From: a bacterium BMS3Abin11
GTDB taxonomy: Bacteria; Pseudomonadota; Gammaproteobacteria; BMS3Bbin11
DNA length: 64,000 nt
Direction: 5' to 3'
Assembly (NCBI GenBank): GCA_002897635.1
Contig: BDTD01000004.1
Coordinates: forward strand, 62,001-126,000
Each line of letters opens with the position of its first letter. Positions within the stretch are counted from its first letter, which is position 1. This document shows, piece after piece, positions 1-64,000 of the stretch. Position numbers and translations under genes: made by a program. The notes beneath the pieces were generated by a model. That model was not told where the DNA came from. It was given only the letters and a program-made list of their open reading frames with translations, and made no database searches.

Positions 1-2
1 TT

Positions 3-983
3 ATGGACATACGAGAGTGTTACGAAAAAGGAAGAGATACAAAAAGCATTCTTGATTTTATAAAAACAGAAAATCAAAACCTGAAGCTAGTCGAAGAGAG
101 CGCCCATCAAGATATTGAATGGGAAAATGAGTACTGGGATAACTATATTGAATTGTACAATCTTGAAGCCATACTTGCCACACCAAGCTCCGGCCTTGAG
201 CAACAACCCCTCTTTAAAGAAGGGAAGATCCAATACGAAAAGAAGATGGCTGAATCTGAGAAAACCTTAGATGACATTAATCTACGGACTATCAAAAAAC
301 TAAAAGAATATCTGACTAATGCCAAGATTATTGGGATTGGATACATATTCCCTATTCTAGACAATAAAACCTCACCTCAACTTATAACCCCTGATTTCTG
401 GCCTTATTTAACGATTGACCAGGAAGCGGACGAAGCCACTGGAGGGAATCTTACATTCAAGTCTGTCCGCTACTATGATTTTACAAAATCAACTAGCTCG
501 GCGCGGAAAAAATTCATTGCTGCCACGAGAGAACGGTACGAGGCAGAGGTATCCAATAATTCATTTACCAACTTCTCAGATGTAACCATCACCCTCGAAC
601 CACTTATTAGTATTCGATGGAATATTTCAGGGGACGACCGAAGACCAAAATTGAATCTAAACAACGCTAAACTAATAAAACAAGGCGGCGAATTTAACAA
701 GCCTGGTGGTATTCTTTTATCGATGGCAAAAGGCGAGTACCCCAGCACAAAAGAAAGAAAGTACGTATCCGACCTAAGGAAGATCATTCAGGAGTGGTTT
801 AAAACTGATGAAAACCCTTTCTATATAGATAAAAAGACTTACCGCCCAAAGTTTACTATTATCCTGAAAAGAGACGATGAACGCCAAAAGGACAGAGCTA
901 CGTCCATGTCATATCGTGATGACATCAGAGCGGACTTTAAGAATGAAGATGACGATGCTGGCGAGTGGCTTAAAGGACAATAG
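3..983 (+). CDS. Hypothetical protein of the accessory region (possibly 5'-truncated by the window edge)
   Basis: I do not recognise this 326-residue protein. It has no signal peptide or membrane segment. It is rich in charged residues (Lys, Glu, Asp), with an acidic tail ending in a run of Asp/Glu near residues 315-322. The ATG at position 3 is the first possible in-frame start seen, but only two bases precede it, so the real start may lie outside the window. The gene is followed by an intrinsic terminator and then by mobile-element genes on the same strand (HTH protein, Cys-motif protein, RepA-like ATPase), so it is probably part of the same element. Function unknown; that it is a real gene rests on its length and lack of a better competing frame. 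Confidence 0.7.
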   Translation: MDIRECYEKGRDTKSILDFIKTENQNLKLVEESAHQDIEWENEYWDNYIELYNLEAILATPSSGLEQQPLFKEGKIQYEKKMAESEKTLDDINLRTIKKLKEYLTNAKIIGIGYIFPILDNKTSPQLITPDFWPYLTIDQEADEATGGNLTFKSVRYYDFTKSTSSARKKFIAATRERYEAEVSNNSFTNFSDVTITLEPLISIRWNISGDDRRPKLNLNNAKLIKQGGEFNKPGGILLSMAKGEYPSTKERKYVSDLRKIIQEWFKTDENPFYIDKKTYRPKFTIILKRDDERQKDRATSMSYRDDIRADFKNEDDDAGEWLKGQ

Positions 984-989
984 TTAAAA

Positions 990-1104
990 TGTAACAAGTT
1001 AATCCGGTTACAATCAACATAACCCGCTGATAAGGCGGGTTTTTTTATGTCTTTTGTAACAAGTTACACCTATTAGGTGAAGGCTCAAAAAAACGCGCCG
1101 TAAC
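990..1104. promoter_or_regulatory. Cluster of GTAAC/GTTAC motifs upstream of the HTH gene (candidate operator or iterons)
   Basis: GTAAC occurs at 991, 1056 and 1100, and its complement GTTAC at 1007 and 1063. The 12-mer TGTAACAAGTTA is repeated exactly at 990-1001 and 1055-1066, and GTAACAAGTTAC at 1056-1067 is a perfect palindrome. The cluster lies just upstream of a small HTH protein of a phage-like element, where autoregulatory operators or replication iterons are common. That role is inference. Confidence 0.4.
1021..1046 (+). terminator. Intrinsic terminator after the 326-aa gene
   Basis: A perfect 7-bp stem (AACCCGC / GCGGGTT) with a 7-nt loop is followed directly by a run of T. It lies 38 bp after the stop codon of the upstream gene, as expected of a rho-independent terminator for that transcript. 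Confidence 0.85.
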
Positions 1105-1135
1105 ATTTAGTCACGATTTAAGGAGACATAAAACT

Positions 1136-1333
1136 ATGGACTACCACGATACAAAAGCAGCAGCAGGAAAACTTGGGATATCTCCACGAACACTAGAGAG
1201 ATGGAGGCTTATAGGCGAAGGCCCTGATTACTGTAAGTTTGGCAGCCGTGTGATGTATCCAGATACTGCGCTGGATGAATACGCACAACGAAGTATTCGC
1301 CGTTCCACTTCTGATACCGGCCAAGCCGCGTAA
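1136..1333 (+). CDS. AlpA/excisionase-like helix-turn-helix protein
   Basis: A 65-residue protein with a MerR-like winged helix-turn-helix of the HTH_17/excisionase type. The segment around residues 9-26 (AGKLGISPRTLERWR) is the helix-turn-helix, and the stretch ending in FGSRVMYPDTALDEYA is the usual wing and closing helix. Proteins of this kind act as excisionases or as AlpA-type activators that switch on prophage and satellite genes. A strong Shine-Dalgarno (AAGGAG at 1120-1125) supports the ATG at 1136. The Cys-motif protein gene begins 10 bp after its stop codon, so the two are probably cotranscribed. The domain is clear; excisionase versus transcription factor cannot be decided from sequence alone. 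Confidence 0.8.
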   Translation: MDYHDTKAAAGKLGISPRTLERWRLIGEGPDYCKFGSRVMYPDTALDEYAQRSIRRSTSDTGQAA

Positions 1334-1345
1334 GGGAGTGCTGTG

Positions 1346-1687
1346 ATGACGACAGTAAATAAAACCGCCGCTATGGTCGAAAATGAGGCCATACAGCCCG
1401 TTTTTTCAGAAGAACTACCTAGCTCTATGCAACTGGGCCTCCAACACGAAGAAATCACTAACACGGCCTCAAATAAACGCATTACAACCCCTTCAGTAAA
1501 GGAGATAGAAGCCAAAGTAGCACATATGGCATCTAAGCCAGGTCTCCGCAGTAAAGTAAATGCAAACTGCCTCTGGTGCTCATACGATCCTTTAGATATA
1601 GGGACATGGCGTCAACAGGTCGAACAATGCGGGGTTTCAAACTGCCCCCTTTTCAGCGTAAGACCAACAAGTAGGAGCAAGAAATGA
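1346..1687 (+). CDS. Small phage/integrative-element protein with a Cys4-like C-terminal motif
   Basis: A 113-residue protein whose N-terminal half looks disordered. The conserved part is at the C-terminus: Cys-x2-Cys, then YDP, GTWRQQVEQC, then CPL and VRP. I recall this type of motif in small proteins of phages and integrative elements of gammaproteobacteria; its function is not known to me, though spaced cysteines suggest metal binding. A GTG lies at 1343 directly before the ATG at 1346; the ATG is better spaced from the GGGAG at 1334-1338. It sits between the HTH protein and the replication-type ATPase on the same strand. Confidence 0.7.
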   Translation: MTTVNKTAAMVENEAIQPVFSEELPSSMQLGLQHEEITNTASNKRITTPSVKEIEAKVAHMASKPGLRSKVNANCLWCSYDPLDIGTWRQQVEQCGVSNCPLFSVRPTSRSKK

Positions 1688-1702
1688 TTCTACAAATAAA
1701 AA

Positions 1703-1728
1703 ACGCCCTGATGGTTAGATCAAGGCGT
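1703..1728 (+). terminator. Hairpin after the Cys-motif gene, possible weak terminator
   Basis: Arms ACGCCCTGAT and ATCAAGGCGT pair over 10 positions with one mismatch around a 6-nt loop. The downstream T-run is short (CTTGTATT), so termination may be partial. It lies 16 bp after the stop codon of the upstream gene. Confidence 0.45.
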
Positions 1729-1777
1729 CTTGTATTCATTGGCGTGAATACTTATACAAACGTTGAGGGTGTTTGTA

Positions 1778-2194
1778 ATGAAGAATATATCACATAAACA
1801 TCTAAAGCGACCACCCTATTCAGCTTATCTATGCGCAGCACTATGTCACCCTGAAAAGTGGCCCCAGTATGCAGGTACTTCCGCTGATGGCTCATGCGTC
1901 AGCATCTTTTTAATCGTCGGATCGAAAGCATGGGAGAAAGCCAGCACTCTTGAAAACTCCCACCTGTTTCTGATGCTTCCACCTGGTGACGATCCATTAC
2001 TTTACGACTGGAAGCCACTGAAAGGACACGACCCGATTATTGCCATTATCGAAGGTGATCCCCCATCAGAAAAAGAATATTACGACCTGGCATCCGCACT
2101 CATACGTGATGGTGTGCAACGGTTCACTAGACCAGGAAAAGACGGAAGCGCTATTCGTCATCTAAGTGAGGAGGTAATCAAATGCACAGTTTAG
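1778..2194 (+). CDS. Hypothetical protein of the mobile element
   Basis: I do not recognise a family for this 138-residue protein. It has no signal peptide and no obvious motif. The reading frame is open from a TTG at 1763, but the ATG at 1778 follows a Shine-Dalgarno-like GAGGGT at 1765-1770 at normal spacing and is the better start. Its 3' end overlaps the start of the RepA-like ATPase gene by 13 bp, which suggests translational coupling and a linked role in the element, perhaps in replication. That link is inference from position only. Confidence 0.6.
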   Translation: MKNISHKHLKRPPYSAYLCAALCHPEKWPQYAGTSADGSCVSIFLIVGSKAWEKASTLENSHLFLMLPPGDDPLLYDWKPLKGHDPIIAIIEGDPPSEKEYYDLASALIRDGVQRFTRPGKDGSAIRHLSEEVIKCTV

Positions 2195-3291
2195 AAAAAC
2201 CTCCCGAAGAATTATCCACTGGTGATGTAATTGTCGAAATGCCGGCAAGAAATATTACACGTCTTACCAGTACATCTTATGCAGATATTCAACCTCAAGA
2301 AATTGATTGGTTATGGCCAGGGCGTATCGCTATCGGGAAGCTGACATTAATTGCCGGTGATCCTGGTTTAGGTAAATCTATGGTAAGCATCGCATTGGCA
2401 AGCCATGTTTCAACCGGATCACCTTGGCCTGTAGATAGATCAATATGTCCAGTTGGAAATGTTCTGATGTTAAGTGCAGAAGATGATCCAGGCGATACAA
2501 TCAGGCCACGACTGGATGCCGCTGGTGCTGATGTTAACCGTGTAACAAATATCGGCTTGGTTGATGCCCATGATAAAGAAGGAATGCCTATTAAGCGCGG
2601 GTTTGACATGTCCTGTGACATACCGCTACTTGACGATCTTCTGATGAAAATCCCTGATTGCAGGCTAGTGGTTATTGATCCAGTTTCTGCCTATCTAGGA
2701 AGTACAGACAGTCATAATAATGCAAATGTACGCGGACTACTTGCGCCAATTGGTGAACTGGCTACCCGGCATAATGTGGCGATAGTGGCTGTTACGCATC
2801 TAAATAAGGGTAATGGTGGTAACGCTATGTATCGGGCAACTGGATCACTCGCATTCGTTGCAGCGGCCAGAGCATCATTTCTAGTAACAAAGGATAAGGA
2901 TGAACCATCACGGCGTTTATTTATCCCGATGAAGAACAACCTGGGCGAAGATCAAACAGGATTTGCCTATCACATTGATTGTGCTGATAATGGCGCTCCA
3001 TTCATCGCCTGGGAACCAGATGCAGTTGATGTCTCAGCAGATGAAGCTCTATCAATTAATGACGAATATCGCACCGAAAGAGATGAAGCAAAGGACTGGT
3101 TACTTGAAGAATTAGGGCAAGGGAATACTCTAGTCGCAGAATTACAAAAACAAGCAAAGCTCGCCGGTCATTCATGGCGAACAGTCCAGAGAGCAAAAGC
3201 AGATTTAAAAGTCACAGCAAAACGAAAAGGTTTTGGTAGTGAAGGCCTCTGGCACTGGTCTTTACCAGACGGCACTTTTAGCAATAACTAA
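2182..3291 (+). CDS. RepA-like AAA ATPase (AAA_25, RecA/DnaB-fold), replication helicase of a mobile element
   Basis: A 369-residue P-loop ATPase. The Walker A motif is GDPGLGKS near residues 58-65 and the Walker B strand is LVVIDPVSAYLG near residues 158-169. The AVTHLNKG stretch fits the sensor strand of the RecA/DnaB fold. The C-terminal third looks like a winged-helix DNA-binding domain. AAA_25 proteins of this size are the hexameric helicases or loaders of plasmids, integrative elements and satellites (RSF1010 RepA-like). The start is supported by a GAGGAGG just upstream and by overlap with the previous gene. It marks the segment as one able to replicate itself. No separate primase is visible in the window. 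Confidence 0.85.
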   Translation: MHSLEKPPEELSTGDVIVEMPARNITRLTSTSYADIQPQEIDWLWPGRIAIGKLTLIAGDPGLGKSMVSIALASHVSTGSPWPVDRSICPVGNVLMLSAEDDPGDTIRPRLDAAGADVNRVTNIGLVDAHDKEGMPIKRGFDMSCDIPLLDDLLMKIPDCRLVVIDPVSAYLGSTDSHNNANVRGLLAPIGELATRHNVAIVAVTHLNKGNGGNAMYRATGSLAFVAAARASFLVTKDKDEPSRRLFIPMKNNLGEDQTGFAYHIDCADNGAPFIAWEPDAVDVSADEALSINDEYRTERDEAKDWLLEELGQGNTLVAELQKQAKLAGHSWRTVQRAKADLKVTAKRKGFGSEGLWHWSLPDGTFSNN

Positions 3292-3593
3292 GGATGCCTC
3301 CCATAGAAGGCCACCCCCTGTGGCCATAACTTGGCACTCTATGGTGAAAGCCCCTTATACACTACGTTTACAGCATATTTTTACTGTCATTTATCCATAG
3401 GGTGCCACTATTGAATAACAGGGTATCTATGGATATAACCAATTGCCTCCCTTCGGGCGGAATTACAGGTGAGCCATACATGAGGCCGCCATCCAAGTCC
3501 AAAGTGACACATTATTTGTAAGGGTGTAGGATGGCTGTTTACAATTACAAAAACTAATTGATAGCAATATCATGTACTAAGGGGGTATTGGTT
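3292..3593. other. Intergenic stretch with an imperfect inverted repeat, no gene seen
   Basis: Between the RepA-like gene and the first lipoprotein there is no convincing ORF. It contains a 13-bp inverted repeat, TGGCACTCTATGG at 3332-3344 and CCATAGGGTGCCA at 3395-3407 (one mismatch, 50 bp apart), and a smaller GGCCA/TGGCC hairpin at about 3309-3325. A replication-origin or operator role is possible given the neighbouring RepA-like gene, but nothing shows it directly. Confidence 0.4.
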
Positions 3594-4160
3594 ATGAGAA
3601 AGGTTCTTTTCTATTTATTTTTATTGGTATTGCTTACGGGCTGTGGAGGTGGCGGTGGTGATACAAGCAGTGGCGGCGGTGGCGATTTTTCTCCCGAATA
3701 CATTGGGACATATAAGGGAACACTAATTATAAATGCCACTGGCCCAGGCGGTTCTGTATCCACACCACTCCCTGTAACTATTGTAGTAAGCAACGATGGA
3801 AGAGTTGATGTCGCATTTGATGGTTTAACATCCGGTGGTGGAAGCTGTACTGGTGATGAAAGCCCCGTTTTTATAAATGGAAATTCATTTAACGAGAGCG
3901 CCACATTTACTTGCCAGTTCCCAGACCTTGGTTCTTGTAGCGTTGATGCCACGATGAATGGCAACATTGCTAACAATGCAATTTCTGGTACCGGCTCATT
4001 CGTATATAACTGTACTGCTGGAATTATTAATGCATCAATCTCTTACACAGCTGTAAAAGTGCAATCTCAAGCTCTCAGTGCTCAGAGTATTGGTGCTCCT
4101 TCTACTAACGGCGGTGCTTTTGTAGATATTGCTGTCGGCATATTAACTAGAAATCAGTAA
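3594..4160 (+). CDS. Gly-rich hypothetical lipoprotein
   Basis: A 188-residue predicted outer-membrane or periplasmic lipoprotein. A type II signal peptide is clear: hydrophobic stretch at residues 4-14 and a lipobox LTGC with Cys17 as the lipidated residue. A flexible Gly/Ser-rich linker follows the Cys. The rest looks like a beta-rich domain with several cysteines (GGGSCTG, FTCQF, GSCSVD, YNCTAG) that may form disulphides. The frame is open from TTG 3558, but ATG 3594 starts the signal peptide directly and follows an AGGGGG at 3580-3585. Family not recognised. It lies between the RepA-like gene and a second small lipoprotein, as cargo of the element. Confidence 0.7.
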   Translation: MRKVLFYLFLLVLLTGCGGGGGDTSSGGGGDFSPEYIGTYKGTLIINATGPGGSVSTPLPVTIVVSNDGRVDVAFDGLTSGGGSCTGDESPVFINGNSFNESATFTCQFPDLGSCSVDATMNGNIANNAISGTGSFVYNCTAGIINASISYTAVKVQSQALSAQSIGAPSTNGGAFVDIAVGILTRNQ

Positions 4161-4404
4161 ACACAAGCGATAATTCAGATAGTTGCTATATCGCTACTCT
4201 CGTAGCATAAACCGCTACCTAACTGAATCTGGGAAGGCGTTTGGTAAAAGCCGAAACGTAATTGAGCACTTTGTTGGCCCTGCTAGAAAAAAATACAATT
4301 GGGCTTATTACTGTTGATAGAGTAATACCGGTAGTTGTCAACTATAGAATTGACATCAACGATTTGTTGAGTGCATATTTTATACACTATGTGGGGATGT
4401 GTAT

Positions 4405-4737
4405 ATGTTTAAAACTGTTACAGCATATTTATTAGGAATATTTATCCTTTCCGGGTGCGCCACAACAATAAAAACTAACAACTTAAGTATCGGAATGACC
4501 AAACAAGAAGTGATCGCCGTAATGGGTGAACCGATCAGCACAAGCGCCATATCAGGTCTTGAGGTTTTTCGTTACCATCTTCAAACTGCAGAGCAAATTA
4601 TATGGAAAGGTGGACACAATGAATATTTTGTTCGGTTCGTTAACGGAAAGGTTGAGTCGTACGGGAAAATGGGTGATTTTAATTCAACCAAAGTGCCGGA
4701 AACCAAATCAACAATAGACTTGAATGTAAACAAATAG
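4405..4737 (+). CDS. Small lipoprotein with SmpA/OmlA (BamE-like) domain
   Basis: A 110-residue lipoprotein: signal peptide with lipobox LSGC (Cys about 18), then a compact domain with GMTKQEVIAVMGEP, the hallmark start of the SmpA/OmlA fold. BamE itself belongs to this fold and stabilises the outer-membrane BAM complex, but many small lipoproteins of mobile elements share the domain without that role. This copy lies in accessory DNA, so I would not call it bamE. A GTG at 4399 is an alternative start; ATG 4405 is better spaced from the GTGGGG at 4391-4396. Confidence 0.7.
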   Translation: MFKTVTAYLLGIFILSGCATTIKTNNLSIGMTKQEVIAVMGEPISTSAISGLEVFRYHLQTAEQIIWKGGHNEYFVRFVNGKVESYGKMGDFNSTKVPETKSTIDLNVNK

Positions 4738-4892
4738 TCATTCGCTATCCCGCTTGCAGATATCGACTATCTCTAATATTTTGTTACTGTCATATTGTTA
4801 AATTCACCTACAAAATTAAGCAATGGAATTTTCATTTGCAAAAAAACTGATACACTTTCTTGAGTTAAAAAGTCGAGAATACATTCTAATTT

Positions 4893-5624
4893 ATGAATAC
4901 ACTGACATCACTAATTCCCGATATAGATGTTTTCTTATCTCTAGCACCAGAAGAGTTGGCAGAAGTTGTTTTACAACTTGCCAGCGAACATAGGCAGAGC
5001 AACCATATTCACGTACAAGCAATCGAATCACAAATAGTTGGTGATGTTGGAGGCAATGACGGCTATCCAAGAAACCAACATAAAAACGCCACATTAGCTC
5101 TCGCTGAGGCTTGGAATTGGCTATTAACGAATGGTTTCATTATCCCTGAACCAGATATTAATGGTAGTAATGGCTGGATGGTGCTGACTCGCCTTGCAGA
5201 TAAAGTCTTAGCCAACGGAACTTTTAAGACTTACGTCCGCAGTATTGGTTTTCCAAAAACTCTTCTTCATCCTTCCATCGCTGATGAAGTTTGGATAGAC
5301 ATAGTTCGCGGGGACCTAGAAACTGCTGTTTTTAAGGCTTTCCGCGCTGTCGAGATTGCTGTACGCGAGGCTGGAGGATATTCCACCACTGACATAGGTA
5401 CATCTCTTGTACGCAAGGCATTTGATAAAACAAATGGGCCACTCACTGACGAAGAACAGCCTGAAGCAGAATGTGACGCATTGGCACACTTATTTGCCGG
5501 AGCCATTGGCTCCTACAAAAATCCTCATTCCCACAGAACAGTAACAATTAATGACCCAACGGAAGCACAGGAAATGGTGATCTTGGCCAGCCACTTACTG
5601 CGTATCATTGATAGCAGACGATAG
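4893..5624 (+). CDS. TIGR02391/Ymh-family protein, divergent HEPN-like RNase candidate (abortive-infection type cargo)
   Basis: A 243-residue cytosolic protein. The C-terminal half, from about residue 140 (DLETAVFKAFRAVEIAVREA) to the end, matches the TIGR02391 (Ymh) family as I know it, including the family's signature near residue 210, here GSYKNPHSHR. That signature resembles the RNxxxH active-site motif of HEPN ribonucleases, with Lys in place of the usual Arg. The N-terminal half holds a helical region and a segment like a winged helix (WLLTNGFIIPEPD). Proteins of this type occur in mobile elements and defence islands. The location, between lipoproteins and a terminase small subunit, fits anti-phage cargo. 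Family assignment is fairly sure; the defence role is inference. Confidence 0.7.
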   Translation: MNTLTSLIPDIDVFLSLAPEELAEVVLQLASEHRQSNHIHVQAIESQIVGDVGGNDGYPRNQHKNATLALAEAWNWLLTNGFIIPEPDINGSNGWMVLTRLADKVLANGTFKTYVRSIGFPKTLLHPSIADEVWIDIVRGDLETAVFKAFRAVEIAVREAGGYSTTDIGTSLVRKAFDKTNGPLTDEEQPEAECDALAHLFAGAIGSYKNPHSHRTVTINDPTEAQEMVILASHLLRIIDSRR

Positions 5625-5785
5625 GTTTATTCACATATATGGGGTGGTTTACCTATTTTCTAGCGCGAAATATTGCTCGGTGTATACATAATATTCCCAC
5701 CGCCGATAATGTGCCAGGGGGGGGTATCCCATAAAAAGAAACATTATTTTGCTATACATTGACCGCTCCCCCACCACACGGGACG

Positions 5786-6247
5786 CTAGTGCTTAAATGG
5801 CTCGGTTTCGCCCTTTTCGTCGCTACTACTGAGCAGTAAAGCCAGCTTTTCGTTGATCTCTTCAGGTGTGCGCTTATCAGTAAGAATAAGCTCAGTTGGT
5901 AGCTTATCACCAGCTCGATCTATGAATCCGAAGGCTATGTCTTTTCTCACTGTTGCGGATGCTGTTTCATCCATCATCATATCTCTTAACACCATAACCG
6001 CAGCTGTTGCCTCGTGTTGGTACAGCCCACGCCTGAACCTTGCTATAGCCTCTATTATCTTAGGTTTGCGTAGCAACTCCCATGCTCTCGTTCTAGCTCC
6101 CCCTTCTGCGTATCCAGCTGCTATAGCACTTTTTGCCTTTTTGCCACCACTAGTAACAAATTCACTAACAAACTTGGCTTCTAACTCAGTTAAGCCGGTT
6201 TCAATGTCAATCGAATATCCGCCTGGTCTTGGTTGTTCTGTGCTCAT
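5786..6247 (-). CDS. Phage terminase small subunit (Terminase_2 type)
   Basis: A 153-residue protein. Residues about 18-55 (LTELEAKFVSEFVTSGG, then AKSAIAAGYAEGGARTRAWELL) are the N-terminal helix-turn-helix DNA-binding domain typical of small terminases. A helical oligomerisation region follows, with an acidic tail. Small terminases recognise packaging sites on phage DNA and hand it to the large subunit. No large terminase, portal or capsid gene is present in the 6 kb to its left. A stand-alone terS beside a tRNA attachment site is the arrangement seen in phage-inducible chromosomal islands, where it redirects packaging to the satellite. It is encoded opposite to the rest of the segment. Confidence 0.8.
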   Translation of the reverse strand: MSTEQPRPGGYSIDIETGLTELEAKFVSEFVTSGGKKAKSAIAAGYAEGGARTRAWELLRKPKIIEAIARFRRGLYQHEATAAVMVLRDMMMDETASATVRKDIAFGFIDRAGDKLPTELILTDKRTPEEINEKLALLLSSSDEKGETEPFKH

Positions 6248-6363
6248 ATCTGGTGCTTCAATAACGCTCCTTTAATAGACTCTAATTCTATCAGAATTGG
6301 TAACTTATTGGTAACTCACTTTATTTGAATAAAGACGAATATTACATAAGCCATTGTTTTATA

Positions 6364-6439
6364 TGGTGCCGGGAGGCGGAATCGAACCGCCGACCTACTG
6401 ATTACGAATCAGTTGCTCTGCCGACTGAGCTACCCCGGC
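6364..6439 (-). tRNA. tRNA-Thr (anticodon CGT)
   Basis: The minus strand folds as a full cloverleaf with an encoded CCA. The acceptor pair is GCCGGGG / TCCCGGC, the anticodon loop is TTCGTAA with CGT, and the T-loop is GGTTCGATTCC. Anticodon CGT reads ACG, threonine. Its 3' end (6364) faces the accessory segment 1-6363, which makes it the probable attachment site of that element. Confidence 0.95.
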
Positions 6440-6532
6440 ATTACACAACAAATATTGTGAGAAGCTGTATTCAGTGGGGTGCGGGACTTTACTGGATTTA
6501 ATATCTGAAAACAATCATTTCAGAAGCCGCCC

Positions 6533-7663
6533 TTACAGAAGACTATAGGGAGAACCTGAAGTTATCTTTAACTTGTTTAAGTTAGAATCATTAATAAGTT
6601 CTGCTGCAATGCGTGCTGATCCCAGCCCAATAATTACCCCGTTTCTGAAATGCCCGGTACAAATGACAAGATTCCCAAATTCCGGATGCCTGTCGATCGT
6701 TGGTATCCCATTTGTAGAACCAGGCCTCAGGCCGGCCCACTGATTTACAACAGGCGCATTTTCAAGAAAAGGTACCATATTCACCGCAGCCTGCCAAAGC
6801 TCACTGTAGGCAGAATCAGTAATTTCTTTATTAAAGCCTACGTATTCCAGCGTGCTGCCTGCAAGAATATGGCCATCTCTTCTTGGTATCAGGTATTTTC
6901 CATTATTCATTATTATTGTGCGTAATCTTTCCGGCTCTGCTCTAAACAGTATCATCTGCCCTCGTACGGGTTCAACATCAAGGGATACGCCTGTATCTTT
7001 CAACAATAAAGCAGACCAGGCACCTGCCGCGATAAGGTAGTTCTCAGCCGATTTTTTGCCTACACTGGTTTCAACACTTACCACTTTGCCCGCAGCAGTA
7101 TTAATTTTCTCAACATTGGCTCGTGTGATAATTTTAACCCCTTTTTGTATTAGATCCTTGATAAGGGATTTCATTAAGCACGGATTACGGATCTGTCCCA
7201 TTGCAGGAAACCAGAAAGCATTAAGAAAGTTTTCCGCCACCTCGGGTTCAATTCTGGCGATTTCCTTATTGTTTATTCGTGAAAAGAATTGGGCCTTCTG
7301 GTTGTACGACACTTTCCTGCTAAATTCTCTGGACCATTTTTTTGCCTGATCATATTCTTCAGTATTCAGTACCAGGTGCCCTGAACGAACATATTCCGGG
7401 TCTACTCCCGTAGCCCTAAACAAATCGGCTGCAAGCTTCGGGTACTTTTTATGCCCATAAGCGGAAAGGATGTTTACTGCCTCCGGATACCGCCATGGAA
7501 ATAGAGGTGAAAGAATACCCCCACCTGCCCAGGATGATTCCAGCCCTACCCCTTTGTTTCGTTCCAGAACCGTTACAGACTGGCCGGTCTTCACTAACTC
7601 TCGCGCTGTGAGCAATCCAATGATCCCACCGCCAATAATCAGGGTATTCGCTTTGTCAGGCAT
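6533..7663 (-). CDS. thiO: Glycine oxidase ThiO (FAD-dependent)
   Basis: A 376-residue FAD-dependent oxidoreductase of the DAO family. The dinucleotide-binding motif is IIGGGIIGLLTARELV near residues 8-23, and the C-terminus carries the family end motif CTGHFRNGVIIGLGSA. The length and the WAGGGILSPLFPWRYP segment (around residue 46) match ThiO. ThiO oxidises glycine to iminoglycine, a precursor of the thiazole ring of thiamine. It is the last gene of a leftward cluster after ribF-ileS-lspA-fkpB-ispH, 15 bp behind ispH; this neighbourhood is common in gammaproteobacteria. Other DAO-family amino-acid oxidases are the only real alternative. Confidence 0.88.
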   Translation of the reverse strand: MPDKANTLIIGGGIIGLLTARELVKTGQSVTVLERNKGVGLESSWAGGGILSPLFPWRYPEAVNILSAYGHKKYPKLAADLFRATGVDPEYVRSGHLVLNTEEYDQAKKWSREFSRKVSYNQKAQFFSRINNKEIARIEPEVAENFLNAFWFPAMGQIRNPCLMKSLIKDLIQKGVKIITRANVEKINTAAGKVVSVETSVGKKSAENYLIAAGAWSALLLKDTGVSLDVEPVRGQMILFRAEPERLRTIIMNNGKYLIPRRDGHILAGSTLEYVGFNKEITDSAYSELWQAAVNMVPFLENAPVVNQWAGLRPGSTNGIPTIDRHPEFGNLVICTGHFRNGVIIGLGSARIAAELINDSNLNKLKITSGSPYSLL

Positions 7664-7678
7664 CAGATTCTTTATCCC

Positions 7679-8599
7679 TTATCGCAACGAAACTGGTAGG
7701 GCAAAAGTGACGTTCTCTACTGGCCCGGCAAGATCATTGACCGTTGCTGATGTCAGCTTCTGACAACGCAGGATGACTCCTTCGACCAGGTCTTCAGGAG
7801 CCGAAGCTCCCGCCGTAATACCAAGTATGTTTATATCCTGCAGCCATTCAGGATCGATCTCATCTTCATTATCGATTAGAAAGGAGCGCACACCCTTCTT
7901 CTCCGCCAGCTCTCTTAATCTGTTCGAATTGGAGCTGTTTGTTGACCCGACAACAAATACCATGTCACACTTTTCTGCCAGTCTCTTAACTGCATCCTGT
8001 CTGTTCTGTGTAGCATAACAAATGTCATCTTTCCTTGGCCCCTGGATATTGGGGTAACGTCGTTTTAACGCAGCAATGACATTTGCCGTATCATCAATTG
8101 ACAAGGTAGTCTGTGTAACATATGCCAGGTTTTTGATTTCGCCCAGATCCAGCTTCTCGACATCTTCTGGCTTCTCTACCAGAGTGATACCAGTGCCAAT
8201 TTGACCGATAGTCCCTTCTACTTCCGGGTGACCGGCATGACCGATAAGTATACATTGGTAACCATTCGCATGATGTCGCGTGACTTCTCTATGAACTTTT
8301 GTAACTAAAGGACAGGTTGCATCAAATATTCTAAGCTTGCGCCGCTCTGCTTCAAACCTGACGGAAAGCGGTACACCATGTGCACTGAATATTACAGTTT
8401 GTCCATCCGGCACATCTTCCAGTTCATCGACAAATACAGCACCTGCCTGTTTCAGCCTGTTGACTACGAAGCGATTGTGAACAACTTCATGCCGTACATA
8501 TATAGGCGCACCAATCTGTTCCAGTGCACGCTCAACTATCTCTATGGCACGATCAACACCAGCACAAAAACCGCGCGGACTTGCTCGTAATATTTCCAT
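7679..8599 (-). CDS. ispH: 4-hydroxy-3-methylbut-2-enyl diphosphate reductase IspH
   Basis: A 306-residue [4Fe-4S] enzyme that makes IPP and DMAPP in the last step of the MEP isoprenoid pathway. The three cluster cysteines are visible as Cys12 (PRGFCAGV), Cys96 (DATCPLV) and Cys194. Substrate-binding His41, His74 and His124 and the catalytic Glu126 (HPEVEGT) are also present. The length is normal for the family. It follows fkpB in the conserved lspA-fkpB-ispH order, 53 bp behind it. Confidence 0.97.
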
Positions 8600-8652
8600 T
8601 TCTCACCTACGACCGAAGGCCATCTCTATCAACTAAATCTTTTTGCCAGATA

Positions 8653-9096
8653 TCAGGAATTTTCCACTGAAACTATATCAACAGATAACATAATATCCCT
8701 GCCGCATAGTGGGTGATTGAAATCAACCTGGACACTTTCATCAGTCACCTCACGAACGACACCGGGTACAGTAGAACCGTTTGGCAGTGTAAATTCTATG
8801 ACGGTTCCCTGTTGCGCAGGCGCACCATCATCAAATACTGCATGGTCAACCTGCTTTATACGTGATTCATCATAGTCACCAAACAAGTTTTCCAGTGCAG
8901 GGATGATAATATCATCGGTATCGTCCGCGGCCAGGCCATAAAGTTTCTGTTCCAGTTCCTTTATAAATTCACCCTGACCAAGCTGAATCGTTTCCGGCTT
9001 ATCGCCTGTCTCTTCAATGACCGTACCATCCGCCAGCGACACTGCATACCTCAGGGTCACCTTGCTGTCGGCTTTAATAAGGTTGCCATCCATCAT
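8653..9096 (-). CDS. fkpB: FKBP-type peptidyl-prolyl isomerase FkpB (SlpA-like)
   Basis: A 147-residue cytosolic SlyD/FkpB-type prolyl isomerase with an inserted-in-flap domain. It has the FKBP start YAVSLADGTVIEETG, the GQGEFIKELEQKLYGL segment and a C-terminal return strand with NHPLCGRDI. Unlike SlyD, it has no His-rich metal tail. Its ATG overlaps the lspA stop codon in an ATGA arrangement, so translation is coupled. The lspA-fkpB-ispH order is strongly conserved in gammaproteobacteria. Confidence 0.93.
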   Translation of the reverse strand: MMDGNLIKADSKVTLRYAVSLADGTVIEETGDKPETIQLGQGEFIKELEQKLYGLAADDTDDIIIPALENLFGDYDESRIKQVDHAVFDDGAPAQQGTVIEFTLPNGSTVPGVVREVTDESVQVDFNHPLCGRDIMLSVDIVSVENS

Positions 9097-9623
9097 CGCT
9101 TCTGCCTGTATTTAATAAGATGGATATTTAGCGCATCCATGATCAACAGGAAAGCACCGACACTAATTGCCATATCAGCAATATTAAAAGTGGCGAAATG
9201 CCATTGGCCTATATAAAAATCGATGAAATCCACCACCTTCTGCAAACGTATACGATCGATAACATTGCCAATTGCACCACCCAGTACCAGCCAGAGGGCA
9301 ATACTGATTTGTAATTCCTTACGTGGTGTCTTATATAAAATTACCAGCAGTGCGACAGATATCAGAGCTGCAACTATAATGAAAAATGTATTCTGCCAAC
9401 CCCCTGCCTGGTGCAAAAAGCTGAATGCCGCACCAGTATTATAGGCCAGAGTAAAATTCAGGTACGGGAGAATCGCTACAGGCTGATGAAAAACAAGAAA
9501 TGCTTCAGCCAGGAATTTACTAAGCTGATCGACAATAACAATAAGCAGAACCAGCCAGCTGCCTGTGCAGATTGCACGATCACAGGTTGAGCTGCCTGCC
9601 ACGGATGAATCAGCATCAGACAT
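9093..9623 (-). CDS. lspA: Lipoprotein signal peptidase LspA
   Basis: A 176-residue inner-membrane aspartyl protease that removes signal peptides from prolipoproteins. Four hydrophobic segments are visible, with the conserved YNTGAAFSF motif near residues 61-69. The two catalytic aspartates are Asp123 (NVIDR) and Asp150 (NIADM), 27 residues apart as in E. coli LspA. A GTG at 9638 would add five residues, but ATG 9623 is better placed after a GAGGT. The gene overlaps the ileS stop by 8 bp and the fkpB start by 4 bp, so all three are coupled. Confidence 0.95.
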
Positions 9624-12453
9624 AATGCCTGACCTCACCCTCAGCTTCTAAATTTTCAATACAGCGACCACAAATTTCGGGGTGCTGCGGATGGCTGCCA
9701 ACATCTTCACGGTGATGCCAGCAACGTATACATTTTTCTTTTTCTGTCGCACTGACCTCTATTGCCACAATATCATCATCCCAGTCATCCAGGGAGTGTG
9801 TCCAGTTTGTCAGTTCTTTGCCATTTCCATTTCCATCTTCGATGCGATAAACATGTACATAGGAGGTGATAAAAATAAAACGGCATTCATCAGCGAATGA
9901 CTGCAGTAATTCCAGTGTCCGGCCTTCCGTATAGATGCTTACTTCCGCATCCAGTGGTGAGCCAATAACACCTTCTTTGCGCAGTGCTTCCAGAGCCTGT
10001 GATACACCATCTCTAAGGACTGTGACAACCTGCCAGCGTTTTAATAAGGAAGCATTGCTCTCAATTGCAGGCAATTTATGCCACTGCTGAAGGAATATGC
10101 TGTCATCTCTGTTGCCCGGCATATATGACCAGATTTCTTCAGCAGTAAAACTCAACACCGGCGCCATCCAGCGCACCAGGGACTCCAGTATGTGAGTCAT
10201 TGCCGTCTGCGCTGAACGCCGAGCCCTACTTCCTGCAGGCGTGGTATACAACCTGTCTTTAAGGATATCCAGATAAAAACCACCCATATCGTTGACACAG
10301 AACTGCAGCACAGCCTGATAGACATGATGAAAGGAAAAATCTTCATAGGCCTTTATCACCAGGTCATCAATTTCCTGACAGCGGGCTATCGCCCATGCGT
10401 CAATTTCGATCAGGTCTGCAATATTTACCGCATCAGATGCCGGATCGAAACCGTCCAGATTACCTAGCAGAAAGCGGTTGGTATTACGTATGCGGCGGTA
10501 GGCGTCAGCAATACGTTTGATGATTTCATCAGAGATCGTCATCTCATTGCGGAAATCTGTCGCCGCCACCCACAGACGAATAATGTCGGCACCCATGGAG
10601 TTGATGATTTTCTGCGGGGCAACCACATTACCTTTTGATTTGGACATCTTGTTACCGTCTGCATCGACAACAAAACCATGCGTCAAGACCGTCTTATAGG
10701 GTGCGCTGCCTTTCATTGCAACCGAACTCAACATCGATGACTGGAACCAGCCCCGGTGCTGGTCAGAGCCTTCCAGATAGAGATCAGCAGGGGATGAATG
10801 ACCGGCTCTTTTATCCAGCACAAAGGCATGAGAAACACCTGAATCAAACCAGACATCCAGGATATCGGGGATTTTCTGATAATCATCCGCCTCATCACCG
10901 AGCAGTTCCGCTGCATCCATTTCAAACCAGGCCTCTACCCCGCCCTGCTCGATGCAGTCAGCCACCTGCATCAGGATTTCATTGCTACGCGGGTGCAGTG
11001 CGCCCGTTTGAACATGAACAAACAGGGCAATCGGTGCACCCCAGTGCCGTTGTCGGGAGATACACCAGTTGGGTCGGCTCTCGATCATGCCTTTGATACG
11101 GGCCTGTCCCCATTCGGGTAACCAGCGAACTTTATTTATTTCATCCAGCGCACGATCACGCAGTCCTGCCTGATCCATGCTGATGAACCATTGTGGTGTA
11201 GCGCGGAAAATAATGGGTGTTTTATGGCGCCAGCAATGTGGATAGCTGTGCGTGATTAATTCTGAGAATAACAGGGCTTTCTGTTCCTGCAGCACTTCAA
11301 CGACATGTGCATTCGCCTTGAACACATACTCGCCGGCAAATAACGGTGTACCCTCAACAAAGACCCCATTACCCGCAACAGGATTATCAACTTTCAGGCC
11401 ATATTTTCTTCCCGCAATGAAATCTTCCTGACCATGACCGGGGGCAATATGTACCTCACCGGTACCCGCTTCAGTTGTCACATGCTCACCCAGGATAACA
11501 GGTACCACACGGTCATAAAATGGGTGTTCAAGTTCTACACCTTCCAGTGCCTGACCACTTGTATTTGCAAGCTGTACATAATCTTCAATCCCGTAGCGGG
11601 TTAAAACCGAATCAAGCAGATCCGTTGCGAAGACATAGAGTCCTGTATATTTTTCATTAAACCTGACAAGCACATAATCCAGATCCGGGTGTAATGCAAT
11701 GGCCTGATTTGCAGGCAGTGTCCAGGGTGTAGTAGTCCAGATAACAAAGGAAACTGCTTCATCGCTGGAATCGTAAGAAAAGGCTTTACAAACAGAGGCC
11801 CCATCGACTGCACGAAAGGCAACATCTATTGCCAGTGATGATTTATCCTGATACTCCACTTCAGCCTCAGCCAGTGCAGATCTACAATCCGTACACCAGT
11901 GTACAGGCATCGCACCCTGAAAGAGATGGCCCTGTTCCATTATGCGTCCTAAGGAACGGACGATTTCAGCTTCATTTTCCGGTGCCATCGTCAGATAAGG
12001 ATTATCCCAGTCGGCCAGTACACCCAGACGCTTGAAATCCTCGCGCTGGCGATCTACCTGTTTCTGTGCATATTCGCGGCATTTCTGACGGAAGCTGTTG
12101 GCATCAATCTTGACACCGGCCTTACCGAATTTTTTTTCCACCTGTAGCTCGATTGGTAAGCCGTGACAATCCCAGCCGGGAATGAAGGGCGCATCAAAAC
12201 CATCAAGAGTACGGGATTTAATGATGATATCTTTCAGGATCTTATTGACCGCATGGCCGATATGAATGTCACCATTGGCGTAAGGTGGGCCATCATGCAA
12301 TATATATTTAGGTGCAGTAGCGCGTTCATCACGAATTCGCTGATAGAGCTTCTGCCCCCATCCTTTCAGAAATTCCGGTTCACGATTGGCCAGATTGGCT
12401 TTCATTGAAAAGCCAGTTTTAGGCAGGTTGATGGTCGTCTTGTAATCGGTCAT
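9616..12453 (-). CDS. ileS: Isoleucyl-tRNA synthetase
   Basis: A 945-residue class I synthetase that charges tRNA-Ile. The HIGH motif is at residues 64-67 ([10 protein letters not shown]) and the KMSKS motif lies in NKMSKSKGN, around residue 610. Between them are the editing (CP1) domain features, including [15 protein letters not shown]. The C-terminal zinc finger is intact, with Cys pairs in CIRCWHH and CGRC. The length is normal for the bacterial type. It lies between ribF (100 bp upstream) and lspA (8-bp overlap). Confidence 0.97.
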
Positions 12454-12553
12454 ACAGTGGGTCTTTTTAGGTTAAGAAATGTATAATAATAGCGGAAATT
12501 AACATGGCCAATGGCTTTTTCACAGCGCTTGTTGTGTCGTTTGCATGGAAGGT

Positions 12554-13483
12554 TCAAATCGTCGAAAAATACTCTCTGGCACTGATAACGTCTAGCGCAA
12601 TCTGCTCTTTCAGGGCATCAAAAGTTTCGAAACGTATTTCTTCTCGAATCTTGTGGCGAAATACCACATTGATCCGCCTGCCATAAATCTGTTCATCAAA
12701 GTCGAACAAATGGACTTCAAGTAGAGTTCGCATGCCACAAACAGTCGGACGTGTACCGAGATTGGCAACACCGAATACCGGCTCACGGTCAAGACCGAAT
12801 ACTTCTACCGCAAAGATTCCACGTAAAGGTATGACCTTGCGCTTCATATTTATGTTCGCAGTAGGAAAACCCCACTGACGGCCACGTTTATCACCCTGGG
12901 CGACCTTACCCGTCATATGGTAGTGACGGCCCAGCATGCGCTCAGAGCGATCAAAGTTACCATCTGCCAGGGCCTGCCTGATAGCCGAGCTGCTTACCCG
13001 TTCGCCATCGACGCAGAAGCTTGGCATAGACACGACTGTAAAATTGTTATCTTTTCCAGATTGTCTCAGTAGATGGAAGTCTCCAGCTCGATCCTTACCA
13101 AAGCGGAAATCATCGCCGACGACCAGATAACGAATCGCTAGCCCATCAATCAAAATCTGCTGGATAAATTCATCTGCTGCCATTGATGCCAGCCGTTGAT
13201 TGAAAGGTAAAACCAGAATCCGGTCAATGGCAAAGCGTTTTAGCGTGACATATTTCTCACGGAAAGTAGATAGCCTCGCAGGAGCGTAATCCCCGGCAAA
13301 ATACTCAGCCGGTGTGGGTTCAAAGGTTATCAGTGTAGTAGGCAGGTTCATCGCTGCGGCCTTTTCCGCCAACTGCCCAATGACAGCCTGATGGCCCAGG
13401 TGCACTCCGTCGAAATTCCCAATGGTTGCTACACAGGGGGTTTCTGCGGGCTTTAAGTTATGTAGGCCAAAGATTAATTCCAA
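12554..13483 (-). CDS. ribF: Bifunctional riboflavin kinase / FAD synthetase RibF
   Basis: A 309-residue protein making FMN and FAD from riboflavin. The N-terminal adenylyltransferase domain has GNFDGVHLGHQAVI (residues about 22-35), the nucleotidyltransferase HxGH-type motif, and the VGDDFRFGKDRAGD and SSSAIR segments. The C-terminal kinase domain starts near residue 185 with GRQWGFPTANI and ends with the DVISAREYF motif. It precedes ileS as in most gammaproteobacteria. The usual upstream partners murJ and rpsT are not here. Confidence 0.95.
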   Translation of the reverse strand: MELIFGLHNLKPAETPCVATIGNFDGVHLGHQAVIGQLAEKAAAMNLPTTLITFEPTPAEYFAGDYAPARLSTFREKYVTLKRFAIDRILVLPFNQRLASMAADEFIQQILIDGLAIRYLVVGDDFRFGKDRAGDFHLLRQSGKDNNFTVVSMPSFCVDGERVSSSAIRQALADGNFDRSERMLGRHYHMTGKVAQGDKRGRQWGFPTANINMKRKVIPLRGIFAVEVFGLDREPVFGVANLGTRPTVCGMRTLLEVHLFDFDEQIYGRRINVVFRHKIREEIRFETFDALKEQIALDVISAREYFSTI

Positions 13484-13499
13484 TTCACTCGCTCCAGGA

Positions 13500-13577
13500 T
13501 TAGAGATTAAAGATTAAAGATAAAGGATAAAGGATAAAAGAAAATAGGGGTTCCTTCATCCTTAGTCTTCCTTTTAA
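13500..13577. repeat. Purine-rich heptamer repeat array with an inverted partner
   Basis: Units such as GATTAAA, GATAAAG and GGATAAAG recur from 13500 to 13541. A segment of the opposite strand type (CCTTCATCCTTAGTCTTCC) follows at 13554-13572. The array is intergenic, between ribF and the SirB2-like gene. Similar arrays occur at four other places in the window. Confidence 0.6.
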
Positions 13578-13586
13578 CGTCTACAT

Positions 13587-13964
13587 TTAAAACAAAACCA
13601 ACGGATTCTTCGTTATAGCAACCGCTGCGATATAAGCAAAAATAATGATCGCCCCGATCCATGCCAGCAGACAAACCTTTTTTGTTTTAGCAAAGCGAAA
13701 TGCGATCATGCCGAGCGCTATATACAGAATCAGGCCAGTAATTTTGGCCTGTAACCAGGATGTAGTGAGATAACTCAGACCTGCCTGTTGTACCAGGACA
13801 ATAGCGCTGAGGATCAATACAGTGTCATTGACATGGGGAGAGATCTTCAGCCATTTTCTGTTAAGTAGATCAGAATCTCTCAGATGAAGAATACCCCGAA
13901 AAATAAAACCGGAGATGCTAAAAAACACAGTAGTAACATGAAGTGTTAGAACAGGATTTGACAT
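13587..13964 (-). CDS. SirB2-family integral membrane protein
   Basis: A 125-residue protein with four predicted membrane helices, matching SirB2 (PF04247) in length and pattern: TTVFFSISGFIFRGILHL near the start, ISPHVNDTVLILSAI in the middle, and a Lys-containing hydrophobic C-terminal half. SirB was named for raising invasion gene expression in Salmonella, but the biochemical role of the family is unknown. It lies alone, 32 bp past the start of rlmI on the same strand, and is not clearly in an operon with it. The family call rests on remembered family features. Confidence 0.75.
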   Translation of the reverse strand: MSNPVLTLHVTTVFFSISGFIFRGILHLRDSDLLNRKWLKISPHVNDTVLILSAIVLVQQAGLSYLTTSWLQAKITGLILYIALGMIAFRFAKTKKVCLLAWIGAIIIFAYIAAVAITKNPLVLF

Positions 13965-13996
13965 TAGTACCTTCTAAATAATTCGATATATGAAGA

Positions 13997-15172
13997 CTAT
14001 AGCACTCGAAAAATATGAAATTTTAGATAACCTGATTCCGGCATGGACAATAACACAGGATGATCTGCCGGTGGGCCACCGCGAAACAGCATCTGACACT
14101 GGCGTCCAGTCCGAATAGCTGCCTGCTGAATAGAATCAAGAAAATCTTCTTCAGAAATATGGTGTGAACAGCAAGCTGTAGAGAGAATACCGCCTGCCTT
14201 CAACACCTGCATAGCTGAACCATGCAATTTTCTGTAGGCCTTGCGGGCTACAGGTATGGATTTACGGTTTGATGCGAAGGTCGGTGGATCAAGATTGACT
14301 ACATCATACAAGGTTTCCGGCTTCAAACCCGGCAACCATTTCATCACATCTACTTTACTGAACTGGATCCTTTCACTTAGATTATTGAGACTGGCATTTT
14401 TTTCTGCCCTGGCCAGGGCCGATTCAGAAACATCAACCGCATCGACATGTGCAGCACCGGCAACCAGCGCATTAAGAGCAAATCCACCATCATTACAGAA
14501 GGCATCAAGGACCCGGTCTCCTTCCTCAATAAATCGCCTGAAGGCAAAGCGATTCTCTCGCTGATCTATGAAGAAACCTGTTTTTTGACCATTGATGACA
14601 TCAACATGGTAATGGATAGTATTTTCTGTAATATCCGCTGCCACCTCTTTTTCATCCGACTGCCAGACAGCTGTGTACTGCCTGAGACCTTCCAGGTTTC
14701 TAAGAGAGGAATCATTACGCATGACGATGTTTTTCGCTGACATCTTCTGTTTGAGTATAGGCAACAGCATTTCAATGAGTCGTTCCATGCCTGCAGAGTT
14801 GATCTGCACACTCAATACATCATCGAACTGATCAACAATCAACCCCGGTAAACCATCGCTTTCAGAATGGATGAGACGTCGGGCATTCGATTGTGGGTAA
14901 ACCTTTTCTCTCAGTGAGATGGCCTGATCGATCAGTTGTGAGAAGAAGGCTTCACCAGGCAGTTCTTCTTCTCCTGTCAATGCACGAAATGCAATCAGTG
15001 AGTTGGGATGATAAAAACCGTAAGCCAGAAAAGCTCCATCCTGCTGGCGCAGGCTGACAATGTCTCCAGCCTCCGGACGTTCAGCCGGTTTTTCTAATTC
15101 GTTGCTGAATACCCATGGATGCCCCTGCTTAAACCGTCTGCCAGCTTTGCTTTTGAGGATGATAGTTTTCAT
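13997..15172 (-). CDS. rlmI: 23S rRNA m5C methyltransferase RlmI-like
   Basis: A 391-residue class I SAM-dependent methyltransferase. The N-terminal PUA domain shows the typical KAGRRFKQGHPWVFSNEL start. A central linker leads to the Rossmann methyltransferase domain with DAFCNDGGFALNALVAGA (motif I, about residue 222), VDVSESALARAEKNA (motif II) and NLDPPTFAS (motif IV). In E. coli RlmI methylates C1962 of 23S rRNA. The C-terminal half has the ACCSHHISEEDF segment seen in RlmI homologues. Paralogous RlmK/L-type proteins are alternatives, but their length and N-terminus differ. Confidence 0.88.
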   Translation of the reverse strand: MKTIILKSKAGRRFKQGHPWVFSNELEKPAERPEAGDIVSLRQQDGAFLAYGFYHPNSLIAFRALTGEEELPGEAFFSQLIDQAISLREKVYPQSNARRLIHSESDGLPGLIVDQFDDVLSVQINSAGMERLIEMLLPILKQKMSAKNIVMRNDSSLRNLEGLRQYTAVWQSDEKEVAADITENTIHYHVDVINGQKTGFFIDQRENRFAFRRFIEEGDRVLDAFCNDGGFALNALVAGAAHVDAVDVSESALARAEKNASLNNLSERIQFSKVDVMKWLPGLKPETLYDVVNLDPPTFASNRKSIPVARKAYRKLHGSAMQVLKAGGILSTACCSHHISEEDFLDSIQQAAIRTGRQCQMLFRGGPPADHPVLLSMPESGYLKFHIFRVL

Positions 15173-15227
15173 AGGGATTGTCTTTGTAGATCACGCCATG
15201 CGTAGGGGTAATAAAAACCACCTGTTT

Positions 15228-15881
15228 TCAGGCTGCTAATTCCGGCAACACAGCAAGAACATCCAGCCCGGATTTAACTGTATCACCAATGCTTGCCTTC
15301 ATTTCCGTTCCTTCAGGTAAATAAAGATCGACTCTCGACCCGAAACGAATAAAGCCATAGCGCTGTCCGGGCTGCAATGTATCACCCTCATCCACGTAAC
15401 AAAGGATACGCCTGGCAACCAGGCCGGCAATCTGGATACAGGTAATATCCAGATCATTTTCAGTCTTTATCCATAAGGCGTTCTGTTCGTTTTCCTCGGC
15501 TGCCTTATCAAAAGCGGCGTTAACAAAGGAACCGGGACGATACCAGCGTTTTTTAATGACGCCTTTAACCGGGGATTTGTTCGAATGCACATTAAATACA
15601 TTCATGAACACACTGATTTTCGTTGCTTCACGATCAAGATACGGGTCTTTCATCTTACCAACAAAAATAACTTTGCCGTCAGCTGGACAAACAACATCGT
15701 TTGGTCCTGCTTCAAGCTTTCGAGTCGGATCACGAAAGAACTGTATGCAAAAGATTGCTATCAGCCACCAGGGGGATGCCCAGAACCATCCCCAGAAAAA
15801 GGTAATTGCAACAGATATAACCAGGCTGCCCGCAATAAACGCCCAGCCCTCACGAGCAAACATCGGGTATGAATTCTTCAC
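15228..15881 (-). CDS. psd: Phosphatidylserine decarboxylase, short (PSD-B) type
   Basis: A 217-residue membrane-associated proenzyme that converts phosphatidylserine to phosphatidylethanolamine. Two hydrophobic segments near residues 14-48 anchor it. The self-cleavage site is the GS pair at 181-182 (RFGSRVDLYLP), Ser182 becoming the pyruvoyl group, which is typical of the short family rather than the LGST-type long enzyme. VFMNVFNVHSN around residues 91-101 is the conserved active-site segment. It follows ilvC by 29 bp; an ilv-psd (or pssA) link is common in proteobacteria. Confidence 0.92.
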   Translation of the reverse strand: MKNSYPMFAREGWAFIAGSLVISVAITFFWGWFWASPWWLIAIFCIQFFRDPTRKLEAGPNDVVCPADGKVIFVGKMKDPYLDREATKISVFMNVFNVHSNKSPVKGVIKKRWYRPGSFVNAAFDKAAEENEQNALWIKTENDLDITCIQIAGLVARRILCYVDEGDTLQPGQRYGFIRFGSRVDLYLPEGTEMKASIGDTVKSGLDVLAVLPELAA

Positions 15882-15910
15882 AGTCTTGTGTCTGTTGCTC
15901 GAGCGGCTGT

Positions 15911-16942
<1,032 letters not shown>

Positions 16943-17003
16943 TTAATACATGCCGGAAAGTCCGGCGGGAAAAAACTATTTAAGGAGCCTCTGGAATATG
17001 CCG

Positions 17004-17495
17004 TTAAAGTCGTAATCCCTTCTCGCCCCGGGCAATGCCCAGCACGCCGGAGCGCACGACTTCAATTATGCTGTCATTCGGCACTGCCTTTAAAAAGGCA
17101 TCTATTTTACTATAACTGCCGGTCAACTCGATGGTATAGCTGGTATCTGTGACATCTAATATTCGACCGCGAAAAACCTCAACCATGCGGGTGATTTCAT
17201 CCCGGCCGCTAGCCGCCGCATGAACTTTGATGAGGCTGATCTCACGTTCGATATGCTCGTTCTCTACCAGATCAATCAACTTCACAACATCGATCAGTTT
17301 ATTTAGCTGTTTGGTGATTTGCTCAACTACTCTGTCGGAACCACTAGTCACCAGGGTCATACGCGATAAACTTGCATCTTCTGTCGGCGCAACAGTCAAT
17401 GACTCGATGTTATAACCACGAGCTGAAAACAGGCCGGCTACTCGGGACAGTGCGCCCGATTCGTTTTCAAGCAATATTGAGATGATGTGTCTCAT
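17004..17495 (-). CDS. ilvH: Acetolactate synthase small (regulatory) subunit
   Basis: A 163-residue regulatory subunit of acetohydroxyacid synthase. The N-terminal ACT domain begins MRHIISILLENESGALSRVAGLF, with the valine-binding loop in ARGYNIESLTVAPTEDASLSRMT. The C-terminal domain carries GIARGEKGL. It confers valine feedback inhibition on the large subunit. It lies downstream of ilvI but is separated from it by about 160 bp that hold a small ATGA-coupled ORF. Confidence 0.96.
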   Translation of the reverse strand: MRHIISILLENESGALSRVAGLFSARGYNIESLTVAPTEDASLSRMTLVTSGSDRVVEQITKQLNKLIDVVKLIDLVENEHIEREISLIKVHAAASGRDEITRMVEVFRGRILDVTDTSYTIELTGSYSKIDAFLKAVPNDSIIEVVRSGVLGIARGEKGLRL

Positions 17496-17517
17496 ATGGA
17501 ATCTCTGGTTAAGTTGA

Positions 17518-17658
17518 TTAGATACAGGCGCAGGAAAAATCGTTCGTATTTTTCACGAAGTGAGTCGTAATAGTCGTTCTATTGCGGCGATCTTCGGGGG
17601 AAATATGGGCGATTTTAACAAGCCTGAAATAATTGTACTTGATCAGAGGTTCCATCAT
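17518..17658 (-). CDS. Candidate 46-aa small protein between ilvI and ilvH
   Basis: On the minus strand the last bases of ilvI read ATGA: the ilvI stop TGA (17657-17655) overlaps an ATG at 17658. From that ATG an open frame of 46 codons runs to a TAA at 17520-17518, ending 22 bp before ilvH. The peptide starts MMEPLIKYNYFRLVKIAHIS and ends with FSCACI; it is basic, with two Cys near the end, and has no signal peptide. Such overlap usually indicates translational coupling. I recognise no family. It could instead be a chance frame in a spacer, since the ATGA is the only positive sign. Confidence 0.35.
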   Translation of the reverse strand: MMEPLIKYNYFRLVKIAHISPEDRRNRTTITTHFVKNTNDFSCACI

Positions 17659-19388
17659 GCCAGCTCCCTTTCTTCATCATCACCTGCGCTTCTGGGTGAA
17701 AGATGCATTTCATGATGTCCTTTTCCCGCGGCGATCATTGGATAGACATTCTCAGTTTGATCGGTAATAAAATCGAGGAAATACAATCTTGATTTGTCAG
17801 AGAGCGCTTCTTTTAAGGCACCTTCCACATCAGAAGGTTTCTCAATTTTGATCCCAACATGGCCATAACCCTCAGCCAGCTTAACCAGATCAGGCAAGGC
17901 ATCCATATAGGAATTGGAGTAGCGGCGATCATAGAAAAACTCCTGCCATTGACGAACCATTCCAAGGTATCTGTTGTTCAAGTTGACAATATTCAACGGT
18001 AAATCATATTGCTTACAGGTTGAGAGTTCCTGTAGGCACATCTGAATACTTCCTTCACTTGTAACACAGGCCACAGTCGCATCAGGATGTGCAAATTGCA
18101 CACCCATTGCAGCAGGCAGACCGAAGCCCATCGTCCCCAGCCCACCGGAATTTATCCAACGCCGCGGTTTGTTGAATTTGTAGTATTGGGCGGCAAACAT
18201 TTGGTGCTGGCCAACGTCTGAGGTTACAAAGGCATCGCCCTGTGTGACTTCATACAATTTTTCAACGACGAATTGCGGCTTAATAATATCGCTGTCCTGG
18301 TCATAAGCCATACAATCAACCTTGCGCCAGCCATCAATCTGCGCCCACCACTTCTGTAACTCCTCGGCGTCCGGCTTACGGCCTGATTCCTTGATCTGAC
18401 GGATCATTTCGTCGAGGATGACATCAACTGAGCCGACAACAGGAATATCCGCAGAAATTGTTTTGCTGATAGACGAAGGGTCTATATCAACATGTATGAT
18501 CTTTGCATAAGGGCTAAATTTGTTTGTATCACCAGTTACCCGATCATCAAAACGCGCACCCAGGCAGAGCATGACATCACACTCATGCATGGTCAGGTTT
18601 GCCTCATAGGTTCCGTGCATACCCAGCATGCCGATAAACAATGGGTCAGTAGCCGGATACGCGCCCAGTCCCATCAAAGTATTAGTACACGGGTAGCCTA
18701 GTAAGCGAACCAGCTCTGTTAGCCTGTCACTGCAATTCGATGCGATTATCCCACCACCTGAATAAATGACAGGTCGTTTTGCGGCAAGCAGCACTTGCAC
18801 TGCCTTGCGTATCTGGCCCGGGTGACCCTCAGTAACCGGCTGATAGGAGCGCATGTTGATGCTTTTTGGATAAATGTATTCTGCCTTGTCGGCAGTAATA
18901 TCCTTCGGTATATCGACTACAACTGGCCCAGGCCTGCCTGATGTAGCAACATGGAAGGCCTTTTTGATCGTCACAGCAAGATCATGGACATCTTTGACAA
19001 GGAAATTATGCTTCACGCAGGGGCGCGTGATACCAATGGAATCGACTTCCTGAAATGCATCATCACCTATCAGATGTGAAGGAACCTGAGCGGTAATAAT
19101 AACCATTGGAATAGAATCCATATGCGCCGTAGCCACTGGCGTAACAACATTTGTAACACCAGGACCTGATGTCACCAGAACCACGCCTGGCTTGCCGCTG
19201 GAACGAGCAAAACCATCCGCGGCATGACCTGCACCCTGTTCATGACGCGCAAGTATATGCTTCACCTTATCCTGTCGATAAAGAGCATCATAGATATGTA
19301 GAGCAGCGCCGCCCGGGTAACCAAAAAGAAATTCTACACCCTCATCCGCCAGCGCCTTCACCAGGATATCCGCACCGGATAATTCCAC
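17655..19388 (-). CDS. ilvI: Acetolactate synthase large (catalytic) subunit
   Basis: A 577-residue thiamine-diphosphate enzyme that condenses pyruvate to acetolactate (or with 2-ketobutyrate) in branched-chain amino acid synthesis. The N-terminal TPP-PYR domain has the catalytic Glu in ARHEQGAGHAADGFAR (about residue 50). The central FAD domain follows, and the C-terminal TPP-binding domain has the GDG-like TSEGSIQMCLQELSTC with NNRYLGMVRQWQEFFY. The start is GTG at 19388 after a strong GAGGGGG. The ilvB/ilvI naming is interchangeable here; the small subunit partner is ilvH next door. Confidence 0.95.
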   Translation of the reverse strand: MELSGADILVKALADEGVEFLFGYPGGAALHIYDALYRQDKVKHILARHEQGAGHAADGFARSSGKPGVVLVTSGPGVTNVVTPVATAHMDSIPMVIITAQVPSHLIGDDAFQEVDSIGITRPCVKHNFLVKDVHDLAVTIKKAFHVATSGRPGPVVVDIPKDITADKAEYIYPKSINMRSYQPVTEGHPGQIRKAVQVLLAAKRPVIYSGGGIIASNCSDRLTELVRLLGYPCTNTLMGLGAYPATDPLFIGMLGMHGTYEANLTMHECDVMLCLGARFDDRVTGDTNKFSPYAKIIHVDIDPSSISKTISADIPVVGSVDVILDEMIRQIKESGRKPDAEELQKWWAQIDGWRKVDCMAYDQDSDIIKPQFVVEKLYEVTQGDAFVTSDVGQHQMFAAQYYKFNKPRRWINSGGLGTMGFGLPAAMGVQFAHPDATVACVTSEGSIQMCLQELSTCKQYDLPLNIVNLNNRYLGMVRQWQEFFYDRRYSNSYMDALPDLVKLAEGYGHVGIKIEKPSDVEGALKEALSDKSRLYFLDFITDQTENVYPMIAAGKGHHEMHLSPRSAGDDEERELA

Positions 19389-19479
19389 TTATTTCCCCCT
19401 CAAATAATTAATATTTTGCTGATATACAATCCGCTTCGCTATTATCCTTTCAATAATGATAAAAAGCTGATTCCACTTA

Positions 19480-19525
19480 GCTTTACGAAATATTAGAACT
19501 TACTAATAAGACTGTGTGCGGTCAA
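19480..19525 (-). promoter_or_regulatory. ilvI: Candidate sigma70 promoter for ilvI
   Basis: On the minus strand, TTGACC (19525-19520) is a good -35 element and is followed after 17 bp by TAAGTT, a weak -10. It lies about 130 bp upstream of the GTG start. The leader in between has no obvious branched-chain-rich attenuator peptide. Position and -35 match support it; the -10 is poor. Confidence 0.35.
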
Positions 19526-19625
19526 TAGACAAAATGGGATAATTTGTAATTATTTTTGTTATAGCGATAGAATAAGTCGAAATAAACCCTGTGGCCTCTG
19601 TGGTGAAGGGTATTGAGTCTCTTTT

Positions 19626-20981
19626 TTAGTTGCCCTGGCGTGAAAATGGCTGTGATATCATGGCCCACACGGAACTGCCTTCATCAGACACAGCCCAATC
19701 CAGTCGAACGACTGCACGGAATGTCATAAAACGTAAACCAATTCCCCCATCAACCTTTAGATCCTTGAAAAAAAGATCTGAATCGTATGTATCACCCACC
19801 CTGCCAACCTCAATAAAGGGAACAATTTGCCACCAGTCAATTTCAAAGTAGTTAAGTACCGGTAAATCACGTAAGGGCTGGGTCTGTGGAATCAGACGCA
19901 ACTCGGCAGAATAGTAGACTGCTGATTTATCATTGAAGCGATTGCTCGGATATGCGCGCATGCGATCATAACCACCGAGGCTGGATCCATAATTTGGTGG
20001 CGGCTGGTGATTAATATCACCTTCAGCCGTAACTTCCCAGTCAGCGGTATTGGAAGTCCAGAAGTTGAAAGCCAGGGATTTCTGGCGAAACCAGTCAGAG
20101 TCACCAAGATTATAATATTTTGAAAAATCTGCTTCCAGATTGGCCCAGCTATCCCGGCTTTCCCCCCAGCCAAAGTCGCTGGTAACTTTTAGTAATTGAC
20201 GACTGCCGCTGGTTGGATTTAGCGGAAAATCTGTATTGTCATATTCCAGCCAGAATTCGAGGCCATTTGTTTTTGCAAATAACTGCTCTTCTACAGGATC
20301 AGATTGAGTTTCATTAAAAACGAAGTCACTAAGATCGCGGTAAGTGTAGAAGAATTTAGCAGCTACCGTGGTCTGGCCGCTAGTCATCGGATTCCAGCTG
20401 CTACTTCCCTTTGGGCCTGATTCCAGTAGCCCCTGGTATAGCCGGTAAGTGGATACAGGATCATCTTTAATTGAACCTATCGGCAATCGATACTTCAGAG
20501 TTGCTGTGAAAGTTAACTCGTTACTAACGCCTGAGACATAAGCGTCAGGGTTTGAATTATTGGTTCCTGCTCTCGGGTTGTTCGGATCAATGTCAGGACC
20601 CGCATAGAAACGCTGATCGGTAAAGTGATCTACAAGGAAAAAAGAATCAATAAAAAAACGAGATTTGCCAAGTTGGTAGTTATTCCATGCACCCGAAATC
20701 AGTGCCGATTCATTAGAAGTGATAAAAGCAGTACCAAACAGGGTTGATTGCGGCTGCCGCTTTCCACCAGAAGAAAAGGCACCGGCACCAATGGCTGTGC
20801 CCAATGACTCAGTGGCAAACATGTAGGGTAACCAACCATTCCTTTTTTCTTCAATCGTCTGGCCCCGGTCGAGTGCGACAACCTGAGCTGATAACTGCAC
20901 TGGGAAAATGATGGAGAAAACCAGCAATAGCGGCACGGGTCGTATATATGAATGTAATGATAACAAATTGTTTTTATTCAT
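19626..20981 (-). CDS. Omp85-type outer membrane beta-barrel protein without POTRA domains (BamA/TamA barrel family)
   Basis: A 451-residue exported protein. Residues 1-32 form a signal peptide (hydrophobic VPLLLVFSIIFPVQLSAQ). The rest alternates in a beta-barrel pattern. The C-terminal third resembles the bacterial surface antigen/Omp85 barrel domain, with GGYDRMRAYPSNRFNDKSAVYYSAELR and the terminal VRLDWAVSDEGSSVWAMISQPF strand. No POTRA repeats are seen, and the length is too short for BamA or TamA. It may act as a pore or in lipid/protein transfer, but its substrate is unknown. It is leftward and separate from ilvI by 237 bp and from cysS by 115 bp. Confidence 0.7.
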   Translation of the reverse strand: MNKNNLLSLHSYIRPVPLLLVFSIIFPVQLSAQVVALDRGQTIEEKRNGWLPYMFATESLGTAIGAGAFSSGGKRQPQSTLFGTAFITSNESALISGAWNNYQLGKSRFFIDSFFLVDHFTDQRFYAGPDIDPNNPRAGTNNSNPDAYVSGVSNELTFTATLKYRLPIGSIKDDPVSTYRLYQGLLESGPKGSSSWNPMTSGQTTVAAKFFYTYRDLSDFVFNETQSDPVEEQLFAKTNGLEFWLEYDNTDFPLNPTSGSRQLLKVTSDFGWGESRDSWANLEADFSKYYNLGDSDWFRQKSLAFNFWTSNTADWEVTAEGDINHQPPPNYGSSLGGYDRMRAYPSNRFNDKSAVYYSAELRLIPQTQPLRDLPVLNYFEIDWWQIVPFIEVGRVGDTYDSDLFFKDLKVDGGIGLRFMTFRAVVRLDWAVSDEGSSVWAMISQPFSRQGN

Positions 20982-21096
20982 TTTTAACCGTATTCTCTAT
21001 CAAGGTTCACTAGCAGAACTAGACACTGGGTAGTGATAATTTTTCTAATATGTTCAAACGATGGGTGATTATACACAAGGCAAGTTAAAATTCCTG

Positions 21097-22494
21097 TCAT
21101 TCCCTGCGCCAGCGAGTACCGCCAGGTGAATCATCGAGAATGATACCTGACAGATAGAGCTCGTCCCGAATTTCATCACCCCTTGCCCAGTTTTTATCAG
21201 CCCGTGCACGGGTTCTCTCTTCAACCAGCACATCTACTTCCGCGTCAGACATACCGCCAGAATGGCTGTCCCCAGAGATGCCTCGCAAGAACTCGATCGG
21301 CCGCAGTTGAAATAAGCCAATAATCGCACCCAGTGCCTTAAGTTGTCCGCCCAGAAATCGGGCCTTACCCAGTTCACCTCTTTGGCGTACCGTATTGATG
21401 TCACGACGCAAAGTCGAGAGAACAGACAATGCCTCCGGGGTATTAAAATCGTCATCCATGGCTTCAATAAAAGGCGCCGAAATTTCAGTATCAAGTACGG
21501 CAGTATCTTCTACATCCAGACCGTCAAGAGCAAGATAATAACCCTCCAGCGCTGCTTTTGACTGATCCAGAGTTTCATTACTGTAATTCAACGGACTACG
21601 ATAATGACTGTTAATCATGAAATAGCGGAGAATCTCCGGGTGATATGTGTCCAGCACATCACGGATAGTGAAAAAATTATCCAGTGATTTCGACATTTTT
21701 TCATCATCAATACGGACAAAGCCATTATGCATCCAGAGATTTACAAAGTGATGACCCGTGGCACACTCTGACTGGGCAATCTCATTTTCATGATGTGGAA
21801 AGCGCAGGTCCTGGCCCCCACCGTGAATATCGAAATGCTCACCCAGTGTCTCCATAGACATAGTGGAACACTCTATATGCCAGCCGGGACGGCCATCACC
21901 CCACTCTGATGGCCAGCTTGGCTCACCCGGCTTAGCCTTTTTCCATAAAACAAAATCCAATGGATCGTCCTTAGTTGTTTCTGCCTCGACACGTGCGCCA
22001 GCCTGTAAATCATCCAGTGATTCACCCGATAATTGTCCATACCGCTCAAACTTCCGTACACGAAAGCAGATATCACCTGATCCCGTCTGATACGCATAAC
22101 CGTTTTCTATCAGCTTGCCAATCAGAGAGATTATGCCAGCCATATGTTGAGTAGCACGGGGCTCATGGTCTGGGCGCAACACGCCTAAACGGTCTGTGTC
22201 CTCATGCATGGCATCAATAAAATGCCCGGTCAATTTTTTAATACTCTCGCCATTTTCTACTGCCCTGGCGATTATCTTGTCATCTATATCGGTGATATTA
22301 CGTACGTAGTTAACTTCAAAACCCCGGTCACGCAAATAACGGGTCACCAGATCAAACACAACCATGACTCTGGCATGACCAATATGACACAGATCATATA
22401 CCGTCATCCCACAGACATAGATACCCACTTTACCGGGAATTATTGGTGTGAACACTTCCTTTTTGCGGGTAAGGCTATTATAGATTTTAAGCAT
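21097..22494 (-). CDS. cysS: Cysteinyl-tRNA synthetase
   Basis: A 465-residue class I synthetase. It has YVCGMTVYDLCHIGHAR at residues 26-42, with the zinc ligand Cys28 and the HIGH motif at 37-40. Another zinc-site segment is WHIECSTMSMETLGEHFDIHGGG, and the KMSKS loop is KMSKSLDNFFTI. I chose the ATG at 22494 because the sequence MLKIYNSLTRKKEVF is the standard N-terminus; an in-frame ATG at 22521 would add nine unrelated residues. It is divergent from ppiB. Confidence 0.95.
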   Translation of the reverse strand: MLKIYNSLTRKKEVFTPIIPGKVGIYVCGMTVYDLCHIGHARVMVVFDLVTRYLRDRGFEVNYVRNITDIDDKIIARAVENGESIKKLTGHFIDAMHEDTDRLGVLRPDHEPRATQHMAGIISLIGKLIENGYAYQTGSGDICFRVRKFERYGQLSGESLDDLQAGARVEAETTKDDPLDFVLWKKAKPGEPSWPSEWGDGRPGWHIECSTMSMETLGEHFDIHGGGQDLRFPHHENEIAQSECATGHHFVNLWMHNGFVRIDDEKMSKSLDNFFTIRDVLDTYHPEILRYFMINSHYRSPLNYSNETLDQSKAALEGYYLALDGLDVEDTAVLDTEISAPFIEAMDDDFNTPEALSVLSTLRRDINTVRQRGELGKARFLGGQLKALGAIIGLFQLRPIEFLRGISGDSHSGGMSDAEVDVLVEERTRARADKNWARGDEIRDELYLSGIILDDSPGGTRWRRE

Positions 22495-22575
22495 GAGGTG
22501 CAGATTGAAAATAAGGGACAAGATTGCAATTATGCGAATATTACCGGAAAAGAAAGGCCATATACACAGTAGAGG

Positions 22576-22604
22576 TCAAAACGAACGAATTCTCATGTTA
22601 TAAT
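22576..22604 (+). promoter_or_regulatory. ppiB: Candidate promoter for ppiB
   Basis: A consensus TATAAT lies at 22599-22604, 28 bp before the ppiB ATG. The position expected for the -35 element (around 22576-22581, TCAAAA) is poor. The stretch lies in the divergent region between cysS and ppiB. Confidence 0.4.
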
Positions 22605-22632
22605 TTTTCGTTTTTTTACAGGTTGAAAGCAA

Positions 22633-23130
22633 ATGATCAAAATGGAAACAAACCACGGCACCATCACCATTGAGATGGACGCCGACAAAGCCCCGTTATC
22701 AGTAGATAATTTCAAAAAATACCTGGCGGATGAATTTTTTGATAATACGATTTTTCACCGTGTTATTCCGAACTTCATGATTCAGGGTGGCGGATTTAAC
22801 CCAGGCATGATACAAAAACAGACCCTCGATACGATTGAAAATGAGGCTGATAATGGGCTGACAAACGACCGTGGTACTATCGCCATGGCCCGTACCAACG
22901 ACCCCCATTCTGCATCATCCCAGTTTTTCATTAACCTGAAAGACAATGCTTTTCTTAATCACAGTGGCAAGAACCCACAGGGCTGGGGTTATTGTGTATT
23001 TGCCAGAGTCACAGACGGCATGGATGTGGTCGATAAGATTGCAACTGTCGCTACCGGCAACTCCGGCGGCCATGGTGATGTGCCTGTAGAGGATGTAGTC
23101 ATTCTAAAAGTCGAAGAAACGGATGACTGA
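22633..23130 (+). CDS. ppiB: Peptidyl-prolyl cis-trans isomerase B (cyclophilin)
   Basis: A 165-residue cytosolic cyclophilin with no signal peptide. The catalytic-domain motifs are [15 protein letters not shown] (residues about 41-55, with the catalytic Arg), [18 protein letters not shown] and [18 protein letters not shown]. It speeds prolyl isomerisation during folding. The lpxH gene follows 26 bp downstream on the same strand, and the cysS-ppiB-lpxH neighbourhood is widespread in gammaproteobacteria. Confidence 0.95.
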
Positions 23131-23156
23131 GACACGCTTTTTCGTATGACCAACAG

Positions 23157-23951
23157 ATGACCACCAGCTTATTTATATCAGACCTTCATCTTGATCCAGG
23201 CCGCCCCGAGGGTATTCAGCTATTTGATAATTTTATCCGCAATAAGGCAGTTGATGCGAATCAGCTTTTTATCCTCGGCGACCTTTTTGAGTATTGGCTG
23301 GGAGATGACGCCTGCGAATACTCTGGCTATCAGGCCATTGAGAAAAGTCTGGCAATTCTCGCCGGCTGTAATACAAAGGTTTATTTCATGCACGGCAACC
23401 GCGATTTCCTGGTTGGCAAGGACTTCGCCTCATCCATTTGCTGCCAGTTACTGCCTGACCCAACCGTATTCAGGCTGAATGATCTGGACGTTCTTTTAAT
23501 GCACGGTGACAGCCTGTGTACGGATGATGAAGCACATCAACAGTTCCGCGCTGTGAGCCGTAGTAATGAATGGAAAAAAAATATACTGTCCAAAACCATT
23601 CATGAACGAGAGGAATTTGCGCGCCAATTACGTATGAATAGTCAAAAAAGCAATGCAGAAAAGATCGGGTCAATATTGGATGTTAACCAGACTGCAGTAA
23701 AAGCGGCATTGCTGGGACATAATGTCAGATTACTGATCCATGGGCATACTCATCGTACGGCTATACATGAATTTCAACTAGCCGGTAAAACAGTACATCG
23801 AATTGTTCTCGGTGACTGGTATCAACAAGGTAATTACCTTGTTCATGATCAAGCTAAATTCAGCCTGTTAAGTTATCCTGATGACACAGTGCTTGCTACG
23901 GTCAAAATCTCTAAAGCAAGTACGACTACTTCGAGAAAACACCCGGCATGA
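23157..23951 (+). CDS. lpxH: UDP-2,3-diacylglucosamine diphosphatase LpxH
   Basis: A 264-residue calcineurin-like metallophosphoesterase that makes lipid X in lipid A synthesis. All metal-binding motifs are visible in order: ISDLHLD (about residue 7), LGDLFEYWLGDD (40), HGNRDFL (80), MHGDSLCTDD (115) and IHGHTHR (195). The product is peripheral to the inner membrane. Its last 26 bp overlap tail to tail with the opposite-strand secreted-protein gene. The length is slightly above the usual 240 residues because of a C-terminal extension. Confidence 0.93.
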   Translation: MTTSLFISDLHLDPGRPEGIQLFDNFIRNKAVDANQLFILGDLFEYWLGDDACEYSGYQAIEKSLAILAGCNTKVYFMHGNRDFLVGKDFASSICCQLLPDPTVFRLNDLDVLLMHGDSLCTDDEAHQQFRAVSRSNEWKKNILSKTIHEREEFARQLRMNSQKSNAEKIGSILDVNQTAVKAALLGHNVRLLIHGHTHRTAIHEFQLAGKTVHRIVLGDWYQQGNYLVHDQAKFSLLSYPDDTVLATVKISKASTTTSRKHPA

Positions 23952-24642
23952 ATCTTTTGTAGCCTTCCGGCAGTCCAAACATACTAGAATCAAAAACAAC
24001 TTTGTCTTTGACGCTGACCAGCGAACGGGTTCGTCCCGCATAATCCTTCTGCCTGACTGGAAAACCTTTACTCAGGTATCGGTCAGGTTCGAAGATATTA
24101 TTAGCCAGATCACAATCAGCATCTTTAAGATCCGGCATAGCAGCTATCGTTTTCGCATGCTGACCAGCCAGCGTTCTTGCAAAAGCAGCAAGCGCACGGG
24201 TTACATCATCTAAATAACCGGGTACAGCATAAACTTCCATACAGCGATTGCCATTTGTAACCATATAATATCTCGATACCTTTTTGCCATCAACATCAGG
24301 TACTCCTCCTGCATCAAGTTCTTCGATATCATTTCTTAAGGGGTTTGGCGGAACAGCTAATACGGGTTGCAGAGGAATAACCAGGATACGCTGATCCTCA
24401 TTATTAACGCTGTATATTGACCCTGTCTTTCTGTCAAATAATGCGAAATTCCCATGATCATCCCCATCATCCAGACGTAAGAAGTCCCGGGTAAGTAACA
24501 TCCGTGAAATATAAGCCGGCTCATTTTGTGAATCCTGTTCATTTAACATCAGGACAGTCACTTCTGTCTCAGCAGCGAGAGCCTTTGTCAACGACAGGGC
24601 TAAAATGGTAAATATAATTCCCCTTACATACTTGAACTGCAT
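23926..24642 (-). CDS. Secreted protein of unknown function
   Basis: A 238-residue protein with a clean Sec signal peptide (residues 1-23, GIIFTILALSLTKALA then AET). The rest looks like a periplasmic domain in which VLMLNEQDS, TRDFLRLDDGDDHGNFALFDRKTGSIYSVN and VSRYYMVTNGNRCMEVYAV stand out as alternating beta strands. Two cysteines may form a disulphide. The layout resembles proteins that probe lipoproteins or metals in the periplasm (DUF4412-like), but I cannot assign a family. It is divergent from hemN and convergent with lpxH, overlapping the latter's 3' end by 26 bp. Confidence 0.7.
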   Translation of the reverse strand: MQFKYVRGIIFTILALSLTKALAAETEVTVLMLNEQDSQNEPAYISRMLLTRDFLRLDDGDDHGNFALFDRKTGSIYSVNNEDQRILVIPLQPVLAVPPNPLRNDIEELDAGGVPDVDGKKVSRYYMVTNGNRCMEVYAVPGYLDDVTRALAAFARTLAGQHAKTIAAMPDLKDADCDLANNIFEPDRYLSKGFPVRQKDYAGRTRSLVSVKDKVVFDSSMFGLPEGYKRFMPGVFSK

Positions 24643-24771
24643 TTTGCTTTCCTCAATTATTGCCAGAGTGGCAAGTTTATCTAAGATTCCTGAATAGCTC
24701 AGATGGTATAATCCTTCTTATCGACCTTATCATCAACCAGAAAATAAATTTTGGGGACAGAGCCCTTAAAA

Positions 24772-26160
24772 ATGGAACAGAAAATCGAATTCAAGGCTGA
24801 CTTGATCAAACGCTACGATAAGGCAGGCCCTCGCTACACCTCCTATCCCACGGCCAATCTCTTTAATGAGCGCTTCTCGCCCGAAGATTACCGGGCTGCA
24901 GCTGCCCGAAGCAACAAAGAAACAGACCCAAAACCGCTCTCCCTCTATTTCCATATCCCATTTTGCGACACCGTCTGTTTTTACTGTGCCTGCAACAAGA
25001 TTGTGACCAAACGGCGTGACCGGGCCATACCCTATCTGGATCATCTTTACCGTGAAATAGAAATTCAGGGTGCACTGTACGAAACTTCCCGTCCGGTAGA
25101 CCAATTGCACTGGGGCGGTGGTACGCCTACCTTTCTGAACCATGACCAGATGCGCACCTTAATGGAAAAAACGGGTCAGCATTTCTCACTGATGAATGAT
25201 GATAAAGGTGAATACTCAATAGAGATAGACCCCAGAGAAATCACTGCTGATGGGGTGCATTTCCTGCGTGATATCGGCTTTAATCGTCTCAGCCTCGGTG
25301 TTCAGGACTTTGATGCCAAAGTGCAGAAGGCTGTCAACCGCATACAAAGCGAAGAAATTACCTTCACAGCAATTAATGCCGCCCGTGAAGCCAATTTTAA
25401 ATCTGTCAGTGTAGATTTGATTTATGGCCTGCCCTTTCAAAGCGTAGCCAGCTTTCTTACCACACTGGATAAAATCATGCAGGTTGATCCTGACAGACTG
25501 TCTGTGTTCAATTATGCCCACCTGCCTACCCTGTTTATGCCACAACGACGCATCGATGAGGAAGATTTACCCTCCGCAGCTGAAAAGCTGGAGATACTGC
25601 AGGCAGTCATCCAGTACCTTACCGATAAGGGTTATGTCTACGTCGGCATGGATCACTTTGCCAAACCGGATGATGAGCTGGTTATTGCTCAGAACAAGGG
25701 ACTATTATACAGAAACTTCCAGGGCTATTCCACTCACGCCGATTGCGACATGGTGGCAATGGGCGTCACGGCCATCTCACAGGTGAATAATATCTACAGC
25801 CAGAATGTCCGTGATGAAGAATCCTACTATCAGATGATTGATGAAGGAAAACTGCCGTTATTACGAGGTCTTGAACTCACAGAAGATGATCTATTACGCC
25901 GAGATCTGATAAGTCAGCTTATCTGTAACTTCAGCCTGGACATGGCTCAGTTTATGAGAAAGCATAATATAGAATTTGCTGACTATTTTAAAAATGAATT
26001 ATTTCAACTCAAAACCATGCAGGACGACGGGCTGTTACAGCTAGATGACAAAACCATCGCTATTCTACCCCCGGGCAGATTATTGATTCGAAACATCTGC
26101 ATGACCTTCGATGCACACCTGAATGACAATCAAAAAATTCGATTTTCAAAGGTTATTTAA
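24772..26160 (+). CDS. hemN: Oxygen-independent coproporphyrinogen III oxidase HemN
   Basis: A 462-residue radical-SAM enzyme of anaerobic haem synthesis. The [4Fe-4S] motif CxxxCxxC is Cys65, Cys69, Cys72 in CDTVCFYCACN, and the extra Cys directly after it (CACN) is typical of true HemN rather than HemW. GGGTPTFL and EIDPRE segments of the radical-SAM barrel follow, and the HemN C-terminal domain is present. A TTG at 24751 is an upstream alternative; ATG 24772 begins the usual N-terminus. No clear FNR box was seen upstream. Confidence 0.95.
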   Translation: MEQKIEFKADLIKRYDKAGPRYTSYPTANLFNERFSPEDYRAAAARSNKETDPKPLSLYFHIPFCDTVCFYCACNKIVTKRRDRAIPYLDHLYREIEIQGALYETSRPVDQLHWGGGTPTFLNHDQMRTLMEKTGQHFSLMNDDKGEYSIEIDPREITADGVHFLRDIGFNRLSLGVQDFDAKVQKAVNRIQSEEITFTAINAAREANFKSVSVDLIYGLPFQSVASFLTTLDKIMQVDPDRLSVFNYAHLPTLFMPQRRIDEEDLPSAAEKLEILQAVIQYLTDKGYVYVGMDHFAKPDDELVIAQNKGLLYRNFQGYSTHADCDMVAMGVTAISQVNNIYSQNVRDEESYYQMIDEGKLPLLRGLELTEDDLLRRDLISQLICNFSLDMAQFMRKHNIEFADYFKNELFQLKTMQDDGLLQLDDKTIAILPPGRLLIRNICMTFDAHLNDNQKIRFSKVI

Positions 26161-26166
26161 ATTCAG

Positions 26167-26251
26167 AGGAAAGACGAAGGACTAAAGACTAAAGATGAAA
26201 GAAAAACCGGTTGCGATTTTGAATAACCTTAGTCCTTAGTCCTTCGTCCTA
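26167..26251. repeat. Inverted pair of heptamer repeats between hemN and the HEPN-like gene
   Basis: Left arm GACGAAGGACTAAAGACTAAAG begins near 26172 in two GACTAAA-type units. The right arm, CCTTAGTCCTTAGTCCTTCG at 26227-26246, is its near-perfect reverse complement. The pair could form a long stem and act as a bidirectional terminator for the convergent genes. The right arm overlaps the last codons and stop of the 26229-26570 gene. Confidence 0.6.
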
Positions 26252-26570
26252 CATCACGACTTTCCATCCTCGACGCTTCTTCAAGGCGGCCAGCAAGCCT
26301 GACTATCTGCCCCCAGTCATAGGTCACGATATCCTGCGCATGTGCGAGGTTGTTGCGTAACGACTCCATCTCTCGTATTACTTTTTTTGCTGAGCGTCTC
26401 GACTCCAGCCCCATTATTGCCATGGTCTCATGTTTGCTGATAATAATTTTCCCCTTATCAGATAGTTGTATACAGTCAAGCAAACTACAATGCTGTCCGC
26501 GCCGCAGTCTTTCAGCCTGCAGATACAACTCTGCAAATTCCACATCATGTTTGCATGATATCGCTGGCAT
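26229..26570 (-). CDS. HEPN-like protein (Swt1-type motif), or 3' part of a frameshifted HD gene
   Basis: A 113-residue protein. Residues about 70-96 contain ESLRNNLAHAQDIV, which fits the RNxxxH motif of HEPN domains, closest in my reading to the Swt1 type. LSDKGKIIISK before it also fits that fold. The first part, KHDVEFAELYLQAERL, reads like the C-terminal helices of HD-domain hydrolases similar to the overlapping upstream gene, in which case the pair is one gene broken by a frameshift. The final residues RRTKD and the stop codon are supplied by an intergenic repeat arm, so the natural C-terminus may have been replaced. Confidence 0.6.
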   Translation of the reverse strand: MPAISCKHDVEFAELYLQAERLRRGQHCSLLDCIQLSDKGKIIISKHETMAIMGLESRRSAKKVIREMESLRNNLAHAQDIVTYDWGQIVRLAGRLEEASRMESRDVGRRTKD

Positions 26571-26940
26571 TATCGATCAAATCTGCCAGCTTGATAGTTT
26601 TTGCACGCTGACTGGCGCGTGCAATATGCTTTTTGTCTATCGATTTCCTGGTGAGTCGATTGCCGTCACCAGGTTTACTGATATCAGTCAGATTTTCGAC
26701 AAGTTCTGCTACACCTGTACCAAATTCTTTTTCAACATCGTATAGCGTGGCAGGTGTATCTTCGACTACATCATGCAGCCAGGCAGCAGCAATCATTTCC
26801 TCATCATCTGTCACGGAGGCAACAATATTAGCTACAGATGACAGATGGACAGTATAGGGTTGATTGTTATATTTGCGCAGCTGATTTATACGCTTATGCG
26901 CAATGGTAGCGAATTGCTTTGCCTTTTCTACCAATGCCAT
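26545..26940 (-). CDS. HD-domain hydrolase, SpoT/Mesh1-like (possibly 3'-truncated by a frameshift)
   Basis: A 131-residue HD phosphohydrolase. The metal-site residues are visible as His32, His56-Asp57 in AAWLHDVVEDT, Glu60/Asp61 and Asp120 in IKLADLIDN. The motif set is that of RelA/SpoT-type hydrolases and small alarmone hydrolases (Mesh1), which remove the 3' diphosphate of (p)ppGpp or dephosphorylate NADPH; the true substrate here is unknown. Family members usually continue past KLADLIDN with a helix like the HDVEFAELYL found in the next ORF, which overlaps by 26 bp in another frame. That points to a frameshift. Confidence 0.75.
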   Translation of the reverse strand: MALVEKAKQFATIAHKRINQLRKYNNQPYTVHLSSVANIVASVTDDEEMIAAAWLHDVVEDTPATLYDVEKEFGTGVAELVENLTDISKPGDGNRLTRKSIDKKHIARASQRAKTIKLADLIDNASDIMQT

Positions 26941-26951
26941 AGATTCTTAAA

Positions 26952-28154
26952 CTACAGGTTAATTAGGTCGAGCCCACGTTGAAGATCTTTCTGCAGATCA
27001 TCGACATCTTCCAGGCCAATAGAAAGTCTAAGCAGGTTTTCAAATACCCCCATCTCATTCCTTTGCTCGACAGTCAGACGCCCGTGTGTTGTTGTTGCAG
27101 GATGGGTGATGGTTGATTTTGTATCACCCAGATTAGCGGTAATCGAAAACAGCTTCGTGTTATCAATCACAGCCCAGGCTTCATCGCGCCCCCCTTTAAC
27201 CTGAAAGGCGAGGACACCTGCTGCCGCATTTTGTTGGCTCTGTGCGAGTGCATGTTGAGGATGCGAAGGAAGGTCGGGGTAAAAAACGCGCTCAACCGAT
27301 GGCTGTGCCTCCAGCCAACTTGCTACTTCTAATGCATACCGGCTATGAGCCTCCATTCTAATCGATAGTGTTTCCAGGCCCTTCAATTGCACCCAGGCAT
27401 TGAATGGACTAAGCGACGGGCCAGCGCTGCGAAGAAAACTATAAATACTTTCACCCACCTGCTCTTTATTGCCGACTACAGCCCCACCCATGGTTCTGCC
27501 CTGACCATCGATATATTTTGTTGAAGAATGGACAACCACATCAGCACCCAGTTTTAGTGGTTGCTGGAGCACCGGTGTGCAGAATGTATTATCTACCACC
27601 AGTAAGGCCTGATTCTCATGGGCTATCTTCGCTACTGCTCTGATGTCCGATACATTACAAAGCGGATTAGATGGAGTTTCCAGAAACAGCATTTTGGTAT
27701 TGGCCTGGATCGCATCTTGCCATTGAGACAGGTCTGTCGAATCCACATAGGTAAAACTGAGATCAAACCGTGTCAGGATATTGTTGAACAGGATAATAGT
27801 TGAACCAAACAGGTCTCTCCCCGCTACCACATGATCGCCAGCATTCAGTAGACCCATACAGGTTGCCACGATAGCACTCATGCCTGTTGCAGTCGCAACA
27901 CAGCACTCACCTTCTTCCATCGCCGCGAGTCTTTCTTCAAAGGTACGTACTGTTGGATTGGTGAAGCGTGAATATATATTACCTTCTACTTCTCCCGAAA
28001 ACTTTGCCGCTGCATCTGCAGCACTTTTGAATACATAGCTGGAGGTCAGGAATATAGGATCAGAATGTTCTCCTTCCTGAGAACGAACCTGGCCAGAGCG
28101 AACCGCACGGGTCGCTATCTTATAATCAGCATTATCACAGTCGTTTTTTGACAT
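26952..28154 (-). CDS. metZ: O-succinylhomoserine sulfhydrylase MetZ
   Basis: A 400-residue PLP enzyme of the Cys/Met metabolism family that makes homocysteine from O-succinylhomoserine and sulfide. The PLP-lysine is in VVHSSTKYIDGQG, preceded by TPSNPLCN and the VVDNTFCTPVLQQP strand. The start at ATG 28154 is set by GAGGTG just upstream; an in-frame ATG at 28193 would add 13 residues without a ribosome site. The purF-metZ neighbourhood is conserved in Pseudomonas-like gammaproteobacteria. Confidence 0.92.
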   Translation of the reverse strand: MSKNDCDNADYKIATRAVRSGQVRSQEGEHSDPIFLTSSYVFKSAADAAAKFSGEVEGNIYSRFTNPTVRTFEERLAAMEEGECCVATATGMSAIVATCMGLLNAGDHVVAGRDLFGSTIILFNNILTRFDLSFTYVDSTDLSQWQDAIQANTKMLFLETPSNPLCNVSDIRAVAKIAHENQALLVVDNTFCTPVLQQPLKLGADVVVHSSTKYIDGQGRTMGGAVVGNKEQVGESIYSFLRSAGPSLSPFNAWVQLKGLETLSIRMEAHSRYALEVASWLEAQPSVERVFYPDLPSHPQHALAQSQQNAAAGVLAFQVKGGRDEAWAVIDNTKLFSITANLGDTKSTITHPATTTHGRLTVEQRNEMGVFENLLRLSIGLEDVDDLQKDLQRGLDLINL

Positions 28155-28190
28155 CAGGACACCTCTATTGATTCTGGATAGATCAGAGTG

Positions 28191-28326
28191 CATTCCAAAT
28201 CGTTCATACCAGGGTAAGGATCACACGGCTGTTCCATGACATCCTGTCATCACGGCACTTGTACATTCCTGTACTTCGTAGCGCTATTGTGAAGATTCTT
28301 AACGCAGAGAATGACGATTTGGAATG
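28191..28326. repeat. MITE-like palindromic element between metZ and purF
   Basis: The 136-bp unit has exact 13-bp terminal inverted repeats: CATTCCAAATCGT at 28191-28203 and ACGATTTGGAATG at 28314-28326. Inside are two tight palindromes, ATGACA-TCC-TGTCAT (28236-28250) and GTACA-TTCC-TGTAC (28261-28274). It has no coding capacity. The form fits a miniature inverted-repeat element or a structured repeat. Confidence 0.55.
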
Positions 28327-28361
28327 TAAGATGAATATTCATGGGTTAATAGAGTTGCCCT

Positions 28362-29867
28362 TCAATCGGTAAAACTCAACTCCGTCTGGCTGGCATTGTT
28401 TTCTTTTGCCCTGGCTCTATCATTACGTAGCTGGTTAATCATCTCAAGATAATTTTTGTCGATATCTCCGGTGATGTACTCACCATTGAAACACGATGTA
28501 TCAAACTGCGTAATCTTTTTGTTGCCTTTATGCGCTGCCTTGATCAGGTCTTCCAGGTCAAGATAGATGAGTTTATCTGCCCCAATCTCTTCGCAGATTT
28601 CCTGTGAATTGCGATTATGTGCAACCAGTTCTGAGGGTGATGGCATATCAATGCCATACACATTCGGATATCTGACAGGCGGCGCAGCAGAAGCAAAATA
28701 AACACGTTTAGCCCCCGCATCCCTGGCCATTTTTATGATCTGACTGGAAGTAGTGCCTCTTACTATCGAGTCATCAACCAGCAGCACATTCTTACCCTTG
28801 AATTCTAGATCGATTGGGTTAAGCTTTCTTCTAACAGAACGTTTACGCTCTTCCTGACCTGGCATGATAAAGGTCCTGCCTATGTAGCGGTTTTTGATAA
28901 ACCCTTCCCGATAAGTTACTTTTAACTGTTTGGCCAACTGGATGGCCGACGTCCGGCTGGTATCCGGAATAGGAATCACCACATCAATCTTTGTGTCAGT
29001 CCATTCACGTTTGATTTTTTTCCCCAGATATACGCCGGTACGCAAACGGGTTTTATGAACTGAGATTCCATCCATTAGCGAATCAGGACGCGACATATAG
29101 ACGAATTCGAAGATGCAGGGTGATGTCTGGCTCTTTTCAGCACACTGTTGTGTGTGGATAATACCCTGCATATCAATAAAAATGGCTTCACCCGGTGCTA
29201 CATCACGTACTATATCGTAAGCCAACACGTCCAGTGCTACGCTTTCTGAAGCAACTATGTGTTCCGGTCCTTTCACCGTATTACGACTACCATAGATCAG
29301 CGGACGAATCCCGTATGGATCGCGAAAGGCAAGTATACCCTGCCCCACAATCAAAGCCACTACAGCATAGGCCCCCCTGACACGTTTATGTACAGCAGAA
29401 ACTGCCTTAAAAATATCTTGCGGTCCGAGCTGGATGCTGGATGACTGATGCAGTTCATGCGCAAAAATATTCAACAGCACCTCAGAGTCAGAATTGGTAT
29501 TGAGGTGACGCAGATCATCTCGAAACAGTTCCTTCTGCAACTCCATGGCATTGGTCAGGTTACCGTTATGACCCAGCGCTACACCGAAAGGAGAATTGAC
29601 ATAAAAGGGTTGTGCTTCTGAACGTGAATCACATCCAGCGGTAGGGTATCTGACATGCCCGATTCCCATGTTCCCCTCCAGGCCAAGCATATGTCGAGTA
29701 TGAAAGACATCACGTACCAGCCCATTATCCTTGCGCATACACAGGCGATCGCCGTCACTGGTCACAATACCTGCGGCATCCTGGCCACGGTGTTGCAATA
29801 CAGTTAACCCATCATAGAGAGATTGATTGACACTCTCCTGGGCAAAAATCCCGATTATCCCGCACAT
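28362..29867 (-). CDS. purF: Amidophosphoribosyltransferase PurF
   Basis: A 501-residue enzyme that starts de novo purine synthesis. The N-terminal Ntn-glutaminase domain begins MCGIIGIF with the catalytic Cys2. QHRGQDAAG and the NGNLTN segments of the glutaminase site follow. The C-terminal PRTase domain has the PRPP loop [17 protein letters not shown] near residue 370. Four-Cys iron-sulfur ligands are not evident, so this is the enteric type without a propeptide. It is part of the folC-dedD-cvpA-purF string. Confidence 0.97.
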
Positions 29868-29918
29868 CTCACATCACCCTCGAATAAGCTGGAACATGAA
29901 CGAAGAACAGGACATATA

Positions 29919-30416
29919 TCATACCTTCTGCCCGAAAAAATGCGAAACATCTGCCGGCATTATTGACATGCCATAGGCAGCAAGCAATAGAAAATACTCT
30001 TTCAACATAGAGCCAAGCCACCAGTTCTCTTTGGCAAACTGCGTAGACTGAATCAGCACTGCCAGAATAGCAACAATTAGGACACCGCGTAGCAAACCAA
30101 AGATTATACCCAGTGTTCTGTCCATCCCTTTTAAAGGAGATTTGTTCATGATTTTACTTATAACATATGAAAGCAAAGCAAATAAAACCAGAGACAGGAG
30201 GAATATTGAGATGAAAGCAGCCGCTTTACGGACGTCAGCAGACTGAATGAACGAGTCAAATACGGAAGCGAATACGCTGGCAAATCGCCACGCAAGCCAT
30301 GCGGATACTATCCAGCCGACCAGCGACATTATTTCGCGCACCAGACCACGGAAAACACCAATAAGACCAGATATAAGAATTATTGCAATGATGATAATGT
30401 CAAGAATATTTAACAC
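29919..30416 (-). CDS. cvpA: CvpA family membrane protein
   Basis: A 165-residue inner-membrane protein with four predicted helices, starting with the family pattern LDIIIIAIILISGLIGVFRGLVREIMSLVGWI. CvpA is linked to colicin V production and to envelope homeostasis. The gene lies directly upstream of purF, as in most gammaproteobacteria, and 24 bp after dedD, so the three are probably one transcript. Confidence 0.93.
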   Translation of the reverse strand: MLNILDIIIIAIILISGLIGVFRGLVREIMSLVGWIVSAWLAWRFASVFASVFDSFIQSADVRKAAAFISIFLLSLVLFALLSYVISKIMNKSPLKGMDRTLGIIFGLLRGVLIVAILAVLIQSTQFAKENWWLGSMLKEYFLLLAAYGMSIMPADVSHFFGQKV

Positions 30417-30439
30417 ACTTATTACAAGTCTATTGCGAT

Positions 30440-31084
30440 TTATTTTTTAACAACGATTCCGCGCTGTCGTGTTTTATGCCGCAGTCTATCCTGCATTTTC
30501 TCCGCAGCCTTACGATCCTTAAATGGCCCTATCCAGACCTTGGTCACTGTTCCTTTACTGGTTTTGACTTTACCTGACTTTGCAGAAAAACCTTTCTTTT
30601 TCAGCTCAGAAACCTTTTTACTTGCATTTACAGATTTTGAAAATACTCCAACCTGGACTATCCAGCTACTAGCTGAAACAGCTTTAGACTTTTTTGCCGT
30701 TGACTGCTTTGTTCCAGGCTTTTTTGCTGCGGATTTTTTTGCAGGGGCCTTCACTGTGCTTTTAGCAGGCACAGCAGGGGTTACCATGGGCTCAAACAGT
30801 ACAGAAGACTGCTTGCCTTTATCTTTTGTGTCAGCCCCACTAGACTGACGTTGCACTGCGGTAGAATCTGTTGGCGTAATCGACGAAATACGAGAAACGA
30901 AGACCTTCTTTCCCACCTTTTTTATCTCCATTACCACGTGGTCTGCCTCTGGCATCTCAGTATTTGGCTTCTTGCTCAGTAACATCGGCAGCAGGACTAT
31001 GGCAAGCAATATCAACACAACCGCACCTGTCAGGCGATGGCGAGGGTCATAATTCTGGAAATTGTTTTTCGCAGCAACGGACAT
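30440..31084 (-). CDS. dedD: SPOR-domain protein, DedD-like
   Basis: A 214-residue bitopic inner-membrane protein. A short cytoplasmic tail precedes a single helix near residues 18-34 (GAVVLILLAIVLLPMLL). A long Lys/Ala/Thr-rich periplasmic linker follows, and a C-terminal SPOR domain (about residues 138-214) with WIVQVGVFSK and VWIGPFKDRKAAEKMQDRL. SPOR domains bind denuded glycan strands at the division septum. The folC-dedD-cvpA order supports the DedD call; overall sequence identity would be low. Confidence 0.85.
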   Translation of the reverse strand: MSVAAKNNFQNYDPRHRLTGAVVLILLAIVLLPMLLSKKPNTEMPEADHVVMEIKKVGKKVFVSRISSITPTDSTAVQRQSSGADTKDKGKQSSVLFEPMVTPAVPAKSTVKAPAKKSAAKKPGTKQSTAKKSKAVSASSWIVQVGVFSKSVNASKKVSELKKKGFSAKSGKVKTSKGTVTKVWIGPFKDRKAAEKMQDRLRHKTRQRGIVVKK

Positions 31085-31145
31085 ATAATGCCTGGTATCT
31101 ACAATGTATTAGGGTTTGCTATATAAATAGAAAAAATAACGGTAG

Positions 31146-32426
31146 TTAGCTACTTGATGACAAGGCATGAATTATACCACCTACCGTATGAAAAGAACCA
31201 AAAACTACCACCCGATCTTTCTCTTCAGCCAGCCAGCTGGCTTGCTCCCATGCCTGTTCAACAGTTTCGAATAAGCTGATATGAGTATTGGGCCCCAATT
31301 TCTCTAAAACTGCTTTAAGATATTCTGTAGCTTCACCTCTAGCAATAGTTAGACCACCGACGTACCAGAAATCAATAGATGGATATATCTTATACAGAGA
31401 TTCATAGATATCCTTATCTTTCAGCATGGCCACCACGGCATGTGTATTACCTGAAACTGGTAGTGCTTTGAGATTTTCAGTCAATAGTTCCATCGAATCG
31501 GGATTATGCGCGACATCAAGTATTAGCTGTGGTTTTGTCGCAACCACCTGAAATCGACCATTTACCTTAATACCCGGTAATGCGCTCCGTATAGTTTCAT
31601 CTGACACCGGCAATTGTTTCTGCAGGGCGGCGAGACACATCAATACTCCTGCAAGATTGTTGAATTGTGGTATGCCATATAAACCCGGTAATGGAAGCGC
31701 TGACAGGGCATTCCTTTCCTCCTGCTGCCAGCACCAGTCTGCCGCCCTAATTTCATATCGATAGTCCTGATTAAGTGAGAAAATTTTAGCTGCCTTAGCG
31801 TGAGCAATATTCAACAGACTCTGTGGTGGCTCCGGGTCAGAAATTATGGCGATTTTACCTTCGTGTATTATCCCTGCCTTCTCTACGCCGATAGCTTCCC
31901 GATCATTACCCAGCCAGGCCGTGTGATCGATACCAATACTGGTAATCAGTGCCAGATCTGCAGGGAATAGATTTGTTGCATCCAGGCGTCCACCGAGTCC
32001 GACTTCAAGCAGTATGATGTCCCGCTCATGCTGCAGAAAAATCACATATGCCGCCAACGTGGCAAATTCAAAATATGTCAGCGGGATGGAAGCACGAGCA
32101 GAATTAATCTCTGCAAAGGCTGCACACAGCTCATCATCGGCGACAAACAGACCATCTATGCGAATCCGCTCATTGAAAACAGTAAGGTGGGGTGATGTAT
32201 AGCAGGCTGTATGGTAACCGGCTCTGGTATAGAAACTTTCCAGTGCAGTAATGCTGGAGCCTTTGCCATTGGTCCCTGCGACAGTTATAAGCGGACAATT
32301 AAATGGCCTGAGGCCTAGTTGATTTGCCACCTGTCTCAGCCGGACTAGCCCTAGTTCAATCTCGTGACTGTGTTGTGCTGAGATAAAATCGAGCCAACCG
32401 GCAAGGTCTCCGGGTATTTCTGTCAT
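31146..32426 (-). CDS. folC: Bifunctional folylpolyglutamate synthase / dihydrofolate synthase FolC
   Basis: A 426-residue Mur-ligase-like enzyme adding glutamate to dihydropteroate and folates. The P-loop VAGTNGKGSS is near residues 48-57, the omega-loop segment YTSPHLTVFNERIRIDG follows, and the C-terminal domain has LDVAHNPDS. The start is set to ATG 32426 (MTEIPGDLAGWLDFISAQ); the frame is open to an ATG at 32522, but that would run into the accD end region. It follows accD by 35 bp. Confidence 0.95.
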   Translation of the reverse strand: MTEIPGDLAGWLDFISAQHSHEIELGLVRLRQVANQLGLRPFNCPLITVAGTNGKGSSITALESFYTRAGYHTACYTSPHLTVFNERIRIDGLFVADDELCAAFAEINSARASIPLTYFEFATLAAYVIFLQHERDIILLEVGLGGRLDATNLFPADLALITSIGIDHTAWLGNDREAIGVEKAGIIHEGKIAIISDPEPPQSLLNIAHAKAAKIFSLNQDYRYEIRAADWCWQQEERNALSALPLPGLYGIPQFNNLAGVLMCLAALQKQLPVSDETIRSALPGIKVNGRFQVVATKPQLILDVAHNPDSMELLTENLKALPVSGNTHAVVAMLKDKDIYESLYKIYPSIDFWYVGGLTIARGEATEYLKAVLEKLGPNTHISLFETVEQAWEQASWLAEEKDRVVVFGSFHTVGGIIHALSSSS

Positions 32427-32461
32427 CAGTATCCGTGTGGTATAACGAAAAAAACCTGCTG

Positions 32462-33331
32462 TCAGGATGTGGCGGTTTTCTTCCCGCTCAGCATCGCCAG
32501 GATCGAGGCGATTACTTCGCACAGATCCCGACGATCTGCAATCATATCTATTGCCCCTGTTTCGACGAGAAATTCAGAACGCTGAAATCCTTCCGGCAAA
32601 GTTTCACGGACAGTCTGCTCAATCACACGAGGACCAGCGAATCCGATCAAAGCCTTAGGCTCAGCAATAATCACGTCACCAAGCATGGCCAGGCTGGCAG
32701 AAACACCACCCATGGTAGGATCGGTTAGCACTGAAATAAATGGCACACCCTGATGAGACATTCTTCGCAGTACTGCACTGGTCTTTGCCATCTGCATCAA
32801 CGAAAACAGGGCTTCCTGCATACGCGCACCACCACTGGAAGAGACACAGACCAGCGGGATATTCTGTTCCATGCAAAGATCGGCTGCGCGAAGAAATTTT
32901 TCACCGACAACAGTACCCATAGAACCACCCATAAACTCGAATTCAAAGGCAGCGGCAACAACGGGGTCACCTTTAAGCTCACCCTTTATAACAACCATCG
33001 CATCGGATTCACCGGTTTTTTTCTGTGCTTCAGTGAGACGGTCCCGGTATTTTTTCAAATCCTTGAACTTTAGCGGGTCAGTGGCTTTGAGTGAGTTGCC
33101 AATTTCTTCACGTGGGGATTCATCGAGAAGAATGTCCAGACGACGCCTGGCCCCGATACGTAAATGGTGACTGCATTTTGGACAGACATCAAGATTTCGT
33201 TCCAGTTCAGCCCGATACAGAACGGCGCTGCAGGCGGGACATTTTTTCCACAGCCCTTCTGGAATATCCTTTTTGCCAAAGCTGCCGCTGGTTTTAATCT
33301 TGGGCGGCAACAGCATTTCAAACCAGCTCAT
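32462..33331 (-). CDS. accD: Acetyl-CoA carboxylase carboxyltransferase subunit beta
   Basis: A 289-residue subunit forming the transferase with AccA in the first step of fatty-acid synthesis. The N-terminal zinc ribbon has Cys31, Cys34, Cys50 and Cys53. The crotonase-like transferase domain has [10 protein letters not shown] and [15 protein letters not shown], with [21 protein letters not shown] near residue 220. It lies in the conserved trpA-accD-folC order, 31 bp after trpA. Confidence 0.97.
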
Positions 33332-33362
33332 TTATCTTACCCTGATAGTTCTACCAATTTAT

Positions 33363-34175
33363 TTATTGTGTATCTGCATCTAGCGCGTCACGGACACCCC
33401 GTAGAAAATCACTGACTGCATTGATGACGGACTGTTTATCGCCATCAAAGCCTTCCATCATCCTGACAATAGCACTGCCTATTATAATGGCATCTGCAAA
33501 TTCACCAATTTTAACGGCACGTTCAGGACTATTTATGCCAAATCCTACACCAACTGGCAAGTTTGTATGCTGCCGTATTTCGCTGATACTTGTCTTAATC
33601 TCATTATAGTCCAGTGCTGCCGATCCGGTGACACCACGTATGGACACATAGTAGACAAAGCCCCGCGCCTCCAGTGCCACAATTTCCATGCGCTGGGGTG
33701 TTGACGTGGGTGCCAGCAAATAAACCGGGTCTATGTCTCTCTGATAAAGTAGCTCATTGAATTCACAGGCTTCTTCGGGTGGTAGATCAACAAGCAACAG
33801 ACCGTCAACACCTGAAAGCTTTGCAGCATCTGCAAACTTCTCATAACCCATGGCTTCAACAGGATTCAGGTATCCCATAAATATGACAGGTGTCTTTTCG
33901 TCCATCAGACGAAATTGTCTCACCATATCCAGCACATCACACAGACTCGTGTCATGTGCCAGTGCGCGTTGATTTGCCTTCTGAATTACCGGGCCATCTG
34001 CCATTGGGTCCGAGAACGGAATACCCAGTTCGATCAGGTCAGCACCTGCATCGACCATCGCATGCATTAAGGGAACCGTAATATCTGAAACCGGATCCCC
34101 GGCGGTAACAAAGGGAATCAGAGCTTTTCTGCCGTTTTCTCTAAGCGCTTCAAAACAGCTTTCAATACGTGGCAT
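33363..34175 (-). CDS. trpA: Tryptophan synthase alpha subunit
   Basis: A 270-residue TIM-barrel enzyme cleaving indole-3-glycerol phosphate to indole. The catalytic Glu49 (LIELGIPFSDP) and Asp60 (MADGP) are present at their normal positions. The phosphate-binding GFGINSPERA and VYYVSIRGVTG segments follow. Its start codon overlaps the trpB stop by one base (TGATG), so translation is coupled and the alpha-beta ratio is likely balanced. Part of the trpF-trpB-trpA-accD string. Confidence 0.97.
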   Translation of the reverse strand: MPRIESCFEALRENGRKALIPFVTAGDPVSDITVPLMHAMVDAGADLIELGIPFSDPMADGPVIQKANQRALAHDTSLCDVLDMVRQFRLMDEKTPVIFMGYLNPVEAMGYEKFADAAKLSGVDGLLLVDLPPEEACEFNELLYQRDIDPVYLLAPTSTPQRMEIVALEARGFVYYVSIRGVTGSAALDYNEIKTSISEIRQHTNLPVGVGFGINSPERAVKIGEFADAIIIGSAIVRMMEGFDGDKQSVINAVSDFLRGVRDALDADTQ

Positions 34176-35371
34176 CAGATTTCCACCCCATCAATATCCG
34201 CTATGGTCTGGATATCCTTGTCACCGCGCCCGGATAAATTAATTATCATAATTCCGTCTTTTCCCAGTTCCGGTGCCAGCCTTCGCGCATAGGCAATGGC
34301 ATGACTGGACTCCAGCGCAGGGATGATTCCTTCGAGGCGTGTAATGTCATGAAATCCACCCATCGCCTCGTCATCGGATGCGGCGACGTAGCTAGCACGC
34401 CCTGTATCTTTCAACCAGGCATGTTCGGGACCAACTCCAGGATAATCGAGGCCAGCACTGATAGAATGGGTCTCGATAATCTGCCCGTTATTATCTTCCA
34501 TTAAATAGGTTCTATTGCCGTGCAGTACACCTACTCTGCCTTTGCATAAAGGTGCAGCGTGGTGGCCCGTATCTAAACCATCGCCAGCTGCTTCAACGCC
34601 AACCATAGCGACGGCTTCATCGTCGATAAATGGATAGAAAAGTCCTATCGCATTGGATCCACCGCCAACACAGGCAACCAGTGCATCCGGTAAACGACCT
34701 GCCTGTTCAAGTATCTGCTGACGCGCTTCCCTGCCGATGATGGATTGAAAGTCACGCACCATGGCTGGATAGGGATGCGGCCCTGCGACAGTACCGATGA
34801 TATAGAAAGTGTCCTCAACATTGGTCACCCAGTCACGCATGGCCTCGTTGAGCGCATCCTTCAACGTACGAGACCCTGATTCCACCGCGACTACGGAAGC
34901 ACCGAGCAATTTCATCCGGTAAACATTGGGAGCCTGGCGCTCGATATCATTAGCCCCCATGTAGACCACGCACTCAAGTCCCAGCCGTGCCGCGACAGTA
35001 GCCGTAGCTACCCCGTGCTGACCAGCACCCGTTTCAGCAATAATACGTGTCTTACCCAGCCTTTGCGCCAACAGCGCCTGACCGACAGTATTATTTATCT
35101 TATGCGCGCCGGTATGGTTCAGGTCTTCTCTCTTTAGATAGACCTGTGCGCCGTATTCTTTACTCAGGCCTGCGGCATAGTAGAGAGGTGATGGCCGACC
35201 GACATAGTATTTCAGATCATCATCAAGCTCCTGCAGAAAATCTGGATCCTGCATATATTTCTCATAGGCCTGTGTTAATTCCTGCAGCGGACGCATCAAT
35301 GTTTCGGCAACAAAAATACCCCCATAGCGGCCAAAATGGCCATTTTTATCCGGCATGGAATAGGCTGACAT
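34175..35371 (-). CDS. trpB: Tryptophan synthase beta subunit
   Basis: A 398-residue PLP enzyme joining indole and serine. The Schiff-base lysine is Lys91 in [10 protein letters not shown], the phosphate loop is [10 protein letters not shown], and the active-site acid lies in AETGAGQHG. The indole tunnel partner is TrpA next door. A second Met (residue 6) directly precedes the conserved [12 protein letters not shown]; either could be the start. There is a 144-bp gap to trpF upstream with no obvious leader peptide. Confidence 0.97.
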
Positions 35372-35515
35372 GTAAAAACCCGTATGTTACAAAGTGAGTA
35401 GTGTATATCCGGACAACAAACGAACTGAGCAGATACACAGGACTGTGTGAATGACTGATTTTACCGATCTTTTGAGCTTATTGCATCCACATGGCTTTTT
35501 AAATTCACGACCGCT

Positions 35516-36136
35516 TTAAGGGCACTTAACCGCGCGTATGAACTGTTCGATTTTGTGCGCATCTTTTTTACCGGGTGATTCTTCCACACCACTACTGACA
35601 TCGACAGCCCAGGGTTGCACTGTAGATACCGCTACTGCAACATTTTCCGGATTCAGGCCACCTGCCAGAACGACAGGTAGCGATAAGTCATTCGGGATCA
35701 AGCTCCAGTCAAAAGTTTCCCCTGATCCGCCGGCTGTGCCTTTTTTGTAGCTATCCAGCAATATCCCCCTGGCTGATGCATATTGCTGGCATGAGTGGGG
35801 CAGGTCTGTACCTCTGTTCACCCTGACCACTTTGATATATGGTCGATCAAAGCTACTACAAAACACCTCATCCTCATCACCATGGAACTGCAGCAAATCC
35901 AGCCGTACGCGGGACAGCACCTGATTTACTTCCTGCTGGCTGCTGTTCACAAATAAACCCACTGCGCTGATAAAAGGCGGCAAGCTGGAAACAATTTCCA
36001 TGGCGGATGTTACTGTCACATTTCGCGGACTATTGGCATAGAACACCATCCCAATAGCATCTGCGCCGGCATTGCAGGCTTTATATGCATCGGCAACAGT
36101 ACATATCCCACATACTTTTATGCGCGTTTTATTCAT
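35516..36136 (-). CDS. trpF: Phosphoribosylanthranilate isomerase
   Basis: A 206-residue TIM-barrel enzyme of tryptophan synthesis. The catalytic Cys9 is in KVCGIC, and the general acid Asp lies in LLDSYKKGTAGGSGETFDW around residue 127. LAGGLNPENV and VDVSSGVEESPGKKD are the phosphate-binding strands near the end. Its start overlaps the truA stop by four bases (ATGA). The truA-trpF-trpB-trpA order is the standard one in non-enteric gammaproteobacteria. Confidence 0.96.
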   Translation of the reverse strand: MNKTRIKVCGICTVADAYKACNAGADAIGMVFYANSPRNVTVTSAMEIVSSLPPFISAVGLFVNSSQQEVNQVLSRVRLDLLQFHGDEDEVFCSSFDRPYIKVVRVNRGTDLPHSCQQYASARGILLDSYKKGTAGGSGETFDWSLIPNDLSLPVVLAGGLNPENVAVAVSTVQPWAVDVSSGVEESPGKKDAHKIEQFIRAVKCP

Positions 36137-36918
36137 AAACCCAATATTCCCGTAGTATTTTTCACAGAGGGTATGTTGAATTCCTCAGGGTATATAATTG
36201 CATTCAAATACAGCCCATCGGGCGGTGCCGTCACGCCACCGTATGTTCTATCTTCTGATGCCAGCACTTCTGCCGACCAGTCAGGGGCCTTCTCACCAGC
36301 ACCTATACTACACAATACACCTGCAATATTTCTAATCATATGATGCAGAAATCCATCGGCTCTTGCATAGATAACGACAAAATGTCCCATGCGTTCTACA
36401 GATAATTCTCTCAAATCACGTACCGGTGATTTGGCCTGGCAGGCAAGTGCGCGATAGGCGTTAAAATTATGGCGACCAAGTAAATGTTTCGCCGCCTTTT
36501 GCATCAATGATACATCTAATGGTCTATATTCCCAGCTCACCTTGTTATGAAGAATTGCCGGACGCTCATGGCGATTAAGTATGATGTATTGATAACGACG
36601 CTCAATTGCTGAAAAACGTGCATGAAAATCATCCCTGACATGCTTTGCCCATAATATGGTCACATTATCAGCCAGGTAACGTGAAGTGCCTCTCATCCAT
36701 GAATAATCACTTCGCAGGACATCCGTTTCAAAATGCACTACCTGCCCCGTTGCATGAACCCCTGTATCAGTTCTACCTGCGGTAATGATACGAACAGGGC
36801 TGTTGGCAATTTTTGACAATGCCACCTCAACAGCATTCTGCACTGTTGCAACGTCTTCCTGATATTGCCAGCCACAATAGGAGGAGCCATCATATTCAAT
36901 ACCAAGCGCAATCCTCAT
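36133..36918 (-). CDS. truA: tRNA pseudouridine38-40 synthase TruA
   Basis: A 261-residue pseudouridine synthase acting on the anticodon arm. The catalytic Asp51 is in AGRTDTGVHATGQ. The second conserved block, HHMIRNIAGVL, is near residue 205, and FHARFSAIERRYQY is in the middle. The length is standard. It lies between the EcfT-like membrane gene (16 bp) and trpF (4-bp overlap). Confidence 0.96.
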   Translation of the reverse strand: MRIALGIEYDGSSYCGWQYQEDVATVQNAVEVALSKIANSPVRIITAGRTDTGVHATGQVVHFETDVLRSDYSWMRGTSRYLADNVTILWAKHVRDDFHARFSAIERRYQYIILNRHERPAILHNKVSWEYRPLDVSLMQKAAKHLLGRHNFNAYRALACQAKSPVRDLRELSVERMGHFVVIYARADGFLHHMIRNIAGVLCSIGAGEKAPDWSAEVLASEDRTYGGVTAPPDGLYLNAIIYPEEFNIPSVKNTTGILGL

Positions 36919-36934
36919 AATTAATCAGAGGCTC

Positions 36935-37609
36935 CTAAGAACTAAGTAGCCAGATAAAGAGAAATAGTGGAACAAGAATATCTACAATTCCCGGGCGTGG
37001 TGGTTGTTTGATTATGACAGTGTCATTCAGATCATAACCATTTGCCTGTTCCGACGCCGATTTAATCATATCAGCCGCTCTATCAATCAATATCGAGATA
37101 TTTTTAATTTTTTTCTTTTCACCGGGTAAATGCTGCTGCGCTGACATTTGTGGCACGATACTCAACACTAGCCCTAAACGCAGTGCAAAACGCTGGCTAT
37201 CAATACCAATTAATCTTAGCGGTGACAAAAGAAACTGTATTCCAGAGACCAGATCATCTCGTGGGGTTAACAGTAATAGAAAACCACTATATGAAATGAC
37301 GACGAGAAGTGATGAAATTCTTAGAGCAGCCTGATTGACCCCTTCTACCGAAGGCGAGAACCTGCCTAATATCGGCAAAATATCCATCCCCGGGTAAAAC
37401 CAGAAATACAGAATCACGATGGATAAAAAAAACCAGCGCAATTTCCTGGCCAGCAGAATGACCTGCCTGCCATGGTGAGGAAACTGAAAAAACAGAATAC
37501 TCAATGGTACCAATAACAACAACAGTCCTGGCCAACCCTGTGTGTTAACAATAAGTGTTAGCAGTGCCAGCGATAAGATTCGTGATGCCGAATTTACAAG
37601 TACCAGCAC
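36935..37609 (-). CDS. EcfT/CbiQ-like transmembrane protein without its ATPase partners nearby
   Basis: A 224-residue membrane protein with five or six hydrophobic segments. The pattern SSLLVVISYSGFLLLLTPRDDLVSGIQFLLSPLRLIGIDSQRFALRLGL is typical of the T components of energy-coupling-factor transporters (CbiQ/EcfT), where TxPxDL and the following helix end in a coupling region. The usual Ala-Arg-Gly coupling motifs are not obvious. Genes for the S component and the two ATPases are not near. It sits between fimV and truA in a place where other gammaproteobacteria carry unannotated genes. The T-component call is tentative. Confidence 0.5.
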   Translation of the reverse strand: MLVLVNSASRILSLALLTLIVNTQGWPGLLLLLVPLSILFFQFPHHGRQVILLARKLRWFFLSIVILYFWFYPGMDILPILGRFSPSVEGVNQAALRISSLLVVISYSGFLLLLTPRDDLVSGIQFLLSPLRLIGIDSQRFALRLGLVLSIVPQMSAQQHLPGEKKKIKNISILIDRAADMIKSASEQANGYDLNDTVIIKQPPRPGIVDILVPLFLFIWLLSS

Positions 37610-37651
37610 CTACAAATCTGAATAGCGGTTAAACAACATTCGGGTTAGTGT

Positions 37652-40600
37652 TTACTCTGCGTCGATCTGATTCATCAGATCTCTGGCTTCATTTTTCTGG
37701 TTATCTGTGCCTTCCTTTGCTACTTCTTCAAGTATGCTTAGAGCACTTTCTTTATCATCCATTTCTATATATGCCCTGGCCAGGTCGAGCTTGGTTCCAG
37801 CTTCATCCCAGGTATCATTTACACCTGCAGGCATCTCAGCTGATTCATCATCAGTACTTGTTTCGGCTTCATCCGCACTTGAATCCCCTTCTTCGCTATC
37901 CAATGTAAGATCACCAAGATCGGCAAACTCCAGTGTCTCATCCTGTAGTGGTGTTTCTGCAGTAGCGCCGTCATCTTCACTGGCGGTGTTGTCCTCAGAT
38001 TCCAGGTCAAGATCTAAATCTTCAATACCCCCAAGACCTGACGTATCAGTTGAAGACTCTTCTGAATCGGCTGTTTCTGCTTCTATCTCTGATGTATCCT
38101 CCAGATCCAGATCTATATCATCCAGGTTGAAATCAATATTTTCTTCACTTGTTTCTTCTGATTCTTCTGTGTTTCCTTCGAGTTCTTCCAGGTTTAATTC
38201 AAGGCTGTCCACGTCAAATGAGTCTGTTTCGTGTGCTGTATCCGGCGTAAAATCTCCAAGATCAAGATCCAGTACCTCTTCGTCCGGTACCGGAAAATCA
38301 TCTTCCCTTGTCTCAGAACTTTCTACATCCTCATCAGTTACATTTTCCTGCGCAGGTATTTCTTGTGTATCTTCAGGTAACTCAAAACCTTCTATTTTTT
38401 CCATATCATCTGTGTCTGAAAACGACTCTTCAGAAATTTCTTCGGTAATATCCTCTGATTCTCCATCCATGTTTAGGGCTTCCATCAAATCGGCTTCTTC
38501 TGTATCTATCGTATCAGTGTCCAGAAGATCACCTAATGGCACATCCTCTTTTCTGTCTTTATCACCAAATAATGTTTCTTCCTGAAGTTTCAGATCACCC
38601 TGAAATAATGGGTTTTCAGGATTCACAATTTTTCCCATTTCAGCCACTTTGGTCCATACATCAACCGGAATTTTGCCGTCTGCCGGATAGAGTTCTTCAG
38701 CCAGAGTTTCGAATGAGGACACATCCTTTCTACCTTGATAAATCTCCAGCAATTTCAACTTAAGTTCATGGCGGTCAGGATTTTTTTCTGCGGCTTCTTT
38801 AAGAACTTCTTCCGCCTGCTCATCACGACCGTATGCCATATAGACTTCTGCTTCAGCCAGCGGGTCTACCTCATCTGCCTGCATATTGCCCATGCCCGGC
38901 ACAAAATCACTCAGGAAAGAGGTTTCTGAACCTGCGTCAGAGGGTTCTGATGATTCAGCAGTTGAGATATCAAGAACGGCTGTACCTGAGATAATACTGT
39001 CTTCAAATTCAGCGATAGAACGCCTGCGCCTTAGTACAACGAAGATACCAACCAGAATTAGCAATAGCGCAAGAACAGTACCTAACATAGTAATCCAGCT
39101 GCTGAATATGATTTCTTTAGCTGTATCAAGTATGCCTCTCTCATTGACAGGCTGCTGTCGAGTTCGCACTTTAGCTTCTTTCTTTTTAACTACAACTACC
39201 GCTGGTTTTTTAACAACTTCAGGCTTCTTTATTTCTGGTGTTATAGCTGGCACTGGAGTGATATCAGGTGCCGATAGCTGGGTACTTTCAATTCCTGGTT
39301 CTACAGGTGGAGTGGGGGATAGTTCTGCTTTTTCCGGTAGCTTAACTACCTCAACAGGCATAACTTCTACTACCAGTTCCTGGGCCTGGCTCTGCAATCT
39401 GGCAAGATCAGAGTTCTGCATATCAATAAGCCTGTTTGCTTTATCAATTTGCTCCTCCAGTAATGAAACTCTCTCTGCGAGCTCCTTCTTTTCTAGCTCG
39501 GACGATGCAAGTGTCTCCTCCAACTGGCCGACATTTTCCTTATACGTTTTAATTTCTGACTCATATTTTTTCTTCTCTTCTGCACTGGCACCTATACCGG
39601 AAGTCTCTGTCCCCTCTACTCTGGCACGCACAATTTCCAGAACGTCACCCTTCTCGGTACTCCCCTCTTTTGTTTCAGGCATCAAGGGCCTTTTGTTGGC
39701 CTCCGTAGCAGTAGAAGTAGCTTCTTTTTCAGCTTTTTCAGTTTTTCTAGCTGTGCTGGCCTTTGCAGGACTAATTGCTTCCACCTCTGCGCTGGCTACC
39801 CTGCTTCCAGTTGAAAGATTATCTTTATACTCCTGCCATTCTTCCATTTGCACACGCAGTTCATCCTGTGCAGCTGGGCGGCTAGTAGAAGATATTTCTT
39901 CATCAGACGGAATTTCCAGTGTCTGCCCGACACGAATCAAATTAATGTTGTTGTGCATAAATGCATTGGGGTTTTGTCTGTAAATTGCCATTATCACCTG
40001 AGCAATCCCCAAACCTGTACCGGCCTTAACTCTCTCGGCAATATTCCACAGTACATCACCTTTTCTAACTGGCCCATAGGTAGCTCCGGGACGTAGATCA
40101 GAATAATTGCTCTCAGCACTGACAGCCTCAATAGACGGACCAAGCTTCGATTCAGCAGCGTTTGCTGTTGAAACAGGTTCAGCCACAGGGCTGGCAACAG
40201 AGATTTTTTTCGTTTCAGTAGCTTTTGCAACAGATTCCACTGCAACCGGCTTAGCAACCGTAGGTGCCTGAATGCGAGCTGGCGCACCCATGAGATAAGA
40301 AGGAGGATCTATCAGAGCGGTATATTCACGCAACATGGAACCATTTGCCCAGCTAGCTTTAACGATAAAATGCAGGAATGGTTCACGAAATGGCTGATCA
40401 GTATTTAATTTGATTACATCCTTACCATTCACTTTTGCAAGAGAAAAGCGAATGGCTTTAAGCTGCTCACTTCGATTAATGCCAGCCATTTTGAAGATGC
40501 CGATAGATCCGAGGGTAATTTTAAGAGTTTGCAATTCCGTTGTCGTCGCAGCAGTCAACTCAATCGTCGCATTCAATGGCTCATCCAGCGCAGAATGCAT

Positions 40601-40693
40601 CGTAAGCTTTCCAACACCAAGTGCGTAGGCCTGTACTGGTAATATGGCAAAAGCTGCCAAACACGCTAATTTAATCCCTTTTACCTTATGCAT
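37652..40693 (-). CDS. fimV: FimV-like pilus/polarity hub protein
   Basis: A 1013-residue inner-membrane protein. It has a signal peptide (residues 1-24), a conserved N-terminal FimV domain (GVGKLTMHSALDEPLNATIEL), a LysM peptidoglycan-binding domain near residues 205-270 (RKGDVLWNIAERV ... IRVGQTLEIPSDEE), a coiled coil at roughly 385-445, and one membrane helix near residue 545. A long Asp/Glu-rich cytoplasmic region follows and ends in the FimV C-terminal TPR-like motif (LDLARAYIEMDDKESA). FimV sets polar localisation of type IV pili in Pseudomonas and related bacteria. It lies between asd and the EcfT-like gene, as is usual. Confidence 0.93.
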   Translation of the reverse strand: MHKVKGIKLACLAAFAILPVQAYALGVGKLTMHSALDEPLNATIELTAATTTELQTLKITLGSIGIFKMAGINRSEQLKAIRFSLAKVNGKDVIKLNTDQPFREPFLHFIVKASWANGSMLREYTALIDPPSYLMGAPARIQAPTVAKPVAVESVAKATETKKISVASPVAEPVSTANAAESKLGPSIEAVSAESNYSDLRPGATYGPVRKGDVLWNIAERVKAGTGLGIAQVIMAIYRQNPNAFMHNNINLIRVGQTLEIPSDEEISSTSRPAAQDELRVQMEEWQEYKDNLSTGSRVASAEVEAISPAKASTARKTEKAEKEATSTATEANKRPLMPETKEGSTEKGDVLEIVRARVEGTETSGIGASAEEKKKYESEIKTYKENVGQLEETLASSELEKKELAERVSLLEEQIDKANRLIDMQNSDLARLQSQAQELVVEVMPVEVVKLPEKAELSPTPPVEPGIESTQLSAPDITPVPAITPEIKKPEVVKKPAVVVVKKKEAKVRTRQQPVNERGILDTAKEIIFSSWITMLGTVLALLLILVGIFVVLRRRRSIAEFEDSIISGTAVLDISTAESSEPSDAGSETSFLSDFVPGMGNMQADEVDPLAEAEVYMAYGRDEQAEEVLKEAAEKNPDRHELKLKLLEIYQGRKDVSSFETLAEELYPADGKIPVDVWTKVAEMGKIVNPENPLFQGDLKLQEETLFGDKDRKEDVPLGDLLDTDTIDTEEADLMEALNMDGESEDITEEISEESFSDTDDMEKIEGFELPEDTQEIPAQENVTDEDVESSETREDDFPVPDEEVLDLDLGDFTPDTAHETDSFDVDSLELNLEELEGNTEESEETSEENIDFNLDDIDLDLEDTSEIEAETADSEESSTDTSGLGGIEDLDLDLESEDNTASEDDGATAETPLQDETLEFADLGDLTLDSEEGDSSADEAETSTDDESAEMPAGVNDTWDEAGTKLDLARAYIEMDDKESALSILEEVAKEGTDNQKNEARDLMNQIDAE

Positions 40694-40807
40694 GATCTTC
40701 TCTTTTTAGTGGCTGTGCTTAGTTAAAGAAACGTTTTTTTCCTTATTTCGCTTATAGTTATAGTTCAATATTACGAAAGTTCTTTATGTTTCGCAACTAA
40801 CAATAGC

Positions 40808-41830
40808 TCACAAATAACTTTTCGCCAATATTTCAGCTATTTGGATACTATTTGTAGCGGCTCCTTTTCGCACATTATCGGCTACTACCCACAGATTCAG
40901 CCCCATAGGATGCGAAATATCCTTTCTGATTCGACCAACATAGACCGGATCCGTATCAGCACCTTCGGTGACAGCCGTCGGATAACCGCCATCAAGTCGT
41001 TCGTCAACGACAATTATTCCTTCCGTGCTGATAAGCAGCTCGCGGGCATGTGCCGCACTTATTTTTCTGTGTGTTTCTATGTGAATCGCCTCGGAATGAC
41101 CATAAAAAACAGGTACGCGTACCGCTGTAGGGTTGACCATAATGCTGTCATCGGAAAATATCTTGCGGGTTTCCCAGACCATTTTCATCTCTTCACGGGT
41201 ATAACCATTGTCCTCAAATAGATCAATCTGGGGCAGCACATTGAAGGCAATCTGCTTCGGGTACACCCTGGCTTCGATACTTTTACCTCCCAGCAGAGCA
41301 GCGGACTGGCCTGCCAGCTCTTCTATAGCCTGCTTGCCGGTACCGGAAACCGCCTGATATGTGCACACATTTATGCGGCTAATGCCTACTTCATCATAAA
41401 TCGGCTTCAGTGCTACAAGCATTTGAATGGTTGAACAGTTAGGGTTGGCAATAATACCGCGTGTTTTATAGTCAGCAATCGCCTGCGGATTCACTTCCGG
41501 AACCACAAGAGGAATATCATCGTCGTAGCGATAGTACGAGGTGTTGTCCACTACCACACACCCGGCTTCAACCGCCCTGGGTGCATATTTTTTGGAAATG
41601 TTGCCACCGGCTGAAAACAGACCTATCTGTACCTTTGAAAAATCAAAACTGTTGAGGTCTTCAACTACCAGCATTTTACCGCCGAAATCAACTCGCCTGC
41701 CGGCTGAGCGGCTGGAAGCCAGCGGATACACCTTGCCGACCGGAAAATTTCTTTCGTGTAACACACGCAACATGGTTTCACCCACCGCGCCAGTGGCACC
41801 AACTACTGCAATATCAAATACTTTAGTCAT
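40808..41830 (-). CDS. asd: Aspartate-semialdehyde dehydrogenase
   Basis: A 340-residue NADPH enzyme at the branch to lysine, threonine and methionine. The N-terminal GATGAVGETM dinucleotide motif, catalytic Cys132 in NPNCSTIQM, and the base His in FYGHSEAIHIET are visible. Asn-Thr-Ser (VDNTSYYR) is also conserved. Its ATG overlaps the leuB stop codon by one base (TAATG), so leuB and asd are coupled. Confidence 0.96.
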   Translation of the reverse strand: MTKVFDIAVVGATGAVGETMLRVLHERNFPVGKVYPLASSRSAGRRVDFGGKMLVVEDLNSFDFSKVQIGLFSAGGNISKKYAPRAVEAGCVVVDNTSYYRYDDDIPLVVPEVNPQAIADYKTRGIIANPNCSTIQMLVALKPIYDEVGISRINVCTYQAVSGTGKQAIEELAGQSAALLGGKSIEARVYPKQIAFNVLPQIDLFEDNGYTREEMKMVWETRKIFSDDSIMVNPTAVRVPVFYGHSEAIHIETHRKISAAHARELLISTEGIIVVDERLDGGYPTAVTEGADTDPVYVGRIRKDISHPMGLNLWVVADNVRKGAATNSIQIAEILAKSYL

Positions 41831-42918
41831 TAATCTATTCCAAATTCTATCAATCTTTCCAGCACAGCATCGCCCATGGCAACAGTGCCGATTGAATCGT
41901 CGTTATCGCTGATATCCGGGGTACGCAAACCATCGTCCAGCACGGCCGCTACCGCCCTTTCAATCTGATCAGATAATCCAGATTCAGCCAGCGTATAGCG
42001 TAGCAACATAGCAACAGACAGAATCGTCGCCAATGGATTTGCAATGCCCTGCCCGGCTATATCCGGCGCAGAACCATGTATTGGCTCGTACATACCCTTG
42101 CTCCGTGCATCCAGTGATGCGGATGGCAGCATGCCAATCGATCCAGTCAGCATCGCTGCTACATCCGACAATATGTCACCGAACATGTTTTTGGTCACCA
42201 TGACATCAAATTGCTTCGGCTCACGTACCAGCTGCATGGCGGCGTTATCGACGTACATATGCGAAAGCTCAACTTCAGGATATTCTTCACCCACCTGGAT
42301 GACCACCTCACGCCAGAGCTCAGACACTTCCAGCACGTTTGCCTTGTCCACTGAACAAAGCCGTTTATCACGCTTCATAGCGATATCGAAGGCAGAGTGT
42401 GCGATACGTTCAATCTCAGCCTCATTATAGACCAGTGTATTGAACCCTTCCCGCAACCCATTGTCCAGCCTGCGGATACCCCGTGGGGAACCAAAATAGA
42501 TACCACCCGTCAGTTCACGCACAATCAAAATGTCCAGTCCTGAAACAATTTCAGGCTTCAAACTGGATGCACCGGTTAATGCCGGGTACATCAATGCCGG
42601 TCGCAGATTGGAAAACAACTCAAGCTCCGAGCGCAATCCCAGTAATGCTCTTTCGGGGCGTAAATCTCGCTCCAGTGACTCATATTGAGGCCCGCCTACC
42701 GCTCCCAGCAGAATTGCATCTGCCTGCCGGGCCATAGCCAGGGTAGCCTCAGGCAGAGGGTGGCCTGTCTCATCATAGGCTGCACCACCAACCGGAGCCT
42801 GAGAAATCGTAATATCAAGCCCGGACCTGTCACGCAGCAACTCCAGCACTCGCACTGCCTGCTCAACAATCTCAGGGCCTATGCCATCGCCTGGCAGGAC
42901 CAGTATTTTTTTCGTCAT
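41830..42918 (-). CDS. leuB: 3-isopropylmalate dehydrogenase
   Basis: A 362-residue NAD enzyme of leucine synthesis. [18 protein letters not shown] is the N-terminal motif; substrate-binding arginines occur in [21 protein letters not shown], and the metal site is in [44 protein letters not shown] closes the NAD pocket. It follows leuC-leuD but is separated from leuD by 187 bp holding a pair of REP-like repeats. Confidence 0.96.
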
Positions 42919-42984
42919 TTACAAAAGCCTCATTTCTTTTTTTCCACACGGCCTCTCCCCGCTGTGTGTTGCGAAGATTCTATC

Positions 42985-43085
42985 TGTGCGAATGAATTCG
43001 CACCTACAATTAACACATGGGCACCCATATGACATACAACAAATTATCATAAGAAAATAATTGTAGGTCCGAATTCATTCGGACA
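42985..43085. repeat. Inverted pair of REP-like repeats between leuD and leuB
   Basis: Copy A (42985-43011) is, on the minus strand, AATTGTAGGTGCGAATTCAT followed by TCGCACA. Copy B (43059-43085, plus strand) begins AATTGTAGGTCCGAATTCAT followed by TCGGACA. They agree at 25 of 27 positions, and the two differences compensate so that each keeps its internal palindrome. They face each other across 47 bp, as in BIME-type pairs. Two more copies lie near 50.9 kb. Confidence 0.7.
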
Positions 43086-43105
43086 AAATCGATTTAAATG
43101 CACCA

Positions 43106-43753
43106 TCAATCAACATCCGTGAACAACCATGGCGTGATCTTGCGACGACTTTGCTCATAGGCACGAACATCTTCCACATGCTGCAAAGTTAAAGCGATGT
43201 CATCAAGCCCTTCCAACAGGCAGTGCTTGCGAAAACTATCGACATCAAACCTGATATTTTCGCCATCTGGTGTCGATATCACCTGATCTTGTAGATTGAC
43301 AACAAGTTTGTAAGCTGGCCTTTGTTCAACTGCCATAAATAATTCATCAACTATTTTTACATTAAGAACGATTGGTAAGATACCGTTTTTAAAGCAGTTA
43401 TTATAAAATATATCTGCAAAACTGGGTGCAATAATCACCCTGAACCCGTAGTCCTCCAACGCCCAGGGGGCATGCTCCCGCGATGAACCACAACCAAAAT
43501 TTTCTCGCGCCAATAATATCCGGGCACCCTGATAACGAGCCTGATTAAGCACGAAGTCCTTATTCAATGGGCGCTTGCTATTGTCCTGCCCAGGCTCACC
43601 AATATCCAGATAACGCCATTCATCGAACAGATTAGGGCCGAAACCACTGCGTTTGATCGATTTCAGAAACTGCTTAGGGATGATCGCATCGGTATCGACA
43701 TTCGCTCTATCCATGGGTGCAACAATGGCGTCTACCGTCGTAAATTTTTCCAT
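43106..43753 (-). CDS. leuD: 3-isopropylmalate dehydratase small subunit
   Basis: A 215-residue subunit of isopropylmalate isomerase. The aconitase swivel domain is shown by [18 protein letters not shown] near residue 22 and [16 protein letters not shown] near residue 82, where the Ser/Arg contact substrate. It pairs with LeuC, whose gene ends 1 bp upstream, so the two are probably translated together. Confidence 0.96.
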
Positions 43754-43754
43754 A

Positions 43755-45161
43755 TCAGTTCACCAGTGTTGTCGGGTCAATAAAATGTCCGGCAATAGCC
43801 GCCGCTGCGGCCATTGGCGGTGAAACAAGGTGTGTCCTGCCACCACGGCCCTGACGACCCTCAAAATTCCTGTTTGAGGTGGAGGCGCAGCGCTCGCCTG
43901 CTTCAAGCCGGTCTGCATTCATCGCCAGACACATTGAACAACCGGGATCTCGCCATTCAAAACCAGCTTCAGTAAACACCCTGTCCAGCCCTTCCTGTTC
44001 AGCCTGTGCCTTTACCAGGCCCGAGCCTGGCACCACCATCGCCAACTTGATGGTACTGGCAATGTTACGACCCCGGACGACTTCAGCGGCGGCACGTATA
44101 TCCTCGATACGGGAATTGGTGCATGAGCCAATAAATATCTTATCCAGTGAAATATCTGAAATCGTCACACCAGGCTCCAGCCCCATATAGGTAAGGGCAT
44201 TGATCATGCCTTCACGCTTCACAGGATCAGTCTCCTGCTGAGGATCAGGCACCCTGTCGTCTATCGACACGACCATTTCAGGTGATGTTCCCCAACTAAC
44301 CCGCGGCCTGATGCCGGCGGCATTGAGCATGACTTCCTTATCAAATACTGCGTCCGCATCTGAATACAGGCCTCGCCAGCACGCCTCTGACTGTTTCCTG
44401 TATTCTTCATCGGGGGAATAGGGGCGCCCATGTACATAGTCGATAGTCCTGTCATCTACCGCGACCAGACCTGTCCGAGCACCGGCTTCAATCGTCATAT
44501 TGCATAAGGTCATGCGGCCTTCCATAGTCAATGCACGAATAGCCGAACCGGCAAATTCAATTGCGTGTCCCGTACCACCTGCCGTGCCTATTTTCGCAAT
44601 AATGGCAAGTGCGATATCCTTTGCAGTTACACCTGCTGGTAACTTACCCTCTACCGACACACGCATGTTCTTTGCCTTTTTCTGGATCAGACATTGTGTA
44701 GCCAGAACGTGTTCAACTTCTGATGTGCCAATGCCCATGGCCAAAGCAGCAAAGGCCCCGTGTGTAGAAGTGTGTGAATCACCACAGACAACCGTCATAC
44801 CCGGCAAAGTGGCCCCCTGCTCCGGTCCGATAACATGAACTATGCCCTGACGCGGGTCATTCATAGCAAACTCGGTTATAGAGAAATCCACGCAATTTTG
44901 ATCAAGTGTCTCCACCTGTAAGCGAGACACTGGGTCAACTATCCCTTTCTGCCGATCGGTAGTCGGTACATTATGGTCCGGAGTCGCCAGATTTGTAGCG
45001 GGGCGCCAAACCCTGCGGCCCGCTATGCGTAAGCCTTCAAAGGCCTGCGGTGATGTCACTTCATGAACCAGATGACGATCGATATATATTAAAGCAGTGT
45101 CATCTTCCTCACGAACTACATGACTATCCCACAACTTGTCATACAGGGTTTTGCCAGCCAT
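43755..45161 (-). CDS. leuC: 3-isopropylmalate dehydratase large subunit
   Basis: A 468-residue aconitase-family enzyme. The three [4Fe-4S] ligands are Cys in IGSCTNSR (about residue 349) and the pair in GCSMCLAMN (about 409 and 412). [12 protein letters not shown] and [18 protein letters not shown] are other family motifs. It begins the leuC-leuD-leuB-asd run and is divergent from a LysR gene 147 bp away. Confidence 0.96.
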
Positions 45162-45308
45162 CTGAATCTCTCCTACTTTCTACTGTTTAACTTGCAAGAA
45201 ATTATGTCACAGGTTATAAATTACATAAATTCATCATTTTTATAATATCCATTCCATTTTGTAATGAATAAGATATCACGTTCAACAATAAATCACTGAG
45301 AAAATAAT

Positions 45309-46175
45309 ATGGATGAATCACAACTCAAGGCCTTCGTTGCCATTAATAAGCATGGTTCCTTTACCGCTGCAGCAAACAGCCTGCATCTTACCCAGCCGGC
45401 TATCAGCAAACGTATTGCCACACTGGAATTACAACTTGGCAGCCCATTATTCGACCGCATAGGAAGAACTGCTCGGTTGACGGATACAGGAGATAAATTG
45501 CTGCCATTAGCTGAAAAGATGCTTACATCTTTCAGTAATTTACGTAAAACAGCTGATAACATGAAATTCGAGATAAGCGGCAGGTTAAGCCTGGGCACCT
45601 CACACCATATAGGTCTGCACCGTCTACCGCCAGTATTACGCCAGTACACGAATCAATACCCGGAAGTCGAGCTGGCCCTGCATTTTGTGGACTCGGAAGA
45701 CGGTGTCCAGGGGGTTGAGCGTGGCCTGCTGGAGATGGCCATCATCACATTACCCGCCAACACACCTAAATCACTCTCTGCAACCCAGGTCTGGGACGAT
45801 CCACTGGCCCTTGTAGTCGGTAAAATGCATAAGCTGGCACGGAAAGATTCCATCGCTGTAGAAGAACTTGCAAAACACGAGGCGATACTGCCCGGCGTCA
45901 ACACCTACACCCGGGTATTACTGGAGGAAAAGCTGGCATTAACGGGTTACAAACTGCATATCGGCCTGTCGACAAACTTCCTCGAAACCAACAAAATGAT
46001 GGCCAGCATCGGCCTCGGCTGGACCATCATACCGGAATCCATGCTTGATGAAACAGTCGTCAAAATAGGCATTAAAAACATCGATCTTCGTCGAAAACTC
46101 GGTTATGTGACGCATAACGATATGACCTTGTCTAATGCTACGAAGGCGATGATTGACCTGTTGGATAGTATTTGA
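45309..46175 (+). CDS. LysR-family transcriptional regulator, probable regulator of leuCDB
   Basis: A 288-residue LysR-type protein. The N-terminal winged HTH is at residues 1-60 (LKAFVAINKHGSFTAAANSLHLTQPAISKRIATLE). The effector domain follows with LSLGTSHHIGLHRLPPVLRQY and the LPGVNTYTR segment. It is transcribed away from leuC across a short AT-rich gap, the classic LysR arrangement for controlling the neighbouring operon. That makes the leucine operon the best target guess; the effector is unknown. Confidence 0.88.
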   Translation: MDESQLKAFVAINKHGSFTAAANSLHLTQPAISKRIATLELQLGSPLFDRIGRTARLTDTGDKLLPLAEKMLTSFSNLRKTADNMKFEISGRLSLGTSHHIGLHRLPPVLRQYTNQYPEVELALHFVDSEDGVQGVERGLLEMAIITLPANTPKSLSATQVWDDPLALVVGKMHKLARKDSIAVEELAKHEAILPGVNTYTRVLLEEKLALTGYKLHIGLSTNFLETNKMMASIGLGWTIIPESMLDETVVKIGIKNIDLRRKLGYVTHNDMTLSNATKAMIDLLDSI

Positions 46176-46180
46176 GGTTA

Positions 46181-46316
46181 TTTTGTGTTGGTGCACGGTT
46201 GGTGTTGCCTTCTATACTTTTTTATTCTTTACTTGAATTGATCCGAGTTTTTCGCACTCAGACAACACATCCCGAAATCCCCGACTCGATCTGTGCTCGG
46301 CAAGCCTGAACGGGAT
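46181..46316 (+). repeat. Left copy of a long inverted repeat
   Basis: This 136-bp stretch is an imperfect reverse complement of 48059-48245. The inner 23 bp (46294-46316, TGCTCGGCAAGCCTGAACGG then GAT) match exactly, and the outer part (GGTGCACGGTTGGTGTTGCC and onward) matches with scattered changes and gaps. It starts 5 bp after the stop of the LysR gene. Confidence 0.65.
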
Positions 46317-46481
46317 ACAAGGTCAAAAACTTGAATAGCACAATTTGGCACAAGAAAATGATGTTCAGTATATTTTTTCAATGTTGAATTGGCAGCCAGG
46401 AGCTGACATTCACAACACTGTTTGACCAAACCACAATTAGCAAAATCAGGCATTTGATTGTAGCCAGATTTCACAAGCTAA

Positions 46482-47309
46482 TCAGTCTTCAGAACTGAAA
46501 CTCCGGATGATATAGCCACCAGACTTCTCGTCATGCTCGAGGTCGAGTAGCTTTCGTGATTGCGCCTCCTCAAGCAGCTTGCCGAAGGTTTTGAAGCCGT
46601 GATATGCCTCGTTAAACCCCGGTTTGCGGCGTTTGAGGGCTTGCTTGATCATAGAGCCCCAGACCTTGTCTTGTTCACCGCGCTCCTGGAATAGGTCTTC
46701 GACCATCTCCATGACTAAATCGATGGCTTCCTGCTGCTTTTCCTCGTCTGACTGCTCAGCCGCTTTTGGTGATTTCCCTGATGCTGTTGTCTTCTTGGCC
46801 TTTTTCTGAGTTTTACGATGCTGTTTCTTTGTGCCACGCACGAGGTCGTCGTAGAAAATAAATTCATCGCAGTTCGCAATTAGCAAATCCGATGTCGCAT
46901 TCTTAACACCTACGCCAATCACAACTTTATTGTTTTCACGCAGTTTGCTTACTAACGGCGAGAAGTCAGAGTCACCGCTAATAATGACGAATGTATCGAC
47001 ATGTTCCTTTGTGTAACAGAGGTCTAGAGCATCAACAACCATACGGATGTCGGCTGAGTTTTTACCTGATTGTCGGACGTGCGGAATCTCGATCAGTTCG
47101 AAGGCTGCCTCATGCATTGGCTTCTTAAACTCCTTGTACCGATCCCAATCGCAATAGGCTTTCTTGACTACGATATTGCCCTTGAGTAACAGACGCTCAA
47201 GGACTTTCTGTATATCAAATGCAGCGTATTTGGCATCACGCACTCCCAGTGCGACATTCTCAAAGTCGCAGAATAGAGCCAGGTTTTTAGTGTTGAGATT
47301 TAAACTCAT
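46482..47309 (-). CDS. NYN-domain (PIN-like) protein with OST-HTH/LOTUS C-terminal domain
   Basis: A 275-residue LabA/DUF88-type protein. The N-terminal NYN nuclease fold shows Asp15 in ALFCDFEN, then SGKNSADIRMVVDALDL (about residues 80-96) and VIISGDSDFSPLVSKL, supplying the acidic metal site expected of PIN-like RNases. A Lys-rich linker (about 165-190) leads to a C-terminal domain resembling OST-HTH/LOTUS, an RNA-binding module. I chose ATG 47309 (MSLNLNTKNL); ATG 47336 would add nine residues. It lies downstream of the cold-shock gene on the same strand, inside a long inverted repeat. Confidence 0.85.
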   Translation of the reverse strand: MSLNLNTKNLALFCDFENVALGVRDAKYAAFDIQKVLERLLLKGNIVVKKAYCDWDRYKEFKKPMHEAAFELIEIPHVRQSGKNSADIRMVVDALDLCYTKEHVDTFVIISGDSDFSPLVSKLRENNKVVIGVGVKNATSDLLIANCDEFIFYDDLVRGTKKQHRKTQKKAKKTTASGKSPKAAEQSDEEKQQEAIDLVMEMVEDLFQERGEQDKVWGSMIKQALKRRKPGFNEAYHGFKTFGKLLEEAQSRKLLDLEHDEKSGGYIIRSFSSED

Positions 47310-47457
47310 GCTAGGCCATACCTTATGATTTATCACATAGTATCAGCTAATGTTGGAAACGGAGGACAAAAATACCCCACCAATAATATTTTTAAGCTCA
47401 AGAAACAATCTAAGCGGCTACTTCCGGCCATGACCCGACCTTCGGTAAACAAAGAAA

Positions 47458-47477
47458 AACCGCCCCATCAGGCGGTT
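47458..47477 (-). terminator. Intrinsic terminator downstream of the cold-shock gene
   Basis: On the minus strand a 7-bp stem AACCGCC / GGCGGTT with a 6-nt loop is followed by TTTTCTTTG. It lies 110 bp past the cold-shock stop codon, so the cold-shock gene is probably a single-gene transcript and the NYN gene needs its own promoter. Confidence 0.75.
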
Positions 47478-47587
47478 AATCGAGTTTCTGCTTACGGCCA
47501 GGAGCGGAGATTCAAAGTTAACGCATCTAGAAGTGCCGCGCGTTTTTTTGCGCGTCCTTCCTGCTTGAATTGTTACTTGAATTCAAC

Positions 47588-47794
47588 TTAAAGAGGAACA
47601 ACTTTATTTGCACAGGGTCCTTTTTGCCCTTGGCCAACTTCAAATTCTACTGCTTGTCCATCATTGAGTGTTGCGTAACTGCCTCCACTTTGAATCTCTG
47701 AATGATGAACAAAAAGATCTTTCCCGCCATCTTCAGGTGTAATGAAACCAAATCCTTTATCGGCATTGAACCACTTAACTGTACCTTTACTCAT
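47588..47794 (-). CDS. Cold-shock protein, CspA family
   Basis: A 68-residue single cold-shock domain. The RNP1 motif KGFGFI is at residues 13-18 and RNP2 LFVHH at 27-31. It binds single-stranded RNA or DNA as a chaperone. The length and absence of a tail fit CspA/CspE-type proteins, and the exact paralogue cannot be told. A long A/T-rich untranslated leader upstream is likely, as in other csp genes, but no cold-shock box was identified. Confidence 0.95.
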
Positions 47795-48058
47795 TTTATT
47801 TACTCATAATTGTTGGTGAAAAATAAAAACTATATCCGAATTCACCGGTTCGAATATAAAGTGATAGGTTTCTACAGCGATTTAGACTGAATTGGTAATT
47901 TGCGGTAATAGGTCGAATCGGCCTAGTACCTGAAAATCAATGTTTCATTATACATAGATTCAGAAAGGGGTGGAATAGTGGATAACCTTTATTGTCCGGT
48001 GTGGTTGAAAGCGGCCAATTCAGCCTGTTAGTTTTAGACCTGGTATTTTGACCTACCC
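47795..48058. other. Leader/promoter region of the cold-shock gene, no gene seen
   Basis: No ORF of interest. A palindrome-like CCGAATTCACCGGTTCGAA at about 47836-47854 is the only structure seen near the gene. The region ends where the right copy of the long inverted repeat begins. Confidence 0.4.
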
Positions 48059-48245
48059 ATCCCGTTCAGGCTTGCCGAGCATCGCAGAGAACCCAAAATG
48101 CCTTTTATTTTGGGCAAGCATGCGGGTGCGTTTTCTTCTGGTTACTCGCCAATAAAGGGCGAAAAACACAGATAAATTCAAGAAATCGAATAAAAAAGAA
48201 TACCACAACTAAAAGGTAACACCAGCCGTGCGCCAGCACAAAAAC
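48059..48245 (-). repeat. Right copy of a long inverted repeat
   Basis: Reverse complement partner of 46181-46316, longer by insertion of about 50 bp that itself carries a palindrome (CCCAAAATGCCTTTTATTTTGGG). It ends exactly at the stop codon of the PD40-propeller gene (48246). The inner 23 bp are identical in both copies. Confidence 0.65.
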
Positions 48246-49259
48246 TCAAAACAAATACACATCCGGCCAGTTGTCATTACCGGTATGGAAAGTCAGGCGA
48301 ACTGCCGATTCTGCAGGTGCACCCACCTGCCACAGGAATATCTCATAATCGGCACTGTCATGCTCATGCCCATCTTTCCCACCCTTGCTGGCGCCAAATA
48401 CCAGGTACTTCTCATTATTTGAAAGTTTAGGAAAATATTCGTGGCTGAATTCACCCGGTATATCCAGCCATTTAGTTGATTTTCCTGTCTTCGGATCATA
48501 CAGGTAGAATGCATTTTTCATCTTGCCGCCATAACCCACATAGTAAAGATAACTCCCGTCCTTGCTCCAGGTAAGCTGACAACCGTCTGAAATTTCTCTG
48601 AGCTTTCCATACATATCAACAATTGCCGCCATGCGCTGACCATAGCGCAGCGTCACGGCCATTTTATTGCTATACGCATTGAACCCTGGTGTGGTCAATG
48701 CTGCGTTCTTTTTGACGTCACCGTTGCCGCTGGTGAAAAGAATGCGCTCTTTACCTGTCTCAATATCAATCTCAGCCAGGTTCATGACATTGCGCTGAAA
48801 ATACACCTTTTTTCCATCGATAGACCAGGTAGGCGTATTGGCATTTTTTGCCAACTCCCGTTCTTTCCCTGTTTTGAGATCGAGCAGAATCACGTCCCAC
48901 AGCTCCATGTTACGTTGCGACACCCAGGGCTTTTGCGAGCGGGAAAAAACAATATATCTTCCATCTGGAGAGATTCGAGGAAAATACTCGGTATAAGGAT
49001 TCGTGGTCAAACGTGTAATTTTTCTTCCCGGCAAGTCCATCTTAAGTATGTCATGATTACCAAAGCGATTTGAGCTCCAGACAATAAATCCAGTTGGCAA
49101 TTCTGCTGCCTCGGCCACCTTCTCCATCATGATAGAAATACCCGCAGGCGGCGGAGTAAGACGACCTTGCTTAAGCTGCCAACGCATATAACCCGCGATT
49201 GCCACAGCAACAAGCAGAAGGCCCAAAATAGCAACAAATACAGTACGCTTCCTAATCAT
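48246..49259 (-). CDS. Membrane-anchored TolB-like PD40 beta-propeller protein
   Basis: A 337-residue protein with one N-terminal membrane helix (residues 6-24) and a beta-propeller outside it. PD40 repeats are visible, for example YFPRISPDGRYIVFSRS, TPTWSIDGKKVYFQRN, LTWSKDGSYLYYVG and FPKLSNNEKYLVFGAS. TolB shares these repeats but lacks this anchor and has an extra domain, so this is a different protein of unknown role. It follows the LPG-synthase-TM gene by 32 bp on the same strand, and the two may work together. Confidence 0.78.
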   Translation of the reverse strand: MIRKRTVFVAILGLLLVAVAIAGYMRWQLKQGRLTPPPAGISIMMEKVAEAAELPTGFIVWSSNRFGNHDILKMDLPGRKITRLTTNPYTEYFPRISPDGRYIVFSRSQKPWVSQRNMELWDVILLDLKTGKERELAKNANTPTWSIDGKKVYFQRNVMNLAEIDIETGKERILFTSGNGDVKKNAALTTPGFNAYSNKMAVTLRYGQRMAAIVDMYGKLREISDGCQLTWSKDGSYLYYVGYGGKMKNAFYLYDPKTGKSTKWLDIPGEFSHEYFPKLSNNEKYLVFGASKGGKDGHEHDSADYEIFLWQVGAPAESAVRLTFHTGNDNWPDVYLF

Positions 49260-49267
49260 AATCAGCC

Positions 49268-49312
49268 ACCTTCATCTTCCGTCTTTCCTCTTTAACCTTT
49301 CCTCTTATCTTT
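49268..49312 (-). repeat. Purine-rich heptamer repeat at the end of the LPG-synthase-TM gene
   Basis: On the minus strand units such as AGATAAG, AGGAAAG, GTTAAAG and AGGAAAGACGG recur. The array supplies the last codons (KDKRKG) and stop of the 49292-50365 gene. Confidence 0.45.
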
Positions 49313-50365
49313 TCCAGTAACCAGAAAAAATCCCATCAACCCAAGACCTCCCAGAGTATAATCAACCACCTGGCTGATCAGATGGATAACAAACATCACC
49401 ATTAAAATATCTGCCGCTGCAAAACCCAGTACAGAAAAGGCCAGCATCCCGCCTCCTTCATAGGTACCGAAACTCATAAATGTGGGCAAGGGTAAACTGG
49501 CTGCCGCCTCGGCTGAGATGAATGCCGGCAATACCTGCCACCATGGCAGCAAAGCAAATTCATTAAAACTAACCATGGTGACAGCAATAAATAAAATATA
49601 CAGCCCACCGTATTTCAATATACGGATAGCAAGCGACTGGGATAGCGTAAGCGATAATATTTCGCGTTGTTGTACGCGTCTGATAGACATGCCCACTTCC
49701 AGCAGAAATTTTCCGAAACGTTGCAGTATCTTTATCCGCGTAAAATCCATAAGGCGCGAAAACCACTGGCTAAGTGGTACAGCAGAAAAAATTATAAGAA
49801 CTGATATAAGCACAATAAGTGATGTTGCCACCAGAGCATTACCAACAGAAATTTCGAACTGACTGGTAGAAACCATAGCTCCCAGTACGATGGCAATCAG
49901 AATAACTGCCAGTGCCAGTATGTCCAGCACGATACTAATAAACAGCGTCGACAGACATGCTGGAACCGGAATGTAGTAACCACGGTTCAGCATCAGTATA
50001 TAGCTGACTTCGCCAATTCGTGCTGGCACCATATCAACAAACATATTTCGGGCCAGTGTTATCAGGAACATATAGGACGTCCCAGGGATCGTGTTAATTC
50101 CATCAGCCTTAAGCAAGGATCGATATCGCAGTGCTCTGAATAAGGTTTGTAGAATACTGGTAATAATATATATGGAAACCAGCCACCATACAGTGTCACG
50201 TAAAACATTTTTAAACAAGGTTACATCTTCAGTCTGGTTTCCCGAAGAAACCAGCCACCATAGAAGGTATAAGATCAAAACAGAGGCACCCATCGACACT
50301 AGAATATGCCACCTCCATGAGTGACCACTTAGAGCGGCTGCGTTGCGACGATTGGAATTCTGCAA
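49292..50365 (-). CDS. Flippase-like integral membrane protein (LPG_synthase_TM / UPF0104 family)
   Basis: A 357-residue protein with about eight membrane helices and the family sequence pattern VDMVPARIGEVSYILML (residues about 111-127) and LPLPTFMSFGTYEGGG. This domain forms the membrane part of lysylphosphatidylglycerol synthases and of flippase-like proteins, but the catalytic tRNA-dependent half is absent, so only a lipid or glycolipid transport/modification role can be suggested. The C-terminal residues and stop fall in a repeat array. Confidence 0.8.
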   Translation of the reverse strand: MQNSNRRNAAALSGHSWRWHILVSMGASVLILYLLWWLVSSGNQTEDVTLFKNVLRDTVWWLVSIYIITSILQTLFRALRYRSLLKADGINTIPGTSYMFLITLARNMFVDMVPARIGEVSYILMLNRGYYIPVPACLSTLFISIVLDILALAVILIAIVLGAMVSTSQFEISVGNALVATSLIVLISVLIIFSAVPLSQWFSRLMDFTRIKILQRFGKFLLEVGMSIRRVQQREILSLTLSQSLAIRILKYGGLYILFIAVTMVSFNEFALLPWWQVLPAFISAEAAASLPLPTFMSFGTYEGGGMLAFSVLGFAAADILMVMFVIHLISQVVDYTLGGLGLMGFFLVTGKDKRKG

Positions 50366-50446
50366 ATTACCCCATTTCCTGATTCTGGATCTGCCGGTAA
50401 TCTTACCTTAATTTGATTTAGAAAAATCGTCAATCAACCCTTGATA

Positions 50447-50884
50447 ATGGCATATATAAGTTTAGACTTAACTGAAAGCAACCGACAACTGACAAAAATG
50501 ACTTTCAGGCAATATATCCATCATCTGGCGAAGAAAATCGGACTGCATCAGATACCTGTTGTTCTGGATGCCACCGAAATCAGATATTTTCTTTCAGAGG
50601 ATGCGGTACATCATGATTTTGTGACGGCGCTGGTACGAGATATATACAAAAAAAGTTTGTGTGGTCACCTTGATGCTGTCATCGATAACAAAAAGACCCT
50701 GAGTCTGTTGGGGATGGTTCGTGCTGCGCTGCTGGCCGAGAACAACACCGACATCTGCAGAGTACGATTAATGAATCAATTTTGTGAAATTTCGAGTGAA
50801 ATCCTGACCGGTGAATATCAACAGGAATCTGTAGCCGACTCCGCACCGGAAGAACTGCCGGAAAGAGTGGCATTGACGGAATAG
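50447..50884 (+). CDS. Hypothetical protein
   Basis: A 145-residue cytosolic protein I cannot place in a family. It looks mostly helical, with FRQYIHHLAKKIGLH near the start and an acidic tail. The ATG at 50447 is chosen over the TTG at 50441 two codons earlier. It lies alone between a divergent membrane gene and a pair of REP-like repeats that directly follow its stop codon. Confidence 0.55.
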   Translation: MAYISLDLTESNRQLTKMTFRQYIHHLAKKIGLHQIPVVLDATEIRYFLSEDAVHHDFVTALVRDIYKKSLCGHLDAVIDNKKTLSLLGMVRAALLAENNTDICRVRLMNQFCEISSEILTGEYQQESVADSAPEELPERVALTE

Positions 50885-50888
50885 ATTT

Positions 50889-50942
50889 TTGTAGGTTCGA
50901 ATTTATTCGCACAGTGTTGTCCGAATGAATTCGAACCTGCAA
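50889..50942. repeat. Inverted pair of REP-like repeats (second site)
   Basis: Copy C (50889-50913, plus strand) reads TTGTAGGTTCGAATTTATTC then GCACA. Copy D (50918-50942, minus strand) reads TTGCAGGTTCGAATTCATTC then GGACA. They are separated by 4 bp, so the whole forms a tight hairpin. This is the same family as the pair between leuD and leuB. It lies between two convergent genes. Confidence 0.7.
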
Positions 50943-50977
50943 ACGTTCCTGATCTTGCTTTTTGGGTAATTAAGTAG

Positions 50978-51505
50978 TTAATTCAGCAATACTGGTTTTT
51001 CCGTCTCCTGTACGGTGTAATTCGTCTCGGCCAACCTGAAATCCACACCCCATTCTGAAGCATCTAGAGCATCAGCGAACAACTTGCTAATTGAATGCAG
51101 TAACTGCCGTTGTAAAGCAAGATCGATCCCTTGCCCCTGCTCAGGATACATGCACAACATCGGATTGCCATCAGCAGTTTGCTTAACCGTTAATTTGCTC
51201 AACAAAACCGGCGTGTTACCCAACGGTAGATTCTTCGGCTGTGTTTGAAAGGTCTTAGCAAAATCGGCTTTTGCAAGGGCCTCATCATGTTGAAATGACA
51301 TGACAGCCTTCAGTACTTCCTCTTCTTTATACTCCTGGATATCTTCAGAAGACCTCAATAGCTTCATCAAGGATGTGGAAAGTATTTTTGCATAACGCCG
51401 GGTGATCCAGAAACGAAATTCAGATGAATCTTCGGTATTCAGACGGAGCACAATACGATCCTCGACAGGTACGTAACGTATTTGTATTTGATTGATGCGT
51501 GACAT
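50978..51505 (-). CDS. Conserved-looking hypothetical protein
   Basis: A 175-residue cytosolic protein starting MSRINQIQIRYVPVEDRIVL, with EFRFWITRRYAKILSTSLMKLL at residues about 30-51. I have a sense of similar unannotated proteins in other gammaproteobacteria but cannot name a family. The ATG at 51505 follows a GGGAGATTGTC stretch; six more residues would come from ATG 51523. It is convergent with the hypothetical gene at 50447. Confidence 0.6.
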   Translation of the reverse strand: MSRINQIQIRYVPVEDRIVLRLNTEDSSEFRFWITRRYAKILSTSLMKLLRSSEDIQEYKEEEVLKAVMSFQHDEALAKADFAKTFQTQPKNLPLGNTPVLLSKLTVKQTADGNPMLCMYPEQGQGIDLALQRQLLHSISKLFADALDASEWGVDFRLAETNYTVQETEKPVLLN

Positions 51506-51570
51506 GACAATCTCCCTACACAAGCTAATATGGATTATGCCGATACTATAGTTTCACCGCTACCTAATTA

Positions 51571-51606
51571 TGATTAAAGATCAAGGATTTAGGATAAAAG
51601 ATTAAA
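51571..51606 (+). repeat. Heptamer repeat array upstream of the cobalamin riboswitch
   Basis: GATTAAA, GATCAAG, GATTTAG, GATAAAA and GATTAAA follow one another with a period near seven to eight bases. It belongs to the same purine-rich family as the arrays at 13.5, 26.2, 49.3 and 56.8 kb. Confidence 0.5.
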
Positions 51607-51699
51607 CCAGCTTCATTTCCCCTTTCACTATTGGAACCAGGATCTGGGGGCCTGGAACTTGAAACTTACATAACAATCCCTTAAAGTCTCTCACCCTCA

Positions 51700-51875
51700 G
51701 GATTTCTGCTGGATGTCATCCAGTGGAATGAAATGGGAAGCCGGTGCAATTCCGGCGCTGCCCCCGCAACGGTAAGTGAGGGAGGTCTTCTAAATAGCCA
51801 CTGCGCTTTATACGCGTGGGAAGGCAGAAGACTTCAATGCTCACAAGCCCGGAGACCGACCTGAGATATCAACCC
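51700..51875 (+). promoter_or_regulatory. Cobalamin (B12) riboswitch
   Basis: The conserved core is plain: GAAGCCGGTGCAATTCCGGC followed by GCTGCCCCCGCAACGGTAA (51737-51775), and the AAGCCCGGAGACCGACCTG segment at 51845-51863. These are the B12-box and the following conserved stems of adenosylcobalamin aptamers. It lies 77 bp upstream of the btuB-like start and would repress the operon when B12 is plentiful. Confidence 0.95.
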
Positions 51876-51951
51876 CGATAAGTCAATAAGCTGTCTTACG
51901 GGAAAAACTTTCACTTCTTCAAGTGTACGGCGGGTACACTAAGGACACAAA

Positions 51952-53790
51952 ATGCAAAATAATACCCGTATTGCAGCGATTGCTGCGTCTCTTTCTACTT
52001 TACTAGTTGTTTTACCCACTGCCTCGTTAGCCGATCAGATTCAAACGGCCGCTGATGATATTTCTGACAATAGGGTCATTGTTACTGCAACGCGTACTGC
52101 CACCAATATTGACCAGGTACTGGCAACGAGTATGCTCATCACCCGTAAAGAAATACGAGAAAGCCAGGCCCTGTCAATCGCCGAGATCCTGCGAACCCGG
52201 ACAGGCATCGATATTGCCAGCAACGGCGGCCCCGGTCAGACTACATCGGTCTTTATTCGTGGTGCTGAAAGTGACCATACTCTGGTCATGATCGATGGGG
52301 TAAAGATGAACCCCGGCACGATCGGTGTGGCAGGCATACAAAACATACCACTGAATATGGTAGACCACATAGAAGTCATCATGGGTCCACGCTCGACACT
52401 GTATGGCTCTGATGCTCTGGGCGGTGTCATTCAGATATTCACCCGTCGAGGTAAGACAACTCAGGCAGGCTTACGCTTCGGTAGCTTCAACACGCAGGAG
52501 CTTTCTGCCAGTTACCACCGCAAGGATAATGACCGGCGTATAGGTATCGATTTATCCAGCACCCGAACTGACGGTTTTCCTGCACGCACGGATGCTAACG
52601 GTGACAGCCCATATAAAAATGACAGCATCAATTTTAAGCTAGGTAGCACCTTTGGCAATACAGACCTTGATTTTCAGTTTCTGGGGAGTCGTGGACGAAC
52701 CGATTATTATAATTTCTTCCTGGCACCTGTCGCACAGGACTATTCAAACACCGTTTCTTCCTTAATCGCTAAAATAAATGCCTCGGAAACATGGGTAAGC
52801 AAGATTAAAGTAAGTTTTTTCGAAGACGAAATCAAACAAAGGCAGTCAACGGATTTTTTGAAAACCAAACGCTATGAACTGGACTGGCAGAATGACATCG
52901 CCATCGGTTCCGCAAACCTTCTCACTGCAGGCATACAGGGCTATCGGGAAAATGCCCTATCTCTGTCCTTTGGCAGTGGCTTTGATGAAGATATCGGCAC
53001 CCTCGGGCTTTATGCACAGGATCAGTTCGAGTCTGGTGCCAATCAACTTACCGCTGGCCTGCGCTACACCGATTACAGTTCATTTGCTGGCAAAACAACG
53101 GGAGAACTAAGCTATGGCTACCAGACAAGCCGGTCAACAAAACTGATTGCATCCTTTGCCACTGGTTTCCGTGCACCGAGCAGCACAGACAGATTTGGCT
53201 TCGGTGGCAACCCGGATCTGAAGCCTGAGACATCCAAAAGCCTTGAGCTAAGTGTCCGCTTCAATCCAGCCACTGTCCATCGTGGACGAATCAGCATGTA
53301 CCAGAATGAAATTGACAATCTGATCAACTATGTTGACCCAGATGGCTTTGGCGGCCCGGTGCCCGGACGGAATGAAAATATTGATAAGACCCGCACCCGC
53401 GGTATCGAGCTCTCCTATTCATTCAACAAAGGGCCATACGTGGTCGATGCAGGTGTTACCTACCAGGATCCTAAAGACTTATCTACAGGCAGGCAACTGG
53501 CCCGGCGTGCAAAAGAAAAATATAACATAACCGGCCGTTATGTTGGCAGTGACTATTCTGTTAGTACCGAGTTAAGCTATACTGGTAAGCGCCCTGATTC
53601 AGCCTTCAGCAATATCATGCTAGGTGCCTATACCCTGCTCAATATATCAGCAACGAAATCCTTTTCAAAACTGATTAATGTCGGTATCCGCCTGGAAAAC
53701 ATCACAGACGAGGATTATCAGCTTGCAGAAGGGTTCAATACCGCCGGCCGCTCAATATTCCTGGATTTACGCTACATTAACAGGCGTTAG
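51952..53790 (+). CDS. btuB: TonB-dependent cobalamin receptor BtuB-like
   Basis: A 612-residue outer-membrane receptor. A signal peptide (residues 1-27, ending ASLA) is followed by a TonB-box-like segment RVIVTATR, the plug domain (SIAEILRTRTGIDIASNG, VMIDGVKMNPG, IEVIMGPRSTLYGSDALGGVIQI) and a barrel ending in FLDLRYINRR. The cobalamin riboswitch upstream and the B12 genes downstream make cobalamin or a corrinoid the likely substrate. The tonB-like gene begins directly at its stop codon. Confidence 0.93.
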   Translation: MQNNTRIAAIAASLSTLLVVLPTASLADQIQTAADDISDNRVIVTATRTATNIDQVLATSMLITRKEIRESQALSIAEILRTRTGIDIASNGGPGQTTSVFIRGAESDHTLVMIDGVKMNPGTIGVAGIQNIPLNMVDHIEVIMGPRSTLYGSDALGGVIQIFTRRGKTTQAGLRFGSFNTQELSASYHRKDNDRRIGIDLSSTRTDGFPARTDANGDSPYKNDSINFKLGSTFGNTDLDFQFLGSRGRTDYYNFFLAPVAQDYSNTVSSLIAKINASETWVSKIKVSFFEDEIKQRQSTDFLKTKRYELDWQNDIAIGSANLLTAGIQGYRENALSLSFGSGFDEDIGTLGLYAQDQFESGANQLTAGLRYTDYSSFAGKTTGELSYGYQTSRSTKLIASFATGFRAPSSTDRFGFGGNPDLKPETSKSLELSVRFNPATVHRGRISMYQNEIDNLINYVDPDGFGGPVPGRNENIDKTRTRGIELSYSFNKGPYVVDAGVTYQDPKDLSTGRQLARRAKEKYNITGRYVGSDYSVSTELSYTGKRPDSAFSNIMLGAYTLLNISATKSFSKLINVGIRLENITDEDYQLAEGFNTAGRSIFLDLRYINRR

Positions 53791-54465
53791 ATGCAATACG
53801 GCCACTCCATAAGAAACAGCAGTAGCAAGTTCTTATTGGGGTGGTTTGTGCTTGCCTCAGCACTTGCCCACGTTCTTTTCATCACCTTAGTAGACAACAA
53901 GGCTGAACAAACCGTGTATGTAAACCTGTCGGCGCCACTACAGATAACAGTCATTTCATCTCGGCCCGCAGCAAAGCCCCTCGCACAAACAACACCACAG
54001 AGAACAGAGCGCGTAGTAAAAACTGTTCCTCTACTAAAAAAACCACCCAAACAGATAGCAAAAGCAGCTACCTTGCCTGAAAAAAGTCCAGTGCATTATC
54101 CTGATAGCACGAGCAAGACTAAAATCATCACAGAGACACCAACAACGGCACCAGAGGCTATCAGTGTAAAAAATGTACCATTGAACCATCTCCGCCAGCA
54201 GCTCAAACAGGCCATCAAGGCAAGATTCACCTACCCACGCATGGCAAGACGAATGGGCTGGGAAGGGCTTGTTGGTATATCATTACATATAGAAGATGAC
54301 GGCTCGTTGAATCAGGTACAAATCGCCCGCTCATCCGGTCATAAAATACTGGACGAAAACGCAAGAAAAACGATAGAAAATATTGGCCGTATTCAGATCG
54401 CATCAAGCTTTTCAATACATGCGACTAGCACAGAAATTGAAGTGTTGTACAGGTTGACAGATTAA
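53791..54465 (+). CDS. TonB-like energy transducer dedicated to the cobalamin receptor
   Basis: A 224-residue protein with one N-terminal membrane helix (about residues 14-33), a Pro/Lys/Thr-rich linker and a C-terminal TonB domain from about residue 135 (LKQAIKARFTYPRMARRMGWEGLVGISLHIEDDGSL, ending VLYRLTD). It transmits proton-motive force from ExbB-ExbD to a receptor. It starts at the base after the btuB-like stop codon, so it is likely to serve that receptor. No exbB or exbD lies in the window. An unusual feature is its lack of an obvious ribosome site, which implies coupling to btuB. Confidence 0.85.
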   Translation: MQYGHSIRNSSSKFLLGWFVLASALAHVLFITLVDNKAEQTVYVNLSAPLQITVISSRPAAKPLAQTTPQRTERVVKTVPLLKKPPKQIAKAATLPEKSPVHYPDSTSKTKIITETPTTAPEAISVKNVPLNHLRQQLKQAIKARFTYPRMARRMGWEGLVGISLHIEDDGSLNQVQIARSSGHKILDENARKTIENIGRIQIASSFSIHATSTEIEVLYRLTD

Positions 54466-54475
54466 TAAACCGCCC

Positions 54476-55039
54476 ATGGGATATAGACTCTCAAAAATCT
54501 ACACACGTACCGGCGATGACGGCACGACAGGTCTCAGCGATGGCTCTCGAATAGATAAAGATTCCTTGCGAATCACCACCATTGGTAGCATCGATGAATT
54601 AAATAGTCTGATCGGGGTAATTCGTAGTGAAGAAATTGATCAGGAGAGCCGTAAGCTACTGACAGAAATTCAGCACCATCTGTTCGATATAGGAGGCGAG
54701 TTGAGCATGCCTGATCAGCGACTGATGACAGCAGAATCTATCACATGGCTTGAGCAACAACTGGACGGTATAAATGCCGAACTCGATCCACTTGAGGACT
54801 TCATCCTGCCCGGCGGCTGTAAATCAGCAGCTATTTGTCATGTAACCCGTAGCGTATGTCGGCGCGCAGAGCGTGATGTTGTTAGCCTTTCGCGCGGTGG
54901 AGATGTATCGTCAGTTATTCCAGGCTACCTGAACAGGCTTTCAGATTTATTATTTGTCCTTGCCCGACATCTCAACAAATCAGATAATCAGCCAGATATT
55001 CTCTGGCAGCATAATAAGAAAAATAGCACTGTAACTTGA
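54476..55039 (+). CDS. Cob(I)alamin adenosyltransferase, PduO type
   Basis: A 187-residue enzyme making adenosylcobalamin from cob(I)alamin and ATP. The N-terminal ATP motif YTRTGDDGTTGL is at about residues 9-20, and the core has FILPGGCKSAAICHVTRSVCRRAERD near residues 107-132 with the conserved Arg and Glu. It is the third gene of the riboswitch-controlled run, so imported B12 is converted to coenzyme form. The riboswitch effector (adenosylcobalamin) is its product. Confidence 0.92.
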   Translation: MGYRLSKIYTRTGDDGTTGLSDGSRIDKDSLRITTIGSIDELNSLIGVIRSEEIDQESRKLLTEIQHHLFDIGGELSMPDQRLMTAESITWLEQQLDGINAELDPLEDFILPGGCKSAAICHVTRSVCRRAERDVVSLSRGGDVSSVIPGYLNRLSDLLFVLARHLNKSDNQPDILWQHNKKNSTVT

Positions 55040-55043
55040 AACT

Positions 55044-55886
55044 TCAATTTTCTCCCTGTACAGCCTGACAAACCTTCTCTACCGCATCCAGCAAACGCGG
55101 CGTCTGGCGGAATGCGGCATCTTCATCAAAACTGACAATTTCTGCCATATTGCCATCTTTGATCTTATAAAAAGATTTTCGCGCAGCCAGCTCCAGATTA
55201 TTATCTGCAACACTATTTCTCAATAAAACAAATTCTACGTCCCTGCTAATAATTGATTCCAGATCGACAAGAATTGCTGCTTTGTCTTCATCGGCATATA
55301 TATTCTCCAGGTTGCAAAGACCGAGGCCTGCCCCGAACGAATGACGATTACTTAGAGCCATCAAAGGTTGCGATGATATCTCAATAACGAATCGATGAGC
55401 AGGAAGGGTTCTGTATTTCTCAAAAATCTGTTTCCGATGTCTATTGAATTCTGAAATCATCCTTGAAGATCGTTGCTGCTGGCCCAATAGCTCACCAAGA
55501 ATATTTATCGACTCTGGTATATCTTCCAGTGACTCACTTTTTATACTGACTACCCGTAAACCCAGTTTCTTTAGACTAGCAATATCTGATTCACGCGTAC
55601 CGCCCTGCCAGGCCAGAATAAGATCAGGCTTAATAGAGAGAATACGTTCAATATCCAGACCAGTTGCTCCACCTATACGCTGAATCTTCTTCACCTGATG
55701 CGGGAAGTCACTGTACTCGGCCACTCCCAGTAATTGATCTCCTGCTCCCAGAAGATAGACAATTTCCGCAAGATGCGGCGACAGGGTAATAATACGTTGT
55801 GGCGAAGATTCTGCAGCCTGCACAGGGATTGTGCTGAACATGACAAGGAGCAACACTAGCCTTATTGAAATTCTTTTATCAGACAT
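55044..55886 (-). CDS. btuF: BtuF-like periplasmic cobalamin-binding protein
   Basis: A 280-residue ABC-type substrate-binding protein. It has a signal peptide (residues 1-24) and the BtuF/FecB two-lobed fold: RIITLSPHLAEIVYLLGAGDQLLGVAEYSDFP at the start, then RIGGATGLDIERILSIKPDLILAWQGG. The fold is shared with siderophore- and haem-binding proteins; the cobalamin call rests on adjacency to the btuB-like run, with which it is convergent. The matching permease and ATPase genes are not in the window. Confidence 0.75.
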   Translation of the reverse strand: MSDKRISIRLVLLLVMFSTIPVQAAESSPQRIITLSPHLAEIVYLLGAGDQLLGVAEYSDFPHQVKKIQRIGGATGLDIERILSIKPDLILAWQGGTRESDIASLKKLGLRVVSIKSESLEDIPESINILGELLGQQQRSSRMISEFNRHRKQIFEKYRTLPAHRFVIEISSQPLMALSNRHSFGAGLGLCNLENIYADEDKAAILVDLESIISRDVEFVLLRNSVADNNLELAARKSFYKIKDGNMAEIVSFDEDAAFRQTPRLLDAVEKVCQAVQGEN

Positions 55887-55914
55887 AATTGAAGATTTTA
55901 TTCAAAAAGGAGAG

Positions 55915-56511
55915 CTAATAGTCTTTGCCCATCAGAAACTTTATACGGCTGACATAATGCCGCGTTTGTGAAGGTACACGATGCTTTATATCCTCCCAGC
56001 CCCCTGCTTTACCTGTTTGTTTTTTTGTCTTTTTGAGAACACGTGAAATCTTGCTATGTCCCGCATTGTAACTGGCAAATGCCATATAGAGATTGCTCTC
56101 AGATGTTGTCCTCTCCAGCCTCTTTAGCCAGCGTTTATACAAAATGCGATCGTAAAAGATCCCCGTCGCAATATTCCAGCGAGGGTCTTTAAGTGTGCCT
56201 GCTGATAGATATGGACTTTTTTTATGAATATCCGCATAAGTGCTGGGTAGAATCTGCATAATCCCGATGGCCCCCATACTACTACGAACTTTATTTCGCA
56301 GTCCTGATTCAGCTATTCCCTGAGACTTGAACCAGAGCCAGTCGAAGCCTGGCCCGAAATAGCGTTTAGAGTATTTGCGAAAATGCGTATCGTATTTTGT
56401 CGTCCAGACTTTCGAATTAATATCGTGTCGCTTGCGGCTGACCCCAGCCAGGGCAATACCGGGTATTAGCACAACGAGAACCAGGGCAGTCAATTTGCTG
56501 CCACCAGGCAT
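55915..56511 (-). CDS. Lytic transglycosylase (SLT family)
   Basis: A 198-residue exported murein-cleaving enzyme. The signal peptide is at residues 1-23. The SLT domain has the catalytic Glu in KSQGIAESGLRNKVRSSMGAIGIMQILPST (around residue 67), then WNIATGIFYDRIL and FASYNAGHSKI, all family features. It cuts glycan strands with formation of anhydro-muropeptides. It is convergent with nothing and coupled to the DUF350-like gene by a one-base overlap (TGATG); ampD, which processes the same muropeptides, is the next gene upstream. Confidence 0.9.
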   Translation of the reverse strand: MPGGSKLTALVLVVLIPGIALAGVSRKRHDINSKVWTTKYDTHFRKYSKRYFGPGFDWLWFKSQGIAESGLRNKVRSSMGAIGIMQILPSTYADIHKKSPYLSAGTLKDPRWNIATGIFYDRILYKRWLKRLERTTSESNLYMAFASYNAGHSKISRVLKKTKKQTGKAGGWEDIKHRVPSQTRHYVSRIKFLMGKDY

Positions 56512-56729
56512 CAGTTAAGCCCGAGCCCAATTACCAGCCCCAGTGCAATACCTATACCGATAAACATCCCCATGACCATCAGTCCGACCGCGATGTTACC
56601 GCTCTTTAGCTCAGTGCCAATATTGAAATTGACGGTACTGTTAAACAGCTTGCAACCTAGCCACATAAAACCAAGTGTGATAAACCCACCTATGACGGCA
56701 TACAGGAAATTTAGTACGAGTGGATCCAT
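56511..56729 (-). CDS. DUF350-like small membrane protein
   Basis: A 72-residue protein with two hydrophobic segments (NFLYAVIGGFITLGFMWLG and NIAVGLMVMGMFIGIGIALG) separated by a short polar loop. The pattern fits DUF350 (PF03994), whose members are membrane proteins of unknown function. It overlaps the transglycosylase gene by one base. No signal peptide is predicted besides the first helix. Confidence 0.7.
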   Translation of the reverse strand: MDPLVLNFLYAVIGGFITLGFMWLGCKLFNSTVNFNIGTELKSGNIAVGLMVMGMFIGIGIALGLVIGLGLN

Positions 56730-56823
56730 TATTAAAGACCTTTATCAGTAAAAAAGTTATCAGACGATAGATATGGGATTATGGTAAAGCATAGTCGGGG
56801 AAGATAAAAGTTGAAAGTTCCCC

Positions 56824-56852
56824 AGGACTAAAGACTAAACGACTAAAGAAGG
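56824..56852 (+). repeat. Heptamer repeat array between the DUF350-like gene and ampD
   Basis: AGGACTAAAGACTAAACGACTAAAGAAGG contains three GACTAAA units with a period near seven or eight bases. It is of the same family as the array next to hemN. Confidence 0.6.
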
Positions 56853-56896
56853 AAGATCAGCAACATTCGACAATAAAACTAATTACGTAACACGTA

Positions 56897-57487
56897 TTAC
56901 ACCTTGCTGAGCTTATCCTGGTAGTGTTTCCAGTCAAAACAGGGGCCGGGATCAGTCTTCCTTTCTGGGGCGATATCCGAATGGCCATAAATGTTTTCAT
57001 CTGTCAGTAGCGGGATCACATCAACAAGTAAGCGACTCAATTCGGTCAGTGCAATATACTGGGCCTCCTCAAAGGCATCATCATCACAGCCTTCAAGCTC
57101 GATGCCGATGGAAAAGTCATTTACCGCATCCCTGCCCAGACAGCTGGAAACCCCGGCATGCCAGGCCCGTTGATGCACTGGCACTAGCTGCACCAGTTCC
57201 CCGCTGCGAAGAATAAAAAAGTGTGACGAAACATTCAGCTCGGCAATTTCAGTAAAACAGGGGTGGTCATCAACTGCAAGTTGATTGCAGAAGAATTGCT
57301 CTACATAGCTGCCTTCATACTCGCCTGGAGGCAAGCTGATGGCATGGATAATCAATACTTCAATTTCCACACCCGGAGGACGTGCATCGAAATTAGGCGA
57401 AAACACCTGTCGTGCTGACCCGACTAGCCCGGTTTCTGGATCATAGTCGGTTCTTGAAAGATATGTTTTTTGCGATTCCTTAGCCAT
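56897..57487 (-). CDS. ampD: 1,6-anhydro-N-acetylmuramyl-L-alanine amidase AmpD
   Basis: A 196-residue zinc amidase of peptidoglycan recycling. Ligands His48 (VLIIHAISLPPGEYEG), His169 (IYGHSDIAPERKTDPGP) and Asp179 fit the AmpD family, with Glu130 at the position of the second active-site residue. It is cytosolic, with no signal peptide. The start is ATG 57487; the frame is open to 57685 but that extension reads antisense through the tRNA-Arg gene. Loss of AmpD in related bacteria derepresses ampC-type genes; no ampC is in the window. Confidence 0.92.
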   Translation of the reverse strand: MAKESQKTYLSRTDYDPETGLVGSARQVFSPNFDARPPGVEIEVLIIHAISLPPGEYEGSYVEQFFCNQLAVDDHPCFTEIAELNVSSHFFILRSGELVQLVPVHQRAWHAGVSSCLGRDAVNDFSIGIELEGCDDDAFEEAQYIALTELSRLLVDVIPLLTDENIYGHSDIAPERKTDPGPCFDWKHYQDKLSKV

Positions 57488-57561
57488 TTCATTGTTCTCA
57501 GACTCTGACCATTCAAATGATATGTGAAATCGCCTACAATGCGAAGCCGCTATCTGCGTAT

Positions 57562-57638
57562 GCCCCGGTAGCTCAGCTGGATAGAGCAGCCGCCTCCTAA
57601 GCGGCAGGTCGGACGTTCGAATCGTCTCCGGGGCACCA
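57562..57638 (+). tRNA. tRNA-Arg (anticodon CCT)
   Basis: A 77-nt cloverleaf with encoded CCA. The acceptor stem is GCCCCGG / CCGGGGC, the anticodon loop is CTCCTAA with CCT, and the T-loop contains GTTCGAATC. Anticodon CCT reads AGG, arginine. Its 3' half (from 57592) is repeated exactly at 59653-59702, so this is the intact copy of an attachment site. Confidence 0.95.
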
Positions 57639-57641
57639 TAT
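57592..57641 (+). repeat. Left attachment repeat (attL) of the mini-island, 3' half of tRNA-Arg
   Basis: Fifty bases, starting in the anticodon stem and ending 3 bp past the CCA, are identical to 59653-59702. A tRNA 3'-end direct repeat is the expected product of site-specific integration by a tyrosine integrase. Confidence 0.9.
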
Positions 57642-57745
57642 TTACAATGGCTTACGTACTTTTTGCACTTACTCCATTCCCTCAAGGACTTACAGGGTTA
57701 GGTGTTGTCTTTTGCCCCATGCAAGCTGCCGTATATAAAAATATT

Positions 57746-58069
57746 TCAGATCAAAACTTCCAGCCCTTTCCTATCTAACAGATTGAGAAGTTTCAGTGAT
57801 GGCCCACTTGGGTGCCTGGCACCCGTCTCCCACTGCCTTATTGTCGAAGGACTGGTATTAAGGATTGATGCAAACACCGTTTGGCTTAACTTATTTCGAT
57901 TGCGCAATTCACGAATACTCTTACTGGAATATTCTGGAATAGATTCAAGGCAAAGTGCATCATATTGTTGCATACGACGCAGGTCGATGAAGCCTGCATC
58001 ATGCAGATCTGCTGCAGTTTCATGCACTGCATCCAATATTTTGCTGTTAGACTTAATCCTGCTTGTCAT
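57746..58069 (-). CDS. XRE-family antitoxin of TA pair 1
   Basis: A 107-residue helix-turn-helix protein. The C-terminal HTH is LSQTVFASILNTSPSTIRQW followed by ETGARHPSGPSLKLLNLL, a standard XRE/Cro type. Its ATG at 58069 overlaps the end of the toxin gene by 17 bp. The order toxin then antitoxin and the HTH match HigB-HigA systems, in which the antitoxin also represses the promoter. An in-frame ATG at 58102 is inside the toxin gene and less likely. Confidence 0.82.
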   Translation of the reverse strand: MTSRIKSNSKILDAVHETAADLHDAGFIDLRRMQQYDALCLESIPEYSSKSIRELRNRNKLSQTVFASILNTSPSTIRQWETGARHPSGPSLKLLNLLDRKGLEVLI

Positions 58070-58436
58070 GACAAATCTCCTGTAATGCACCACTAGAAAC
58101 ATGATTGTCTAGTTGGCTTGAGTTAAGTTTCAATAGATCAATAGCGATATCCTGTAAAGCCTCAAGCTCCTTCTTATTGATATTGGAACGGTCACTCTTC
58201 TCGAATCCGTAAACAAAAAACCACCGATTTTTCCTGTTTGTCGCTATCAGGGTACGGCTACTTCCACTTTTTCCTCTGCCAGGTAAAGCAATTCGTTTTT
58301 TAAGTATGTTGCCACCCAGATCAGCATCGAACAGTCCAGCTTCCATTTCAGATACGGCCGTACAGAGGGCCTTGTCAGTTAAACTTATCTTTCGCATCCA
58401 GCGAAAGAAATTCCGTGTTTTAAAAACTCTTTGCAT
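58053..58436 (-). CDS. RelE-type toxin (PF06296-like) of TA pair 1
   Basis: A 127-residue toxin of the RelE/HigB fold, subgroup with MQRVFKTRNFFRWMRK near the start, GGNILKKRIALPGRGKSGSSRTL in the middle and RWFFVYGFEKSDRSNI. That middle pattern is characteristic of the DUF1044 (PF06296) toxins. Members cut mRNA on the ribosome. It is upstream of its antitoxin and overlaps it by 17 bp. It lies inside the 2-kb island at tRNA-Arg. Confidence 0.85.
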   Translation of the reverse strand: MQRVFKTRNFFRWMRKISLTDKALCTAVSEMEAGLFDADLGGNILKKRIALPGRGKSGSSRTLIATNRKNRWFFVYGFEKSDRSNINKKELEALQDIAIDLLKLNSSQLDNHVSSGALQEICHDKQD

Positions 58437-58742
58437 GGCCTTACTATAACACTATGTATTATAGATTCCCATTTGAGGATATTCAATTCGCAGATTTATA
58501 GAACGTGACCAAAACGTGACGCAAAACTGCCTACTGAATTGGTCACCACCCTGCTCCAAGTATGTAAACACCGGGTTTGCGGGCATCTGGTGTTATAGAT
58601 TTTGGATAAAGCCTTGAACCAGAGAAGCGGCGGGTCGGTCGCTGGCTTTTCCTCCTGCAGCACCTTACTCCATTTATAGTTTATACGGACATTTTTCCTA
58701 CATTTCTTCTGTGAACGTGACAAACCGAATGGTCACAAAGAG
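58437..58742. other. Spacer between the two TA pairs, with GTGAC repeats
   Basis: No gene is supported. GAACGTGACCAAAACGTGAC then GCAAA at 58501-58525 recurs nearly exactly at 59529-59553. Another GAACGTGACAAACCGAATGG then TCAC is at 58713-58736. Such repeated GTGAC motifs are what arm-type integrase sites or operators look like; they may flank an insertion that brought in pair 2. Confidence 0.45.
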
Positions 58743-59081
58743 CTATGCCGCTGCATGCTTGTTATTAAGTGATGAAAGCTTATCAAGCGTATCAGGATAC
58801 TGGCGTACCATCATGATTAATGCGGCCGCTTGAGCATTAGGTTTTGCTCTTCCCTGCTCCCAGTTTTCAAGTGTGCGAATAGAAACTCGAATACGGCGAG
58901 CGAAAACTGCACGTGATACATGTAACTGCTCTCGCGTTTCCCGGATCAATTCAGCATCAATTTGTAATGGCGGAAGATCATCCACTTCATGTGTACGCAG
59001 GGTTATTTTACCCGCGCGTTCATGCTGCATAGACTCAACGCCATCCATCAATTCATCAAATAATTTACGCTTCTTAGCCAT
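58743..59081 (-). CDS. XRE-family antitoxin of TA pair 2
   Basis: A 112-residue HTH protein. The HTH near residues 50-95 reads LHVSRAVFARRIRVSIRTLE then NWEQGRAKPNAQAAALIMMV, the NadS/HigA-like pattern. Its ATG shares one base with the toxin stop (TAATG). It would neutralise the RelE-like toxin next to it and repress the operon. Confidence 0.85.
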   Translation of the reverse strand: MAKKRKLFDELMDGVESMQHERAGKITLRTHEVDDLPPLQIDAELIRETREQLHVSRAVFARRIRVSIRTLENWEQGRAKPNAQAAALIMMVRQYPDTLDKLSSLNNKHAAA

Positions 59082-59425
59082 TACTTTTTTCTCCTGGCTG
59101 CCAGCTCCATCTGAATCGCCTGTTTCAATCGCTTCTTTTCTTCAGGGGTTAAATCACTTATTTCATCTTTATCATACAGCGTGAAAAACCATATCTGGTG
59201 ATCTGTTGTCAGGTGATAGTAAATCACCCTGAGACCACCTCGCTTGCCTTTACCTCGTTTGGGATCTTTCCAACGAACTTTACGAAAACCACCTGTACCG
59301 GGCATCAGATCACCCTGTTGAGGGTTTTCTAATAAGACTAGCTGCAAAGCTCTGTATTCCTGATCGTCTAAATATTCCGGTAATAGGCGTGTAAATAAGG
59401 GTGTTTCGATGAAGACCAGTTTCAT
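59081..59425 (-). CDS. RelE/HigB-type toxin of TA pair 2
   Basis: A 114-residue toxin. FIETPLFTRLLPEYLDDQEY near the start, GGFRKVRWKDPKRGKGKRGG and LRVIYYHLTTDHQIWFFTLY in the centre, then DLTPEEKKRLKQAI, are typical of RelE/HigB toxins. It is upstream of its antitoxin and coupled to it. It belongs to another RelE subgroup than the toxin of pair 1, so the two pairs are not a recent duplication. Confidence 0.88.
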   Translation of the reverse strand: MKLVFIETPLFTRLLPEYLDDQEYRALQLVLLENPQQGDLMPGTGGFRKVRWKDPKRGKGKRGGLRVIYYHLTTDHQIWFFTLYDKDEISDLTPEEKKRLKQAIQMELAARRKK

Positions 59426-59652
59426 CGTATTAAGTATACGTTACTTGCGTATATTTTCAACTGTTGGTGAGATAACTAAATATTCTCGACTCAGCAAAAA
59501 CTTTTCCTGCTTATGTTGGCATTAAAGTGAACATGACCAAAACGTGACACAAATCTGTCACTTCCAGTCCATTCCTGTCACTTCCAGTCACGTTAGCGCG
59601 GGGCGTTGCGTGATAACTTATTGATTTAATTGACTGTAAAAATCATCCTCGT
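59426..59652. other. Right end of the mini-island, no gene
   Basis: No ORF. TGTCACTTCCAGTC is repeated directly at about 59556-59569 and 59578-59591, the second followed by ACGTT, and a copy of the GAACATGACCAAAACGTGAC motif lies at 59529-59548. These repeats just inside the attachment site resemble arm-type integrase-binding sites. No integrase gene is present. Confidence 0.5.
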
Positions 59653-59702
59653 GCCTCCTAAGCGGCAGGTCGGACGTTCGAATCGTCTCCGGGGCACCAT
59701 AT
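59653..59702 (+). repeat. Right attachment repeat (attR) of the mini-island
   Basis: Exact 50-bp copy of 57592-57641 (tRNA-Arg 3' half with CCA and the next three bases). The sequence before it does not match the tRNA, so this is a partial, non-functional tRNA copy left by integration. It defines the right edge of a 2.06-kb insertion. Confidence 0.9.
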
Positions 59703-59922
59703 ATTTCTATATAACCCTGGCCATTATTACTCTTCTCCTGAATCTCTGATCAGGAGAAGTCGTGAGAGGATGCTATTCGGGGTGATAGTGTGGAGTTCGT
59801 TCTGCCCTTATGATTTATTCTGCCCCTCCCACCCTCTCATCTATGCCATCTTGAATCAGGCCTGCCAATAGCATGCTTCACTATATACTTTTCATGTTTG
59901 AACGCGTTAACCTGTGCAGACT

Positions 59923-62343
59923 ATGGCTGAAATCGAAAATTATATCCGTTGGTTTGAAAAACTGGGTATAGAAGATATCCCGCTGGTTGGTGGAAAGAAT
60001 GCCTCCCTCGGTGAAATGTACCGCGAACTGACCCCCCAGGGCGTGAAAATACCCAATGGTTTTGCCATTACCGCCGATGCCTACCGCTATATGCTCGATA
60101 AGGCCGGGGCATGGGATGCCCTGTATGAGGCATTAGATGGACTCGATGCCAGCGATGTAAATGACCTGGCACGACGTGGCGCAAAAGCACGAGATATTAT
60201 TTATGGTGCAACATTACCTGAAAATTTACGTGAACAAATTCTAACTGCATTTAATGGCCTAAAAAAACAATACCCGGGTAATATCAGCGTTGCTGTGCGT
60301 AGCTCTGCCACCGCGGAAGATTTGCCTAATGCCAGCTTTGCCGGGCAGCAGGACACCTACCTTAATATTGAAAGTGAAGAGCAATTGCTGGATGCCTGCC
60401 GCCGTTGTTTTGCCAGCCTGTTTACTGATCGTGCGATTCATTACCGTATCGATCAGGGCTTCGAGCATTTCAAAGTCGCGCTGTCGATTGGTGTTATGAA
60501 GATGGTGCGTTCTGACCTTGCTGCCAGTGGTGTCATGTTTTCCCTTGATACCGAAACCGGTTTTCGTGATGTGGTGTTTATTTCCGGAGCTTACGGACTG
60601 GGTGAAAATGTAGTGCAGGGTGCGGTAGACCCCGATGAGTTTTATGTACATAAACCTACTTTTAAACAGGGCCATCGGGCTGTGTTACGCCACACTTTGG
60701 GGTCAAAAAAGATTCAGATGCAATATGCTACCGGCCGCACCCGCGAAGCCACGCAGAATGTACCAACACCTAAAGAAGACCAGCAACAATTCTGTATCGA
60801 TGATAAGGATGTTTTAACCCTGGCTGATTACGCCATTAAAGTAGAAAACCATTACAGTAATAAAGTGGGCCATAACAAACCCATGGATATGGAATGGGCA
60901 AAAGATGGAATTGATGGCGAACTATATATGGTTCAGGCACGCCCTGAGACCGTTGAGTCACAAATATCAGGCACCACTCTCGAAATATTCCATCTAAAGG
61001 AAACCGGCGAAACCCTCGCCCATGGCAATGCGGTAGGCGCACGTATCGCAAGTGGTCGCGCACGGCTGATTCGCGATATTAGGCAGCTCGATGAATTCCA
61101 GCCCGGCGACGTCCTGGTAGCAGACACTACTACGCCAGACTGGGAACCGGTGATGAAAATTTCTGCCGCCATTGTCACTAATCGAGGCGGGCGCACCTGC
61201 CATGCCGCAATTATCGCACGAGAACTGGGGATTCCAGCCATCGTCGGTTGTGATAATGCCACCACAGTAATACCGGATAACGAAGCCATTACAGTAGATT
61301 GCTCACAGGGCGACCGAGGACGTGTTTATCGCGGTGCGCTGGACTTTGAAAAAGAGACCACCGATCTGGGCACACTGATACGCCCTGCTACTGAGATCAT
61401 GATTAATTTGGCTAACCCGGACATCGCTTTCAAAACCTCCTTTCTGCCCAATGATGGCATCGGATTAGCGCGTATGGAATTCATTATCAACGAATCCATC
61501 AAAGCACACCCAATGGCCTTATTGCATCCAGAACGGGTGCGCGATTCGGCTCAGCGCCAACAACTCGATACATTAAGTCTCGGCTATGACAGCCCGACTG
61601 ATTTTTTTGTGAAACAGCTGTCAGAAGGTGTCGGCACCATTGCTGCAGCCTTCTGGCCCAAGCCGGTGGTGGTACGCATGTCAGATTTTAAATCCAACGA
61701 ATATGCATCTCTGCTGGGTGGGCAATACTTTGAACCCACTGAAGACAACCCCATGCTTGGCTTTCGCGGAGCATCCCGGTATACACACCCTGATTATGCC
61801 GAGGGTTTTGCGCTGGAATGTGCCGCCATGAAGCGCGTGCGTGAAGACATGGGACTGACCAATGTTATATTAATGATCCCCTTCTGCCGGACAATTGCAG
61901 AGGGCAAACGGGTACTGGAGGCAATGGCCATGAATGGACTTAAACAGGGTAAAAATGCTTTACAGGTTTATGTCATGTGCGAGATTCCTAACAATGTGAT
62001 GCAAATTGATGCCTTTGCACAATTATTCGATGGTTTTTCAATTGGCTCCAACGACCTCACCCAACTCACCCTGGGTGTCGACCGTGATTCAGAAATCGTT
62101 GCCTTTGATTTCGATGAGCGTGACCCTGGCGTTAAAGAAATGATTCGTCTGGCAGTAGAAGGCGCACGGCGTAATGAACGTCATTCTGGACTGTGTGGAC
62201 AGGCGCCTTCAGATTATCCTGAAATGGCGGAGTATCTGGTTGAAATCGGTATCGACTCAATCAGCCTCAACCCGGACACGATACTCAGCACAACCAGGCA
62301 TATATTAGAAATTGAAAAACAGCTCGGTCGTACCAGGGCCTGA
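59923..62343 (+). CDS. ppsA: Phosphoenolpyruvate synthase
   Basis: An 806-residue enzyme making PEP from pyruvate and ATP in gluconeogenesis. The N-terminal ATP-grasp domain has VGGKNASLGEMYREL and AVRSSATAEDLPNASFAGQQDTYL. The central swivelling domain has the phosphorylated His in GGRTCHAAIIARELGIPAIVG (about residue 425). The C-terminal TIM barrel has GSNDLTQLTLGVDRDS and the catalytic Cys in HSGLCGQAPSD. An upstream GTG at 59914 is possible; no clear ribosome site was found for either start. It is followed by an alpha-glucan phosphorylase gene after 5 bp. Confidence 0.96.
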   Translation: MAEIENYIRWFEKLGIEDIPLVGGKNASLGEMYRELTPQGVKIPNGFAITADAYRYMLDKAGAWDALYEALDGLDASDVNDLARRGAKARDIIYGATLPENLREQILTAFNGLKKQYPGNISVAVRSSATAEDLPNASFAGQQDTYLNIESEEQLLDACRRCFASLFTDRAIHYRIDQGFEHFKVALSIGVMKMVRSDLAASGVMFSLDTETGFRDVVFISGAYGLGENVVQGAVDPDEFYVHKPTFKQGHRAVLRHTLGSKKIQMQYATGRTREATQNVPTPKEDQQQFCIDDKDVLTLADYAIKVENHYSNKVGHNKPMDMEWAKDGIDGELYMVQARPETVESQISGTTLEIFHLKETGETLAHGNAVGARIASGRARLIRDIRQLDEFQPGDVLVADTTTPDWEPVMKISAAIVTNRGGRTCHAAIIARELGIPAIVGCDNATTVIPDNEAITVDCSQGDRGRVYRGALDFEKETTDLGTLIRPATEIMINLANPDIAFKTSFLPNDGIGLARMEFIINESIKAHPMALLHPERVRDSAQRQQLDTLSLGYDSPTDFFVKQLSEGVGTIAAAFWPKPVVVRMSDFKSNEYASLLGGQYFEPTEDNPMLGFRGASRYTHPDYAEGFALECAAMKRVREDMGLTNVILMIPFCRTIAEGKRVLEAMAMNGLKQGKNALQVYVMCEIPNNVMQIDAFAQLFDGFSIGSNDLTQLTLGVDRDSEIVAFDFDERDPGVKEMIRLAVEGARRNERHSGLCGQAPSDYPEMAEYLVEIGIDSISLNPDTILSTTRHILEIEKQLGRTRA

Positions 62344-62348
62344 GTTCT

Positions 62349-64000
62349 ATGCCTACCTTCCTGCCGCGTTCGTTACCACCAGGTCTGGAAGCCCTCACTG
62401 ATCTGGCACTGAACCTGCACTGGACATGGAGCCATGGTAGCGACGCGCTCTGGAAAATGCTGGATCAAGCAGGCTGGGAACACACGGAAAACCCATGGAT
62501 GCTATTACAAAATGCATCTTCACAACGCCTGCAACAACTCGCCAAGGATACCCCATTTTGTAAAGAGCTGGAACGCCTGAACGCGGAACATGCTGCCTAT
62601 CAGGCAGACCGTGGCTGGTATGGCGAAGCTCAGGAAAATGTCAATATCGGTCAACTTGCCTATTTCAGCATGGAGTTTGGCCTTGGTGAGGCCTTACCCA
62701 TTTATGCCGGTGGCCTTGGTATTCTAGCCGGTGATTACCTCAAGACCTCTAGTGATCTGGGCTTACCCACCGTTGGAGTCGGACTGCTCTATCAGGAAGG
62801 CTACTTCCGTCAAATGATCGACGCCGATGGCGAGCAGCTGGCCATCTACCCGTATAACGAACCGTCTACCCTGCCCATTCAACCAGTACGTTTAGCAAAC
62901 GGTGAATGGTTGCACATACCCCTGAAGCTGCCAGGTCGACAATTAATGCTGCGCGCCTGGCAGGTCAGTGTTGGCCGTGTTCAGTTGTATTTACTCGATA
63001 GCAATGACCCGCTTAACAGCCCACGTGACCGCGGCATCACCAATAAGTTGTATGGGGGCGGTAAAGAACTGCGTTTTCTACAGGAGATGGTACTGGGTAT
63101 AGGGGGTTGGCGGCTACTGGAAGCCATGGGTAATAATATATCGGTGTGTCACTTAAACGAAGGTCATGCCGCTTTTGTTATTCTGGAACGCGCCCGCCAT
63201 TGTATGGAGCATAACAAACTTTCATTTGATGAAGCCCTGTGGATGACACGCGCTGGCAATATCTTTACCACACATACGCCGGTTGAAGCTGGCTTCGATA
63301 CGTTTCCAGCACAATTCATCGATAAATATTTCCCGATATTTCATGCCTTTCTAATCCGTACTGGTCTTTCCCTGCAACAACTGCTGGCACTGGGTCGTAA
63401 AAATGCCGACGATCCGACCGAAGCATTTAATATGGCTTACTTAGCCATGCGGGGTTGTGCGCGCAGTAATGCTGTGAGTCGATTGCATGGCGAAGTAAGT
63501 CGGCAATTATTCAGTTCATTGTTTCCTTATTGGCCAATTTCCGAAGTCCCTGTCGGTCATGTCACCAATGGTGTACATATGCCATCGTGGGATTCATCCT
63601 GGGCAGACCAGCTATGGACAGAAACCTGTGGCAAACAGCGCTGGCTTGGCAGTACGGAATCTCTTCACCAGACGATTCAGTCAATTGATGATTCAACCTT
63701 ATGGAGATTGCGCGCCAATGAACGGGAAGACCTCATTCACTACGCCCGCCAGCGTCTAGCTTTGCAACTGGGCCAGGTGGGTGCAACACCGAAGCGGGTA
63801 GAGAGTGCCTCGCAAACGCTCGACCCTAATGTCCTGACACTGGGTTTTGCGCGTCGTTTTGCCACCTATAAACGGCCTAATTTATTACTGCATGACAAGA
63901 CACGACTGAAACGATTATTAAGAGATAAGAATAAACCGGTGCAATTAATTATTGCAGGTAAAGCCCACCCTGACGATGCTGAAAGCCAACGCATGATTCA
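62349..64000 (+). CDS. glgP: Alpha-glucan (glycogen) phosphorylase, 3' end beyond the window
   Basis: Open from ATG 62349 to the right edge (550 codons seen). It begins MPTFLPRSLPPGLEALTDLA, the N-terminus of the TIGR02094 family of glucan phosphorylases with a DUF3417 domain. AYFSMEFGLGEALPIYAGGLGILAGDYLK follows, and later HLNEGHAAFVILERAR, NIFTTHTPVEAGFDTF and VTNGVHMPSWDS. These enzymes release glucose-1-phosphate from glycogen or maltodextrin with PLP. The PLP lysine region lies beyond the window. It follows ppsA by 5 bp, so the pair may link gluconeogenesis and glycogen use. Confidence 0.93.
   Translation, partial: MPTFLPRSLPPGLEALTDLALNLHWTWSHGSDALWKMLDQAGWEHTENPWMLLQNASSQRLQQLAKDTPFCKELERLNAEHAAYQADRGWYGEAQENVNIGQLAYFSMEFGLGEALPIYAGGLGILAGDYLKTSSDLGLPTVGVGLLYQEGYFRQMIDADGEQLAIYPYNEPSTLPIQPVRLANGEWLHIPLKLPGRQLMLRAWQVSVGRVQLYLLDSNDPLNSPRDRGITNKLYGGGKELRFLQEMVLGIGGWRLLEAMGNNISVCHLNEGHAAFVILERARHCMEHNKLSFDEALWMTRAGNIFTTHTPVEAGFDTFPAQFIDKYFPIFHAFLIRTGLSLQQLLALGRKNADDPTEAFNMAYLAMRGCARSNAVSRLHGEVSRQLFSSLFPYWPISEVPVGHVTNGVHMPSWDSSWADQLWTETCGKQRWLGSTESLHQTIQSIDDSTLWRLRANEREDLIHYARQRLALQLGQVGATPKRVESASQTLDPNVLTLGFARRFATYKRPNLLLHDKTRLKRLLRDKNKPVQLIIAGKAHPDDAESQRMI

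Follow-up and report, generated by a model that had tools for sequence, protein, structure and literature searches.

The window analysed here, a stretch of 64,000 nucleotides, contains an intact tRNA-Arg(CCT) gene, a displaced copy of its 3' half, two toxin-antitoxin (TA) pairs between them, and a PEP synthase-like gene beyond. The features of the locus are listed in window coordinates with the strand in brackets.

57562-57638 (+): intact tRNA-Arg(CCT), the integration target, on the attL side (ARAGORN; Rfam RF00005, 65.6 bits)
57592-57641 (+): core copy 1, the tRNA 3' half from the anticodon stem on (direct-repeat and whole-genome match search)
57642-58617 (no strand): unit 1, made up of left end, TA pair 1 and right end, with core 1 and the degenerate core as its limits
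57746-58102 (-): TA1 antitoxin, HTH_3 (PF01381, E=7e-10), its start possibly an internal ATG at ~58069
58053-58436 (-): TA1 toxin, RelE (PF06296, E=4e-46)
58458-58486 (-): promoter-like site directly upstream of the TA1 toxin, TTGAAT-17-TATAAT (consensus scan alone)
58501-58529 (+): D3 copy 1, paired 11-bp putative arm-type repeats (GTGAC at 58505 and 58516; GTCAC at 58542)
58625-58667 (+): degenerate tRNA-half core between units 1 and 2 (local score 15)
58668-59652 (no strand): unit 2, made up of left end, TA pair 2 and right end (repeat, middle-core and arm-site comparisons)
58717-58736 (+): possible left-end arm-type sites of unit 2, weak (GTGAC at 58717; GTCAC at 58732)
58743-59081 (-): TA2 antitoxin, HTH, HigA-like (PF13560/PF01381)
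59081-59425 (-): TA2 toxin, HigB-2 type (PDB 5ja9 HigB-2, E=3e-26, residues 1-102)
59433-59460 (-): promoter-like site directly upstream of the TA2 toxin (consensus scan alone)
59529-59591 (+): D3 copy 2 and putative right-end arm sites (ATGACC at 59533; GTGAC at 59544; GTCAC at 59557, 59577 and 59587)
59653-59702 (+): core copy 2, the displaced tRNA 3' half, attR (44/44 identical in sister species G003)
59699-59850 (no strand): 152 bp to the right of core 2, absent in G003
59914-62343 (+): PEP synthase-like flanking gene, which starts a block common only to G003 among seven relatives searched

A sequence-only reading of this DNA had described an intact tRNA-Arg(CCT) whose 3' half recurs as a perfect 50-bp repeat, and ARAGORN, Rfam and a repeat search confirm this: the copies at 57592-57641 and 59653-59702 are identical, spaced by 2061 bp, and form the sole long direct repeat in the 56-64 kb part of the window. 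The displaced fragment lies on the 3' side of the tRNA gene in the same orientation. Apart from weaker matches, which fall in other tRNA genes and in the cores of an array on contig C14, the tRNA-Arg(CCT) sequence occurs in the whole genome only as these two copies. ORF listing and family searches likewise bear out that the repeat encloses two complete TA pairs with toxins of different groups and no integrase, transposase or phage gene. These pairs are the only genes with family matches between the cores, and by the same searches neither unit contains integration or transfer genes.

The locus had been taken for a single island with two TA pairs, but a decayed core lies between them, at 58625-58667; its local score of 15 compares with a mean of 7.2 and a maximum of 13 among 1000 dinucleotide shuffles. 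The 29-bp D3 repeat, GAACRTGACCAAAACGTGACRCAAAWCTG, is found ~100-130 bp before this decayed core and again before the perfect core 2. The 2.06-kb 'island' is therefore two tandem units of ~1.03 kb (~1,026 and ~1,035 bp, measured between core starts), with one TA pair each, alike in layout and unrelated in cargo. Both attL and attR are kept: the outer 50-bp cores are perfect and the right end has arm-type sites; the inner core of unit 1 has decayed. A further core was sought at the distal end of the PEP synthase block, with only weak matches (scores of 8-9). That block, from window position 59914 onward to ~131800 in contig C4 coordinates, encodes PEP synthase-like, glucan phosphorylase, Usp/SpoIIAA and P-type ATPase proteins, and a related PEP synthase and P-type ATPase are present on contig C25.

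That two units with unrelated TA pairs are so nearly equal in length and match in layout suggests a standard cassette more than two chance deletions, and so counts against the reading developed below, in which both units are remnants of larger elements. These features raise the possibility of active non-autonomous cassettes, ~1-kb units of attachment ends plus one TA pair that would be moved in trans by an integrase with common arm-type sites, with a logic like that of a MITE or an integron cassette. The decay of the core between the units argues against this, and on all the evidence we regard active cassettes as possible but doubtful. The D3 copies (58501-58529 and 59529-59557) are 90% identical, which would also fit a single larger island that has lost its middle, the second D3 and the third core being by-products of internal duplication, and deletion is evident both in the C14 array and in G003. 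This alternative is decidedly unlikely, as the right ends of the two units are little alike apart from D3 and core and the cargo is unrelated, so that full cargo replacement would have to follow the duplication.

Both TA pairs are intact and toxin-first on the minus strand, each with its toxin and HTH antitoxin in one operon, the arrangement of type II TA systems of the RelE/HigB superfamily. Relatives of the TA1 toxin, mostly 54-70% identical, occur in many proteobacteria, and none of 40 lies beside a tRNA gene in the stretches fetched (up to 4 kb either side), which speaks against active cassettes; the nearest TA2 relative (85%), found in another family (G052), lies downstream of a tRNA-Leu gene and speaks for them. 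The tRNA-Leu gene directly upstream of this relative (L190:686-1081, G052:C1) apparently contains a group I-like intron, as judged by reading the sequence. Neither toxin was found in the congeners G001, G003 and G005, a distribution that also favours cassettes; the same TA genes standing without a second core, which the sequence-only reading had counted against an island, are thus not a feature of these relatives. On the other side, no second copy of either unit was found, and comparison of the island DNA with phages gave no match and with plasmids only two short matches, confined to toxin genes. More distant relatives of the TA2 toxin (<60% identity) are present in 674 plasmid records. Among viral contigs, none was found with the tRNA-Arg(CCT) core or with TA2.

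The GTGAC boxes of D3 lie 11 bp apart, a form that we take to be that of tyrosine integrase arm-type sites, and these pairs look like putative integrase arm sites because similar pairs adjoin integrase genes in viral contigs. A related pattern occurs at 37 viral loci, of which 10, several being near-copies of each other, are within ~210 bp of a tyrosine integrase gene; many of the other 27 belong to one virus group and have the motif inside or beside a coding gene. The exact 18-mer is present in a single viral contig, ~0.2 kb from an integrase gene. Within ~0.5 Mb of stretches around tRNA genes, GTGAC-N6-GTGAC occurs four times where ~1 occurrence is expected (an estimate from uniform base frequencies), each time no more than 130 bp from a tRNA gene or from a half that is displaced or decayed. 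This association with tRNA genes and halves, and with integrase genes in the viral loci, supports the view that the units are remnants of integrase elements.

At the right end of unit 2 the sites lie 120, 109, 96, 76 and 66 bp before the core. The first four spacings (120, 109, 96 and 76 bp) are exactly those of the right end of an unrelated tRNA-Met island on contig C20, and the two ends align with a local score of 65 (maximum of 500 shuffles, 46). The left end of the C20 island resembles in turn the end that adjoins an intact tRNA-Asn integrase on contig C17 (score 66; shuffle maximum 41). The shared spacing is further support for remnants, and its conservation across different tRNA targets, like the resemblance of the C20 and C17 left ends, also suits active cassettes. 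The left-end sites of unit 2 are weak, with 8-11 of 500 shuffles reaching the alignment scores, and the left end of unit 1 is without arm sites, a point against the remnant reading.

D3 also precedes the two toxin starts, by 65 and 104 bp, where it might act as an operator or promoter element common to both TA pairs and not as an attachment arm. We consider this highly improbable and disfavour it, since promoter-like sites lie between D3 and the toxins, the toxins come from different groups, and the motif is found both beside the tRNA-Arg(CCT) gene of relative G004 and at tRNA-Met and tRNA-Asn ends that are without such TA genes.

Other islands in this genome were identified by a screen of 40 tRNA genes. 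Those at tRNA-Thr on C4 (8 kb) and tRNA-Pro on C6 (7.8 kb) each contain an integrase, whereas the islands at tRNA-Met(CAT) on C20 (3.1 kb; L269:138-3277; C20:43138-46277) and at tRNA-Met on C33 (6.4 kb; L255:4363-10762; C33:79363-85762) are without an evident one. The C20 island encodes a weakly ParC-like protein and an unknown 474-aa protein, and its displaced core is followed by a solitary second left end with arm sites; the C33 island holds mostly unrecognised genes and one metallo-beta-lactamase-fold protein. The left edge of the window (1-6439) is inside the ~8-kb tRNA-Thr(CGT) island, whose intact tRNA is at 6364-6439 (-), with the displaced half at C4:60286-60334 and, immediately beyond the window edge, an Arm-DNA-bind_3 integrase at C4:60498-61850. 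At C23:55054-55256 (L259:54-256) the 3' end of a tRNA-Met gene recurs ~90 bp beyond the gene as a perfect 35-bp copy, possibly a near-complete deletion remnant.

A second array in the genome lies on contig C14 (L053:4357-12414). It has four tRNA-Arg(ACG) 3' halves, three of them perfect, and the three units between them contain, respectively, Fic (mob_myst_B, mobile mystery protein B)+HTH and RHH+ParE, AbiEi/AbiEii, and SoFic. The last core is beside a broken integrase, and a C-terminal integrase fragment appears again beside an earlier core. The array fits accretion followed by integrase loss, with toxin-type genes left behind, and the stages of decay that it displays support the remnant reading of the tRNA-Arg(CCT) units. 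An intact tRNA-Arg(ACG) with a full integrase lies at the end of contig C4; at that flank G001 has other genes upstream, and the contigs of G003, G004 and G005 stop there.

Resident integrases with an identifiable site are paired with Thr, Pro, Asn, Arg(ACG) and possibly Ala tRNA genes. An integrase cognate to this tRNA, which the sequence-only reading had proposed looking for elsewhere in the genome, was sought, and none paired with tRNA-Arg(CCT) was found in this genome, which counts against active cassettes. The C17 integrase was rejected as the cognate: it has arm-type sites in common with the island but is paired with tRNA-Asn, leaving it a candidate for arm binding only.

In the sister species G003, the same tRNA is accompanied by the same displaced core beside the same PEP synthase-like gene, and an IS200-like (RAYT-type) transposase gene takes the place of the TA pairs, an arrangement that we infer from two contigs joined by a ~93-bp overlap. 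Because the arm-type sites are of fixed spacing and G003 has the same displaced core with another filling, identification of the 50-bp repeat as true integrase attachment ends is strongly supported. Assembly or repeat artefact is an extremely improbable source of the arrangement: the assembly comprises 38 contigs and the G003 evidence depends on that overlap, but the focal island lies within a 144-kb contig with unique flanks, and G003 independently has the displaced core beside the same gene.

Between G003 and the focal genome, 7 of the 40 bp before the displaced core differ, compared with 9 differing positions among 500 of the left flank (p=5e-5); the right flank is 3.6% different. This divergence of the right end suggests, from the alignments, separate insertions of related elements, which together with the altered filling is as the remnant reading would have it; faster divergence could instead reflect relaxed constraint, and to that extent the point is weakened.

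Among other relatives, G006 carries beside general secretion pathway-type genes a core with this type of end (by eye); in G004 the arm motif follows tRNA-Arg(CCT) after 47 bp, without a second core within 9.6 kb; and G002 has short core fragments only in the 5.9 kb available. An ancestral duplication of the tRNA half, which would have undercut the original interpretation, is ruled out by the absence of the repeat in these available contigs of G002 and G004. The empty tRNA-Arg(CCT) site expected in relatives was not found in clean form, because the right flank also varies between species. Nor was a parental integrase element at tRNA-Arg(CCT) found in the relatives examined, except a 5'-side one in G009, and this counts against the remnant reading. 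In G043 (L077, G043:C113) and G009 (L078, G009:C10), copies of the tRNA-Arg(CCT) 5' half (1-39 and 1-43) lie upstream of the gene, accompanied in G009 by an integrase; they would mark integration on the 5' side that uses this same anticodon site. G054 (L075:1-303, G054:C41) was also seen to have three tRNA-Arg-like 3' fragments in tandem, repeating every ~140 bp.

With perfect outer cores, an intact tRNA and a degenerate middle core, we think it probable that the locus consists of tandem remnants of the cis-mobilizable element (CIME) type, two integrase elements reduced to attachment ends and TA operons and probably immobile now. Two related tyrosine-integrase elements would have entered the anticodon-loop site of tRNA-Arg(CCT) one after another, the order of these events being one that we infer, and each would have been pared to its attachment ends and one TA operon with loss of the integrase and other cargo. 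The TA pairs have probably survived because their joint loss would be toxic: recombination between the perfect outer cores would remove both at once, and retention by addiction is plausible. Of the two fates originally offered, the evidence leans to the deletion remnant; the other, a minimal island mobilized in trans, is possible. The 2.06-kb pair could still plausibly be acted on by an integrase with matching core specificity because the outer cores are perfect and the right end of unit 2 keeps its arm-type sites, and both units would leave as one because the middle core has decayed. Such movement would now require an incoming element, and the island is probably static at present because no matching integrase was found in the genome.

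A broader proposal, which we rate as rather unlikely, is a class of minimal ~1-kb integrase-less TA cassettes with standard attachment ends that would insert at tRNA genes via borrowed integrases with common arm-type sites, giving integron-like, tRNA-anchored toxin arrays. If common, TA-only units would explain the gathering of unrelated TA and Fic modules at tRNA genes, and the question of whether TA genes hold islands in place or travel alone would become testable on a 2-kb element with defined ends.

The HigB2-HigA2 pair of Vibrio sits in an integron cassette. The TA2 toxin matches the HigB-2 of Vibrio cholerae over nearly its full length, although here TA2 is in a tRNA-bounded unit; as for likeness to an integron cassette array, the limits found at this locus are tRNA halves and no integrase gene adjoins it. 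By the definition in PMC5704250 (after Pavlovic 2004 and Bellanger), CIMEs share with the tRNA-Arg(CCT) units an att site at either end, the absence of genes for integration or transfer, and tandem accretion at one target gene, a likeness that is read here from att ends and gene content. The units differ in their size of ~1 kb, in having a single TA pair as cargo and in the decayed internal core; as to the origin of CIMEs by deletion from an ICE or IME, the C14 array shows deletion stages, and no parental element was seen at tRNA-Arg(CCT). The ssrA genomic islands of Dehalococcoides, 15 of which are without an integration module, likewise form tandem arrays in which direct repeats of the 3' end of an RNA gene set the units apart, but they involve a serine recombinase, a 20-bp repeat and reductive dehalogenase cargo (PMC3146451). 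The tRNA islands of Islander share the tRNA, the displaced 3' fragment and the anticodon-type site (PMC4383910), whereas the focal island is without a tyrosine integrase of its own; TA-only units are not listed there because an integrase and at least 2 kb are demanded, and candidates without an integrase or <2 kb are dropped (PMC4383910). Acinetobacter dif (pdif) modules (for example PMC13141974 and PMC6449649) are similarly small and moved by a recombinase encoded elsewhere, and TA genes feature in publications on them, but they are bounded by Xer dif sites and mostly plasmid-borne, in place of the tRNA halves with arm sites seen here. Set beside these systems, what is unusual at this locus is the minimal size, the TA-only cargo and the presence of two arrays in one genome.
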